A stretch of DNA of 64,000 nt, from NCBI RefSeq assembly GCF_020509005.1, contig NC_063013.1, forward strand, positions 5,580,001 to 5,644,000, given 5' to 3'. Under the pieces are notes generated by a model. That model saw only the letters and a list, made by a program, of their open reading frames with translations. It was not told the origin of the DNA and searched no databases. Shown here one piece after another: positions 1 to 64,000 of this stretch (its first letter is position 1; each line of letters opens with the position of its first letter). Source of the stretch: Fulvia fulva (Eukaryota; Ascomycota; Dothideomycetes; Mycosphaerellales; Mycosphaerellaceae). Made by a program: the position numbers and the translations under genes.

Positions 1-1565
1 GTCAGTATCGATACACTATGCGTCCATGCGAGCGGTTCGACTTACAGTTGAAGCTCTGGGAAGTGACTGGGAAGACGATTGGTGAGAACAATACGCATGC
101 CAGGTAGGTGTTCCAGATGAAAGCAATGAAGTTCAGTGGTCGTGACCAGCGCCCGAGAGACCATTTGGCATTCGCTGTTGACAGGCTGTGGGGAGTCAAG
201 AATGTACGACCAACTGTGTCATATTAGCTCTCTTCGGCGGGTCTGTCAAGCCAAAACTTACAGCAGATCAGAGCATATGCCGTGATTGTGGGCACACCAG
301 CCGCACTAACCAATGACGTGAAAGCAACCGGGCTGGCCAAGATAGTGCAGAGCAACAAGGCCGCGACTGCATGCATCACGATGATCGCGTTCTTGGGTTC
401 CTTCTTGTCGCTGACTTTCGCAATCCAACCAGACCACGGAAGAACGCCATCGCGAGCCACAGCCCATATGAGCCTTGAGCTCGCCACTCCAGCGACAGTC
501 GCATTAAAGATGAGCCCAAGGATGCAGATGACATTCATGAAAACATGCCCACCCCTGCCCATGCTGAGAGCATAGATGGAGACGAATGGCTGCGGTGCAT
601 TCAGACCGTATAGCGTCTCCAGATTCGGCAGGCAGAACAGGAACAAGATGACAATCGGGAAGCCTATCGCAGCAGACGCAGCGGCAGATGTAAAAATTCC
701 TTTGGCCGCAACCACATTGGCGTTCTTGGTCTCCTCTGCAATGTGCCCGCTTGCTTCGAAACCGACCAGGACTCCAGCAGTGACAAAGTAGCTCAGCATC
801 CAGTTCCACACAGGTGGAGCTCCAGTCTCATTGTAAGTCTGTGTGAAGACGTACTTGGCGTCTTGAAACCCATAAGTCTTGGACACTGCGATCGGGAGCC
901 AGGTGATGTTGAGGAAGAAGTCCAAGAGGATGAGACAAATTGCAATCCGGAACACGGTCCTGTAAGTTTTCGGGTCCAGGTAATTCATCCCAATCGCGAG
1001 GAAAAGAATCACCTCGGCCACGATCCACTGTACCGCACGGAACTTGATGTTTCCAGTGTCAGTCGGAAAGTCCACGCCGAAGATGGTAATCTCGGACAAC
1101 AGGAAGTTCGCGGCGGCCTGGCAAGTGCTGGCAATGAACGTCGTCCAAGCTGTGGTGGACCACCAAGCCACTACGAAGCCGAAGAGTCTGCCATAACGTC
1201 GCCCACCGCTCTCTGCTGCCCAGAAGTAGATCGATCCGGCTGCAGGGAGAGCAGAGCAGATCTCAGCCAGTACGGCTGCAGTAATCATGACGAAGAAGCA
1301 TGTCACAACGTACGAGCTCCAGTATGCTGCTGGACCTCCAGCACCAACTCCGATGGTGAAGGTCGTTCGTACGCCACCCACGGAGTAGAGAGCGGCTAAG
1401 AGAAGTCAGTGACCATGCCTTTGCTGGTCTTCATAAGACGAACCAAAGCTTGCCGCGAAGCTCTCGAAGAACTTCCATTGACGATGGAGTGACTGTGAAA
1501 TGTCAGCACTCCGTAGGTATGCAAAGCAATACAGTACCTACCTGTTTGTAGCCAATTTTTTGCTT
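1..1565 (-). CDS. APC-family amino-acid/choline/GABA-type permease, C-terminus cut by window edge
   Basis: Polytopic plasma-membrane permease of the APC superfamily; fungal members carry amino acids, choline or GABA, and the substrate cannot be read from sequence. The main exon (262-1395) encodes many hydrophobic segments and family blocks such as GGPAAYWSSY, AEICSALPAAGSIYFWAAE and FEASGHIAEETKNA. A 48-nt intron (214-261) leads to the C-terminal exon with the AKWSLGRWSRPLN block, which runs off the left edge. Upstream, introns at 1396-1443 and 1493-1541 join short exons giving IGYKQ-SLHRQWKFFESFAASF-AALYSVGGVR, matching the usual N-terminal block (GYKQ..R.W.FFESFAASF). The start codon, upstream of about 1565, was not resolved. 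Reading frame stays open throughout, so the gene looks intact as far as it can be seen. Confidence 0.85.
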
Positions 1566-3005
1566 CTGAAGTCAGTTGCACACGTTTCAAAAGTCAAGGG
1601 GCAAGAGCATCGGCTGATATAAGGGTCATGCATCTCCAATTCCGCGCAAATTACTGCGATCAAGTTCAACACGGTATATTCTCAGCCTTGCCCATATGCC
1701 GCTCTCACTCCCTGACTGATGCGTGGTTGGTGAGAGGGTCAGATGGCGAAGCACCCGCGTGCATGACATTAAGCTTGATGCTGCTCGTAACTCACTGAGT
1801 ATCTCGAAGATTACTTTGAACCATTGCTATCACTCCATAGTGCTCTCGCTCGGTCGTACCAAGTAGCGTTCGTCTGAATCCATGCTAGAGGTCTCGTCGG
1901 GAAAGTCGGAGTGAGGGTCGGAGACGACATCGTCGTTAGCCTTCGTTTCCTTCGTTGAACGATGCGTAAGAGGTGCCATGGCGACAAGTGTAGTCTTGGC
2001 AGGTGCTTGAGGTGAATGACTCTTGACAGGCGACGAAGCGAGGTCAAGAAGTCAAGAAGAATGTTTTCAATTGCACCGAGATTGCTCCCCACGCCATTGA
2101 CGCCATCAGCCATCTTATCAGGAACCTTATTGGTCGTCGAGGGTCATCACGGCAAATGCGTGGAGTGCTACCTGCTTACGTCGCTATCGACAATGCTGTG
2201 CAACATGAAAATGGCATTGAGGTTCTCAAAGCCATCCCATGCCGTATACATGCCCAGAATCCTGTAACTCTCTGTCGGACCACTCCCCATCGCATATTGA
2301 CCGCACATGCTGCCATCAATTCCAGACTCGTGCGTGTCTCTTGGTCCGAAGATAACAAGAGGCTTCAACGGGAACGCTGCTCTCCTGATCCATGTCTGCT
2401 ACGCCCTCGATGTCTCCAAGACAAACTCTGAGTGCCTATAAAAGAGGCTTGTCCTCCGCGTTCCCAATCGTCTGGACCATGTCGTGTTGCGTTTCAACCA
2501 GTCAAAATCGGCCACAGTATGCCGGTCTCTGGCAATCTCATATCGGAATTGCATGCAATCTGCGATCTGCACTTCTTCTTGATCTCATGATGACGACTGC
2601 TCGAGCTGCGGTCTTCCAGCGGTTCGCTCTATTTATGCTTCTGCTAAGACCTGACTAGGGCAAGACTTTTAAGTGATGGCGTAGGCATAGAGGGGAAGCT
2701 GTGCCTCCCACGAGGTTGTGCCAAGCTTGTGCTTGCAAGCGTCGAGACGACTACGACCGGCGGTGCTTTGCAGCAACTGGCGTCGACATGCACAGTCTGT
2801 ACCTTTTGCACGAGTCGCCGGACGGCGTAATGCAGACGAATCGGTCTCGTCGAGCGACGTTCGTGATCCTTTTCGTGGTGGAGTGTCTACCGGCATCCTT
2901 TCTTGGTGATGGTCCCTGGTCGTTACCCTTGATGTCACTTGGATATACTCATGTGGTTGATTAGCCGTCGAAACGCAAAGGCGTAAGTTAGCCTCGCCGG
3001 TCATT
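1566..3005. other. Unassigned stretch with weak coding-like fragments
   Basis: No complete gene could be built here. On the minus strand two pieces look coding-like: about 2180-2368 (ends IFMLHSIVDSD before a GT) and about 1811-2113 (DKMADGVNGVGSNLG... or, in another frame, an acidic tail ending ERYLVRPSESTMEW). A GT...AG pair between them would join them in frame, but no family is recognised and upstream frames are closed. This is either an unrecognised fast-evolving gene or a decayed one. Confidence 0.3.
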
Positions 3006-3738
3006 TCAAGGAGAAGAGAAATCGTTCTCGAGACAGTGGCCGATAGCGAATGGCTCAAGAGCTCCAACCAACGAGTATCCAAGCCGGAGACTGGCAGGGA
3101 CGCGGTATGAATCATGTCGATGCTGAGGTCGGCCTCGCCTAACGAGGTTCGCGCTGTCTATTGTCAGCTACAAAATTCATGGGAGGCGCACCGCAGCAAT
3201 ACTTCCTTACCTCAAGTGTGCCAGGCTCGTTGACCAAATGTCATCGACAGCAAGATAGTCGACGGCTCTCATCTCATCCAGGGTTCCGCAAAGCATCCAG
3301 ACTGCTGGTATATTGTCGTCTGGTAGCCAGTAACCTTTGGCCGCTGAGTCGAGTGCTCCAAGGTAGTCTTCGCCATCTTCTAGGTCGAGTTCGACCAACG
3401 ACTCTGCACATCCGTCAGCAAGCTGCGTACAACTTGGAACAGGACATCTTACCTCCGATCAAATACAACAGAGCCATTAGTCGCGCCACAAGGACCATCC
3501 GCTCGTCCAATCCAGATGGGAAGTATTCGTATGCCAGATGACCGACTCTATGCTTAAGGTACTCAATCTTCGCCGAGGCGTCCTCGAAGTTCCAGTTGCC
3601 CAACACATATTCGTTCGTGAACGCCGCCACTTCATCCTTCTTCAGATCGTAGTCGCACATCGCGTATTCGTCCACCTCCGGCAGGGTCTTACGCTTCATC
3701 TTGATGCCAGAGTCGGCACGCGAAATTGAGGTCGTCAT
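3006..3738 (-). pseudogene. Terpene-synthase-like gene, truncated and with a degenerate metal-binding motif
   Basis: Exon 1 (3453-3738) starts at MTTSISRADSG and carries NWNFEDASAKIEYLKHRVGHLAYEYF and DERMVLVARLMALLYLI; exon 2 (3211-3403) continues ESLVELDLEDGEDYLGAL...GYWLPDDNIPAVWM...DEMRAVDYLAVDD. The order of blocks matches fungal class I terpene cyclases (LFLIDD.LE....ADGEAYN...RGD.LPDR.IPVEW...LWE.MRA.D). Where the family has the aspartate-rich Mg-binding DDxxE, this gene reads GESLV, so the first metal site is lost. A third exon (3006-3153, after an AG at 3154) adds YRVPASLRLGYSLVGALEPFAIGHCL, vaguely like the YREKDVG..LL.ALMRF helix, then stops. Total 208 residues against about 330 in active enzymes, and no NSE motif was found downstream. 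I infer a non-catalytic relative or a pseudogene. Confidence 0.5.
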
Positions 3739-4436
3739 GTTCGCTCGAGAAGTCCTGTGTTTGTCGCGGTGCAGGGCGAGCGCTGCTGCGTATAATGTGC
3801 TGTTCTGCTCTTGTGGTGAAACAGAGAAAGATGAGAAGAGAAAGACTCGAAATAAATCGATCGAATCCTCGAGGATAATAAGATTTACCTCTGCAGGCCT
3901 ACCACCGGCCTTTTTACCAGGCACCTCTCATCATTTCTGCGAATAGGGTTGCGCAGAAGAATGCAGTGCTGCCGTCACGGCACAATGTTGCACGGTTTCG
4001 AAGGATGCACGATAGTGTACAAAGCTCAAAGCGGTTGTGAGGGCGGACTTTGATCTAGATTGTGCCACTTGCAGTTAGATTGCATCCTTCGCTCGTGCCA
4101 CGGCCGCGCTTATCAGCAGATTAATGCAAGCCACTCAATGTTGGAAGGGCCCTAGTCGCAATGCAGATATTTGTCCTGCAGTGTCCGATGGCTCATACCT
4201 ATGCGCCAACCAATCGCATTGTATACCTAGAAGTCTTCAGCTCGTCCTCTTCTGACCGACTTACCCATACCACGCCTTTCAGCTTGCGACCGAAGTGCGT
4301 GGCGTGCATCGCTTGTAAAAAGTCCAGCTCGATCGACCAAATGTTGTGTAATACCTTCGCAAGTTGCAGCGAACTTTGCTGTACAGCATAACCACGATCT
4401 TGCAAGCAGAGCAGCAAGACTCGCACAGGTCTCATG
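3739..4436. other. Intergenic, no gene seen
   Basis: Short open frames on both strands have no recognisable domain and no splice-compatible partners. The stretch separates the start of the terpene-synthase-like remnant from the stop codon of the M24 peptidase remnant. Confidence 0.4.
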
Positions 4437-5221
4437 TTAGCCCTGCACCCGCAGCATCGCCGGGTCTCTAGACTTGATCAGATGGAACTCCTCCTGTCTG
4501 CCGTAGACCCATTCGAAGCGCTCAGTGTCCCGGTCCCAGTACACATCCTCCTCAAGGAAGAAGTTGAAAGTGTCGTTCATCTCTGGCACGAAATGCTCAG
4601 CATACAGCTCAATGCTGTAATACATGTCCTTCAACAGCTCGAGATCGCCAAGGACCGAGACACCTTTTTGCAGATTTGACATGCCAATCAGCGTCCCAGC
4701 CGAATGTCCCCAGTCGCCTATCGGATGCGAGTAGATTCGTCCTTCGATTGCCTGGGACTTCATCTCGTCCTGAGCATACTTGAGGATTTGGTTGCCTGTG
4801 AAGCCTGGCCGCATCATTCGACCAACAATGTCTTGTAACTGATTGGCTTTACGCAGGCCATCGCGGAAACCTTTAGGAATGTCCTGTTTTGATCTTCCTG
4901 GTGGAAGAACGTACGCCAGGTGCTGAGTGTCTGTGTTGAGGCCCAGAGCAGTAACGCCGAAGTCTACGTGAAGCAAATCTCCGTGCTCGATCAGTTCCTT
5001 GCCAACGAACGGTGGGTTCTGCGGTACATCGGTACTTGGTAGCACGACGGTGACGTCTGGGTGGAACCACGTAGTATAGTTCAAGGACTGTAGCTTGTCT
5101 CGAAGCCACCATTCCACGTCCTGGAAAAGAGATCAGTCGTGGATGTGTTTGAATCGCAGAAGACAGCGACTTACTGTCGGTTTCGTGTGGCCAGGTGTAA
5201 TGACACGCTCACTAAAGCACT
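4437..5221 (-). pseudogene. M24 metallopeptidase (Xaa-Pro aminopeptidase-like), N-terminal part missing
   Basis: The pita-bread catalytic domain is present: exon 5175-5221 gives KCFSERVITPGHTKPT and, after a 54-nt intron (5121-5174), exon 4437-5120 gives DVEWWLRDKLQSLNYTTWFHP through to a normal-looking C-terminus. All five candidate metal ligands are visible: D in HVDFG, D in NTDTQHL, H in SHPIGDWGHSAG, E in YYSIELY and E in FFLEEDV. Relatives are about 430 residues with a creatinase-like N-terminal domain of some 180 residues. Here the frame closes immediately upstream of KCFSERV (in-frame TGA near 5226) and no creatinase-like sequence follows. The gene is therefore 5'-truncated; expression from an unrecognised start cannot be excluded. 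Confidence 0.65.
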
Positions 5222-5223
5222 TG

Positions 5224-5554
5224 TCACCCTCTCAACCTCCCGTCTGAAGCACAGTCGACAGCCGTGGCCATGAACACTCCGTCTCCACGACGACGACCAT
5301 CGGATGTTGCTGCCGCAGCTCCGATGCCCTTAATCAATTGCCCAGGAACACCCATGTCGGCGACCAGCAATGCATGTTCTTGGCATGTTGTGCCACGAGG
5401 AGGGAGGTGGAGACTGGAGTAGGCTGTAGCTTCACGTGGCTGGGACCGTCCAATGACAGCACGATACAGAGCTCATTGTACCTGTCCACTCACCCGAGGT
5501 ACAACTCTCACCAGTAATCACTATGGGGTGCGCTTCTCCTAGCAGTCGAGCCAT
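5224..5554 (-). CDS. Small ORF of unknown function next to the truncated M24 gene
   Basis: An ATG at 5554 begins MARLLGEAHPIVITGESCTS; a 70-nt GT-AG intron (5424-5493) joins AYSSLHLPPRGTTCQEHALLVADMGVPGQ and continues to a stop at 5224, 86 residues in all. I do not recognise the family. Deleting a single base at the 3' end would fuse it in frame to the M24 fragment (GRLRG-DKCFSERV), so it may be part of the same broken locus rather than a separate gene. Confidence 0.3.
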
Positions 5555-5639
5555 CTTGCTCTGTTTGCTGCTTCACCAGACTGCTGCAACAACACTTGAC
5601 TGTCGCTATACCAGTAGACCAACATAACTAATCACAAGC

Positions 5640-6608
5640 ATGTCGGAACCAGCCAGCCAGCCAGGTGCTCCCACAGATGGCGCTCAGAATCAACCGTCGC
5701 ACGCCTCCGAGAAGTCGCTTGCAAGAGAGGCAGAGAAGAGGATGCCCAAGAAGGCAGTCAGTCTGTTGGCGACCCCAGATCGCATCATCCTGCGACTGAA
5801 CAAGTATGCAGTCCGCTCTGCAGATGAGGTGTGAACGTTGACTTACATCCACAATAGGCTTCTGGCTGCTCCAGGCGGTTTGAGCGCGTTCCTCTCGACC
5901 TTCAACTACACACTGTACCTCCTCGCCCATCTCGACTCAAAAGCCGGTCCCCTCAAGGCGCGCATTGCCGTGTTCCTCAACCGCCAGACAGCCCTCCCAT
6001 CTGTAACTCCTGTAGTCGTAGGGGAGCCATCGCCGATTCAGAACCTCGGCTCGTTGCTGTCTGCAACACGCACCACACTGCGTCTCTTCGGACTGTTCCC
6101 AATGTACGCATGGGCAAGGCAGCTGTTGCAAGGACCAAAGCCGGGGCAAGATCAAGTGCTGTACGCGACATCAGTAGCGCAGTGCACGCTATACATTATC
6201 TTCCAGTTCTATGAGAACGTTGCGCTGCTCACAGACAGCAAGATCCTGCCAGGAGCGCTCACAGCGAAGTACACGGAGAAGTACGGCGGAAAGGCGACTG
6301 CCATCTACACTACAGCGTACAGGGCATGGTTCCTCGGTTTCTGCTGCGACTTTGTCAGACTTGCAAGAGAGGCACAGCTGGACAGTGGCAAGCGTAGCTC
6401 GAAGAGCGCAAAGGAGAACGAAGAGAACGACTCGAGGTGGTACGCTGAGCTGCTGGTGCCAATGTGCTGGTTCCCGGTAGGCTTCCAGTTCGCGCAATGG
6501 AACGAGTCTGGGTTCCCAGGGTTCAACTTGGGTTTCATGGGTGCCGCTGGAGCCATGGCTGGTCTGTCCAAGACGAAGGCGTTGTGGGACGCGACTGCTG
6601 ATGCATAG
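5640..6608 (+). CDS. PEX11-family peroxisomal membrane protein
   Basis: Two exons, 5640-5803 and 5858-6608, with a 54-nt intron; 304 residues. PEX11 proteins bend and elongate the peroxisomal membrane and control peroxisome number. The junction gives RIILRLNKLLAAPGGLSAFLSTFNYTLYLLAHLD, the amphipathic N-terminal block typical of fungal PEX11C-like members. Later segments (RTTLRLFGLFPMYAWARQLL, CTLYIIFQFYENVALLTD, ELLVPMCWFPVGFQF) fit membrane-associated helices. A charged linker rich in K, E and S (about residues 235-255) precedes the last helix. The alternative donor at 5829 would leave a 29-nt intron and the wrong frame, so 5804 is preferred. Which PEX11 subgroup it belongs to is uncertain. 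Confidence 0.7.
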
Positions 6609-7077
6609 ATTGCTCAGCTTATACTGGTGGAGACAGACTTCAGAGGAGAGTGTGAGGATTGAACATGGAAAGAGTAGTCCAGTAGGAGACGGGCAGGAGC
6701 GACAGATTTGAGATGATTATTGTTAGCAGAAGACTGTGTGAATTTACAAGCAGCAAGGCGTTAATTGCAGCGCGCGACTTTGATCATCAGCAACTTAACG
6801 TGCCGCAAGACAGGCGCAGTACTGTGGGTCAGACCAGTTTCGTAATCTGTGGACGTTGTCAAGATGAGTTTGAGTCCATCAGGATGTTTTCATTGCATCA
6901 ATTGAGTCTGCTTCATTCGCCCTGTGTCATGTTACTGTTTGCCAAGCCCAGCATCGTCGTAACCCTGAAGCCCGCTCATCTTCTGAAGTTAACACCATGC
7001 CTGCAGCCTCACTTTACTTACTCAACTCGCATGTGACCCGCAATCGTCGTCACACTTCGCCAATCGATATCCACACC
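6609..7077. other. Intergenic between PEX11-like and 2EXR genes
   Basis: About 470 bp between two genes on the same strand, presumably the 3' UTR of the first and promoter of the second. No RNA gene or repeat seen. Confidence 0.5.
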
Positions 7078-8319
7078 ATGTCGACTTCACACCACCTCCC
7101 GACATCTGACGCCCAGGAATGGCGTGAGAGTGTGCTCAGTACACGATCCCTCTCCTACATCAGCAACGCCGGCACGCCTCGACCAGCGAATCCACATTAC
7201 TACCGCGCCCCAACACGACAAAGCACTCTCAACAGCACGAGCGAGTACTCAGAGGACGAAGATCTGGAGATGGCGGGCACTCAGCCAGAACCTCAGGCTC
7301 CCGCCTTGAACGATAGACCCGAACTCCCAGACAGCGTCGCCAACTCACTGCTGTTTGAGCTGCCCAGGGAGATCCGCGACCGCATATACTCACTGTGCCT
7401 GATGTCAAGAGAAGCCTTGCCCGTGGAGTGGCCCCGTCCAAGAGACGCGCATACCAGGTACAACCTACAACCGCAATTGTTGAGGGCCTGTAGAATCATA
7501 CACGACGAGTCTGCAGCGCTACTATACACTCTCAACAACATGACATTCCATCATCCGTCAGACGCCAACATGTTCGTCAAAGCGATAGCCTCCTCGCCAA
7601 TGTATGGTCAACAGATCACCAACCTTAGTCTACACATCAAGGCCCAGGACATGCGTATATGGATGCCGTACATTACAAGCACGGACGAGTCTCGAAGTCT
7701 CAAGGCAGACTTTCCCAACCTCAAGGAGCTCGGTGTACGCTTCCGTAGTAACAAGTGGGCACACCAACACACACCAGACTCCAACCTCAAGACATGGCAC
7801 GAGGATAGCCGACTGGACGAAGTCATCGACGGACTGCGTCATGTCTTCATGCCAGAGAGCCTTCCAGAGCCGATCAGTGAGCGCGACTTCCAGGAATACA
7901 TGGCACAAAATCCCACAGCCTTTCAGGAAGCAGGAGACAACTATCCGTTGAGGAAGCGACTGCTCGAGCTGCAGAAGGCTCGAGCCAAAGTGCCAAAGCA
8001 TCGCCACGATGCTCCAGTCATTCGAGTGTGCTGTGCTTGTCGAGTACATACATCTCATTTCACCGCCCTTACTGAGCCACAGCTCACTGACGCAGCGGCG
8101 GGCGAGGAGTTACCACCTCCAGTACCTGTCAGAGAAGGCGAAGAGTTCAGCGGCTTCACTGCAGTCGACTTGCAGAATGGCGTCAAGAGGCTCCATGATC
8201 CAGACCTTGGCTCTGCTAACGTTGCACGAACACCATACGCGAACAATAATGGTATCTTGATCGCGCTTGAGATTCATTGCTTAGATCCGAAGAAGGACTC
8301 TGCGGAGCGGACAGCTTGA
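7078..8319 (+). CDS. 2EXR / F-box-like domain protein, function unknown
   Basis: Single-exon protein of 413 residues. The start at 7078 (MSTSHHLPTSD, context CACCATGTC) is chosen over in-frame non-ATG codons upstream. After a disordered Ser/Thr-rich N-terminus, residues about 85-200 contain NSLLFELPREIRDRIYSLCL, then LQPQLLRACRIIHDESAALLYTLNNMTF, the layout of the fungal 2EXR domain (an F-box-like fold: LP.EIR..IY, then L..CR.I..E....LY..N.F). A CCACRVH pair lies near residue 320. The biochemical role of this large fungal family is not established. A second member occurs at 42009-43133. Confidence 0.65.
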   Translation: MSTSHHLPTSDAQEWRESVLSTRSLSYISNAGTPRPANPHYYRAPTRQSTLNSTSEYSEDEDLEMAGTQPEPQAPALNDRPELPDSVANSLLFELPREIRDRIYSLCLMSREALPVEWPRPRDAHTRYNLQPQLLRACRIIHDESAALLYTLNNMTFHHPSDANMFVKAIASSPMYGQQITNLSLHIKAQDMRIWMPYITSTDESRSLKADFPNLKELGVRFRSNKWAHQHTPDSNLKTWHEDSRLDEVIDGLRHVFMPESLPEPISERDFQEYMAQNPTAFQEAGDNYPLRKRLLELQKARAKVPKHRHDAPVIRVCCACRVHTSHFTALTEPQLTDAAAGEELPPPVPVREGEEFSGFTAVDLQNGVKRLHDPDLGSANVARTPYANNNGILIALEIHCLDPKKDSAERTA

Positions 8320-8547
8320 CTAGACGGGTCCCTTGAAGTTGTGTTTGAGGGATGCGATCGGTGTGGCCGAGTCTTCGTCACTTGGGCAAGACCTGTGGAG
8401 GGCGGTGCTGCAGTGGTGAAAGACTGCCCTTGCCTCAAGCTGTTTGGGCTAGGCGGTCTTCTTTGCTGTTGACTGAATACGATTTGAGAGCTCACTCGAA
8501 GCAGCAGATAACCATACAAGGTGTCGACTTCTATCCATAGACTACCA

Positions 8548-9560
8548 CTACTTGGTCTTTGCGTTATCGAAGTCTCTCTGCCCAAAGATCTTGTTGTCCA
8601 CCCATGCTGGCTCTTCCAATTCCAAGCCGCTCCACCACTTCTCGATGAACTGCCGAGCTTTCACAGGCTTCACATCAGGGAATGCCCTGTTCAGATCGTC
8701 TCCGACCATAGCCCACCCTTTCTGAAGCGCGACTCTGGCCTGATTGTACAAGGCCTTGCTTGGGTTTTTCGCAGCTTCATCAAGCAGAACGTCCAAGTCA
8801 TTCTCCTTAACCGAAAACTTACGACCCTGCACGTCCTCGAGCATCCCGACCAATTCCTGGAAGGACACGACATCGCCTTGCATTCCCAGATGCTCGGGCC
8901 ATCTCTCCAGCTCGAGCGCCCTATAGACGAACCGCGCAACATCCCTTGTGTCAGTCAACACCATCTTCGCGCTCCCGTCCCCCGCCAAATCCGCAGTGCC
9001 AGCCCTCATATTCAGCACAAAGTTCCACGGCCTCAACCCTGCCAAGGCTTCTGTTCTCCCGTCTGCCTTCCCTCCCGGAGCCCGACTTCTGTGACCTCCT
9101 TCGGGGTCCCCGTCGCCAGCACAGACATGAACAACCCACAATTGAAGCGAGTATACTCCGGAATCCCAGACTTCCTCACAGCTTTCCAGACTTCCGCCTT
9201 AGGTCGGTACATTTCCACTCCCTCATACCCATTGCCAGCATACTCGCTCGGCGCGAAGCGCTGTACCCCTGCCTCCTTGGCGGCTTTGAGTAAGTCGAGC
9301 TGAGGATTATGGCGACCATCGAGTTGGCCGCCGATCAGGGAGAGGACAGTGTGGACACCCTGGAGCGCCTTCACGGGTTCGGCGTGGTCAGCGTAGTCGA
9401 CTGTGCGAAGGTCAACGCCCAAGGCGGAGAATTCGGGCTGCTCTGATCGGGAGAGGAGGACGATCTTGTGTTCTTGGTCTTGCGCGTTGAGGTGAAGGAA
9501 GGTGTGCAGGAAGGTTAGGCCTAGGCCTGTGGTGGCTCCGGCGAGGGCCACTGTTACCAT
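8548..9560 (-). pseudogene. NmrA-like / isoflavone-reductase-like NAD(P)-binding protein with a frameshift
   Basis: Starts at 9560 with MVTVALAGATTGLGLTFLHTFL, a Rossmann GATxGLG dinucleotide-binding loop, followed by VLSLIGG, RFAPSEYAGNG and FNCGLFMSVLATGTPK, typical of NmrA-type atypical short-chain dehydrogenases. That frame ends at about 9033. The rest of the protein (EALAGLRPWNFVLNMRAGTADLAGDGSAKMVLTDTRDVARFV...) continues in another frame down to 8548. No GT-AG pair spaced like an intron can join the two, so a short indel around 9045-9100 splits the gene. Either the gene is recently inactivated or there is an assembly error. Restored length would be about 335 residues, normal for the family; substrate unknown. 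Confidence 0.7.
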
Positions 9561-10376
9561 GACAAGGGTTGTGATGATGCTGCAGAAGCTGGGTGCTGGG
9601 CGAGAGGAAAGATGAGATGTGCTGGTGGATTACTTATATCTACGATCCCTCTTGAGAACTACGGTGAACGTTTCGACACGAGGGTATTGAAGAAACGCAT
9701 TACCAACCCTATCCGATGCGCCCGCTATATCCATCTTGAAGCTCTGGATCTGTCCGAGTGTTGCAGGATATCTCGCAAGAGCGACGATGCAGTCGAAGCA
9801 AACATATCGCCAAGGATCTGAAGGCTGAGCAGGTTAGGGTATGGGCCCGACACCCGACCCAAGGGGGCCGAATGCTGTGTCACATGCTTCTGAGATATCA
9901 CTGTCGTTGCTTGATCTGGTCGTGGACGCGGATGTACAGTAATTTTCACGAGCGTTCGCTCCGTGGACACTCCGGATGGTGTCGTATGCAGGTCGTTGAA
10001 ACCATCATTTACCATACAGACTTGATCATCTGAGTCCAGCCACGAGCAAGTGCGGGTGCTGCGGCGGGTAGCGGCAGGACTTCAACTGTCGAGCAGAATA
10101 CGGCATTACGCATTCTGGTCAGAGGTAGCCTCGACATCAGGACCGAGCCAACTCGACATCATATCTGCGGCTGGTGGTGGGGAAGCAAACAAAGTCGATC
10201 ATGCTAGTCCGGGGTCAGCTGGAATGTGGCATGCATTCCAGACGTAATCAAGAACAACATTGCGGCTTCCAGCACCTTGCAGTCAGTACTTTGCCGATGC
10301 CTCACCGCTTGTACCTCAAACACCTCGTCGGCATGATGTGAGATCTCTGCTGTGACCACACTCAGCAATATCCATC
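9561..10376. other. Intergenic, no gene seen
   Basis: About 800 bp between divergent genes (NmrA-like on minus, membrane protein on plus). Only short open frames without domains; presumably two promoters. Confidence 0.45.
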
Positions 10377-12626
10377 ATGCTCATCATGGGTATCATCAAC
10401 ATTGCCCAGACCATTACGGCCTTGGTCTGGGTGACCGGGAAATCAATCACCGTCAGCATCGCAGACTGCCTTGTCGCAGCCACAACAGCCACGATCGAAG
10501 TGTTGAAAGACGACCCCATCTTCCAGACAGGACATCCTCGCCTCGATGGCATCCTCGCCTGCACCCTCTACCTCGCTCTCTTCATCGCCTGCTACATCGT
10601 CCTGTGCGAGCTCCTCCAAGCTTGGACCGACGAGCTCGGGGACGAGCTCCAGGACCTGGCAATTCCAGACTGGCAAGCTCTCAACGAGGGACACGTCCGC
10701 CGCCAGCGCTTAGCCAAATTCTTCCTCACCTTAGCAGCTCTGATCCTCATCTTCGTCCACACTCTCCGCTTCAAGCACCGCAGTATCAAGCTCAGCTCTT
10801 TCAAACTCACGCAGGAATGGCAAGAGGCACAGAACGCTTTGAAAGGTACCAAGAACTTCGGCGATTACCTTCCTGGCAGGGTTGATGTAAAGGCGAAGGT
10901 GTACAAGTATGCGTACGGCAAGTTGCCAGATTGGCTGGTTGAGCGGTTTCAGTGGCTTCCTCACGATTGGAGTCGCAACGCAAGCGTGTGGAGCTACTTC
11001 CGACTTTTGATCGATGAGAGCCGGCGAAACTGGTGGACGAGGCAGTGGATAATGGGTTGGGGTGCTTGGTCCGTGTTTGTTGTAATCGAGAGTGAGTATC
11101 GAATCGTCACCTTTGTCGCAGACTGGCGCTGATGAAACTTCCTGTAGCTGTGAACCGTGACTATCATTGTTTCGTGCCCCTCAGCTATATCTTTCTGGGC
11201 TACTGTAGTAGCCTGGCTTCGATGCAATCTGTGTTCTTCGCGCAAATACTGTTGCGCCCAAGACAGACAGAAGACTACAATGGAAAGAAGGTGGACTTCT
11301 GGATACCTAGGCCAGTGTGGGTCCTGGGGATAGGAGCTATCGAAGCCTTCTGCCTTGGAGTACTACCAACTTTGCTCCAGTGGATGTCTGAGGCATCCAG
11401 CGAGGCCGCATCGATATGGAATTTTATCTTTGGTTTGGTTCAGGCAGTACTGATCTTGGCGCCGTTCGTGATTGCTATTAGTGATGAGGTGAGTAGTGTG
11501 TTGGGAATCGTCTGCCTCAGAAACTGCGCTAATCATCGTGTAGATTGGGGATGACTATACATCCGCCGAGACAGCCAGGAAGACGCTGTCAAAGGCGTGG
11601 TGCGTCCTGTCTGTCCTCTCCGCAGCCTCGCACATCTGGACATCGGTTCTGGCCTTTCGAGAGGCGAATCCTGCTGGATGGTTTGGCAGGCACAGTCGGT
11701 GGGGAGGACAGCTCGGCTGGTTCATACCGTGGCGAAATGAGTACTATCGCTCGAAGGACGTCGGTAGCGCAGGTTGGAGCATCTTCGAGGAGCTAGGCGA
11801 TCACCCCTGGATCAATGCTGTTGGTTGGGACGTGGTCTTCTCCGTGCTAGGGCTGTGCATCTGGTCTGTCATCAGCTCTGCGAACGTGCGGGATATGCTC
11901 CAGTGCACATTCATGCCTTGGTTGGACGACATCGAAGACGTGGTGGAAGACGTGGTGGAAAATGCGATGGAGCGAGTGCACCAGATGACTGAGGAAGTGG
12001 TGTCAAAAGCAGGGAGTGCCGCACAAGGCGTACAGGAGATATTCGATGATGTTGTTGACCAAGCTCAGCTTTTCGTGGAGCCAGCTCTAGAGCAGGCTAG
12101 CAGGACGGCGGAAGACGTACGCGACAAAACAGCGCCGATGCTGGACTCTGCGAAGAAGAGATTACAGGAAGCCTGGTCGCAGAAGCCAGAACTTCCCAAG
12201 CTGCCAGGCGCTCCTAAGTTGCTTTCGAAACGGAGCTCGCGCGCACTCCCTGGAACAGATGAGTCTGATGAGGACGCGCAAGTCGATCGGCACACGTCGA
12301 AAAAGACTCGTGCACGTGCAACGGCTCAGCCCACGACGAGGGCTTTACGATCACGCAAAGCAGCTGGTTCACGTTCAGCTTCTCGTCCTGCGCAGACAAA
12401 ACCTAGGCGTGGTCGATCGGGGGGCTTGGGCGGCGCCTCGGGCCTGTCTGGTGGAAACGACAGTGCTGGTCGACGTGGAAGACATCAGAGCTTGTCGTCG
12501 ACAGCGAGTGAGGTGATGGCTGCTGCCATCAACGCGGAAGCTGCCGGTGTGACGTGGGTGCTGTGGGTGGTTGGAGGTTTGGGAATGGCTTCTGCCGGCG
12601 TGTACGGAGCTGATCAAATTTCATGA
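10377..12626 (+). CDS. Uncharacterised multi-spanning membrane protein with basic C-terminal tail
   Basis: Three exons, 10377-11091, 11148-11488 and 11544-12626, with two introns of 55-56 nt; 712 residues. Hydrophobic segments occur near residues 45-70, 108-126, after WWTRQWIMGWGAWSVFVVIE, in SYIFLGYCSSLASMQSVFFAQ, GIGAIEAFCLGVLPTLL, FGLVQAVLILAPFVIAI, CVLSVLSAASHIWTSVLAF and VVFSVLGLCIWSVISS. A conserved-looking block PRQTEDYNGKKVDFWIPRP sits between them. Residues about 470-560 are acidic and coiled-coil-like (DDIEDVVEDVVENAMERVHQMTEEV), followed by an Arg/Ser/Lys-rich disordered tail and a final hydrophobic stretch (VTWVLWVVGGLGMASAGVYGA). No family recognised. The initiator could also be the ATG at 10386. 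Confidence 0.65.
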
Positions 12627-13409
12627 TATGTCCTCTTTATCGCAGCTGGTGTGGCTTTGTGGTAGACGTCCAGGTGTGTTCTGTAGGTGAGAATTCGAAT
12701 GTGCCTCGCAGTGCCTCCTCAGCTTTGGCCGAGACGGCAGTGGACTTTTGGAATGCAAGGCGGCGCCTCATACCGGGACGTCCCCATTCAGACGACGAGC
12801 ATTCCGCTGCTGCCCACGGCTCCGGTGGACCACCCGGTCGGTCAGTGTGAAAGAAAAGTTCAGGCAGTGGTCGCTGACGACCCTGACGAGAGCCCTCCGT
12901 GAGCATCGGTGCACGCGAATGTCGAGTGTGAAGGTGCAAAGCAGCTGGGCAGTCTTGACATGACGTGCTGATGTCGCTAAAATTGGTGCACTACAGCCGG
13001 AGCAGTCGGCGCTTCGGACAACGGGTGGTGCACCGTGCACCGTCACCGTGCGGACGTGAAACAGATCCCTGCTTGTGCCGTCTGCTGTCTGCTCCTTAGC
13101 GCCCGGCTGTTTTTACACTGCCACGATGCCTCCTCGCTCCTTGCACGTCAGCCAGGCCTCCATCTCGACACTCTCTCACCTTCACCACACCATCGACACT
13201 ACTCATACCCCATCAAACAGCGACTCAACCCTTCGGACCACGCTCGCTCCGACCAATACCCCCGCAATCGGGCACTGGAACACCGCGACAGCCTCTGAGC
13301 CATTGGAAACAACCAGCTGACGCGGCCTCCGACATTGCCTGCAGCCGAGGCGACAGATTGCGAAGAAACGCCAGATAAGGCAATCAGGCACGCACATCAC
13401 TCCCTTTGC
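12627..13409. promoter_or_regulatory. Leader/promoter region of the bZIP gene with an upstream ORF
   Basis: Nearly 800 bp without a gene on either strand. It holds an ATG at 13126 opening a 64-codon frame (MPPRSLHVSQ...PLETTS) that stops at 13320, 90 bp before the bZIP start. If the transcript starts upstream of 13126 this would be a uORF in front of a transcription-factor gene, as is common for fungal bZIP factors. Transcript ends cannot be seen from sequence. Confidence 0.4.
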
Positions 13410-15093
13410 ATGGCCCACTCACGACATCACTCCCAAATGAGCCGACCGACTCCTCAATTGAAGACTGAGCAGTTCGACATGGACTCTTTCTTCGACTTCA
13501 ACCAGGGCGGCAACCAGCCCTCGCCCGTCACAGCCTCCTCATCGCGCACCGACGCCCTGTCGCCATTCGAGAAGGAGGAACAGCAGAAGTTCAATGGCCC
13601 GAGCCACGACTATGGCCAGTTCAAGCAGCAAGTCGGTCTGCCCGTAGGCAGCATGGCGAATATGCCCGTGAATGGCATGTACGACGGCTTCAACTCGGGC
13701 GTCGATGACATGCGCTTCAACTCTGGATTTGGCTGGAACACCGGACTGGACATGGACGCCGATATGGGCATGGACTACGGCAACTCACACACTGCTATGC
13801 CTGCCATGTTCTTCCCGCCCAACGACAGCCCGGCAGACAACTACGTCAACCCAAACAGCGTCGGCGGCCACGAGGAGCCACCAAGCAACGTAGGCCGCCT
13901 CTGGCCTGGCATGCACTCACAACAGGCTCAGCAAGCTGCCATGCAGAAGGCTGCCCAGGCGCAAGCCGTACAGCAACGCCAATTGAAACTGCAAGCCCAG
14001 CAGGCCCAGTACCGCCAAGTCGCCAGTCAAAGTCGATCAAGCCAAGGCTCGTCTCAACAGACACATGGCAACGGCAAGCGTGCATCGCATGCTTCTGAGC
14101 CACACGTCGAAGAGTCTATCTCCCGTCTGCTTAACCAGATGCGCCAGAACAGCCACTCTGTGCCGGATGGCGATGACGCTGACTCGCCGGGCAACATGCT
14201 GCCTCACATCGCACGCATGAAGAAGGATGAAGAGGAGATGGATGAGGATGAGCGCCTTCTCGCATCAGACGAAGGCAAGAAGCTCTCCAGCAAGGAGCGC
14301 AGACAGCTGCGGAACAAAGTCTCTGCTCGCGCCTTCCGTTCAAGGAGAAAGGGTAAGCTTTGATCGAACGTGCACCCTCACGACACGTACTAACAGCATT
14401 ACAGAATACATTGGCCAGCTCGAAGGCGAGGTAGCCATGAAGGCCCAGGAGAGCAATGTTCTTCGACAGGAGAACCAGGCACTTCAGGCAGAGAACGAGC
14501 GTTACCGTGGCTTGATCGAGACTCTCCTTCGCCACCCAGCGTTCACGCCATTCATCAACGACATCAGCCAGGACCCTTCGGTGCTACTACCCAAACAGCA
14601 CCAGCAGCAACGTCAGCAGCTACAGCCATCCGTTGCTCCCACTCCTCAACCTCAACCAGCGCAACCCCACCAGCAACAGCAACAATCGCAACCGGACGTG
14701 AAGCCTGAGTACCTCAACTTCGATGCATCACTGCTTCAGATTCCACAGTCACAACCAGAGCAGCAGAAGCAGCAGCAGCAGCAGGTTGGCCTCGCCATGA
14801 TACCGGAGAACGATTTCAGCAAACTCAATATCAACGGCTTCAATGCGATGAACTTTCAGGCTCGGTTCAACAGCGTCAATGCCTACGCGGTGACAGAGCT
14901 AACAAGTGGGCCTGATCCTGTCGAGCTACTCATCGAATCGCCAATCCGCCTGCCATGCTCCGCCTCTGCTACCTCTTCTACTGCCTCGCCTGCCACCTGC
15001 TCTGGCGCCTCGAACGACTCTTCTCTGAATGTACTACTGGCCAAGCTCGATTCCGCCGCGAAACGAGTTTCAGCCGACTCACTATACTGCTAG
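13410..15093 (+). CDS. bZIP transcription factor, MeaB-like
   Basis: Two exons, 13410-14352 and 14405-15093; the 52-nt intron carries a perfect TACTAAC branch site at 14388. 543 residues with start at 13410 (alternative ATG 13437, MSRPTPQLKTEQ). The basic region KLSSKERRQLRNKVSARAFRSRRK is interrupted by the intron and continues EYIGQLEGEVAMKAQESNVLRQENQALQAENERYRGLIETLL, a leucine zipper. RPSVAPTPQ-type and polyglutamine-rich stretches follow (QQQQQ near 14770), then a C-terminal block with AVTELTSGPDPVELLIESP. The extended N-basic motif NKVSARAFRSRRKEYI and the C-terminal block resemble the fungal MeaB group, which takes part in nitrogen regulation; the assignment to that group is from memory and moderate. 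Confidence 0.8.
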
Positions 15094-15842
15094 CTGTTCA
15101 ACAGCACCACTCGATACCCTCGCCGTACCACATCATCGTCGACCATCACAAGTCGACCGGCGTTTTCTTGTTTCCGGAGTTCCTCGGCTGGCGGCGTGAG
15201 ACCACATACTAGCGATTTTGCTTTTCCGTTTGTTCAGATAGAAGCGTCAAGTGTGTCATAGCTCATAGTCTCCAAATCATCAAGCGATCTTCGAGACGAC
15301 TCGCAATCCCACGTTCTCCTCTACCTCACTCCAGCTGCGCGACATCCTTCGTCTCACCTGTGCACCATCGTACGATTCTGCGTACCAGGATATCTGTCTC
15401 CACAACAAGGATTCCATCTCACAGCCACCTCCCAGCCGTGGGCTAATGTAAGCGGTTGGCTGGCCGCCAGGACGCCTGGTACTCTCTGACTGAGCACAAA
15501 AAGGCTATACATGGCAAGTCAGCGTCACTACTGCAAGGTACGAGGTGTGTGTCAGGACTGCATTGTCGGTGCTTTGGAGACCGCATTGCCGCTTGTATGC
15601 ATGCATAGCTGCAGAGCCGGAGGGAGGTGTTGAGCCGCTTTCACATCAGGCTTTGAGTGTGCATGCATACGCGGCGCTCATGCCGGCTCCTCACTTCAAT
15701 GCCAGATGCAATCTTGGGCAGCAGTTTGGAGTTTGACGGCATCGGACTGATGTGGTAGGGCTGGGACGTGGGGTGAGAAGGAAAGCTTTTGGTTTGGCGA
15801 AGTTGTTGAACAGTGATGCATGCTGCATGGCCATTCTCTATC
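15094..15842. other. Intergenic between convergent genes
   Basis: About 750 bp between the stops of the bZIP gene (plus) and the FAD monooxygenase (minus), so mostly two 3' regions. No RNA gene or repeat recognised. Confidence 0.45.
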
Positions 15843-17405
15843 TCACCTCCCAAATACGGAGAAGGCTTGCGTTCTCCTCCCAATCCAGCGCTGCCAGTAC
15901 TATATCATACGTCAGTCTGCGTTTCTGCAATGCCGAATGGAATGACTGACCTGCTCAAAGTAGTACCTCGCAAAGTACCATCCTATCATAGGCCACGAAT
16001 TCAGATACCATGACGCGAACGACACGCTCCGCAATCGAGTGAGCTCAGTCTCCTGCAACGCCTTACGCTCCCACTCTGCCACTCTGTCCTTGCCAAGACG
16101 CTCGCTCTGACTTGGCGGGCAAATCACCTCTTTGACCAATGTAGTCGCAGCAAATGCAGCAAGACTCGTTCCCATACCAACATTCGGCTGCGACTGTGTC
16201 AAGGCATCGCCGATGAGGAAGAGTCGGTTGTTGAAGTACGCGGCTTTTGGTGCGCTGATGGAGCTGATAACGGACACGAACGGCTCTTTAATGTGCTCGG
16301 CTAGCTCGACCAGCTCTGGGTTGAGGAGACGGCGTGCTTGCTCCAGCTGTGACTTCCAGATGTCTGGTTGCAGTTTGCCTTTCGGAATCGTCGTTCGATG
16401 GTAGTGGCCATCACTGTCGGTCATGATGTCGCGTAGAGAGAATTGCGTGGGCCAGAAGTACCATGCGAAGTTGATGTATCGTTCCCCTGGCTTGAGAGAG
16501 CCGTTGTTGCCTGGAATTGTGTATCTGCATGCACGTAAGGCTAGGCGACTAAGCTGGTCGAATCGATATGATAGGCTTACATGACGCAGTATGTGTGCTG
16601 CCCCGGCCAGATGATGGGCTTGTCCTCGATCTTATCGAGAAGCTCCTGCCTGAGATCTTTCGTAGGTACTGTACCTGCTTCTGCGTCAGCAAGCCCGCAT
16701 CACGACAGCCATTCGAAGCATTTACCACGCCATATCACGTAGCCAGGCTCCTCGCGCTCGAGGCCAGGGTTGAGCTGCCGCCGGATCGGGCTGTTGGCGC
16801 CATCTGCTGCTATCACAATGTCGCCCTGGTAGTGCTCGACCTCGCCACTTTGCGCATTCTGAACAATGGCAGTCATTCTGCCATCAATATCATCCACCTT
16901 GGTCACTTTCTTGCCAGTCAAGTAGATACCCTCTCCCTCGTTGCTCTCAGCGTCGACTGGTGGTGGGTCTGGCACATACGAGCTCGCATATCGATCGAAG
17001 TTCGCTCTTGCCCGGTAGTATGCCGAGTCCCAGGTAGTCAGATTGGTCTTGGTCGGCAGTTTGTACTTGACATCCATATTCCAGTCCAATACATAGAAGG
17101 CATCGTTTGCCACTCCCAAAGGTCTGTCTTTCAGTCGATCTTCAGTCTCGAAGAAGGCCTTCACATGAAATGATAGGCCAACGCCCGCAGCCAGTCCTTC
17201 TCGCTCGGATGATTCGGCTTGCTCCAGAATTCGAACATTGTGACCTCTGCGCTTCAGCAGTATGCCTGCCATCAAGCCACCCAAAGAACCCCCGATCTGC
17301 AGTACGATTCAATGTCATATGTTAGGTGCCGACAGCGTGGAGCCGACTTACGATGAGCACATCCAGCGGCTTCAAGTCGGACTTACCACTTTCGAGGCTC
17401 GCCAT
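15843..17405 (-). CDS. FAD-dependent monooxygenase (2,6-dihydroxypyridine-3-hydroxylase-like)
   Basis: Five exons: 17352-17405, 16726-17296, 16581-16674, 15951-16524 and 15843-15899, with introns of 50-56 nt; 449 residues. The N-terminus MASLESGKSDLKPLDVLIIGGSLGGLMAGILLKRRGHNVRILEQ is a Rossmann FAD-binding GxGxxG site across the first intron. DIVIAADGANSPIRRQL is the second FAD/NADPH motif (DG), and RLFLIGDALTQSQPNVGMGTSLAAFAATTL is the GD motif contacting the FAD ribitol. Family members hydroxylate aromatic rings using NAD(P)H and oxygen. The last intron (15900-15950, 51 nt, CTGAC branch site) gives a C-terminus YWQRWIGRRTQAFSVFGR; without it the frame would end at 15912. Substrate unknown. 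Confidence 0.8.
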
Positions 17406-18517
17406 GATGCTCAGTGCTGGCTTGTCTGAATCCTATTAATGTTTGCCACACTACGTCGAAGAGGTTGAGGAGTAGTGTACGCAAAGGTCAAGATGACAAG
17501 TCGATGGATGTCAAGAAGTTGAACCCTGGTCAAGCTCAGATCACAACACCAGGGATCGTAGTACAGCCGAACCTGCGATGTGGAAGGCGTCGGAGAGTGG
17601 TAGCGTCGTAGATCCCGACATGCAGTCAGTGGAAAGTCGCAGGATCGAGCAAGAGCTGACTGCAGTGTCACAACAAACTCAGTTGATGCAATGATCGACG
17701 GAGGAAGAGACTCAAGGGCGGCAGGAACCATATCAATAAGCTGAGGGCACACTTGGAGGCCGACTGTGTGCAATGTGCCGTACAATCATCGCTTCGTTCA
17801 CGATTGAGCAAGACAACCTGATGGTATTTACTGAAATGGTGGACGGTGGGCGGTGGCCGGCATGGAACCGAGTCGATTCTAAAGTTCGGAAGATGTGGTT
17901 TGCCTTTTCTTCCACGTGTCGTGACTCGTGCGTGTGCTGACCGCTGCGAACGTGACTGTTTTATCAGCCGCGGAGTAGCAGCACCCGATTACGGGCGAGA
18001 GACAGCGTGAGTGAGTCTGTTCCCACTACGATCGTGTTGTCAGCGCTCTGATGCCGAGGATGGCTTCGTCAGCGAACAAGACGCCTCGCGCAGTACGGTG
18101 AGACCGTTGGCGGCGAGGAGCGTGAGTGTGTTTGTGTACATGTCCAGTTCCGCCTGTACGGCGGAGATCCAGCATATGCACTGCAGATGGTGTGTACTCG
18201 ACGTGTGCCGCGTGTGTGAGAACGGTGTGGTGTGGTGTCAGTGGTGAAAGTCGACTGTGGAAGGTGCTCGCTTTCTATCTCAGCAAGCTCAAGCACATCC
18301 GGCCTAGCTCAGCCATCTCAGACCACCCAATCACTGTCCTTGCTCGGCCACGACATTTCGCCCGCCAAGGCTGGAGGGCACACTTCGACTTCGGCGTGTC
18401 TTCTGCCTCACACAATTGCGGCGACTCCAACTAACCACGGCAGCACACCTCGCACCAACACACCACTCCTACACCAACTTCCTCACCCAGGACCCGGAGT
18501 AGCAGTCCATCGCGAAC
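17406..18517. promoter_or_regulatory. Divergent promoter region between FAD monooxygenase and RPS5
   Basis: About 1.1 kb upstream of both genes. No coding or RNA gene seen. Pyrimidine-rich sequence just upstream of 18518 (CACCAACACACCACTCCTACACC...) is usual for ribosomal-protein leaders. Confidence 0.4.
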
Positions 18518-19333
18518 ATGTCTGACGGCGAGGTCGAAGTCGAGGCCGTCCAGGCCTACCCAGTCCTGCCAAAGGATGTCACCGCTGAGATTGGCAGCAC
18601 CAAGCTGTTCAACAAGTGGAGCTACGAGGACGTCGAGATCAGGGACATTTCGCTCACGTATGTCTGCCCATTATACCCCGAGATGCAGAGATGGAAGTGG
18701 TGGAGATGGCGCGGAGAGGGCACACACAGGCGCATTGATATAAGGGCATATGGCTGACGATATGGCATCACAGCGACTACATTCAGATCCGCCAGCCAGT
18801 ATACATCTCCCACTCCGCTGGCCGGTACGCCGTCAAGCGCTTCCGCAAGGCGCAATGCCCCATCATCGAGCGTCTCACCAACTCGCTCATGATGAACGGC
18901 CGCAACAACGGAAAGAAGCTCATGGCTGTCCGCATCGTTGCCCACGCCTTTGAGATTGTGCGTTTCACACAATAACATCTTCCCCACCGATCACCTTCAC
19001 TAATACCATCACTAGGTTCACATCATGACCGACCAGAACCCAATCCAGATCGCCGTCGACGCCATCGTCAACTGCGGCCCTCGCGAAGACTCCACCCGTA
19101 TCGGTAGCGCAGGTACCGTCCGTCGTCAAGCCGTCGATGTTTCCCCGCTCCGCCGTGTCAACCAGGCCATCGCCCTCCTCACCATCGGTGCCCGCGAGGC
19201 CGCTTTCCGCAACATCAAGAGCATCGCCGAGTGCTTGGCGGAAGAGCTCATCAACGCTGCCAAGGGTAGCAGCAACAGCTACGCCATCAAGAAGAAGGAC
19301 GAGCTGGAGCGTGTGGCCAAGAGCAACAGATAG
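18518..19333 (+). CDS. RPS5: 40S ribosomal protein S5 (uS7 family)
   Basis: Small-subunit ribosomal protein at the mRNA exit/E-site side of the 40S head. Three exons, 18518-18657, 18774-18957 and 19016-19333, joined by introns of 116 and 58 nt; 213 residues, the usual length. Hallmark blocks: [83 protein letters not shown] and [85 protein letters not shown]. Both junctions restore conserved sequence exactly. The first intron is twice the local norm, as often seen in ribosomal protein genes. Confidence 0.97.
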
Positions 19334-19758
19334 ACGACGAGTCGATATGGTCAACGAACAGGCTGGTTTCTTGCATGGATGGATCGGTGTTTAGTGGTGG
19401 TTGTGGCACACAGTTCAGATTTGGCTGTGCCTGCAATGCGGCTCGCTGGCTCCATCTACCCTTAGGCAGGTCGGGTATGGAAGCTGTGCCTGCTGTATGG
19501 CGCTTTTCACGCGCGAGACTTTGGTGTGGTGTAGACCTGAGGCTGTATGTTAAGCCTTTGCCATGATAAACCCCAAATCAAACAGTGAAAGCGACACGAG
19601 ATGACGTTCGCATGCATCGCAATGAACATAGAATCACAACCTGCTCCACCAGTAACACAGTCTTGGCACGAACAATTGTACATCAGGTCTGTTGCATGAC
19701 CGTCATGGGTATCTCTTAGCATCATTACGCCCCAACACCAACCCAACACTAGCTATCG
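19334..19758. other. Intergenic between convergent RPS5 and SWC5
   Basis: About 425 bp holding both 3' regions; no gene recognised. Confidence 0.5.
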
Positions 19759-20796
19759 CTACAGCTTCAACCTCGCATCCCTCGCAGCCTGCTCCCTCGC
19801 ACCAGCTGCACGATCCAAGAACGCCTCCCTCGCCAAGAAACCCCTCCGACTCTTCCCATACTCGTCCAACTCGTCCCTCAAACCCTCCTGATCCACGAAT
19901 CCCTTCCAATCCAACTGACTCTTTTGCACCGTACTCATCTTCTGCGCCTTCTTCTTCTTCTCCTCCGCCCTCTTTTCCGCCATAAGCACATCCAATCTCG
20001 TAGGAGCTTTGAGCCGTAACTTCTCCGGCGCAACACCTTTGACCAGTCCTATCGGATTCGGCTCGAACATGGAGGGACGTTTCAGCGGCTTCAGTAGACC
20101 TGTTGAGTCTGCGGGTGTAGGATTTGAGGGGTCGAGTTCGGGGTGTTCGGCGAGGTATTGTTTCGCTTCTTTCGAGGAGCGGGGGACTGTGTCTGTGACG
20201 ATGGTGACTTCGCCGGCGTATTCGATGCGGCGTTTTATGGTGATCATATCTTCTGACGATATTGGGGCATTCTCCTTGTTGTTCTCCTCGTCGTCGATGT
20301 CCATCGCATCGTCCTCGGGTTTGGGTGGAGTGATCGTTGTCCGACCTATGGGCATGCTGCTGAGGTCTGCCCATAGTGCATTCACATCGATTGTGACTTC
20401 GCCATCTCGTGCACGCTTGCGATTCTTGCGTTCTTCCTTCTCTACTACTCTTTGCGCCCTCGTTCGAACGAGACCGCCCTCGCCGCCCGAGTCTTCATCG
20501 TTTGCGCCTGCGTCCTTTCTTCGCTTCTTGCGCTTCCTCTCCTTGATTGTTGCCTCGTCACCGGAATCCAAGTCTCCATCTACGTCCGCCGTCTTTCGCT
20601 TTCCGCTTTTCTTCGGAGCAGGCTTGGTTGCCGCCGTATTTTCTTCATCTTCGGAAGACGACGAAACGTTCTCGTCGTCGTCGGCTTCTTCAGGCGCAAA
20701 GTCCTCGTCTTCGTTCTCGTTGTATTCTTCGACTTCCTCTTCCGGTGGCTCAGGCTCTGGCTCTACGACCTTGCTCACATATCGTTCTCGCGCCAT
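19759..20796 (-). CDS. SWC5: SWR1-complex protein 5 (BCNT-C domain)
   Basis: Subunit of the SWR1 remodeller that exchanges H2A for H2A.Z; acts in the nucleus. Single exon, 345 residues, start at 20796 (MARERYVSKVVEPEPEP). The N-terminal half is very acidic (EEEVEEYNENEDEDF, DDDENVSSSSEDEE) with basic KRKKRRK runs, suited to histone binding. The C-terminal BCNT domain is clear: KMSTVQKSQLDWKGFVDQEGLRDELDEYGKSRRGFLAREAFLDRA, with the invariant DWK.FV and the YL/FL.R..FL.R pattern. Another SWR1/INO80 component, RVB2, lies 2.7 kb away. Confidence 0.9.
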   Translation of the reverse strand: MARERYVSKVVEPEPEPPEEEVEEYNENEDEDFAPEEADDDENVSSSSEDEENTAATKPAPKKSGKRKTADVDGDLDSGDEATIKERKRKKRRKDAGANDEDSGGEGGLVRTRAQRVVEKEERKNRKRARDGEVTIDVNALWADLSSMPIGRTTITPPKPEDDAMDIDDEENNKENAPISSEDMITIKRRIEYAGEVTIVTDTVPRSSKEAKQYLAEHPELDPSNPTPADSTGLLKPLKRPSMFEPNPIGLVKGVAPEKLRLKAPTRLDVLMAEKRAEEKKKKAQKMSTVQKSQLDWKGFVDQEGLRDELDEYGKSRRGFLAREAFLDRAAGAREQAARDARLKL

Positions 20797-21130
20797 GGTG
20801 TTGTAGTTTAAAAGGTTCGGGATGAGTAGTTGCAGTAAAGCCGTGGTTGGGAAGTTGGGAGGACTAGCGATTGAGGTAGGTTGCAGATCACCAAGCACGC
20901 TAACGAAAGTCTATATTCGGGGCCTGCCGAATGCTCGTCCACATTTGCGCAACTAAACGCTGCGATCATAGTCTTAGTGGACATAATTACAAGCCCTACT
21001 GTGGTCTTCCAAATGCCCAAACGCCTTATCTCGCTCATCGCTCATGGGGTATCTCGCCTTTGCACTCGTAGAAAAACGCCTTGCCACCCTATGCACAATT
21101 CAAGCCACCAGCACCATCGCTCAAATCATC
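20797..21130. other. Intergenic, upstream of SWC5
   Basis: About 330 bp holding the SWC5 promoter and the 3' end of the coiled-coil gene. No other gene seen. Confidence 0.5.
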
Positions 21131-22957
21131 TCAAGAAGTCGCATCATTGAGTGCTCTCTCCAGCGCATGCTGTTGGGTACCTTGAAGCTGCAGGACATCC
21201 TGGCAGAGGGCCTTGTACTCGCTGTCAATCTCGGCAAACTTCTGCTGGCCTTGGATGACAGCATTCTCGTGCGCCTCAACCCGCATCGTCAAAGAAGCAG
21301 AATCGGCACGGAGCTGGCCGATATCTCTGGCATGAGCTGCCTTGACTTCTTCGACAGTAGCGGACCAGGTCAACAAGTCTGGATACTCCTTGTTGTACTT
21401 CTCTCTCATGACCCTCATCATCGCGTCATGGATCTCGTCTGTGCTTGTGTTGTTGAGTCGCATCGTGTTCGAATCGTTAAGTGACTGCAAGGCGCCGATG
21501 TGGTTCTCGATCCAGTGGTCCCACACGACACCAACAGGTGGACGTGGCCACAGTATTTCCATCGTTGGATTCTCTGGGGGCGGCTGCAGCTCTCTCACGA
21601 CCTCCTTGACCGGCTTGAACGGCTTCATGCCCAGTGGGTTGCTTGGGTCGACAGCGGCAGGAGGAGTGGGTTGCTTGGTCGGCTGCATGTTGTTGGTCTT
21701 GGATGCCAGAGCATCTATTTGCTGCTGGAGCGTCTCGAGCACTTCTCTTGAGCATCCCTGCGAGACGTTCTCCTCGAAATCTTTCCGGAGGCTCTCCTGG
21801 GAGCTCAGGCACTCGTTGATCGTCTGAGCGTTGGCGTGTTGAGCCAAGGTCACCTCCTTGGTAGTGCCCAACAATGATTCGAATTCTGCCTCTGCCCATT
21901 TCTTGACCGCCCCAACCTTCGTGTCAACAAGCTTCTCGAGGAGTCCAAGATGGTCATTCTCTCTTCCCTCCATGTCATCCAAGCGATCTTCCAACCCTGT
22001 GAGCTTAGCTGGGTCCATCGTCACGGGAGGTTGCTGCGGTGCCGATGCTTGTAAGCGTTCTATCGATGCATGATCTTCGTTGACGCGCGCCTCCAGTGTC
22101 GCGAATTGCTCCGCGGTATGCTGCGGCGCCGTGGACTGTTGCTGCTCCACGTCGTCTAAGCGCGTGGACAAGGAAGTGAGCTTCTGCTCGATCGATGCGA
22201 GCTTTGGCAAAGCTTTCGATATATGACCTGCATTGGCCTTGACGACTCTGAGATCTGCTTGGCCGGTGAGCTGTATCTCGACAATTGCGGTCGCAGCTGC
22301 GCCAACGCATCTCTCTTGGGTGATTCGTGCTTGCTGGAAAGACTTCTGAGCTGCATCGTAGCGCTTCTGCATATTTGTTCGGGCTGATGTCTTCTGCTCT
22401 TTGATCGCTGGGAAATTGGCAAACTGCTTCTCCAAGGCGTCGTGTTCGCGCTGGGCCTTGCGCAGGGCGATATCTGCTTCCTTGAGCGCCATCTTGTTGA
22501 CGGCCACCTCGGCGGCTTGATCTGAGACACTCATCAAGGCTTTGAATATGGAAGCGTGTAGATCAGGAGAAGCGTTCTCTGTTTGGGGTAAAGCAGGTGC
22601 AGCACTGCTCATGAACGCAACAGGCGCGGTTGATGTCTGTGGCGTGTTACCCCCGCTGCTGCCCATGTTACCAATTGGGGATGCATGTCCGTTTTGACCA
22701 TGTAGCTGTTTCGTGCCAGTGGAAATGCCATTGATGCCGTTGGTGTTGACTGAAATGGAGTTGCGACGGCTGCCAGCAGGAGAATTGACATTCGACCGAC
22801 GTGGATCGTTGATGTTGATGGAAGACTGGCGAGAATGATTGCCGCTGATCACTGATGCTGGCTGCTGGGTCTGGATGGGCTTCTTGATCACAGGCTTGTC
22901 GCCACCAGTTGGCGAACGACTAGCTTGCCGCTTGCGGAGATCTTCCTGCTTGGACAT
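21131..22957 (-). CDS. Coiled-coil protein of unknown function
   Basis: Long open frame; with the conservative start at 22957 (MSKQEDLRKRQASRSPTGGDKP) it is 608 residues. The first 170 residues are Ser/Asn/Gly-rich and disordered; residues about 180-600 are mainly alpha-helical and coiled-coil (KMALKEADIALRKAQREHDALEKQFANF, SIEQKLTSLSTRLDDVEQQQ, and similar). A proline-rich break NPTMEILWPRPPVGVVWDHWIENH sits in the last third and may be a small structured motif. A 70-nt intron (23027-23096) would add an upstream exon in frame with a possible start at 23318, giving 705 residues; its sequence is not obviously conserved, so this start is unsettled. Divergent from RVB2. Family not recognised. 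Confidence 0.75.
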   Translation of the reverse strand: MSKQEDLRKRQASRSPTGGDKPVIKKPIQTQQPASVISGNHSRQSSININDPRRSNVNSPAGSRRNSISVNTNGINGISTGTKQLHGQNGHASPIGNMGSSGGNTPQTSTAPVAFMSSAAPALPQTENASPDLHASIFKALMSVSDQAAEVAVNKMALKEADIALRKAQREHDALEKQFANFPAIKEQKTSARTNMQKRYDAAQKSFQQARITQERCVGAAATAIVEIQLTGQADLRVVKANAGHISKALPKLASIEQKLTSLSTRLDDVEQQQSTAPQHTAEQFATLEARVNEDHASIERLQASAPQQPPVTMDPAKLTGLEDRLDDMEGRENDHLGLLEKLVDTKVGAVKKWAEAEFESLLGTTKEVTLAQHANAQTINECLSSQESLRKDFEENVSQGCSREVLETLQQQIDALASKTNNMQPTKQPTPPAAVDPSNPLGMKPFKPVKEVVRELQPPPENPTMEILWPRPPVGVVWDHWIENHIGALQSLNDSNTMRLNNTSTDEIHDAMMRVMREKYNKEYPDLLTWSATVEEVKAAHARDIGQLRADSASLTMRVEAHENAVIQGQQKFAEIDSEYKALCQDVLQLQGTQQHALERALNDATS

Positions 22958-23447
22958 GAGTGTGCGCGGGTCGTTGTTGGCGCGCACGCGAGGATCGCCT
23001 GCAGCGGCGTGGGAAGCTATTTGATTCTAGCAATGCGTTAGTGTTTGCAGCAGCATCAAACAGTATACAGATGTGAACCGCGACAAGTGTACTTACTGCT
23101 TCGCCGTCAGTGGCGTGTTGTTTCGATGGTTTGGAAGTCACTTCTCGAGTGCGATATTGCGAGTAATTAAAAGTGGGGCATGGATTCAAGGATACTGCAC
23201 CGCAAAGCTCGAAGATGCGGACAGAAGTCGAGTTGAAACGCGAAACCGTTCCAGCGCGACTGAGCTCCTGCTGGTCGAAGCTGCATGTATACTTTCTGAT
23301 ATTGCTTGCAACACCCATATACCCTGCTCCAACAACAATCAAACTCAACAGATCAATCGCACAAACGCCCTCGACTACCCCTTCCGAGCCAGAAGGATAA
23401 CATCTTCGACAGGCTGTTGCACAGGTAAAGTCGCAAAGCTCAGCAAA

Positions 23448-24917
<1,470 letters not shown>

Positions 24918-25177
24918 GGGATGCCATGACCGTGTTGTCACTCGGGACTGGGACGATAGATGATGAGATCTGCATAGCAAGGCGCGGGTGGAGTTCTTGC
25001 CGGCTGCAAGCAAGCGAGCTGGTCGGCGAACCAGCGTCGGGCTTTGGATCGGGCGTGACTTTGGCTGAGCTGAAAGTTCTTTCAGCACCAGCAGACTGTA
25101 GCAATAGTGTTTCAATAAAGACTCTTGATCAGCCCGCCTTCATTCGGGCTCCTATTTGACATCGCTAAACATTGGGT

Positions 25178-26188
25178 ATGGCCGATGGTCTTCGTGAGGC
25201 GGATCACGTCGATGCCAATAGTCTCCCGCAATGTATCGCTGTCACGCACCCACACGTGGCACGTTATCGGAAGACGCGGTTACTCGAGCAAGATCATGGC
25301 CCTGCTGGATCGCAATCGCTGAGCACCATAGATCAAGAGGTGTACGGCGACCCCAGGCACCCGATCCGATTCAGGATAGGCAACGGCGGCGCTGGATTCA
25401 CGGGGCTTCTGAGAGTACTGAGCGAGAGCTATATCCGTGAGCATGGCAACGACTTCGGGATAGGGTGGGTCGCGAACCACAGTCGCTACTCACAGCTAGC
25501 CTTACTCGCCGATGTCGTGCAAGTGGCGTTGACTTACGAACCCGACAACGAAGACCTGGCCATTGGAGAAGGCTGGGCTGTAAGAGTCTGTAGAGCATTC
25601 AATGACCACTTCGTGTTGGCGGGTCCCGAAAGTGATCTCGGAGCTCGAACAATCGTTGAAGGCTTACGCTCAATCGCACAACGCAATCTTGTGGCAGATT
25701 CTGGTCCCCAGCGATTGCAGCAGCTGATCTTTCACACGCGCGGCGATGGCTCTGCGACGTACTGCAAGGAGCGCTCACTCTGGAAGGCCGCCGGTACTGA
25801 CATCGAAAACAGCAAGTGGGTCAAGACCTATGCCGTTGCTCCATACGATGCTTTGCGCCGAGCAGAGGCAGAAGGCGCGTTCCTGATTAGCGATCGTGCA
25901 ACCTTTCTCTCCGCGAAGGAGGATGGGGTGATATCTTCTCTTAGGGTTCATGTCGAAGGCGGTCCAGAATTGCTCAATCCATGTTCAGCGCTAGTGAGGG
26001 ACGATGCGACCAGGATGGCGTGCCAAGAGGGGGCAAATGCATGTGATTTTGCGAAATGGCTAAGCGGAAGCAAGGCGCAAGATATTATACACGACTATGG
26101 TCGGGACTGGAAGCTTGAGAAGCCACTCTTTACCGTCGCCACGCAGAAAGAATTCGCAGAGGACGATAGACTCGTGCCTTCCCGATGA
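25178..26188 (+). CDS. Tungstate-type periplasmic-binding-protein-like domain protein
   Basis: Single exon, 336 residues, start at 25178 (MADGLREADHVD). The fold is that of ABC-type tungstate/molybdate binding proteins (TupA-like), a family also found as stand-alone proteins in fungi. Matching blocks: IRFRIGNGGAGFTGLLRVLSESYI near residue 65, DVVQVALTYEPDNEDLAIGEGWAV, HFVLAGPESDLGA, FHTRGDGSATYCKERSLWKAAG, YDALRRAEAEGAFLISDRATFLS and GGPELLNPCSALV. There is no signal peptide or transporter partner nearby, so an oxyanion-sensing or other role is open. The ligand is inferred only from family. Confidence 0.75.
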   Translation: MADGLREADHVDANSLPQCIAVTHPHVARYRKTRLLEQDHGPAGSQSLSTIDQEVYGDPRHPIRFRIGNGGAGFTGLLRVLSESYIREHGNDFGIGWVANHSRYSQLALLADVVQVALTYEPDNEDLAIGEGWAVRVCRAFNDHFVLAGPESDLGARTIVEGLRSIAQRNLVADSGPQRLQQLIFHTRGDGSATYCKERSLWKAAGTDIENSKWVKTYAVAPYDALRRAEAEGAFLISDRATFLSAKEDGVISSLRVHVEGGPELLNPCSALVRDDATRMACQEGANACDFAKWLSGSKAQDIIHDYGRDWKLEKPLFTVATQKEFAEDDRLVPSR

Positions 26189-27153
26189 AGCACCAAGGCA
26201 TCACCCGCACCCTCCAGCAGCGACATACAACACTGCGAGCACCTTGCGACCAGACAACGACATACACTTGACAATAAAGATCAGAAGCATCTAACGGGTC
26301 TCAGAGGTTTGAGTCAAGAGTTGATGGTAGCCGTTGGTGCTCACATTGCGGGCGGCGAAAGTGAACGCACAGGCCCACCCGCTGGTGAAGCCATATATCT
26401 GCACAGTCAAATTGCACTCACAACAACTTGAATGTAAGTCGCTAGACTAGCATCCATAATAAATTTGCTGGTTTAGCGCAGTCGTTGTGAGCAAGCAAAA
26501 CTACAGTGGGACTTTCCTCATTAGAGCAAATACCCCCGATGACTCACAATTACCCTCTTGAGGAAAACTCTTGAGGATATTCTGAGTGCTGTGTTCTCTT
26601 CACGCCGCTAAAGGCGTTTCTTTTTGCTGTTTGTGCGCTATCTCCGACCGCGAGTTCGACTCCTGCTTGCTGCACCAAACCTCCAGCTGGTCTTTTCCTT
26701 TTTGGACTTTTGCTTCACTTCGAGCACATACGCGCAACCACGCCTGCGCCTGCAATTTATACTGCACCAGCATACATTCGACAGATAGCATTCAATACAG
26801 TACTACCATCACTTTGGGTCCACCCATCACGTCCCTGCCCCCTTTTTGCCTCGTGCCTGCACTTGAACTCGACTCACATGCTCCTGCCAGCAAGAATCTC
26901 ACGTGCCGCACCTGCTCCCCGCTCCCTCTTGCCCCTCGAGATGGACACTGCATTTTACTTAGACAGACCACGTGCGTACCATCTCGTCACCCTCGAGTGT
27001 TCCGCACTCCAGCGTGAAATTCGCGATCCTCAGCAACCTTATCACCAAATGCTCATCCACACTCTGCCACACGCCGCACCTCCACAGCCACATTACTTTC
27101 AAGAAAGAGCGCTATACGACGCTACCATATCATCACGCCCTCTGCATCTCCCT
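26189..27153. other. Intergenic, no gene supported
   Basis: Nearly 1 kb, pyrimidine-rich on the plus strand from about 26580. Plus-strand open frames here (for example 26710-27342) are proline/histidine-rich and consist of low-complexity translation, not a recognised protein. Confidence 0.45.
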
Positions 27154-27603
27154 TCACATCTCATTCAGCGTCCCACTCATCCCATGCATACTCGCCGTCC
27201 TCACACACATCCACCTCCCTTCCCTGCGCTCCCACGTCCAGGTGCATGTACTCTTGCTCTCCCCATCATTGGGCATGCCGCTGTTGCGGATCACAGTAAA
27301 GACCGTGGCAACTGGATCGCCACGAGACTGAATCACATGTGAGTCCGTCACCTCAGTGTGGAAACCCGGATTCGCGGAGCAGAGTTCACGGTATCTCTCC
27401 ATACAGCCCTCTTTGTCGGACGTGACGACGGTGCACCCGATGAAGTTTTAGACGGTGTGCTCGAGATGGGGTGACATGCGGTCCCAGATGGGGCTCTTGA
27501 AATCTCGGCGATTGAGAGCGTCGAGGAATGCGATGGTGAGGGTTTCAATTTTGTGACCTCTAGGTCGCTCCTTTACTGGGGCTCTATGCGCTGAGTCCTG
27601 CAT
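27154..27603 (-). pseudogene. SnoaL-like (NTF2-fold) gene interrupted by one in-frame TAA
   Basis: An ATG at 27603 in good context (AACCATGCAG) opens a 149-codon frame broken only by a TAA at 27448-27450 (codon 52). Before it: IETLTIAFLDALNRRDFKSPIWDRMSPHLEHTV; after it: NFIGCTVVTSDKEGCMERYRELCSANPGFHTEVTDSHVIQSRGDPVATVFTVIRNSGMPNDGESKSTCTWTWERREGRWMCVRTASMHGMSG. The pattern (helix, F.ALN.RDF, then ATVF......G.P......W.....GRWMC.R....HG) is that of small fungal SnoaL-like proteins of the NTF2-like fold. Both halves remain well preserved, so the disruption is recent, polymorphic or a sequence error. No intron can remove the stop without loss of conserved-looking sequence. Confidence 0.65.
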
Positions 27604-27852
27604 GGTTTTTGGCTGGCACTACCATTTGATGCAGTATACATGTGGTCGCTGTGAATCCGGAGGAAGTGGAGATGCCTCGCGTATACTTGCCCGTCAGAAT
27701 CCATGTCGATCATATGTCGACTACTTCACCTACCAGGAGCACCACGATACTGTTTCCTCTTATATCATTTGCAAAGGACCTGAGAACGGTTGTCTGTGCT
27801 GGATCAGATTGCAAGTATTCGTTTCACTTTATGGCATGACCTCTACGCCTAA

Positions 27853-30800
27853 CTACAATTCTTCATGTTCCCTGTCAGGAGTCTCTTTCTTCCCATCTTT
27901 CTTCATCCATTTCAGCATGTCCTCAATGCTTTCGCCGCCCTTGACTGGCTTCTGTTCTGGAGCCTCAGCTGCTTCTGGGTCCGCGGCTTCGTGTGTCTCA
28001 TGCTGTTTTGCCGCCGAAGAATCTTCAGGTGCGGCATCTGCCGGTACAGGCTCTTCCCCGTCAGCTGCTCGGTCAGCAGTCGCTTTGCTCGGCTTCGTCG
28101 TCTTGGACTTGGTCGTCTTGGGCTTCTTCGCTTTGGCTGCCTTGGCCTTGGTCGTCTTCTGTACCAGATCCTCCAGTGCTCTAGCAATCTGTTCACTCTT
28201 GCGCTGAGCGTCTCGTGAGAGGAAGACTGGGTCTTCGTATGGCTTGAGCTTCTCCTGTTCTGCAATTGTCTCCTTCAGCCAAGTTGAGATGGAGTTGTAG
28301 GTCTCGTTCACTGTCGTCAAGTCCATACCTTCGTACGGGTTAATTGCGGCGGGCGTTTCACTCGGGGTTGGCGATGTTTCAGTCTCCGCGCCTTCGAGTT
28401 CATCGAGATCGGAGGGTGCCTTCGAACCCGCAGTTGTTGAAGTTTCTGATGAAGCTGTAGCAGCGCTAGCTATGCTTGCAGCAGCCTTCGATGCCGCTGA
28501 TTCGAGTCTCAAGATGCCCTTCTGAAGTTTATCAAGGGACTTCTGCAAGCCTTCCACGGTCTCAGATCGGCCCGTACTTTCCCTAAGGCGGAGCTGTATC
28601 GGTTCAACGAGCTTCTTCAACGCCTCGCGCTTCTCCTTTAGGGTTTCTGTAGAAGCTTTCGATAGATCACCAGACTCCATCCACTCCTTGGTCGATTGTA
28701 GAGTGCTGCTGATCAGGTCGCGCTGCTCCTTGGTGCTCACCTTCTCATAGACCTTGTTCTCCAGGAAGTCGCGGACTGTGTAGGTATAACTCTCGAGAAC
28801 ATTCTGTGCCTCATCACGAGCGTAGCGGGCTTTGTCGGAAAGATCAAAGTCTTTCAAGCGTTGCAGCACCTGCGTGATTGCATCGGGCGCAGGCTGCGGA
28901 TTGCCTTCTGTTGTGCTGGTCCACTTCAATGGGATCACTTCAGTCTGCTTCTTGGGTGGTTCTGGAGCCTTGGAGCTACTCGCAGCCGCAGTGGACGATG
29001 ATGCAGCTGATCCGGAACTTGCTGACGCTTTGGCGTCCACTTGCTCCACAGGACCATCAGCCTCGTCGTCCAGGGGCTGTTGATCACCCTTCCCGAAACC
29101 AAGCCAGCCCTTGACCGAGTCGCCGATGCTGCCGGTCTTCTTGCTCGGATCGACTTCACAGCTGACACTTCCTCCGGTGACATCAGGTAGTCCGAGCGGC
29201 AGGCCAAGTCGCACGCTGAACTTTGTGTCAATCGACTCTTTGCCACAGCCAGCGATACGGATCAGTTCCTCAACAGAGGCGGTGAGGTTGCTTGACTGCA
29301 CTCTCAAGGTAGGTCTGTCCACACCGCCAACGTTCTGCACGAAGCCAAAGGAAAAGTCCTCCTTGTCTTTGAATGAGACTTGCTTGGTCGTGGAACCGGA
29401 GCCAACAGGCGAGTTTGGTTCGAAGAGCGGCTTTCTCCGCTCTTTACCTTGGTCATCATACACCAAGGTCGCTGCATAACCGGCAACATCAGAGTCACGG
29501 ATCTCCTTAACCTTGAAGCTCGGCGAGAGTGCAGCCGCCTTGAAAGCGGCGCCAAACACAGCAGACTCGTCCGCGTTCACGTTGCTGCGTAGCTTGGCTT
29601 GATCGTCAACAGCGCCTTGAAGTTTTGTCTGAACGAAGGGAGTGCGAACGGCACCTCCGTGTAAGATGACCGAGTTCAGGTCTTCGACCTTCAGATCAGC
29701 CATCTTCAACGCATCCTTGATTGGAGTCTGAACGCGATCCGCGAAGGACTCCGTCAACTTCTCGAATTCGGTGCGGGACATCTTGGTGCGGAAGTCAATG
29801 TCAGGCATGATCTCTTCAAATCCGCTGTTGACCTCACTGTTCGCGCTTAGGATCTGCCGGGCTCTTTCAGCCTCCTTCCAGAAACGAGCCATAATGCGCC
29901 CATTCTGCTTGATTTCGTCTTCAGTTGTTCCACGGCTCTTCAGTGCGGGCTTCGTTAACAACTTCTTCACGTAGTCGTCTACGATAACATGGTTCAGAGC
30001 ATCTCCTCCAAGTGTGCGATCCCATCCAGCACCAACAACGGCCACTTCCTGCACCGTCTTGTTGAATCGACCAGTATCCTTCACGCTGCGTGACTGGAAG
30101 CGCATGATGGTGGCAGTCGTGGACCCCGCACCCATGTCGAAGACCATGTGATACTCTGGCTGCTCGCCCTTGGTGACCTCTGGGAACGTCCTTGGCTTCG
30201 CGTAGTCGAGACCGACAGCTAGACCATCTGATATCAGGCCATTGACCTGAAAGCCGGCAAAGCCTGCTGCCTTCATGATCGCCTGCCTCTCGTCGGCTGT
30301 GTAGAAGGGTGGAATGGTAACAACCACATCATCCACGCTGCTTCCCTTGCCTGCCATATTCTGGGCATTGCGCTTGATGTTGGCCAGCTGCATCGCGACC
30401 AGCTCTTCAACACTGAAAGCCCGCTCATCTTCGGGGAATGCCGAGCTCTTGATCACCGTTGTTCCAAGCTCTTCAGATGCTTGCAGTTGCAGACCAGGGT
30501 ATCGCTCCTTGTAGATCGATGTCGTCGATTGGCCTTCGTTGCCCGATGGTATGCCCAAGAGGAACTTCAAGTTTGGGAAGACCTCGCCGGGAAATCGACC
30601 TTGTAGTGAGAGTGCATCGCCGCCATAAGCACGCTCTGGGTAGCTTCCGGCCTCAGTGATGAAATTGCCCTTGGCGTCTCGGGTAGGCTTGAATGCTACA
30701 GCCGCCACTTCTTTTCGTTTCGAGTCTTTTGTCAAGACGATGTCAAATGGTATGCCTGGTTTCACCAACACTGCTTTTATGTGTTCTGTCCCAAAGTCGA

Positions 30801-30903
30801 TGCCGAGTACCGCAGCACTCGCCGAGCTTATGAACAGCAAGAGGCTGAGGCATAAAGCTAGTGGCGACATTGCGCCAGCGCGCCGCCTGCCTGAAAGTAT
30901 CAT
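27853..30903 (-). CDS. LHS1: ER-lumenal HSP70-family chaperone LHS1 (GRP170/HYOU1 class)
   Basis: Large Hsp70 relative that assists folding in the ER and acts as nucleotide-exchange factor for BiP. Single exon, 1016 residues, start at 30903. The N-terminus has a signal peptide (MSPLALCLSLLLFISSASA, cleavage probably before AVLGIDFGTE). ATPase motifs: VLGIDFGTEHIKAVLV (phosphate 1), MVFDMGAGSTTATIM (phosphate 2) and VILHGGAVRTPFVQTKLQ (adenosine). The substrate-binding beta domain is followed by an acidic, Ser/Ala-rich insertion (DDEADGPVEQVDAKASASSGS) and an extended helical lid, both typical of GRP170. The C-terminus ends HEEL, an HDEL-like ER-retention signal. Lysine-rich and Ala-rich low-complexity tracts lie near residues 930-960. 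Confidence 0.93.
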   Translation of the reverse strand: MILSGRRRAGAMSPLALCLSLLLFISSASAAVLGIDFGTEHIKAVLVKPGIPFDIVLTKDSKRKEVAAVAFKPTRDAKGNFITEAGSYPERAYGGDALSLQGRFPGEVFPNLKFLLGIPSGNEGQSTTSIYKERYPGLQLQASEELGTTVIKSSAFPEDERAFSVEELVAMQLANIKRNAQNMAGKGSSVDDVVVTIPPFYTADERQAIMKAAGFAGFQVNGLISDGLAVGLDYAKPRTFPEVTKGEQPEYHMVFDMGAGSTTATIMRFQSRSVKDTGRFNKTVQEVAVVGAGWDRTLGGDALNHVIVDDYVKKLLTKPALKSRGTTEDEIKQNGRIMARFWKEAERARQILSANSEVNSGFEEIMPDIDFRTKMSRTEFEKLTESFADRVQTPIKDALKMADLKVEDLNSVILHGGAVRTPFVQTKLQGAVDDQAKLRSNVNADESAVFGAAFKAAALSPSFKVKEIRDSDVAGYAATLVYDDQGKERRKPLFEPNSPVGSGSTTKQVSFKDKEDFSFGFVQNVGGVDRPTLRVQSSNLTASVEELIRIAGCGKESIDTKFSVRLGLPLGLPDVTGGSVSCEVDPSKKTGSIGDSVKGWLGFGKGDQQPLDDEADGPVEQVDAKASASSGSAASSSTAAASSSKAPEPPKKQTEVIPLKWTSTTEGNPQPAPDAITQVLQRLKDFDLSDKARYARDEAQNVLESYTYTVRDFLENKVYEKVSTKEQRDLISSTLQSTKEWMESGDLSKASTETLKEKREALKKLVEPIQLRLRESTGRSETVEGLQKSLDKLQKGILRLESAASKAAASIASAATASSETSTTAGSKAPSDLDELEGAETETSPTPSETPAAINPYEGMDLTTVNETYNSISTWLKETIAEQEKLKPYEDPVFLSRDAQRKSEQIARALEDLVQKTTKAKAAKAKKPKTTKSKTTKPSKATADRAADGEEPVPADAAPEDSSAAKQHETHEAADPEAAEAPEQKPVKGGESIEDMLKWMKKDGKKETPDREHEEL

Positions 30904-31973
30904 GATGTGTCCTTTGTGGTGTGGGAAATATGTACGCGGTCGTGCCGCTGACGCTGGTCGCTCGTGTGAGGGATTACCGAGACATTGAAAGTCGTGCGCA
31001 GTCCGAAGAGGAGAAAGCTGGAACAAGGTGTTGTCAAGAGTGGTCACGACGAAGGGCAAGCTGTTCTTCCGTGTAAGGCTTCTGGTCTCTTCGAAGGACA
31101 GATGTTCTTTAAATCCAATTTCGTCAAAGCTTCGAATCTTCAGGGTTCAGCTGCAGGCTGCAGGAGCTCTTTCCGTGCGATATGATGCAACATTAACTAA
31201 CACTGGCACGACTCCGATTGCATGCTCATCAAGCAATGTAGCATCTTTCACACGGATCCGACACAGGTAGCCTGTGAACTGCGACTGTCATCTAATAGGT
31301 GCCTCAGGCACGAACTGTCACATGTCAGCAACACCACATGCATCTCTCGAGATGATCGTTGACATGTGCGTTTGGAGAATGTACATAGCATCGCGATCTA
31401 TTCGCCATGAGCAATCAACGGTGTATGACTATGACAATCAGTGCTTCTGCATAAATTTCAGTCATAACATGGATCCTTTGGAGGGCCGAACAAAGCCAAG
31501 GGGCTCGATAGTCGGCTCGCGGATCTTCATCGCATCCACAGACGTCACAAATCGTACAGCTCGGGTGCTCGGATGCAATAATACGTGCGGACTGGCTCTG
31601 GACAGTCTTCGGGCTGCTATCTGACTGTGATAGTTGTTCACAAATCCTGCCAGAAATCCAACTGACACCAATGCCACGAATGTGAAAGACACATTTCCGT
31701 CAACAAGTCTGAAGCGAAGATTGTGTTCCGTCTCCTGCCAGCGCAAACTCTCGTCAAAGCCAAACGCCAAAGCAGGGTCCGAAGCTTCCTAGCAGTCTGA
31801 TTGATATTGTTGGAGGAGCACTGGAGGTAGGGCTGAACCAGCACCATTCGCCCGTCGCAACCTCCTTCCTTCATCCTTATCGAAACTGACCTGCTCGGTT
31901 CAGGTCGTCCACTCGCTTTCTGCCCTACAATCGTACAGAAGTCGGACTCTACCGACATACAGTACACAGCAGG
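30904..31973. promoter_or_regulatory. Divergent promoter region between LHS1 and the Sec14-like gene
   Basis: About 1.07 kb upstream of both genes, no coding gene recognised. I did not find a convincing unfolded-protein-response element by eye. Confidence 0.4.
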
Positions 31974-33191
31974 ATGACGGACACCCCCCAGAGTGGCGCC
32001 ATTGGAAACGAGAACCTCAGGCCGAAGATGAACGGAGCACCAGACGACAATTCTCGGCCGGCGTCGTTCGTTTCCGCCGTCTCATCCCAGCTTCAGACCA
32101 CAGACACGCCAGCCAGCAGCGCCACCCAGACTACCGCAGGTGCTGAACGAGAAGAGGAGGAATGGACACCACCTACCAATGGCCCGTTGAAGACCCCAAT
32201 CCCGAAGCATTCACGACACAGCAAGATCGCGCCACAGCCCAAGCTCACAGCCGAGCAAGAGTCGAAATATACCACAGTCCTGGAACAGGTGTCACAATGG
32301 ACAACAATTCCTACCTCGACTGCCAAGGGTGCCCCGCAGGCACCGCTTGAGGAGCACGAGCGAATGTTCTTGACACGAGAGTGTCTGCTCAGATACCTAC
32401 GTGCGACCAAGTGGAAGCCGGTCGATGCTGTACGGAGGTTGCAAGAGACACTGAGCTGGCGAAGAGAATATGGCGCAGACACGTTCACACACGACTACAT
32501 CAGTCCCGAGAACGAGACGGGAAAGCAAGTACAGCTTGGCTTTGACAATGATGGGCGTCCATGCCTATACCTCAACCCTGGAAAGCAGAACACCAAAATG
32601 TCGGACAGGCAGATACACCATCTATGCTACATGCTCGATCGGACTATCGATATGATGCCGGCAGGTGTGGAGAACAGCGCGCTCATCATCAACTTCCAGG
32701 GCGCTGCTAGTGGCACTGTCCCGTCAGTCGGTCAAGCAAGGGCAGTTTTGAACATTCTCCAAGGACACAACCCTGAGCGTCTAGGCAAAGCATTGATCAG
32801 CAAGACTCCGTGGTATGTGAACACCTTTTTCAAGCTCGTTAGTCCTTTCATCGACCCTGTGACGAGGGAGAAGATGAAGTTCAACGAGGACCTCCGAAAA
32901 TACATTCCTGTCGAGCAGCTCTGGAAAGATGATGGTGGTGACCTCAACTTCGAGTACGACCATGCAGTTTACTGGCCTGCATTTGACGAGGAGTGTAAGA
33001 AGCGACGAGAGTCATACCGAAAGCGATGGGAGGAGGGCGGCAAGAAGCTCGGCGAGTATGAGGAATACCTACGAGGAGGCAGCCAGTCTTCTCTTCAGCA
33101 AATATCAGGGCAAGCAGACGAGGCTGCTACACAACCGCAGAGCCAGGACGCTGACATGGCGGCTGAAGGAGCGGCCAAGTTGACGGTTTAG
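31974..33191 (+). CDS. CRAL-TRIO (Sec14-like) phosphatidylinositol-transfer protein, PDR16-like
   Basis: Single exon, 405 residues. Sec14 homologues exchange phosphatidylinositol and other lipids between membranes. After a disordered N-terminal 90 residues, the CRAL-TRIO N-terminal helix pair is at about 120-165 (LTRECLLRYLRATKWKPVDAVRRLQETLSWRREYG), followed by the lipid-binding domain: QVQLGFDNDGRPCLYLNPGKQNTK, HHLCYMLDRTIDMMPAGVENSALIINFQGA, QARAVLNILQGHNPERLGKALISKTPWYVNTFFKLVSPFIDPVTREKMKF and EQLWKDDGGDLNFEYDHAVYWPAF. The YPERL block appears as NPERLG, and the C-terminal signature matches the yeast Pdr16/Sfh3 subgroup best. The C-terminal 40 residues are low complexity. Confidence 0.85.
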   Translation: MTDTPQSGAIGNENLRPKMNGAPDDNSRPASFVSAVSSQLQTTDTPASSATQTTAGAEREEEEWTPPTNGPLKTPIPKHSRHSKIAPQPKLTAEQESKYTTVLEQVSQWTTIPTSTAKGAPQAPLEEHERMFLTRECLLRYLRATKWKPVDAVRRLQETLSWRREYGADTFTHDYISPENETGKQVQLGFDNDGRPCLYLNPGKQNTKMSDRQIHHLCYMLDRTIDMMPAGVENSALIINFQGAASGTVPSVGQARAVLNILQGHNPERLGKALISKTPWYVNTFFKLVSPFIDPVTREKMKFNEDLRKYIPVEQLWKDDGGDLNFEYDHAVYWPAFDEECKKRRESYRKRWEEGGKKLGEYEEYLRGGSQSSLQQISGQADEAATQPQSQDADMAAEGAAKLTV

Positions 33192-34801
33192 ACAAGTTGC
33201 TAGCATCGTGATTGACGGTGAATGATCGACCGACTCCGTGGCAACATCATAGGCGCAATCAGCAAGGCTGCTGCATGCAATATCAGATGCTCCGTGGAAT
33301 CAGAACGAGCTTGTACAGAATAGCAGTGATTTCAGCAAAGCAGAAACCGGCCAATCCAGGTCCAGAATAGACATTGAAGAGAAGCCCGGATAGCGTTTGA
33401 CAGAATTCGCTTTGAGCCTTTATATACCATACCTCTCCGCCGACCCCATACACCATTGCAAATCCTGGTCTCGGGAGGTGGTGCGTACTCATGCACTGAA
33501 CATGCGACACGACTTGTGTGTGTGGTCGTTCAGCCTCGTGGTCACAAACATCACGTTGGATCCATGCATAGAAGAGTAAAGTGTTGTGGTCTGGTCCATG
33601 ATTCCGACTATTGCCGTAGCTGCGTCGACAAGGAACGTTCTTCGTGCTTTCTGTTGCATTCTGCTAGCGACAGTCTGGGCATGCGTCAAGTCGATTGTTG
33701 CCTTCATCGGAAAGCCTTCGAACTTCCTTGCAGACACTGGCCTATCCGATCCCGAGTTTTGCCCTGGCATGCTTCCACAAGAGCCGATGGCCGGACTCGA
33801 GTGTGGGCCGAGTATTCGGTCACTTCACGGCGGTATCGCAAAAGCAGTACCTGGCGGCCCACTATCTCCTGTGTCAAATCTATGGAGTATGATCTAGAAG
33901 CAAAAAGACCTTCTCCAAGCTAATGGGACACGTTCTTCGTCTCCAGTGCCCAGATCCTCAACTTCCATTGAGACCATTAGCAAGATTATTGAGCAGCAGA
34001 AGGGTGGACGTTGAAATCGATCTGCAGAGGCTCTGCTCTGCCGGAGACTAATGCATGCGGGCCGATCCCAAACATCCTTGTCGAAAAAGTGGTCTGAGCA
34101 CAGCGATATCAACGGCGTGACACGTCCAGCTTCTGAACAGAATCTTTCCACCAGACCAGCATCAAACCTTGTCTGTTCGCGCGCAACGATCCACAACCAC
34201 ATGCCGTCAGACTTCGATTCGGCTCTCTCAGCGGCAGACAAGAATTTGCTAAGCCGCCGAATTGGACACTACTGTGGTTCCTGCAAACAGAAGCTTCGCT
34301 CAAGCACCGAGAATGTGTCCTTGCAAAGGCTGTGCTCGCGTCGTACGGCATACATTGAATGCTGACATAACCAGCCTTTCGACTGTCGCTCCCTTCCAGA
34401 ATAGGTATGATTGCCAGGTAGGTCCGATGTGATAGGACCACCAATCAATACTTCACCCTACGGATCTTTCCTGCCGCGGTCCACTTCAAGCGCGCAGGAT
34501 GGACCCATCTCTCTACATGAGTGCAGTATAGCACTTGGCCCGACCACGCTCCAGCCGAGCACAGGCACGACGGAGACGACAAGTTCTGCAACCCGCGTGC
34601 CCGCCAGAGTTGCATTCTGATATTGGGGCTTGCCACGGGCCTCCGAGTATGAGGCCCCGCGACTCCAGCGGCCGTGTTGCGGCGCGTATTGTCGGATGTT
34701 GGAGAGCATAAAAGAAGTCTGCTGGTCCTCGTCGTTTCTCTTTCTCTCACCCCACCTCCCTTTCTTTCCAGCAACATCAACCGTTGTTCTCCTGAGCGAC
34801 C
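33192..34801. other. Intergenic/promoter region upstream of the sugar transporter
   Basis: About 1.6 kb, the longest gene-free stretch in the window. Only short unrelated open frames in all frames. A CATAAAAG element lies near 34707, about 95 bp before the transporter start, and could serve as a TATA-like box. Confidence 0.4.
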
Positions 34802-36562
34802 ATGCCTTTCCTCAAGCGCACAGAGCGGGAGGCCCAACATGCCAACCAACTCGAGAAGACGGCATCTCCTGAGCCAGTTGGTGGCAAGGTAACATTCATG
34901 GCAGTGTACCTAGGACTGGTCGCCAGTATTGGTGGCTTCATGTGAGTCTAGCATGGGCAAGTCTACGAGAGCTCCGTTCGCTGAAAGCATCACTCCAGTT
35001 TCGGTTACGTCTCTGGTCAAATCTCTGGTTTCTTCGAAATGGCAAACTACGGTCGACGATTCGGGCATGTCCAAAATGATGGTACAATCGTTTTCTCTGC
35101 CGCACGTCAAGGTACCATCACTGGTCTGCTCTGCATCGGATGTCTCTTCGGCGCCCTGATCTCTGGAAAGATGGCCGATGTTATTGGACGAAAGCTTTCC
35201 ATCTCCGCGTCTGCCTTCTTCTGTTGCGTGGGAACAGTAATCGAGATCTCCTCCGAAACCGCATGGTACCAATTCGCCATTGGGCGCCTCGTCAATGGTC
35301 TTGGAATTGGCGCTCTGTCAGTGCTTGTGCCAATGTACCAGTCGGAAAGCTCGCCTGCCCGCATTCGTGGTGTGCTGGTGTCATCTTACCAGCTGTTTAT
35401 CACTCTCGGTATCTGGACTGCGGAGATGGTCTGCTACGGCACTCACAATATGGCCAGCACTGCATCATGGCGCATCCCCAATGGTCTGTCATTCCTGTGG
35501 GCCCTGATCCTCGGTGCCGGTATCCTGTTCCTCCCAGAGTCGCCTAGATACGCATACAGAGTTGGTCGTGAGGACGAAGCTCGCACTACCATTGCGAGAC
35601 TCGGCGGTCTTGCACCAGACTCACGTGAGGTCAACATCTTGGTCAACGACATCCGTGTCAAGCTGGACGAGGAGCATGCCGGAGGTGTTGCTAACTGGCA
35701 CGAGTTCCTGACGGGTCCACGCATGTTCTACCGTGTGGTCCTCGGTATCGTACTGCAAGCAGGTCAGCAACTCACAGGCGCCAACTTCTTGTAAGCAAGC
35801 CCTTCTCCAAATCGAACATGTCTTGGAGACGCGCAAGCTAACGTCACCTCTAGCTTCTACTATGGGACCACGATCTTCAAGGCCACCGGCCTCAACGACA
35901 GCTACGTTACACAAATCATACTGGGAACAGTCAACGTTGCATGCACTTTCGGTGGCCTATACGTAGTGCAGAAGTGCGGTCGTCGCAACGCGCTCATGGT
36001 CGGCGCTGCATGGATGTTCATGTGCTTCATGGTCTACTCCTTCGTCGGCCACTTCGCTCTCGACCAGAACAACCCTCAGGCGACCCCGGCTCCAGGCAAC
36101 GTCCTCATCGTCTTCTCTTGCCTCTTCATCGCTGCTTTCGCCACTACCTGGGGACCGATTGTGTGGGCTGTGGTCGGTGAAATGTACCCATCGAGGTACC
36201 GCGCTCCATGCATGGCCCTCGCTACCGCATCCAACTGGTTATGGAACTTCTTGATGTCATTCTTCACCCGCTTCATCACGGACGCCATCGACTACCTTTA
36301 CGGTCTGGTCTTCGCTGGATGCTGTCTAGCACTTGTGATTATCGTGTTCTTCTTCGTCATTGAGAGCAAGGACAGGTCGCTGGAGGAGATTGACACCATG
36401 TACGTGCTCAAGGTCAACCCGATAACCAGTGCCAAGTGGGATGGAAGCCAGGTACCAAAAGAGCCAGACAGTGGATTCACCAGCGGCAGGAACAGCAGCG
36501 ACGCTGAGAGAGCGGCCGGTGCTCCGGTTGAGCGCGTGCCAACAAAGACTCTGGAAGAGTAA
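34802..36562 (+). CDS. MFS sugar (hexose) transporter
   Basis: Three exons, 34802-34941, 34999-35790 and 35854-36562, with introns of 57 and 63 nt; 546 residues. Plasma-membrane proton symporter or facilitator of the fungal sugar-porter family. Signatures: GGFIFGYVSGQISGFFEM across the first intron, GKMADVIGRKLSI, GRLVNGLGIGALSVLVPMYQSESSPARIRG (the PESPR-paired loop), FLPESPRYAYRVGREDEA, GIVLQAGQQLTGANFFFYYGTTIF across the second intron (QQLTG is the sugar-contact motif), GRRNALMVG and WGPIVWAVVGEMYPSRYRAP. The C-tail is Ser/Glu-rich and cytoplasmic. Substrate (glucose, or other hexose or pentose) cannot be fixed by eye. Confidence 0.9.
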
Positions 36563-37055
36563 TGCAGTTCATGATTTTGTTCGCGCGGAAAGGTGGCGTT
36601 ATCACAGTTGAGCGCTGGAGTCAGTACAATAGTCGTGTAATCCATTGTTGGATGCTGCAGATGCACAATTCGTGAACTTCCTTGCCTTGCTTCTTGTATC
36701 GTTATGAGTATCGTTATTAGGTATATCAGGCTCTACTACTGCAATGCGAGCAAGACACTGTCTGCTTGTGATGCCCAGCAGTTGTCAAGCAAGCTGAAAC
36801 CTGCTTTATTTGGCTCGGCAGAGATGTCATCATGTGTTAGCTGGAAATGGCGTGGCTGGTGACGCTCCCCACCAAATGCATGAGATCGTCCGCTAAAGTC
36901 GATCGCCAATCTTACCACCGTTTCGTTCTTCACCTCCGCCCCCCTCCGTCCACACCCACGTTGCACAGCGCTGCGGAGAGTGTCGCGTGGCGGTGTATTG
37001 TGTGGCGAGCGAGCGAAGGCTACGGGCACCGGGGTGAGCGAGTTGGAAGAGGAGA
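36563..37055. other. Intergenic upstream of SRF1-like gene
   Basis: About 490 bp between genes in the same orientation; nothing recognised besides presumed 3' UTR and promoter. Confidence 0.45.
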
Positions 37056-38219
37056 ATGCCACTACTCCCTGCCAACGTCGTTTCTCCGGTCAAGGAAGAA
37101 GACAGCGATCCGCATCAAGCCGGAACCATACCACCATGGGTACACATCAACGACAGCGACGAGAAAGCGCGCTTCCTCCCGCCAGAACCATCAGTACCCA
37201 ATACGCGGCACTATAAACCACCAACCAAGTACGAGCCGGGGCGGAAGTGGGATGCGTTTCGGACGGCAGAGCCAGGTCTGCTGTCGATGCCCATAGCAGA
37301 CCATCAGACGCGATGGATCCCGTTTATGCAATCCGGCCCGAATCCACGAGAATACAGAGGGGAAGGCGTTGTCAAGGATGAGCAATGGATGGCTGAGAAT
37401 ACGCCTATATTCACGAGAGGGTGGGAAGAGGAAGATGAGATCGACCCACAGGCAAAGGCGGGCCAGACAGGCATGCAGGGGATTGCGTTCCTAGGGAAAT
37501 GGCTCATCAGTCCGGAGAGACAAGAGAGGACGGTCAAGTTCTTCTGGGTAAGTCGAGAAACCAACGCGGGTAAAGGTCAGTATCATGTGTGATGCGGATG
37601 CTGACAACAACGCAGAGAATGCTCCTAAAGAATGCATTTGTGCCACTGGTCTTTCGACTGACCATTCTTACATTCTCCGCCGCTGCCGCTGGCGTTGCTG
37701 GAACCATTCTTTCATCTGTCCACAAGGTCAACGAGGATCCCGATCCTAGCAACCAGTGCGCACCACGAGCTTCTACATACATGGGCATCATTGTCGGATC
37801 GATAGGCGTGCCGTACATTGCCTACATTACATGGGACGAATATATGAGCAAACCGTGAGTGTCACCCACTTCTGCATCATGTTGAGCATGTACTAACGGT
37901 TCTCAGGCTTGGTCTGCGCTCCGTTGCGGCTAAGACACTTCTTCTCCTCTGTGATCTATACTTCATCGTCTTCTCCGCCAGCAACTTGTCTCTGGCATTT
38001 AGCGCTCTTCTGGACGACAGCTGGGCTTGTTACGATATCTCCTACCAGGTTGTCGGTGATGTTCCAATAGCGGTCTCTCGAACATGTCCCAACAATCCCG
38101 GGATATGCTCCAAGCAGAAAGCCCTGACGGGTGTGCTCTTCGTGGCTTTGGTGGCATGGTTGTTGTGCTTCAGCATCAGCGTGCTGAGGGTTGTCGAAAA
38201 GCTGCGACTCGACTACTAG
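37056..38219 (+). CDS. SRF1-like membrane protein (regulator of phospholipase D)
   Basis: Three exons, 37056-37547, 37616-37854 and 37907-38219, introns 68 and 52 nt (the second with a TACTAAC branch site); 347 residues. In yeast Srf1 is an ER-localised regulator of phospholipase Spo14. The N-terminal 120 residues are soluble and proline-rich (IPPWVHINDSDEKARFLPPEPSVP), then GKWLISPERQERTVKFFWRMLLKNAFVPLVFRLTILTFSAAAAGVAGTIL leads into the first membrane helix, followed by YMGIIVGSIGVPYIAYITWDEY, LLLCDLYFIVFSASNLSLAF and GVLFVALVAWLLCFSISVLR: about four helices. The block SPERQERTV.FFWR is characteristic of fungal Srf1 proteins; the assignment rests on memory of that block. Confidence 0.7.
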
Positions 38220-38735
38220 TACTGGTTGGAGAAGCAGCGGTATACGATTGACGAATGATGAAATGATACCCAGAACATTGGTAATGTGTATACAAGCGCG
38301 GCGTAGACAGGTTGGCAGGGCATCGAACGAGCATTGGGTGTAGCATACAGTACAGGATACTGGCGTCAATGTACGAGCGTTGTGTCAAGGCCTTAGGGCA
38401 TCACCAACACCATGCGCAGTGGCGACATGCTGTTCACTGCATATGTCGCAAAGCATGCAGTAAGCTCTTACCTTCCGATGGATCTCCTTCACGAAGCGCA
38501 CGCGAAGGCTTGGTCAAAGCTCACAAAACGCGAATCTCGCGTCGCGTCTATCTGGGCCAACCACGACCTTATCCCACCACACATCATGCATGCCAGATAT
38601 CTATAGTGCCTTCCTGGCTGCTAGCATCGTTGAAACTGGGCACTGCTGTTGCGACAGTCGCTTGCTAAAGATATCGAACCTCCTGGACAACTGCAACACA
38701 GATAAATGTGACATCTGGCTTCGCAAGACTGCAAA
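38220..38735. other. Intergenic between SRF1-like and PIF1
   Basis: About 515 bp, same-strand neighbours, nothing recognised. Confidence 0.45.
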
Positions 38736-41700
38736 ATGGCCCTACCTCAAACAACGTTCGTACCTTGTCCGAACGGCACCGGACTGATGCCTCATCCTCT
38801 GGCACTGGACTCGATCTCTCAGGCCCAGTGCAGAGTGTACCAGCAAGACCGTCCAGTGGTCGAGGGAGCTTTTCGCCAAAACACCATAACTTTCAGCATG
38901 CGACAGATAATGCTTTCTCACCTGTCCTTCTATTGCTATAGAGGCGTGCTCAATGGGGCGCCCTGTACGTTGTCCGAGGGTCAGCTGACGAATATGGGCA
39001 CGTGGCTTCTACAGCAGTATCCGGCATTGAGCATGGAGGAACAGGTCACATGGCTCAGAGCAGATTTGCAAGTCCGGGAATCAATCTCTACGAAGGACCA
39101 GCAGATACTGAAGCTAGACAACATTGCCCAAGCCCATCGTGGCAACTCAGCGACTACTGAGCCGGCTACGGAATATATCCTTGCGATACAGCGACGCCTT
39201 CAAATCACCTTGCCTCAAATTGATCATCTGCGGAAGTGCGAGGAACGGGTCATTGCTCTCATTGCTTCCCGGCAACTTGTCAAACCACTGCCGATTGTAG
39301 AGCCCGTCTCACAGACTCCGGCCAAGTCGGTGCCAGAGCGGACCCCTTTGGCCTCACTATCTGCGAACATGGCATCCAAAGCACAGACAATGCCAGGCAC
39401 TTCGCTGAAGAGAAAGCGAGCTGATGCTGAGCCGAGGAACGCATCCGAAGTGATAGAGCTGCTTGACGATTCCGAAGATGAAGATCAATTGCAAGGCAAA
39501 ATTGAGGCTATACAAGCGAAGATCGCCGCGATGCGTTCGCGGACGAGCAAAGAAGATGAAATTATCCCTGGCAAGCGAGTAAGGAAGAGTCGTAAGGTGG
39601 CTGGTGAGACCAAGACCAAGCCAGTCGTGCAACAGGGGCCCATACTTGCGAACGCGCAAATTTCACCGAGGCCGACTCCTGTCACCCGGGATGCTTATGC
39701 ACCTCCTCGAAGCTCGCAAAGGTCGCCACCTTCGCGTAGCTCCAGCGGGAGCGTGAAATCGTCACAACCCCGAGAAGCAATATCGATGGCGGCGAAGAGC
39801 TCAGCCGCGGGGAGGGCCTTGCCCACTTCGAGCGTGTTCTCGCCACAGAACCAACGGAGTCTTCCTGCCTCGTCTAGACCTTGCTTTGGGCTCGTCGCGG
39901 CGGGTCAAGCTACAGCACCTGTTCCGATGTCGAACTTGTGCCAGATAGCTCAGCCCCCCAGCAGCCAGGCAGGTCGACAGCAGCACGTGGTAGATCTAAC
40001 ATCATCGAGTCCGGTACGAGCCCAGCCAGCTTCGTCCATGCCGGCATCTCCAGATGGACCAACTTTGTGCAAGGAACAGCAAGAAGTCGTGAACCTCATC
40101 ATGGCCGGAAACAATGTTTTTTACACAGGCGGCGCGGGCTGCGGAAAGAGCACAGTCCTCAAAGCATTCGTGCCGCGTCTGCGGGATAGAGGCAAGGTCG
40201 TGCGAATCGTTGCGCCCACTGGCAGAGCAGCTCTCGATATCAATGGCTCGACTACTTGGACGTATGCCGGCTGGACGCCTCTTCACATGAAGAAGCCTTT
40301 GGCAGATCTAAGAAAGGCCGCGCATGGAAAATTCGTACGAAACAGACTCAAAGGCACGGATGTGCTGGTGATAGATGAGATCAGCATGGTCGAGAATCAT
40401 ATGCTTTCCAGACTTGATGCGATCATGAAGGAGGCCCGTGGCAACAACAATGCCTTCGGTGGAGTCCAGCTGGTCGTCACTGGGGACTTCTGTCAACTGC
40501 CTCCTGTCCGCCCTTTCCAGTACTGCATGCATTGTGGTCGCGAACAGGCGCAGAAGATCCTCGCTGATGGCAGGACTGTCCATCGTTGCTACCAGCACGG
40601 CGATTCCAATGATGATGACAAGTGGGCTTTCAGAAGCACAGTCTGGCAGGATTGCAATTTCAAACACATCAATCTGACCAACATCCATCGTCAGAGCGAT
40701 GAAGTATTCATCAAAATCCTTCAGAAGCTGCGGATCGGGACAGAGCTGACGACAGCTGACCGGAAACTCTTGATTGATCATCCTTGCGATGTCAACAACG
40801 CCGTGAAGCTGTTTCCTACTAGGGAAGAAGTGCGCCGTATCAACATGGCGGAGTTCGACAAGTTGAAGACAGCTAAGCACAGCTTCACTTGCCTCGACCA
40901 CTTTCGGTGGAACGAAGAAAAGCACCCACACCGCAGGACGAAAGGCGACCGTGATCACCGTGATGGTTCGCTCGTGGCATTGAGAGAACACCGCTTGGAC
41001 AGTTTGGTCGAATACAAGCAAGGCATGCTGGTCGTGCTGTTGGTGAACCTCGACATTGCGAACGGATTGGTCAACGGCAGTCAGGGTAGAGTTATCGGCT
41101 TCGAGCCTTTCGATCCCGCGAAGCTGCCGAAAGCAGGCCGAGATGTGGGTGGTACACGGACAGGAAAAGCTCCTTCCGGAAGATTCGGTACATCGCAGGG
41201 CGGCGGCCGTCGCGCGCGGGAGAGGTCCATGGAGCCTGAACAGGATTCCAAGGGAGAGTTGCGAGGGGAGTACGCCTTCTTCAGAGAAGCGCAGATCTCC
41301 GAGTACATTCAGCACGCTCGCAACATATCGAAGTTGTGGCCTATTGTCGAGTTCGAGAATGGCCTGAAACGAACGATCTATGCAGACTGCCAAGTCAATG
41401 AGCTTGGAGATGAAAAGGAGTATACTCTTTTGGCTAGGACCCAGATACCGCTTATCGCGGCTTGGGCGATGACGATACACAAGGTGAGCAAAGTCCTACG
41501 ACACGAGCAAAGCATCACACTGACCCTGTGAACAGAGTCAAGGCATGACATTGAACAGGGTTATTGTCGATCTTGACAAAAGCTTCGAAGAAGGGCAGGA
41601 GTATGTTACTTTGTCGAGGTAAGTCGTGACAAGATACACCTGTTCGCATGCGAAGCACGGTCGCTAACACTTTTGGGTCCAGAGCGAGGAGCTTGGATGG

Positions 41701-41791
41701 CCTAAAGGTCATGAGTCTGGGTGACAATGTTGGAAAGGGTGGTAATGCACAAGTGAAAGAGTTCCTGTGGCAGAAGTTCAAGTTGAGATAA
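38736..41791 (+). CDS. PIF1-family 5'-3' DNA helicase
   Basis: Three exons, 38736-41483, 41536-41618 and 41683-41791; 979 residues. PIF1 helicases unwind G-quadruplexes and RNA-DNA hybrids and act at telomeres, replication forks and mitochondrial DNA. Residues 1-440 are poorly conserved and disordered, with KRKRAD and RVRKSRK basic patches that may be nuclear signals. The motor: NNVFYTGGAGCGKSTVLKAF (Walker A), VRIVAPTGRAALDINGSTTWTYAGW, DVLVIDEISMVENHMLSRLD (Walker B), VVTGDFCQLPPV (motif III), INLTNIHRQSDEVFIKILQKLRIG and, across the second exon, [45 protein letters not shown] (motifs V-VI). An unusual basic Gly-rich insertion (KAPSGRFGTSQGGGRRARERS) lies about residues 805-830. No mitochondrial presequence is obvious. 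Confidence 0.92.
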
Positions 41792-42008
41792 GTATTGAGT
41801 CAGCTTCGAGCGATACAAACACTCTTCACCAAGTGGAATCTGACGTAGTGGATTGCCTCCTGCCTCCTTCCCTACCGGCGTGCGTCGCAAAGACGTGAAG
41901 CGCGAATAAGTGGGTCTCGCTGCCTGGAAACGCGACGAGCTCGACTATCCAACATCTTTCACATTGTCTTCCTCGAACCAAACATCTCTCACACACACCG
42001 TCGACGCG

Positions 42009-43133
42009 ATGCCACCAGCTACGAAGCGACACAAGACTGCCACCGTGAAGGCATCTCCCAGCAAGAGCTCAGACACACCTGCAGGAGCGAAGCCATGGAA
42101 GACCACGACGCGGCTGACGGATGGAAGGGAGCTTTCTGAGATGTCGAGGGTAAGTAGATAGTGCTCTGACATACAACATTCGTTGACCACATCTCAGTTT
42201 GACGAAATAACCTCGAAATTCACTCAAGCCGTCACCATCAAGTACAAAGAGGCCTTCACACTGAGGCCACTCATCATCACCGAAGGCTCGCTCCAAGGTC
42301 GTCGCGTTCTTGTCGTGGAGCTCTTCAAGGACTACTTCCGCTTTCTCGATTTGCCGACAGAGATACGCTTGATGATATACGAGATGCTGCTACATCCACA
42401 CTCGGGCCCGATGAAGATTGGCACAGCAATGCGGAGAGGAGAGAATAGGCGCCCTTTCCGCCGAGGCGAGGATCTTGTCAATTACTCTTACATACTCGCT
42501 GCCAACCAGCAGATCTCCGCTGAAGCTGCACACGTGTTCTACGGCATCCGTCGCATCGACTTTGACGACCTCGGACACTGTCAGCTTTTTCTCAAGACAA
42601 TCGGTCACATGCGCGGCTATCTACGGGATATTCGTATTGGTCCAAATGGCTACAGCAGAAACAAAGCACGATCAGTCTTCAGCATGCTCAGGGATGCAAA
42701 TGTACTTCGAAGACTTGAGTTTGACCACACTAACGTGTGCCGCGATAATGCACCGACCTGGACTCGCGCTGCGAATGTTGACACTGTGGCAGCGGACCTG
42801 AAGACTCTGTTCAAATCGCTGCGCAAGACCCACAAGACCTTTACAACCTTACAGGATATCCTCGATCTGCTTCAGGTAACTGGAAACACGTGTGGTCATT
42901 GTCGAAGCAAGAATGGGGAGAATGTGGCGTGCTTCAGTTGTGACATTGCGAGTCGCGGGGAATCTCATACTTGTGCAGGCTTCGATTGCGGCAGCGGTGG
43001 GGGTACTGTGAGATGCTCAGACATGCAATTGCATTGCGAGGAGGTTCAGAAGAAGCTTCGCGCTGCCGTAGCCAAAGTATTGGGCATCGAGGTCGAAGAC
43101 GGGAGCCTAGTGCACAAGTCTACACAAATCTGA
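42009..43133 (+). CDS. 2EXR / F-box-like domain protein with Cys/His cluster
   Basis: Two exons, 42009-42149 and 42198-43133, intron 48 nt; 358 residues. FRFLDLPTEIRLMIYEMLLHP (about residue 85) followed by LAANQQISAEAAHVFYGIRRIDFDD is the 2EXR/F-box-like pattern seen also at 7078-8319. The C-terminal quarter has a run of cysteines and histidines (CGHCRSKNGENVACFSCDIASRGESHTCAGFDC) that could bind zinc. Function unknown; the two window members are divergent and not a recent duplication. Confidence 0.65.
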
Positions 43134-43437
43134 GATGCTCGCGATGCCGCCGATCATGGGCATTAGGCTTGGGCTTGCTCGGTATGTACATGCACGAAGT
43201 CTAGCTCGGTGGGCTGTCAATGGCCATCACTTGCAGACAGTCGAAGGATATTCGCTGCAGCAACACATAGGAGTACCGATATTCGTTACATCCCAGTGAG
43301 ACTCCAACACCGTTGCGGTGTGAGATACAGTGTATACGAAGGTAGTGTTGTCGCGATAATTCTCTGAACGCACAGACTTCTCACCTGCTTTTGCCCAGGA
43401 ATTGAACTCGCGAGGTACCTCCCCAACACCAATCAGC
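43134..43437. other. Short intergenic region
   Basis: About 300 bp; an unrecognised 5' exon of the following small gene could lie here, but none was supported. Confidence 0.3.
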
Positions 43438-43749
43438 ATGACCGACGTTCTCGATGCAGCTGCGGCAGACCTGCAGCGGAAGGACCTGCAGTTGCAAGGG
43501 CAACGGTCGGGATCGACAGAAGACGCAATCAAGCAATCGTTCGCAGCAGACACTTGCATCTTCAAGCAGGTGGTGCCGGACCACCCATCTGGCGGGAGTT
43601 ATGTTCGCGTCGTTGCGAAGATGCTTCCATTCGTATCTCCTAGGCTTTCGAATACGATGTTTGACGTGAAACAGATCCCGGCGGCGACTCTTGCATTGGC
43701 ATTTGGTCCGCTTGCGGTTGCACGAGCCGAGCAGGAGCTCAAAGCTTAG
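43438..43749 (+). CDS. Small hypothetical protein
   Basis: 103-residue frame starting MTDVLDAAAADLQRKDLQLQGQ and ending VARAEQELKA. Composition looks coding (FKQVVPDHPSGGSYVRVVAKMLPFVSPRLSNTMFDVKQIPAATLALAFGPLAV) but no domain is recognised and no signal peptide is seen. It may have an unrecognised upstream exon. Confidence 0.4.
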   Translation: MTDVLDAAAADLQRKDLQLQGQRSGSTEDAIKQSFAADTCIFKQVVPDHPSGGSYVRVVAKMLPFVSPRLSNTMFDVKQIPAATLALAFGPLAVARAEQELKA

Positions 43750-44487
43750 AAGTCTTCCCCATGTGCTGCACGATCCCACCTGACACCACACTCTCACCAA
43801 GGTTAGATAATCCGCATCAAAACTTGACTGGCGTCACCTGGACAACAGTTGGCTTTGGTTAAGCTGTGCGCCAGGTGGGACTGTGCGCCAGGTGGGACTG
43901 TGCGCCAGGTGGGGAAGGCTTCTAATGCTGGCGTGCATACGCTAGACTGTGCTGTGAGACGTCACATTGAATGTGGTGAAGATGCAGGTACCTGCCAAAA
44001 TAGCGTTTTAGCTTTAGCTCGTCCCAGCAAGACGTCACTGTCCTGGCCAGGCTGGCCTGGATGTTTCTGCTGGTCTGCACATTCGCTTTGCGGTCTTCAC
44101 TTCACTTGTTTCCTGCACGATACTGCACCTGCCACAAAGACGACGACCACGCGAGCCACTTTCCCTATCCGTAACGCTGCGATGCACTAGCACGCAATCC
44201 CCGACTGCACCCACACTGGCGACGATTCACAGCAGGCCCATCCGACCACGACGAGCAGACGGCGCGTGCTCTTTCTCCAGATCCACCTCCACCTGCTCTC
44301 TCTCCCCACATCGATCCAGACTGGACGCTGCCATCGTCTATACTGCACATCGTCACTGCCAGCTCCCACCAGACGCCGCTCGCTCATGCATGCGAGCTGG
44401 GTGAAGGCCATCTGGACGCTGCTTTCACCCAAATAGTCGCTCCGACGCCAGTGCATGGTCTTCCAGGAGCTGTGGGCCATCAATGCA
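43750..44487. promoter_or_regulatory. Promoter/leader region of the KRE6-like gene
   Basis: About 740 bp containing the 17-bp tandem repeat and a C-rich pyrimidine tract (about 44200-44340) just upstream of the KRE6-like gene. No other gene recognised. Confidence 0.4.
43864..43914. repeat. Tandem repeat, 3 x 17 bp
   Basis: Three head-to-tail copies of CTGTGCGCCAGGTGGGA at 43864, 43881 and 43898, identical except for the last base of the third. It lies about 110 bp after the stop of the small hypothetical gene. Confidence 0.95.
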
Positions 44488-47050
44488 ATGGCTCCCCCAA
44501 ACCCTCAGCAGCCATACAACCGCAATATAAGACCCACACTGCGAGGTCCTCAGCGATACGACGGCGCCGGTGAGCGGCAGATACAACAGGCTGGTCGGTC
44601 AGCAACGAACCTCAATGCGCAGGCCTCAGCGCAGTCATTCCGGGAAGCCTCACGGCCCGGCTCTACGGACAGAGTACCACAGGTCCTACCACAGTCGCCC
44701 TCAGAGCACGACAGCAGACAGCTAGAAACATCAGACCTATCTCCATCATCACCATCATACCAAAGCGGTCCAGTCTCACCCTACGCACCTCCCGTGTCCT
44801 CGCCGTTGAACCCGACGCCGTCGAACTCAAGTGGAGGCAATGAGAGCAGAAAGGGCAGCCATGGCAGTGCCGGCAATGTCACAGAGCCGTCAAGTCCTGT
44901 GGAAAGCAGAACTGCGGTGGCAGCAGCGGCGAGCTCGTCACTTCCATCGGGTGCACAAACGCCTTCCCAGCCCTTGCTGAGACCTCCAGAAATGTCGCAC
45001 AACGATTCAACGACAAGTCTGGCGCGAGTGTCTACGCCTCGATCGGTGCGGGATCTGGGAACGGACTACGATCGATACTACAACCCATTCGCTACACAAA
45101 ACAACTCGAGAAACAACTCGCAACTAGACCTATCGTCATCTTTACCACGATATAATTCCTCCTCGCAACTGCATGCACAAGGTGCAGTCACTCCGGCTGA
45201 TTTGGCGTCACGGCTTTCGAATCCGTTCAGAGACAACAAACGAGCGTCGAACCCGTTTCTTTCAGCGAACAACACAGAACCGTGCACTCCGGCACCCGAG
45301 AGGGACTATCAAGAGAAGTCCGATGCTAAGGCTCCGGTGGTTGGCGTGACTGCAATACCTCCTAGGAGCGGGACACCAGTCTTTATCAGCAACGCTGATC
45401 CAGAAAAAGTACCCTTCTATCCTTGGGTGGACGATCGGCTTAGTGCGCCGAACCAGTACATGCTTTATGCCGACCAGAAAGAGGACGACGATGACATGCA
45501 TATGCCAGCTTGGGACGACGACAAGAAGTTCAAGCCAACATTGAGGGAACGATTCAACAAGGACAACATTATCAACACGATTGGTATGATCTTCCTGTTG
45601 ACAGGGTTGTTCACAGTCTTTATCATCCTGCCTGTGGTGTCATACACCGGTACGAGCTTGATTCCTTACAGCTACGAGACGCCGCTGGACCAAATGCCTG
45701 GCTACGGTGATGAATCCCAAGCATGGGCGCATGTGAATGACAAGAGTTATCCTCTACTCACAAACATCAGGACCGGCTTGATTGATCCAGACACTCCATC
45801 TTCGGCTAAGACTCGCAAGAGTACTGATGGAGACGATCTTGTTCTGGTCTTCAGCGATGAGTTCAATGAGAAGAACAGGACCTTTTACCCTGGAGATGAT
45901 CCATACTGGTTCGCACCAGACATCTGGTATGGTGCCACGCAAGATCTTGAGTGGTACGATCCAGATGCCGTCAACACTGGTAGGTTTTGTATGACAAGCC
46001 TCTTTTTCGCCATCGCTGACTTTCCTCGCAGGCGGCGGCACTTTACAGCTCCAGCTTGACGCCTTCAACAATCACGGTCTTCAGTACAGGTCAGGTATGC
46101 TGAATTCTTGGAATCAGCTATGCTTCAAAGGCGGCGTCTTTGAAGTGTCCATGAGTCTGCCAGGACCCGCTGGTGTGCATGGCCTGTGGCCAGGCGCTTG
46201 GACGATGGGCAATCTTGGCCGACCAGGCTACCTTTCCACAACGGAAGGCATGTGGCCATATACTTATGACAGCTGTGATACCGGTATCACACCAAACCAA
46301 TCTATGACCGATGGCACGAGTTTTCTGCCTGGCCAAAGGTTACCCAATTGTGCTTGCTACGGCGAGGACCATCCGACTCCAGGGACTGGTCGTGGCGCAC
46401 CTGAAATCGATATCGCCGAAGTCAGCGGAGATTGGGGAGGTTTGGGAGTAGGAGTTGCGACGCAGTCCTTCCAGGTCGCGCCGTTTGACATCTTCTACTA
46501 CCCAAACTACGAGTTCATGGAGACACCGCATTACCAGTTCAGCTTCGTGAACACCTACACTGGAGGTCCTTTCCAGGAAGCTGTATCAACGACAACGATG
46601 CTGAACAACGACTGGTATGATGGCAAAGCATACCAGAAGTATGCCTTCGAGTATGTGCCTGGAGGAGATAAGAAATCCCACATTACATGGTTCGTTGGCG
46701 ACGATGAGATGATGAAGTTCGACGCTCGAGCTATTGGTCCCAATGGCAACGTTCAACAGCGTCTGATCGCCGAGGAGCCTTTGTCTATGATCCTCAATCT
46801 GGGGTTCTCCCATAGTTGGGTTAACATCGACATGGCCAACCTCCGCTTTCCGACGGTCATGAGGATCGACTATGTTCGGTGGTACCAGAAGCCAGGAGAT
46901 GAAATGGTTACATGCGATCCTCCTGGCTACGAAACGACCGACTACATCCGCAGACATCCAGCGGCATACAACAATCCCAACTACACACGATGGGAAGACG
47001 CGGGCTACTCATGGCCGAAGAACACCCTCGTGCACGACTGCAAAGGGTGA
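44488..47050 (+). CDS. KRE6/SKN1-type beta-1,6-glucan synthesis protein (GH16 fold)
   Basis: Two exons, 44488-45979 and 46032-47050, intron 52 nt; 836 residues. Type II membrane protein of the secretory pathway needed for beta-1,6-glucan in the fungal wall. A Ser/Pro-rich cytoplasmic N-terminus of about 360 residues precedes one transmembrane helix (NTIGMIFLLTGLFTVFIILPVVSYT). The lumenal GH16-like domain includes LVFSDEFNEKNRTFYPGDDPYWFAPDIWYGATQDLEWYDPDAV, GLWPGAWTMGNLGRPGY and the catalytic-type motif APEIDIAEVSG, with SMILNLGFSHSWVNID and MRIDYVRWYQ near the end. An in-frame ATG at 44455 would add 11 residues; 44488 has the better context. Confidence 0.93.
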
Positions 47051-47729
47051 TCATCATGCTTGGAAAGAAAGGCGTGTTTGTTCACACACATACACATTTG
47101 TACATATAGTACAGTACGCATTACTACTACGGCGTTTGCCCCAGGAAAGGCAGAGGGATCTTTCTATGTTACAGCAACGAACGACGATTATGGGCTTTTA
47201 TGATACACCACAAATGCATGATGAGATGGGACCGGGACAGTCTAGGGAAAGGAGTAAACTGTGGAATGGGCTTTGATGGTAAAAAGGCGATATGCGATAG
47301 GCATATTCTGTGATCACTAGACGCACAATGTTCAGTAGTGCATATAAATGAATGTGTTAATACCTTACGATGGCCTGCTGAACAGAACGCCACGAGATGT
47401 GATCGTGCAAGGTTCTTGTCGGTACACTCCTTTTACCAGCTGGAACTCATGTGTTCTGGACACCGTAATACCTGGAGCTGATGAAGTCACACGACCGGTC
47501 CCAGACATCACTCCATAGCGCGAGTAAGAATCCCGGGAAAGATCTACGACGTGGTCGCAAGTAGAGTTTTCGCTTGCCACGGAGTCACCCGGTGGCGTCC
47601 TCGCATCCCGGCTGACGATGTCTGAGAGCTGGTGGTGAAGATTGTAAGACGTAGACACCTCTCGACCGCCACGGCGATATAATAATGTTGGAGGAGCCGC
47701 GCTGTTAGCATACGTTCTTGAGTATTGTC
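47051..47729. other. Intergenic between KRE6-like and methyltransferase genes
   Basis: About 680 bp, AT-rich 3' region then promoter of the methyltransferase; no gene or RNA recognised. Confidence 0.45.
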
Positions 47730-48669
47730 ATGCGCTCTTGGATACCATGGAGGAAGCAGAAGGGTGACGGAACTTTGACGGCGCAAGGAGATGCTGAAGT
47801 AAAGACGGCGGCGAATTCGAACGAGGAGAGGATTGCCGCAGATCATGTACAAGGGAAAGCGTTGTCACAATGTCAGTACATGATACCGACACTTCTCGCC
47901 GCGCTGAAGGCGGACCCGAAGCTCAAGGTCTTGGACGTGGGTTGTGGATCTGGGGCGATTGCTATTGAGCTTGCTCAATTGGCACCCGAGGGCCAAGTCA
48001 CTGGCATTGATATATCAGGGGCAGTATTGGAAAGCGCGAAGGTCCAAGCTGAAAGTCGGGGAATCTACAATGTCGATTTTGTTAAAGGCGATGCTTGCAA
48101 GCTGCCGTTCGAAGATGCTACGTTTGACGTAGTGTGTACACATCAAGCCGTGGCGCATTTCCTAGATCATGTCAGGGCTATCAAAGAGATGAAGAGAGTC
48201 ACAAGAAAGGGTGGGATTATTTGTATGCGGGAGGGAGATCTGAGTACGGCGAGGTTCGGACCTGGCTATCCATTGTTGGAGGAGTGCGTTAAGGTAATCA
48301 TGGAAGTGCACAGAATGGGTGGTGGCACACCTGATGCAGGGAGGAGACTCAAGGCTTGGACGTTGAAAGCTGGTGTGCCAAAGAGCAGTATTGTGGAGAC
48401 ACATTCTGCGTGGACGTATGATGCTCTTGAAGGCCGTAGAGAGTACGGAGGTCATTGGCCTGCCCGGTGTACGCAAGGTGTCTTTGCGGAAATGGCAAGA
48501 GATGTTGGAGTCACAAGGTATGATTTGTGTGAGTCGCGAGGGGGTTACATGCGCTGATGAATCCCGAAGCGATCGACTAGAGCAGTACGCATTAGCCTGG
48601 TCGAGATGGATCCAGGATCCGAATGCCTCTTTCACTATGATGCACGGCCAGATCGTTGCCAAAGTATGA
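47730..48669 (+). CDS. SAM-dependent methyltransferase (UbiE/COQ5-like class I)
   Basis: Two exons, 47730-48517 and 48570-48669, intron 52 nt; 295 residues, start ATG at 47730. Class I Rossmann fold: motif I LKVLDVGCGSGAIAIELAQLAP, VTGIDISGAVLESAKVQAE (acidic loop binding the SAM ribose), VDFVKGDACKLPFEDATFDVVCTHQAVAHF (motif post I/II) and MKRVTRKGGIICMREGD (motif III). The second exon supplies the C-terminal helix pair and FTMMHGQIVAKV, which fits the family better than the unspliced end. Substrate is not predictable; the family includes quinone, sterol and small-molecule methylases. Confidence 0.8.
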
Positions 48670-48971
48670 TGCTGGGTCTAGCATGGTCGTGTACGGTCGT
48701 CGGGCCGTGGCCACCAGCCATATCGCAGTAGTCGCAGATCACCGCTGGACAGGCGCGTATCCGGCGACTTTTGGAGGCCGCAGCAGCAGTAGTAATAACA
48801 AGGATACCATCTCTTCCAGTGCAGAGTGCAAAGCTGTCAACCTTTCATTGGCAATGCCGTGGTATGAGCATCACGGTGGCTAGCCTGGCGGTGTCGCTTT
48901 CGTCAGGCGAAGCAAGCTCTTGTATGGCGATTGCTCCTGTTTAATCATGGCATACCATTAGAGATGATACA
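48670..48971. other. Short intergenic region between convergent genes
   Basis: About 300 bp between the stops of the methyltransferase and ELP2; holds both 3' ends only. Confidence 0.5.
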
Positions 48972-51386
48972 TCAGATGTCGTATATCCTAACAGACATGT
49001 CGTCACTGGCTGATGCGAGTTGTGCCTTGCTAGAAGTGCTCGAAGCATCATCGGTGTTGCCCACAGGTCTCCATCTGAGAGCGGTAACAGTCTTACAATG
49101 CGTCAATCGGGCATCGATGTCATTCCTCTGCAGGACCTTCAGCGTCGCAGCATCTAACAATGCGAGGCCGATTCGCCCAGTGTCGTCGCCAAACGCGATC
49201 CTAAGGGTATCCTGGCCAATTACGGGGTCGAAAGCTACAGTTGTGACAGGTGCAGCCGTGGCAATTGTAGCCACGCAGTCCGCCTTGCCGTCGGCAAATT
49301 GCCAGATCTTGATGGACTTGTCTCGTCCGGCAGTAGCAAAAGTGTAGTTGCAGGTGACTGGTGCCCACGAGCAATCCAAGATCATTCTTGAGTGACCTTT
49401 CGGATTCGATGTAAACAGCGAATACGATTTGAGGTCGTCCGCGGCTCGCTTGAAAATGGCCCACTGACGGTCTCGACCTACACTGAGCAGGTACGAGTCG
49501 TCTGGAGAGAATCCAAGACTCGTTGCTGTCAAGCTGTGTGCAGTCAGGGGCGGCTTGACCTCTCGCCACTCCTTCGTGTCATACAGTCTGATGACAGCAT
49601 GATCAATCGAGCTTGCCTTGCAAGCTGTTGCTACCAGTGATCGATCATTGCTGGTCGCAACCGCGCAGATCTCATAACCGTGACCGTACAGCTTTTCATG
49701 CTCGGGCCATAATGTATGACGAGCCAGATGGTCTTCGAATGTAGGATGTTCCACATCGAACGGTGTCTTGTTCGTGGCAGCAGTAGATGGCTCTTGTGGC
49801 TCAGTATGACCATTCGTATGTCCGTTGTCAAGTCCATTCGGCTCTTCGTCTTCTTCAGCGCCGGTCATAGCCTTGTTCGACAGCCCGAGCACGGGAATGT
49901 TCGCCGTATCTGGCAGATCACTTGAGGGTGATGTAGTCTTGCCCGCAAGTTTCAAGACGATCTCGTCTACGGCTTTCGGCTTGTTGAAGACGCGCAACAA
50001 CTTCTCGTCGGCACCCGAGATGAATTGATTATCGGTGACAGTATCAATGCAGTTCAGATCGTAGCCATGTATCTGTGGACGCGACAGCTCGTGCCACGAG
50101 GTTGTGCCCTTCTTCTTCCATTCCGCCAGCAGCCTCGTCGTTTGATCGGATGCTGTCGACAGTAGGTAGTTACCAGAGGGCGACCACGCTAGCCCCTGCA
50201 CTTCTCCCACATGGCCACTGATACCCACCTTTTGCAGCCACATGTCGCTGCCTTGGTCGTATGCCCACCGCCGCCAGCTACCACTCCGACCTAGACTGAC
50301 CACAGATAGACCTTCCGGCTGCCAGAGTCCGATCCAGAATCCGCCCGTGCTTCCTGTAGCTGACGTAGAGCCTTTGAGGGAGCTTATCTCTCCTAGCCTG
50401 CTGTTGCACACCCACAGACCGGAGGCGGCATCAGCATGCCAGATGGATAGTGAATTGTCGGCGGATGCTGAAAGCAAGATTGGACCCTTTTCGGTGCTCT
50501 CACCGGACTTCCATCGTGCGGTGTATATCCAGTCCTCATGGCCGATGAGAAGCGCCTCGAAAGTGACGGAATGCTTGGAACCACTTTTGCCGACTTCATG
50601 TGTCTTGTTGGCAAGTGACTTCTTTTCGATGGGGGCAGTCATCTCGTCTGCGATTTGTGCCGACGTTGTCGTTTCCTTCTGCCCTTCATGGAATCGCCAC
50701 AGTCGAATGTACTTATCCTGGCTTGCCGATGCCAGCAGAATGTCACTGTCGCTTGAATTGGCCTCCTTCGTGAAGTCCAAGGACCGAATCCAACCTTCAT
50801 GACCACTCAAGGACGCCTGTAGCTCAAAGTTGGCGCAAGGCTGACTAGATACATACAGCTGGATCACGCTGGACGTCCCCGCAACAGCAAGAACAATATC
50901 GCCGTTTGGAAGTGCAGTAAGAGCAAGCGCTAGAGGAAGATATCGTGGCTTCAATGAGATAGACTGAATGAGCTTAGCTGTTGTGTTCTCGAGTCGCCAC
51001 ACTTTCACTGTAGCGTCTGCGGATCCTGACACGAATATGCCAATATCTGGTAATATCGCCAGCGCGTTGATCGATTCGTTGTGTTCCGTGAGGCATTGGG
51101 TCTCCTCAAACGAATTCGATACATCGTTTGCTGCCGTCCACAAGAGAATCGTCTTGTCTGAACTCCCACTGATGATCAGGTGCCGATCTCCGCGCTCCAC
51201 TATCTTCACGGCGTTGACTGAGTCGGTATGGCCAGCCAAAAGAGACTCGATGCCTCGTTCTGATTCATCTTCTGGGTTCCATAACGCGATGTTGTTGCCG
51301 GCGCCGAAGGCCAACAGCGCAGACGCCCAGTCCGCAGCGGATGAGTGTCTGTTGCCGCCAGCAGCGATATACTCCAGTGTGGCCAT
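48972..51386 (-). CDS. ELP2: Elongator complex subunit 2 (WD40 repeat protein)
   Basis: Single exon, 804 residues, start at 51386 (MATLEYIAAGGNRHSSAADW). Elp2 is the two-propeller scaffold of Elongator, which installs the cm5/mcm5 group on wobble uridine of tRNAs. The N-terminal ATLEYIAAGGNR..SAADWAS.L.AFGAGNNIALWNP is a strong Elp2 signature. WD40 blades are visible throughout: LLAGHTDSVNAVKIV..HLIISGSSDKTILLW, CLTEHNESINALAIL..FVSGSADATVKVWRL, SLSGHEGWIRSLDF..LLASASQDKYIRLWRF, LIGHEDWIYTARW..LLSASADNSLSIW, and in the second propeller GISGHVGEVQGLAWSPSGNYLLSTASDQTTRLLAEW, FATAGRDKSIKIW, QLASASDDMSVRIYDI. An acidic linker carries EEDEEPNGLDNGHTNGH. Divergent from URM1. Confidence 0.95.
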   Translation of the reverse strand: MATLEYIAAGGNRHSSAADWASALLAFGAGNNIALWNPEDESERGIESLLAGHTDSVNAVKIVERGDRHLIISGSSDKTILLWTAANDVSNSFEETQCLTEHNESINALAILPDIGIFVSGSADATVKVWRLENTTAKLIQSISLKPRYLPLALALTALPNGDIVLAVAGTSSVIQLYVSSQPCANFELQASLSGHEGWIRSLDFTKEANSSDSDILLASASQDKYIRLWRFHEGQKETTTSAQIADEMTAPIEKKSLANKTHEVGKSGSKHSVTFEALLIGHEDWIYTARWKSGESTEKGPILLSASADNSLSIWHADAASGLWVCNSRLGEISSLKGSTSATGSTGGFWIGLWQPEGLSVVSLGRSGSWRRWAYDQGSDMWLQKVGISGHVGEVQGLAWSPSGNYLLSTASDQTTRLLAEWKKKGTTSWHELSRPQIHGYDLNCIDTVTDNQFISGADEKLLRVFNKPKAVDEIVLKLAGKTTSPSSDLPDTANIPVLGLSNKAMTGAEEDEEPNGLDNGHTNGHTEPQEPSTAATNKTPFDVEHPTFEDHLARHTLWPEHEKLYGHGYEICAVATSNDRSLVATACKASSIDHAVIRLYDTKEWREVKPPLTAHSLTATSLGFSPDDSYLLSVGRDRQWAIFKRAADDLKSYSLFTSNPKGHSRMILDCSWAPVTCNYTFATAGRDKSIKIWQFADGKADCVATIATAAPVTTVAFDPVIGQDTLRIAFGDDTGRIGLALLDAATLKVLQRNDIDARLTHCKTVTALRWRPVGNTDDASSTSSKAQLASASDDMSVRIYDI

Positions 51387-51576
51387 TAGATCTCCGAAAG
51401 CATGGTGTTGTGTTGCGAAGAAAGAAACTTGATGACTGCCGGAAGGAGGCTCGCTTGTGGCTGCGAATTTTGGCCACGAAGCAGTCAGCGCATGGCTTCT
51501 CCTTGCCACATCGACACAACAAGACCGTCTCTCAACATCACAAGCGGTCACTGAATCGCATCGCGTCGCGGTAATC
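51387..51576. promoter_or_regulatory. Bidirectional promoter of ELP2 and URM1
   Basis: Only 190 bp separate the start codons of ELP2 (minus, 51386) and URM1 (plus, 51577), so both transcripts must start within this interval. No clear TATA box was seen. Confidence 0.7.
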
Positions 51577-51998
51577 ATGGCGGCAACTGTAGATCTCGCA
51601 GTCGAGTTCACGTAGGTGTTTCCCACTTCTCTTATCTACTTCCCGTCTAAGTCATCATCAGTGGAGGACTCGAGCTGCTCTTTTCAGATCAACGAAAGCA
51701 CAAGATATCAATACCTGCGAAAGACCCATCTGGACAGCCTGTGAACGTGGCGTTCCTCATACAGTGGCTTTGCGATAACTTGATGAAGGATCCAAGGAAG
51801 GACATGTTTGTTCTGGACGATACAGTGTGAGTTGCCAACTCGCGCGACAATGATCGAGTTGGTTGTCTGACCTGGCGCAGGCGACCTGGTGTTCTTGTCT
51901 TGATCAACGACGCAGACTGGGAGCTGGAGGGTGAGGACAAGTACGAGGTTCAGCCAGGCGACAACATTGTCTTTGTGTCGACACTACATGGAGGCTGA
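51577..51998 (+). CDS. URM1: Ubiquitin-related modifier 1 (sulfur carrier for tRNA thiolation)
   Basis: Three exons, 51577-51611, 51662-51826 and 51881-51998, introns 50 and 54 nt; 105 residues, the family length. Urm1 is activated at its C-terminus by Uba4 and carries sulfur for 2-thiolation of wobble uridine in tRNA-Lys, -Glu and -Gln(UUG); it can also modify proteins. Spliced sequence [89 protein letters not shown] is the beta-grasp fold, ending in the essential Gly-Gly. All junctions fall inside conserved blocks and restore them exactly. Confidence 0.96.
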
Positions 51999-52515
51999 TG
52001 AGTGCCTTCTTTCACGTCACAATGCAACGGATACATGGAAGGCCAATGAGCTGGAAAGCAGTGCTGGCCTGTCAAAAATTGACTGCTAACGACCTGCCTT
52101 GAGGTACGAGATACTAGGCCACGATGAGCAGGGAGATCGCCATCAAGATATCCCAACGTTGTGCTTCGCGCAAGCGATGATCTTTGGAGCCATTGCGGCA
52201 TGTCCAGCAGGAGGTAGTCGGTCAGCTCAGCATCCCTTCATCCACATACACACGTTGCCACAATAATATCTGGTCACACAACCTTCATGAGCAACAATGC
52301 TCCTATCAGTGTTACTCGATCATTCAACAAGAAAATCGCCAAGGCGGATGTCTCCACATGTCACAGAACAATACGAACAACGCCGGCTATATACTTGAAT
52401 TTGCTCTAGCAGAGCAAAAACTAGAGCAAAAAAATGTCACAAGCTTAGCCTGTTGGTAGATAAGGTCCCTGACTGGATGTTAGAACATGACTGTCAGAAG
52501 CGACATAGCAGAGAT
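51999..52515. other. Intergenic downstream of URM1
   Basis: About 515 bp, no gene. The end nearest the tRNA-like copy has A-runs on the plus strand (T-runs on the minus strand near 52430-52436) that could end Pol III transcription from the minus strand. Confidence 0.45.
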
Positions 52516-52705
52516 ACTCACTACCAGGAATCGAACCTCTGAACAGACGTTAGGAGAAGTTCCATCAGTGACCGTAAAATCAACTTACGGGTTCCCGGAA
52601 TGTTGATTGAATCAATCAGAATCCTATGTGATGACTGGCGAAGACTGTTAGCTACATATCGAAACAGATTGTAACAACTCGACTTACCCGCTACACTATA
52701 AAAAC
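52516..52705 (-). pseudogene. tRNA-Gln(CTG)-like copy with three introns, decayed
   Basis: Same layout as the copy at 52773-52963. Exons: 52688-52705, 52616-52634, 52589-52600 and 52516-52538 (72 nt spliced). Introns: A 52635-52687 (53 nt, GTAAGT...GCTAAC...CCAG), anticodon-loop insert 52601-52615 (15 nt), B 52539-52588 (50 nt, GTAAGT...CCTAAC...TTCAG). Splicing of B restores a perfect T-stem CCAGG/CCTGG around TTCGATT. The acceptor stem pairs poorly (1-72 G-G, 4-69 T-T) and the anticodon stem has an A-G clash at 28-42, so the copy is probably not functional. Intron A lies two bases earlier in the D-loop than in the other copy. Confidence 0.8.
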
Positions 52706-52772
52706 TCGGCTGCTCGAAGACGCTGTATAAGAGTGCAAAAAGAACAATGACAAGCTGCGCTTATTGGTACTG

Positions 52773-52963
52773 AGGTCGTACCAGGAATCGAACCTCTATA
52801 TAGGATATCAGTGGTACTCCCGGCGGCAAGGAAGAGGAACACGAACGGGTTCCCGGAATATCATGACTGGGCGTCAGAATCCGATGTGATCTAAGGCGAC
52901 GTTAGGCAACGGTCAAGGCAATCAGGGCATTGTTGCTACTTACAACCGCTACACTATACAACC
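52773..52963 (-). tRNA. tRNA-Gln (anticodon CTG) with three introns, two of them GT-AG
   Basis: Exons at 52944-52963, 52874-52890, 52847-52858 and 52773-52795 splice to 72 nt that fold as a perfect tRNA: acceptor GGTTGTA/TACGACC (all seven pairs, one G-T), position 8-9 TA, D-arm GTGT-AGCGGTT-A-TCAC, anticodon stem TCGGA/TCCGG with loop TTCTGAT (anticodon CTG), variable GAAC, T-stem CCAGG/CCTGG with loop TTCGATT, discriminator T. Sequence identity elements match fungal tRNA-Gln (TATAGTGTAG, ATCACATCGGATTCTGA). Intron A 52891-52943 (53 nt, GTAAGT...CCTAAC...TTAG) sits in the D-loop; a 15-nt insert 52859-52873 is at the canonical 37/38 site; intron B 52796-52846 (51 nt, GT...TATAG) splits the T-stem after position 50. 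Box A (52946-52956) and box B (about 52784-52794) are intact but about 155 bp apart; a T5 run follows at 52737-52741. Confidence 0.9.
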
Positions 52964-53334
52964 GCATTGTTGATGAGTATAACCCCTCTTTTGGGCTGCG
53001 GTGAGATGAGGCAGCAAGACTGCTTGGTATTTATATACCCGGTTGATTAGGTAATGCGACTGAAGATCTACTTCAATACATACCTTTGTTAATGGGCCGA
53101 GGATGTTCCAGACGGCGGCGAGGTGCTCAGCCTCACGGGAAAGAATAACGAAGAGTCGCCATGGATTCTATGTGTCAAGAAGCAAATTTTGGCCAAGTAG
53201 GGAGAGCTATACTGAGCTGTGCAGAACTTTGCTCGATCAAAAACTCTCGGCGCACTGAACATGATTTGGGAGTTTCGTCGACCCAGCAGGTTTGCCAGGC
53301 TTGCGTCTTTGCTGCCGTTGACTACGACCACATA
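52964..53334. other. Intergenic upstream of the tRNA-Gln gene
   Basis: About 370 bp between the tRNA-Gln 5' end and the MITE. A TATATAAAT-like stretch (minus strand, near 53027-53036) lies about 65-70 bp upstream of the tRNA start. Confidence 0.4.
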
Positions 53335-53491
53335 ACATCTGCAAGGGCCACTTCGGATTCTCATCACTTCGGAAGCGTCGCCAAGCGCACGGGTAACTCC
53401 TCTCACGACCAGGATGAAATTGCTGGAATAGCGGCGTACAGGTCGATACGCTACCGAAGTGATGAGAATCCGAAGTGACCCTTGCAGATGT
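53335..53491. mobile_element. Miniature inverted-repeat element (MITE) of 157 bp
   Basis: Two inverted arms of about 44 bp begin ACATCTGCAAGGG at 53335 and, on the other strand, at 53491. They differ at only about two positions (C/T after AAGGG, A/T after ACTTCGG). The arms contain a direct motif CACTTCGGATTCTCATCACTTCGG. A TA dinucleotide borders each end (53333-53334 and 53492-53493), as expected for the TA target duplication of Tc1/mariner-type elements. About 70 bp of unique sequence lies between the arms and no transposase is encoded, so it would need a helper in trans. Confidence 0.85.
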
Positions 53492-53586
53492 TAATGTAAA
53501 GCATACATGGAGAGCGGCACTGACAACGTTGCGAGCTATATGATCATTTCTATCGTTCGAGCGACGACCATGTGATGACAACTGCG

Positions 53587-55207
53587 TCAAATCTTCTCAT
53601 GAGCCAGGATACCCCAGCCCAGCACGCGCCAGACTTCCTCCTTGAACCACTCCTGAATGTCGGCCTCCTTGACCTTTGGCGTCGGGATATCCTCAGCAGC
53701 CGAAGGCATACTCAAGAAATCCATGAAAGGGTCGTCTTCATCCCTTCCTTCCATACCGAAGATACCATTCACCAACGTCCGCTGCAAGCACTCCTTTGCT
53801 GCAATCGACAAAACACCCTTCGAAGCTGTCTTGCTCGACTTCGTCTTGCCCGCTTTGCTGTTCGACGTCGACCCGAAATATGCCGGCGCCAACGACATGA
53901 TTTTGTTCAAGAGGTGAATGAGGTATGGTGCTTCGATCCGGACTTGCTTCAGTTGTATCTCGTTCAGTGGCGGCTGCCCGGGATCCTCGATCTCGTCCTC
54001 GCTCTCCCTACTTTGCAAGATCTCCCCCTCCGTTGTCGCTCCTCGCGAATGCCCGAAGACGGTGGTGAACAGCCGGTTGCCCAGTCTGTCAAGGACACAG
54101 TAGCTGATGCCTTCGAACAAGGATTTGTTTGAATCCAGCTTCGAGTCTAGTGAGTCGACGACACCGCACAGGAACGAAGTGTACATGCTAAGCGATGAAG
54201 TCTCTCTTGCTGTTGGCACCTTGGATTTGATCTTGGCCTTCGATTTGTCGATCTGCTTCTGTGTGGATGAGGCAGGTTTGCCAGATTGACCCTCACATGC
54301 TTCAGCCTTAGAAAGCTGCTCGAGTCCCGCAAGGAAGTCCTTGAACAACTGCACGATAGCATAGATGATTCTGTTCTGTACCGCAACCCCTTCTGGAATG
54401 TGGCTCAGCCTGTTGAAGCCCACGAGTATTGACACCACAGTTCGGCTTGCAACGCTGAGGACTGACTTCAGGTCGTCCTGAGTTGTGGCATGAGCATCCC
54501 GAAATTGCTGCAGTACGATTGCCGGTAATGTAGCTGAAGCCTTCTGAAGCTGGTAGGCTAGCTCCAGCGATTCCGTTTTGAGATTGCTTCTGACAATGGC
54601 ATGGATATGGTAAACGCTGCGTAACAAAGTGTCGCCTGGCACATGTCAGCTTCACGGTTCTGCAGCAGGAGACACTGGACAATATACCTGTCTCTCCAGC
54701 TTGGCTGAATTCTTGGTCTTCCGGAAGATGAAGGCCACCAGAAACAGTTGATGGTGTGGTCACATTCGTCTTCGACTTCTTGGGCGAACGCGGCACTGGG
54801 ATTGTATCTTCATCAACTTTCTTCCGCTTCTTGTTTGGGCTTGAAGGTCTTGGTGCATCACTTTTGCCCTTCATGGCGTCAAGCTCTCTTTGCAGGTCGG
54901 CACCGTGGTTCTCCCAGGCCTTCACCGCTTCCTTCATACGTTCGGCCTCTGAGCGCCAGTACGAAGACCTGTCCAGATGGCGGTGCTGGCTGCTGATGGC
55001 GAGGTCTCGCTTGCCTTTCGCCACATGTTGTTTCAGGAGACGGATGTATTCTGCACGACGTCAGTAAGCAGTGGGAAGTGTGAAGTGGATCTGCTCACCT
55101 CCTGCAGATAGCTCCTCGGGTTTCGATCGCAGCACTGAGGTGGCAAGTGCGATCACTTCCGCACTTGGCGTTACTGCTGTCATGCTTGCTGAAGCTGAAG
55201 CTGCCAT
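53587..55207 (-). CDS. Conserved hypothetical protein, probably nuclear
   Basis: Three exons, 55099-55207, 54688-55050 and 53587-54635, introns 48 and 52 nt; 506 residues, start at 55207 (MAASASASMTAVTPSAEVIALATSVLRSKPEELSAGEYIRLLKQHVAKGKRDLAIS). A helical N-terminus with DRSSYWRSEAERMKEAVKAWENHGADLQREL is followed by a basic patch PNKKRKK and RSPKKSK, possible nuclear signals. The rest is helical, ARM-like in texture (LRSVYHIHAIVRSNLKTESLELAYQLQKAS..., VLDRLGNRLFTTVFGHSR, EIQLKQVRIEAPYLIHLLNKIMSLAPAYF) and ends WRVLGWGILAHEKI. No named domain recognised. The intron junctions keep frame and give continuous helices, which supports the model. Confidence 0.7.
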
Positions 55208-55565
55208 AAGCGGCGGCGCGGTCGCAACTGCTCTGTCGATCGCGGGAAGTACAGGTCAACAAATGATAGTTCGAATCGGATGAGACGACGGGAAGTGTCT
55301 TTCAATTAGAGTTGTGGTGCCACATGGACCAAGTCGTAGCAAAGGAAGGCACGCCGCTTCGGATACGTTGAAGTCGCGCCTTCCTCCAATCCCTAAGACC
55401 TCGGGACCTCGCGATTGCCTCGAATCGAACTCGCCTTTCAAGACAGTCTACCATGTCTCGCATTTCGGCGAGCGTGAGCTATCACCCGCGTAGTCGATTG
55501 TGTGGAGGTATGAACAAAGCAGGTCAGTATCTCAGCTGCGACCCGTCCTCTTGTGCCAAACCCCA
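55208..55565. other. Intergenic, downstream of the DUF4211 gene
   Basis: About 360 bp between two minus-strand genes. It holds a box-B-like string at about 55425 that does not fold into a tRNA. Confidence 0.45.
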
Positions 55566-57584
55566 TCAAGGACTACCTTGGGCGAACCGACCACCCTCCT
55601 TGGACTGCCTCGCCACATCGACTTGATCCCTGAAGCTCCGCCATAATCGCTTAATCTCACCATCACGCTCCATCTGGTCGACGATCTTGTTTGCATACTT
55701 GCGCCTCTTCTTGGTGTTCCACCGATCACGCTCGACGATGCGCTCCGCGTGGAAATACCCTCTCCCAGTGAGGAAAGTGAGCACCCATTGGTTCAGAGCG
55801 TGACGCCAGTGTTGAAGGTTGTGCGCTGTTTCCGCGTTGCTCTTGCAGAACTTGCCAACATAGAAGATATGTGTTTCTGGCACAATCTCACGGTCTTGGG
55901 CATCCCACGCTGGCCTGTCTGCCCGGTCGCCCTCGGCGTCAGAATCGGAGTCGGAATCCTCGTGCTCACCCTCGTCGTCGTCATTCGCAACATCTTCCAG
56001 AGTGTTTCGGTGATATGGTTGACCGCGGAATTGAATCTCCCAAGTTGCTGGATGGTTACTGCGATTGCAAGCGTCGCACTTATCTCGAAGGTAGTGCTCT
56101 GCGGCCGAGCGATCGAGCTGCTCGAAGGCGATCTCAGGTCGTGCTTGTAAAGCGAGAGTGAAATCGGGCTTCCACGCGGACGATGTGAACTTCGACCCAG
56201 CAAGCCCTCGCACTTCGTCATCGAGCTTTCTGAATGTGAGATCGTAGAGCTGATCATCGCTCTTGAACGCAGGGTTGATCTTCTTCTGTACCATCCACTC
56301 AACTGCGTACTTGAACAGCTCCTTTGGCTTCATAGAAGCGTACTTGGTGAACTCGATCGGCAAGCCATGATCTGGTACTCCAACTGGTCCTTCCTCTTCT
56401 TCTTCAACCACAAAGTCATCGTCGTTTTCGTCCGGCTTGAATATGTGGCGGCTGCTTGTGATTTGTACCTCGTCCTCATCCTCATCATCCTCCCCGTCGT
56501 CAGGGATCTCTTCCTGCTCTTGGCCTCCATCATCCTCGAGCTCCTCGTTGTCATCTTCCACCACCTGCGGTAATTGGCCTGTTCGCTTGCGTTTGAGCCT
56601 GTCCAGTGCAGCTTGTCTAGCACTCTTTTGAGTCGATTGAGAGGTCGTCGGGTTGAATTCGAAATCGCTGCTGGCCCCAAGATCACCCATATCCTCGGCT
56701 AGATCTTCTCTTTCCTGCTGCGACAGCACTCTCCGCTGCTTTAGTCTCCGTCTGCTTGGCGTCTTTGGCGCGTCTGCATCGTCCTGTTCGGCCTCTTCCT
56801 CGCTTTCGCTCGCCTGCCTCCGCCGCTTCCGGCTTGGTCGCTCTACTTCAATCACGTCGTCATCCTCACTCTCGATTGCCGCCGGTGGTGAATCAACGAT
56901 GAAGCTGCTGTGAGAGCCCCTACGCTTTGGCTTCCGCTTCTGCTTGCCACTCGTCGTTGGCATTCCGTCTTCGTCTTCACTCTCTTGCAGTACTCGCTTC
57001 TGTCTCCTACGTATCGCAGTCGATGTTACCACGTCGCTTTCTTCGTCTTCGTCGTCCTCTGCAGGTGCTTCCTCTTTCTCCTCAGCGGCTGGCCTGCGAG
57101 GCTTCGCCACTGCCTTCTTGAGGACGGGCAGCTCCGACTCGGAGTCGCTGGACAGGTCCACAAGCGCGTGCTGTCCCTCGGAGCTGAACAAGCCTTTCTG
57201 CGCCGAGCCGGAAGACCTCACACGCGTGGAAGGCAGTCTCACTGGGGAGTGGAAGCTCTCAGGATCGCGGGCGCTACTGAAGTCTAGGCGTTGCTGCTGA
57301 GAACGAGTGCGGGACTTGCGCTGTGTAGGCTGGATCGGTTCATCATCACTATCATGATCAGACACGGGTTCCTTTGAAGCCTTGAGCGGTCTCTCCAGTG
57401 ACGGGGCAGGTGTTGGGATCGTGGAGACCTTACGCCGCTTTGCCGAGCTGGGAGAGCTGTCGAGAGTCACAGCGGCGGCGCGATCGCGTATCTGCTGGTG
57501 GTAGTCCTTCGCTGCTGGTGATGAAGACGGTAGTGGCGTGAAGGCCAAACGGCTCTGTTTGCGAGACGATCGTGAGGTAGGCAT
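55566..57584 (-). CDS. DUF4211 domain protein with long acidic/basic disordered region
   Basis: Single exon, 672 residues, start at 57584 (MPTSRSSRKQSRLAFTPLPSSSPAAKDY). Residues 1-400 are disordered: alternating Ser/Glu/Asp clusters and Arg/Lys runs (DEDEESDVVTSTAIRRRQKR, KRRRQASESEEEAEQDD, DDGEDDEDEDEVQI), typical of chromatin-associated proteins. Residues about 410-560 form the DUF4211 domain: GLPIEFTKYASMKPKELFKYAVEWMVQKKINPAFKSDDQLYDLTFRKLDDEVRGLAGSKFTSSAWKPDF with CDACNRSNHPATWEIQFRGQPYH, a likely zinc-binding pair CxxC. The C-terminal 110 residues (FYVGKFCKSNAETAHNLQHWRHALNQWV...) are conserved-looking. Nuclear role is inferred; no biochemical activity known. Confidence 0.85.
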   Translation of the reverse strand: MPTSRSSRKQSRLAFTPLPSSSPAAKDYHQQIRDRAAAVTLDSSPSSAKRRKVSTIPTPAPSLERPLKASKEPVSDHDSDDEPIQPTQRKSRTRSQQQRLDFSSARDPESFHSPVRLPSTRVRSSGSAQKGLFSSEGQHALVDLSSDSESELPVLKKAVAKPRRPAAEEKEEAPAEDDEDEESDVVTSTAIRRRQKRVLQESEDEDGMPTTSGKQKRKPKRRGSHSSFIVDSPPAAIESEDDDVIEVERPSRKRRRQASESEEEAEQDDADAPKTPSRRRLKQRRVLSQQEREDLAEDMGDLGASSDFEFNPTTSQSTQKSARQAALDRLKRKRTGQLPQVVEDDNEELEDDGGQEQEEIPDDGEDDEDEDEVQITSSRHIFKPDENDDDFVVEEEEEGPVGVPDHGLPIEFTKYASMKPKELFKYAVEWMVQKKINPAFKSDDQLYDLTFRKLDDEVRGLAGSKFTSSAWKPDFTLALQARPEIAFEQLDRSAAEHYLRDKCDACNRSNHPATWEIQFRGQPYHRNTLEDVANDDDEGEHEDSDSDSDAEGDRADRPAWDAQDREIVPETHIFYVGKFCKSNAETAHNLQHWRHALNQWVLTFLTGRGYFHAERIVERDRWNTKKRRKYANKIVDQMERDGEIKRLWRSFRDQVDVARQSKEGGRFAQGSP

Positions 57585-57936
57585 GTCGGTTATGATGTCG
57601 AAGAGCTAGTGTAGTATTACATGTCGTTGCAAAAGGAGCAAAGCACAAGCAAGGCAGCAGAGCGAGTGTGTTAGTGTGGTGTCAAGAAAGTGAATGGAAA
57701 CACTTCAGTGGAAGACGCGCAGCGCGACATAGAACCTACTGTATGCATGATGCGATCACGGAGCTTCGGCAGCCTTCGAGGCTCGAGCACTCATCGCCCC
57801 TCTGACAGGGTGGGGTTTGCTCTTCCAATACTCGACTCACCAAAACAACATCGGCTTTCACATGTTTCGATTCACTCCCACACGGTGACTGTGCTCTCCC
57901 ACGTCGCGCATCCTACGCGTCCGACGTATACCCACG
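57585..57936. promoter_or_regulatory. Divergent promoter between DUF4211 gene and HNT3
   Basis: About 350 bp between start codons on opposite strands; nothing else recognised. Confidence 0.5.
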
Positions 57937-58837
57937 ATGGCCACGAACCGGGCGTCAGCAGACGATTTCGAAGATCCGACGCGTGAGCATGTCACAGGCA
58001 CAGCTGTTCCTGGCCAGCAGCCAACGAACCAGTCTCCACCTTCTGAACGACCCAATGCCTGTACGCCAGCTTCTCCTTAGGTCGTCTTCATGATGTCTGA
58101 TATCTGATATAGTCACAGAGATGATGAAGCCCAAAAAGAAACAGACTGCGAGCAACACCGATGCACCGACCAAGCAGACCATCTTCTCTGGACGCGATGG
58201 CCTAGCAGCATACACCATAGACCCAGCGTCCTTTCCACAGAGCCGGGTTGTACGCTTCAACGACAAGTTCACGATCATCAGAGACCTCTTTCCTAAAGCT
58301 TGGATACACTTGCTCATCCTTCCGCGGGATCCGAAAAAGAATGTGCTAAGACCACAGGACGCTTTCGATAATGTACGATTCCTCGAAGAGTGCAAGCAGG
58401 AAGAGAAGAAGGTTCGTGGCATCGTTGCAGAAGAGCTACGGCGGAACTTTGGGAAGCACTCCAAGTCAGAGCGGGCGAGGATGGAGGCTATGGAAGCGGA
58501 GGACCCGCCGGATGAGCTGCCTACAGGGCGCGACTGGTCGAAGGAGGTCATTTCTGGTATCCACGCGAATCCAAGCATGAATCATGTCCATATCCACGTT
58601 CTGTCCCGCGACATGGTTAGCGAGCCGATGAAGAAGATCAACCACTACCTTTCCTTTACGACAGATTTCTTCGTATCACTGGACCAATTCCCACTGCCGG
58701 AGGATGACCACAGGAGGAACTACCGCCACTTGCCGGCGGACATGCATTGTTGGCGTTGCGGAAAGAATTTTGGAAACAAGATTTCCAAGCTCAAGGAGCA
58801 CTTGGCCGAGGAGTTTGAAGAGTGGAAGAAAGAATAA
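57937..58837 (+). CDS. HNT3: Aprataxin-like DNA deadenylase (HIT domain plus zinc finger)
   Basis: Two exons, 57937-58060 and 58113-58837, intron 52 nt; 282 residues. Aprataxin removes AMP left on 5' DNA ends by abortive ligation. The HIT domain runs from about residue 60: GLAAYTIDPASFPQSRVVRFNDKFTIIRDLFPKAWIHLLILPRDPKKN, with the catalytic histidine triad in NPSMNHVHIHVLSRD. The C-terminus has the aprataxin C2HE zinc finger: HCWRCGKNFGNKISKLKEHLAEEFEEW. No FHA domain, as in other fungal Hnt3 proteins. KKKQ near residue 48 may contribute to nuclear import. Confidence 0.93.
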
Positions 58838-60092
58838 GAATGAGGCGACTTGATGAACAAGGCATATTGGCAGGTTCCGCATTGGTCCGACAGCAACACG
58901 AGACCAGTGGTTGGGACAACTCGACTTCTTGGCAAGAGTCCGACTACCAGGTTTCTCTTCACCTGTAGTGTTCTCATACCTCTGACTAGAGCTAGACTGT
59001 AGGTGCTCACTCATCGTTTCGATCATTACTGTTTTTGCTGATACTCGGTTGTAGAGAGAAGACGCAATAGAGTTGCAGCGGCTCTATGCATAAGAGCAAA
59101 GAGCTTTCCGCGTGGTAAGGACCATATTGCTGCTGTAGGCGCCCGAGCCAGATGGAGCTGCGACCGGGTTAAGGTATGGGGTGAGTCAAGGCGACGCATC
59201 TCGTGCATACAAAACCGCCGATCCCTTTGCTCTGTAGCATTGTGTGAGAGGTAGTAATATTGACTTGGGAGCATCCTGGTCGAGCATGATCGCCAACTGA
59301 TGTCACCTCGAGCCGAAGTTGAGACGTGAATTGGCTGACATCTCAAAAAGACGTGACCCAGCACAAACATTCCCAATAGCTGCCCCAGGTCCTCCACATC
59401 CGCGATCCATATCCGACAAGACCGGCTCTGCGTTGCCAGCACGCGCTTTGTTGCTTCACGCCATCTTCCGAGAGACAGACAACGCCACTCGAGTTGTGCA
59501 CGTCTCGCGTGTTACACCGCGCCGCCAAGGCTAAGCTCGATTCGTGAGAAGTTTTGACGCTGTGAAACAGCACCAGTCCATCACAACGCGCACTGGCGCA
59601 TTCAGCACATCGCAGAGCGCTCACCGCGTTCCTGACGCCGTTTGAAAGTCGTCTGCGCGGAAGGCCTCCTGCAGTGCCAACGAGTGAAGTTGCCGCACTT
59701 TCCAGCTGCTGGCGTCGCTTGCAAACGCTGCTTCCCTGCTTTCCGCTCGCGTCCCGCCGTCTGTGCGCGTCGCGGTCAAGGCTTCTGGATCCCGACCTTT
59801 CTCTCTGGGCACATATCAGGAAGCAGACAGCCAGACCTGCCACATCGCCATCGCCACGCCCACACCACCTCCGTCCTCGCGACACACTCCACCATCCCAC
59901 CGGCATTGGCGACACATCCATCATCCTCACTTCGCATCACAGAGAAAGTCTTCCAAAACTCTAATCCTTCCGCTTCGAGAATCCGGCCGCCATCACTTTT
60001 TTCACCAACTTCATCCACCACCGACTTAACTTCGGAAACACTGCCGCCAGCAAGACATTCATCGCTCATCATCGCAATCACTGCAAGCAGCC
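58838..60092. promoter_or_regulatory. Intergenic/leader region of the CCCH gene
   Basis: About 1.25 kb. Open frames here on both strands are short and low in information. The last 300 bp before 60093 is pyrimidine-rich (CCACACCACCTCC, CATCCACCACC), consistent with a transcription-start and leader region. Confidence 0.4.
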
Positions 60093-62041
60093 ATGCTAGC
60101 ACCGTCAGCCGACTCGGACCCTGATCTCGATATCCCACTCAACTTCAGCATGGCCTCGCTAGATCCCATAGGCACTCCTCGCCGCAGTGGCTCATTGGCA
60201 AGCTCGATGAACGGCCTCAGCGCCACAAACAGCAACGGTAACGTCCATCTCGCTGGCTTGGGTGGAGTGAGTGGCAGTCGCTTCTTCAGCAATGGCGTCC
60301 GCAGCAATGGTGTTGCGACGCCCCCAATTGAGAACAATGGCTCGGCGGCTGGGTTATATCAGCGCTTCGAGTGGCTCAAGGATAAGGAGTCGACGAAGGA
60401 CAAATTGACTGAGGTACTTACTGCTCATAGCAAGATCAGCCGGTTACGCTGCTAACGAGTGCAGGAAATCTTAGCTCGATATGCCTTCCTTGAAGGAAAA
60501 CACGATGAACTGCTTCGTCAGCTCGAAGAAGAACGCAGCAACCGATCAACGCAACCGAGTAACAACGAGGAGATGTATCGGAGCTATATGCACCGCATGA
60601 CGGAGATGCTTGTAAGTATTGGGCGATCCCTCCTCTGACCGCTACGCCACTGCCTCGCAGTCAGCTTGCCAACGAACCTGTACTGACAGTCTCCTCGCAG
60701 AACCGTGAAGCCTTCATGCTGATCCTCATCGACGGAGACGGCATGGTCTTTAACAATGTTCTCCTTCGTCTTGGCGAGAAAGGTGGTCAGGAGGCAGCCA
60801 AGCAACTCAGGAACACCGTTCATGAATGGGCGAAGACGACATTGAAAGACTGTCCTTCCGACTTCAAGGTCGTCGCACGGATTTACGCCAACGTCAACGG
60901 CCTTGCCGAAACCTGCCGACGTGCTGGCCTTGTAAGCTCACCGGAGATCATCACTGACTTTGTCCGCGGCTTCACAAACAGCGGCGACCTTTTCAACTTC
61001 ATCGATGTTGGCCCAAGCAAGGACAGGGCCGATTTCAAGATGAACGCAGAGTTCAAGCTGCATATCTGGAACTACCAATGTCGGCACATACTCTTTGGTT
61101 GCAGTCACGATAACGGCTTTGCACGCCTGCTTGAAGGCTATGCTTTCGATGATGAGGCACGCAGTCGTGTTACTCTTCTGGAGGGCGTCAAATTCGAGAA
61201 GGAACTAGCAAAGCTGCCATTCAACAAGAAGAAGCTCGATGGCCTGTTCCGAGAGAGCAAGATCAACCTGACACCACCAGACCTACTCACTGATCTGCCG
61301 CGCGATCGACACGATTCTAAGAACTCCTTCAATCCCGCCAGCGGCGTGTTCACCCCAGCTTCGCGTACTCCAGTACCAGACACTCCCCTCTACAGTCCGA
61401 AGACCTTGCCTCCGCCTGGCATAACGACTCCAGCTCCGTCTGTTCGCGGCGATCTCACACGCACCAACTCGATCGCTTCGTCAACAGCCGTGTCTGATAC
61501 TCCGGCTGTTGCAGCTCCTACTGGTGGTACTCGCGGCGGCGGTTGGGCCAACGTTGCGCGTGCGTCTGCTGGACTGCCACTACAGGATCTGACCAAGAAG
61601 CCATCCGATGCCAAGATCGCTACAGGTCCGGTCATCCGCCAGAACAAGGACGGCTACCGCGTGGACGCTCACATGGAATACCACCACGACCGAGTGTATG
61701 AGCTCAAGAAGATGAAGTACTGCAATCAGCATTACATCGGCCGCGGCTGCTGTCATTGGAACAGTGGCAATGGCAACTGTCCGCACAAGCACGATACCAA
61801 GCTATCGAAGGACGATCTAAAGTGGCTACGTGTCGTTGCTCGAGAGACTGTCTGCAAGAAGGGGGCTTCCTGTCTGGAGTTTGATTGCATCTATGGTCAC
61901 CATTGTCCTTATCCCAAGATGACCGAGGGCTCTTTGAGGGGCATTGGCTGCATCAATGGTGAGAGTTGTCGGTTTGCGAAGGAGATGCATGGCATGGACA
62001 CTACTGTCGCCACTATACTACGTCCGGAAGACCTTGAGTAG
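60093..62041 (+). CDS. CCCH zinc-finger protein with DUF7923-like domain
   Basis: Three exons, 60093-60413, 60465-60611 and 60701-62041, introns 51 and 89 nt; 602 residues. After a Ser-rich N-terminus comes a coiled coil (YQRFEWLKDKESTKDKLTEEILARYAFLEGKHDELLRQLEEERSN) and a globular domain beginning FMLILIDGDGMVFNNVLLRLGEKGGQEAAKQL and including VVARIYANVNGLAETCRRAG and FGCSHDNGFARLLEGY, resembling a NYN-like nuclease fold by its IDGDG and HDNGFAR acidic positions (inference). Three Cys-rich fingers follow: CNQHYIGRGCCHWNSGNGNCPHKH (CxxxxxxxCCxxxxxxxxCxxxH), CKKGASCLEFDCIYGHHC and CINGESCRFAKEMH. Such proteins usually bind RNA. Confidence 0.82.
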
Positions 62042-62438
62042 GGCTGGTAGCTCGTGGAGACACGAGCTTGGGACTGCGCCTATATGGCGCTTAATTACAT
62101 TGACATTCTCGCTGAGACGTCGATCCACTGCAATGAGATGGGAAGCTCCCACGCTTTCGCTTGCAACGTCACCCCAGATGTCTCCTTGAACGCCCTCGAC
62201 GCGTGCCCATGAACTAAAACCTGACATTACGAGTAGTATCGGTGACAGCACTGCAGCAGCTTTTCTGGCTTTTCGATACTGATAATGAGGACGTTGTGAC
62301 CTTTCAAAAGCAAGTGTACATGTAACTGCTCAGTTCCACGGAAACCACTTGTCTCGCAATGCAGAATCGGCCGTGCTCTTCGTTGTGATCTATACAGTAT
62401 TGCTGCCCAACAGAGAACTCCATCATGGTCTCCGCACA
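62042..62438. other. Intergenic between convergent genes
   Basis: About 400 bp, two 3' regions; nothing recognised. Confidence 0.5.
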
Positions 62439-64000
62439 TCACAAGGTATATCTAAAATGCGGATTCTGGAAAAGACGTCAGTAAGCCTCCGCCGATGTAA
62501 GCGCAGCACAATCAGTACTCACCTCGAGGTCCGTCATATTCGCCTCTCCCATCCCCTGTCCAACCCTCTCCTGTTCCTCCTTGCTCAATCCACTCGCAGC
62601 AGCAGCCTTATCTCGCTTCCAGTTCTGCCACATGTAATAACCTCTCCACGCACAAATCAACAGTCCCTCGAGTCCCAAGCAGACACAAGCTCCAACCGTG
62701 CCCGGAACATACCTTGGCGCATCCGCCTCCTTGAAGATCTGCGCGCCCACCATGTTCCCGACACAATAGCCCACGAACGTCGCGGAGCTGATGATTGTCT
62801 TCTTCGTCCTGCCGGCGACGTTCGAAGGGATAAGAGTCCAAGCCAAGAACATCGCCAGCACAAAGGGCACGGTGATGAGGTACATGCCCCATTTCGTCCA
62901 TTTGTACTGCTGTGTGTTGGGTAGCATGGACATTGCCAGGAGCCCGACGAAGGGTGGGACGCAGGCAGCAGCCATGACGAACATTCTGCGATTGGGGACG
63001 TTGCGAGTATAGAAGCCGACGGCCACGAAGATGAGGACTGAGATCACGGAGCGGGGAATTTCGACGAGGAGGACCTGGAGTTCGGTGAAGCCGAAGGACT
63101 TGTTGATGATGCTGCCGAATGTTGTGAGGCAGCTGAGGGGTGTTAGTGATAGGGTATGCGCTGGAGATTGAGGAGAACCTACCCGTTCGGAACTGAAGAG
63201 AGGAAGGCGTTGACCATGCAGAACCAGAGCTGGGGGTCTCTGAATGCTTCGCCGACTTGGTACCATGCCCACTTCACGCCAGTGACGTCTCGTCCGGCTT
63301 TGTTCTGGACAACACGAGATTGCCTTCAAACCCTGTCAGCATATGGACCTGACGATCAATGGCACCGGAAAGCACTGACGCAATCATCCTCTCCTCACTC
63401 GACAACCAGAATACTTCCTTCGGACTTCCAAGCAGCCCAAAACAAATCAGTGACAGCACAACAGTGCATGCCCCGAGAAAGAGACTGATGCACCTCCATG
63501 CCGCAAGGCCGCCGTACTCTTCCGCATGGCTCCCAATTCCATACATACTCAGATTGCCGATAATTCCGAAGCCAGCGTTGGCACTTTGGAAGAACAACGC
63601 CCTAGAGCTATGCTCCTCGGTCCTATACCAACTCCCAATAACCAACACAAATCCCGGAGAGATAGTACACTCAAAGAATCCCTGCAGCGCTCTCAGCGCC
63701 ATGAGATGGGACCAGTTCTGGGCAGCGCCGATGCAGGTGACCACAACTCCCCAGCAGAACATGTAGATACTAAGAGACTTGCCAAGGGACCAGCGCTGGA
63801 GCAGAAAGTTTGAAGGAAATTCTCCGCAGAGGTACGCGATATAGAAGATTGTGGTAAGCCAGGAGTATTGCTGTCCAACAAGGCCGGTGTCCTCGCGAAG
63901 ACCGAAGATGGCCTGGGTGCCGAGGGCGGTTTTGTCGGTTTGCTGGATGCCATAGCAGAACCACATCAGGGGGAGGAGGAATCGATCTAGCCGGGAGTTA
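62439..64000 (-). CDS. MFS anion:cation symporter, allantoate-permease (Dal5)-like, N-terminus cut by window edge
   Basis: Exons 63376-64000 (open at the right edge), 63183-63304, 62523-63132 and 62439-62465. The visible start is RLDRFLLPLMWFCYGIQQTDKTALGTQAIFGLREDTGLVGQQYSWLTTIFYIAYLCGEFPSNFLLQRW, the first two helices of Dal5-type permeases (DK..LG at the end of TM1, YL..E.P.N.L.QR in TM2). Further blocks are RALQGFFECTISPGFVLVIGSWYRTEEHSSRALFF, SVPNGCLTTFGSII across an intron, and ATFVGYCVGNMVGAQIFKEADAPRY. The last 57-nt intron (62466-62522) yields the family-type ending NPHFRYTL. The intron at 63305-63375 is less certain; an alternative acceptor could add a few residues. Substrates in this family include allantoate, ureidosuccinate, nicotinate and other carboxylates. 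Confidence 0.85.

Follow-up and report, generated by a model that had tools for sequence, protein, structure and literature searches.

Introns of nuclear tRNA genes are normally single, lie between positions 37 and 38 and are cut out by a dedicated endonuclease. Introns of the mRNA type are known in the U6 snRNA genes of some fungi, and spliceosomal introns are also known in the nuclear rDNA of ascomycetes; a 1993 study reportedly described an mRNA intron in a fungal 18S rDNA. Moreover, archaea and the red alga Cyanidioschyzon have tRNA genes that are permuted or carry several introns, with bulge-helix-bulge motifs. In our literature search, which covered titles and abstract openings of open-licence papers other than preprints, no report of spliceosomal introns in nuclear tRNA genes was found among the matches listed. 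The words 'tRNA' and 'introns' are also absent from the main text of the Cladosporium fulvum Race 5 assembly paper (PMC9453070).

Here we analysed a window of 64,000 nucleotides from the genome of the tomato leaf-mould fungus Fulvia fulva (Cladosporium fulvum; contig NC_063013.1, positions 5,580,001 to 5,644,000), which carries a tRNA-Gln(CTG) gene interrupted in three places, once at the canonical position and twice by segments with GT and AG ends. From the anatomy of this gene, its splice signals, the conservation of its paralogues and the recurrence of the same arrangement in the genome, we conclude with high confidence that such segments are probably spliceosomal introns of the U2 type, lying in nuclear tRNA genes of Pol III-like character that would be matured by the spliceosome together with the tRNA endonuclease.

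The tRNA-Gln(CTG) locus

An earlier note on this DNA had described the gene without giving its strand. The parse into exons and introns places it on the minus strand (Table 1), with the intron lengths, the borders, the CTG anticodon and the CCAGG/CCTGG T-stem all as the note had them. Once the three introns are taken out, the four exons (20+17+12+23) give a mature cloverleaf of 72 nt, which scores 20.75 in our parser, is called tRNA-Gln(ctg) by ARAGORN and is folded into a cloverleaf by RNAfold (-20.5 kcal/mol). In contrast, the unspliced window yielded no tRNA with ARAGORN and none with Rfam at the gathering threshold, which agrees with the claim that the unspliced locus is not a tRNA.

A degenerate tandem copy of the gene, whose outer limits were judged by eye, as were the mismatches in its stems, has two GT-AG introns of its own. 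The acceptor and anticodon stems of this copy are broken, and it is probably a pseudogene. Upstream of the tRNA gene lies an inverted repeat, possibly a small transposon. Elsewhere in the window, the Elp2 protein has 80% identity to that of Dothistroma septosporum.

Table 1. Features of the tRNA-Gln(CTG) locus, in window coordinates
Feature	Position	Strand	Length	Remarks
tRNA-Gln(CTG) gene	52773..52963	-		
Exon 1	52944..52963	-	20 nt	acceptor 5' strand, positions 8-9, D-stem, start of D-loop
Intron A	52891..52943	-	53 nt	in D-loop; GTAAGT...CTAAC...TTAG; 45/53 identical to counterpart in L024
Exon 2	52874..52890	-	17 nt	remaining D-arm and anticodon arm up to position 37; anticodon CTG
Canonical-position tRNA intron	52859..52873	-	15 nt	between 37 and 38; not GT-AG
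Exon 3	52847..52858	-	12 nt	anticodon stem 3' strand, variable loop, first T-stem bases
Intron B	52796..52846	-	51 nt	within T-stem after position 50; GTTCGT...CTGAT...ATAG; 38/52 aligned columns identical to counterpart in L024
Exon 4	52773..52795	-	23 nt	remaining T-arm, acceptor 3' strand, discriminator T
TTTTT run, putative Pol III-type terminator	52737..52741	-		31 nt past the gene
Degenerate tandem copy	52516..52705	-		probable pseudogene
First intron of tandem copy	52635..52687		53 nt	GTAAGT...CTAAC...CAG
Second intron of tandem copy	52539..52588		50 nt	GTAAGT...CTAAC...CAG
Upstream inverted repeat	53333..53378 / 53448..53493		46-nt arms	2 mismatches; arms ~70 nt apart

Split tRNA genes in the genome

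The genome (67,169,167 bases in 14 contigs) was searched with our own parser, which takes out up to four GT..AG segments and then scores the resulting cloverleaf; score, threshold and filters are likewise our own. Among 411 anchors in 124 loci, 40 scored 18 or more: 26 were accepted with GT-AG removal, three with removal were set aside, and 11 reached the score without removal. Together with L021 and three genes from small fetches, the 26 make at least 30 tRNA genes; their GT-AG introns number 54 and measure 49-62 nt. The earlier note had proposed to look for other tRNAs with such introns, and 29 further genes were found. The 30 genes, which span 18 anticodons standing for 13 amino acids, carry one GT-AG intron in 10 cases, two in 16 and three in four; the last are Phe (L067), Leu(CAA) (L027), Ser(CGA) (L037) and Asp(GTC) (L030), each with an intron at 37/38 in addition.

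In 27 of these genes the GT-AG introns fall between positions 9 and 64, with 36 of 48 in the D-arm or the T-arm. Nearly all the tested genes (26/27) also have an intron at 37/38, of 6-33 nt as parsed and with GT..AG ends in none. ARAGORN called all 27 spliced sequences; it called just six of the 27 unspliced ones, four of them with a different anticodon. Some of the exons that lie between introns have, as parsed, only a few nucleotides, with 4 nt in L105 and 8 nt in L021; such a size is unusual for spliceosomal substrates and counts against the spliceosomal reading.

Note that this catalogue is a biased sample and not a census: the loci were drawn from matches to B-box and terminator patterns, an unbroken T-loop TTCRANNC was a requirement, and the analysis covered 59 of the 71 places of one search and part of the 119 matches of another. 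The first version of the parser, used for the main catalogue and for the end-dinucleotide control, took in only tRNAs with a 37/38 intron. A later version, used for the shuffle control, also admits tRNAs without one and recovered L021; for this gene, in contrast to the others in the catalogue, candidate segments were prefiltered for GTNNG or CTRAY. In the later run L090 obtained its top score (19.78) without GT-AG removal, its intron having been prefiltered, and we retained the earlier split reading. The borders of five introns (L030-1, L044-1, L031-2, L126-1 and L127-1) were shifted by hand by 2-3 nt to match paralogues.

A genome search with RF00005 returned 22 places, namely 14 ordinary tRNA genes (the number found by this search and ARAGORN), six repeat copies (L013-L018), L021 and L022. 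It was dropped as a census because it scores just its best candidates and misses split genes. We also joined ten spliced tRNAs into one query, which gave four first-look candidates and missed the main locus; with so few candidates and that locus missed, its silence carries no meaning, and junction patterns were used instead. An extra ARAGORN call in L001, read once as Pro and once as Ser, was not counted.

Several tRNA-like loci stand apart from these genes. L083 and L108-L113 form a family whose D-arm is similar to GTGCAGTGGT and which also has a T-arm GTTCRANTCG and a T-run. Several members have a CAYRTGAGG-like stretch in common, and the family has no clear anticodon arm or branch site; these loci may represent another intron arrangement, pseudogenes or a SINE. 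Six of them were left out of the counts by hand, as was a further tRNA-like locus, L071: L109, L110 and L112 passed the score only by removal of GT-AG segments that contain no branch site, L113 passes it without any removal, and L071, L083 and L108 scored below 18. In a second tRNA-like family (L079, L119, L122 and L123), most members have GTTGTGGTCCAAT near the 5' side and a GAGTTCRANTCTCGCC-like stretch near the 3' side. A tRNA-Trp(CCA)-like gene of 115 bases, which includes a 41-nt insert, is present in six copies (L013-L018), each on a different contig; five are identical and one has a single difference, and L013 adjoins sequence that by eye resembles a retroelement. Finally, L019 was read as a tRNA Ile(GAT) with an anticodon-loop intron of 63 nt lacking GT..AG ends. 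The GAT anticodon is unusual for nuclear Ile in eukaryotes.

Splice signals and controls

The GT..AG ends were required by the search and are therefore present in all 54 introns, whereas GTNNG, CTRAY and YAG were not, except for one of the first two in L021. GTNNG starts 51 of the 54 introns, CTRAY begins 13-16 nt before the intron end in 49 (the remaining five have TTAAC, CTTAC or TTGAC at the branch position), and 49 end in YAG. For comparison, the corresponding frequencies in a background of 8736 further GT..AG segments, taken from these loci, are 24%, 9% and 44%, the CTRAY value being counted over a wider range, -30 to -9. Thus, the tRNA introns have the extended 5' consensus and the branch motif at a fixed distance from the 3' AG that distinguish U2-type introns.

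Two controls bear on the parser itself and speak against a chance result. When the windows were Markov-shuffled with the anchor kept, 0 of 2055 reached 18, with a maximum of 17.3. With the first parser version, removal of GT..AG segments rebuilt 15 of 147 anchors at 18.5 or more; the 255 other pairs of end dinucleotides gave 1.58 on average and 6 at most.

The earlier note had also claimed that the tRNA introns equal the local mRNA introns in length (48-57 nt). This could be checked in part. As ab initio scanning for mRNA introns gave a noisy result, with 28 candidates of 48-148 nt, we used in its place three introns of protein genes in the window, placed between conserved protein stretches: 35791-35853 (63 nt), 14353-14404 (52 nt) and 45980-46031 (52 nt). 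They have the same signals as the tRNA introns, and the first is longer than the range claimed.

Introns outside 37/38 could in principle also be cut by the tRNA endonuclease at bulge-helix-bulge motifs, in the manner of archaea and Cyanidioschyzon, where several introns per tRNA at such positions do occur. We consider this extremely improbable here. The 4-bp central helix that this structure needs (intron positions 2-5 with -6 to -3) is complete in 0 of the 54 introns, where 0.07 would be expected by chance, and cutting of this kind explains neither the shared GTNNGY, CTRAY and YAG signals nor why the introns vary so little in length. The signals thus favour spliceosomal removal of the GT-AG introns, and the introns at 37/38 would presumably be left to the tRNA endonuclease.

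Identical exons and diverged introns

Contig C8 carries another Gln(CTG) gene, L024, which is identical to the window gene at 72 of 72 mature bases, while its introns have diverged, at 13 of 15 matching positions in the 15-nt intron and as given in Table 1 for the other two. The same was seen in other families. The Glu(CTC) genes L055 and L106 match at 72/72 mature positions, compared to 33/56 and 33/54 aligned columns in their introns. Five Gly(GCC) genes match at 71/71 in all five pairs compared, and a T-stem intron is present in four of them and missing from L010. The Arg(ACG) genes L059 and L107 match at 72/72, with an intron at position 9 in L059 only; finally, the Phe genes L067 and L125 have introns at 30 and 53 in common, and one at position 10 is found in L067 only. 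Exons that remain identical while the introns between them diverge point to selection on the spliced product, and the Gln(CTG) pair is a case of this.

If the split genes were instead tRNA copies disabled by insertions, functional intact genes should exist elsewhere. In this respect the genome was negative: a 28-base pattern for the Gln(CTG) D-loop junction had no genome-wide match at up to 3 mismatches, and no junction-intact Phe, Glu(CTC) or Gln(TTG) copy was found under the same conditions. As a positive control, the Gly(GCC) T-arm junction retrieved precisely the single known intact copy. Hence no intron-free tRNA-Gln(CTG), which the earlier note had proposed to look for, was found with an unbroken D-loop junction that differs from the pattern at 3 positions or fewer; this search is blind to intact genes with more than 3 differences in the stretch covered by the pattern, and such a gene would escape it. 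In favour of disabled copies, the tandem copy does have broken stems, and some tRNA-like families of the genome gave no clear parse. Still, the main gene shows neither lost pairing nor an intact copy elsewhere, the diverged paralogues keep identical exons (72/72, 72/72 and 71/71), and the splice signals are kept, so that we regard interrupted pseudogenes as a very improbable account. The best reading continues to be that of the earlier note, spliceosomal-type introns plus a canonical intron at 37/38 and hence two splicing systems, in view of the identical exons and diverged introns of L024, the 29 further genes and the absence, within the scope of that search, of a copy whose D-loop junction is intact.

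The polymerase

A run of four or more T lies within about 65 nt downstream of all 27 genes examined. For ten of them a TTTTTG pattern had been the sole route of discovery; the remaining 17 had not been selected for a T-run, and the run is present in 17/17 of these, compared to 8% of random stretches of the window, which fits transcription by Pol III. TTTTTG is recurrent downstream of tRNA genes. A TATA motif between about -77 and -45 was seen in 17 of the 27 genes and in 5% of random window stretches. Note that the uninterrupted B-box core present in all genes proves nothing, since it was a requirement of the search.

The earlier note had suggested that the tRNA might be Pol II-derived. The genes could then be read by RNA polymerase II, for instance within longer mRNA-like transcripts, spliced co-transcriptionally and the tRNA released later. 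Spliceosomes do normally act on Pol II transcripts, and several genes have introns inside or beside the A-box region. Against this stand the T-runs after all 27 genes examined, including the 17 unselected ones. The suggestion is unsupported, and we give it very little weight. Transcription of the split genes by Pol III thus remains the preferred reading.

Other Pol III genes were also inspected. No intron interrupts the one U6 match (101 bp) or any of the 18 5S matches found; the spread of introns thus seems to concern tRNA genes and not Pol III genes at large.

A proposed route to the mature tRNA

From these features we infer the polymerase, the splicing itself, the order of the steps and a functional Gln(CTG) gene as follows. 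RNA polymerase III would most likely transcribe the gene, giving a precursor that measures about 190 nt without its leader and trailer. Both GT-AG introns would then be taken out by the spliceosome through intron definition, using the 5' splice sites GTAAGT and GTTCGT and the branch sites CTAAC and CTGAT, which lie 15-16 nt before the intron end. As the cloverleaf is predicted to form only after this removal, the tRNA endonuclease could cut the 15-nt intron at 37/38 only then, and RNase P, RNase Z and CCA addition would complete tRNA-Gln(CTG).

How the introns may have spread

The earlier note had also raised recent, introner-like insertion, and the results may favour this in one part and not in another. 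In the tRNA-Glu(CTC) gene L127 (C5:1957010-1957310), intron 1 (position 22) and intron 2 (position 52) are homologous, with z 7.8 when the splice signals are held fixed, which points to copying of an intron from site to site or to conversion between the two. However, most of the tRNA introns are dissimilar to one another: of the 1431 intron pairs just 7 have a z of at least 5, five of them within the Glu genes and two formed by introns that paralogues carry at one position, and the many near-identical copies that characterize introners were not seen among the 54. In Gly, Phe and Arg, gene copies whose mature sequences agree differ in whether they carry a particular intron, which suggests recent gain or loss.

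Taken further, we lean towards a broader proposal: that the spread of spliceosomal introns has reached most nuclear tRNA genes of Fulvia fulva, and perhaps of its family, Mycosphaerellaceae, and that these introns can copy between tRNA positions. For the supply of many tRNAs, including every parsed Gln, Phe and Glu(CTC) gene, the spliceosome would then have to work on Pol III transcripts ahead of the tRNA endonuclease, and spliceosome activity would set the decoding capacity of the cell.

Discussion

Both the intron type and the class of precursor described here are known, and what we rate as new is their combination on a genomic scale. With up to three spliceosomal-type introns per gene, mostly in addition to the one at 37/38, the spliceosome and the tRNA endonuclease would share one small RNA. 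It thus becomes testable whether spliceosomes routinely handle Pol III transcripts and how they cope with exons of a few nucleotides. Moreover, because the same mature sequence occurs with and without a given intron in Gly, Phe and Arg genes, the way in which introns are gained also becomes accessible to experiment.

There is a practical consequence, as gene finders miss split tRNA genes: 21 of the 27 tested were not called by ARAGORN in their unspliced form. In a study that took its tRNA sets from tRNAscan-SE, the fit between codons and tRNAs in Passalora fulva was S = -0.011, compared to 0.513 by the codon-adaptation index, and Zymoseptoria tritici had 11 codons without an isodecoder tRNA (PMC5315462). 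Missed split tRNA genes may explain part of the low S and of the missing isodecoders; note that the table of that study also gives S values close to zero for some fungi that are not related (PMC5315462).

How, then, do these introns compare with the systems already described? They resemble the U2-type introns of fungal mRNAs in having GTNNGY, CTRAY 13-16 nt before the end, YAG and a length of about 50-60 nt, and differ from them in their hosts, which here are tRNA genes whose D-arm, T-arm and other positions they break. Canonical introns at 37/38 are present as well in 26 of the 27 tested genes, but the 54 GT-AG introns sit elsewhere and have branch sites. As with the introns of fungal U6 genes, they would be spliceosomal introns in a Pol III RNA gene; the host there is U6 and here a tRNA, and the U6 and 5S matches of this genome are uninterrupted. 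The introns of ascomycete rDNA are likewise spliceosomal introns in structural RNA genes, although those genes are rRNA genes of Pol I and not tRNA genes. Introners offer a parallel in suggesting a copying route, for which the two homologous introns at different positions of L127 are the example, but the tRNA introns are not a near-identical copy family (7/1431 pairs at z of 5 or more). Finally, the multi-intron tRNAs of archaea and Cyanidioschyzon also combine several introns per tRNA with odd positions; those have the bulge-helix-bulge, while in the introns described here its central helix was not found, and their signals are those of the spliceosome.
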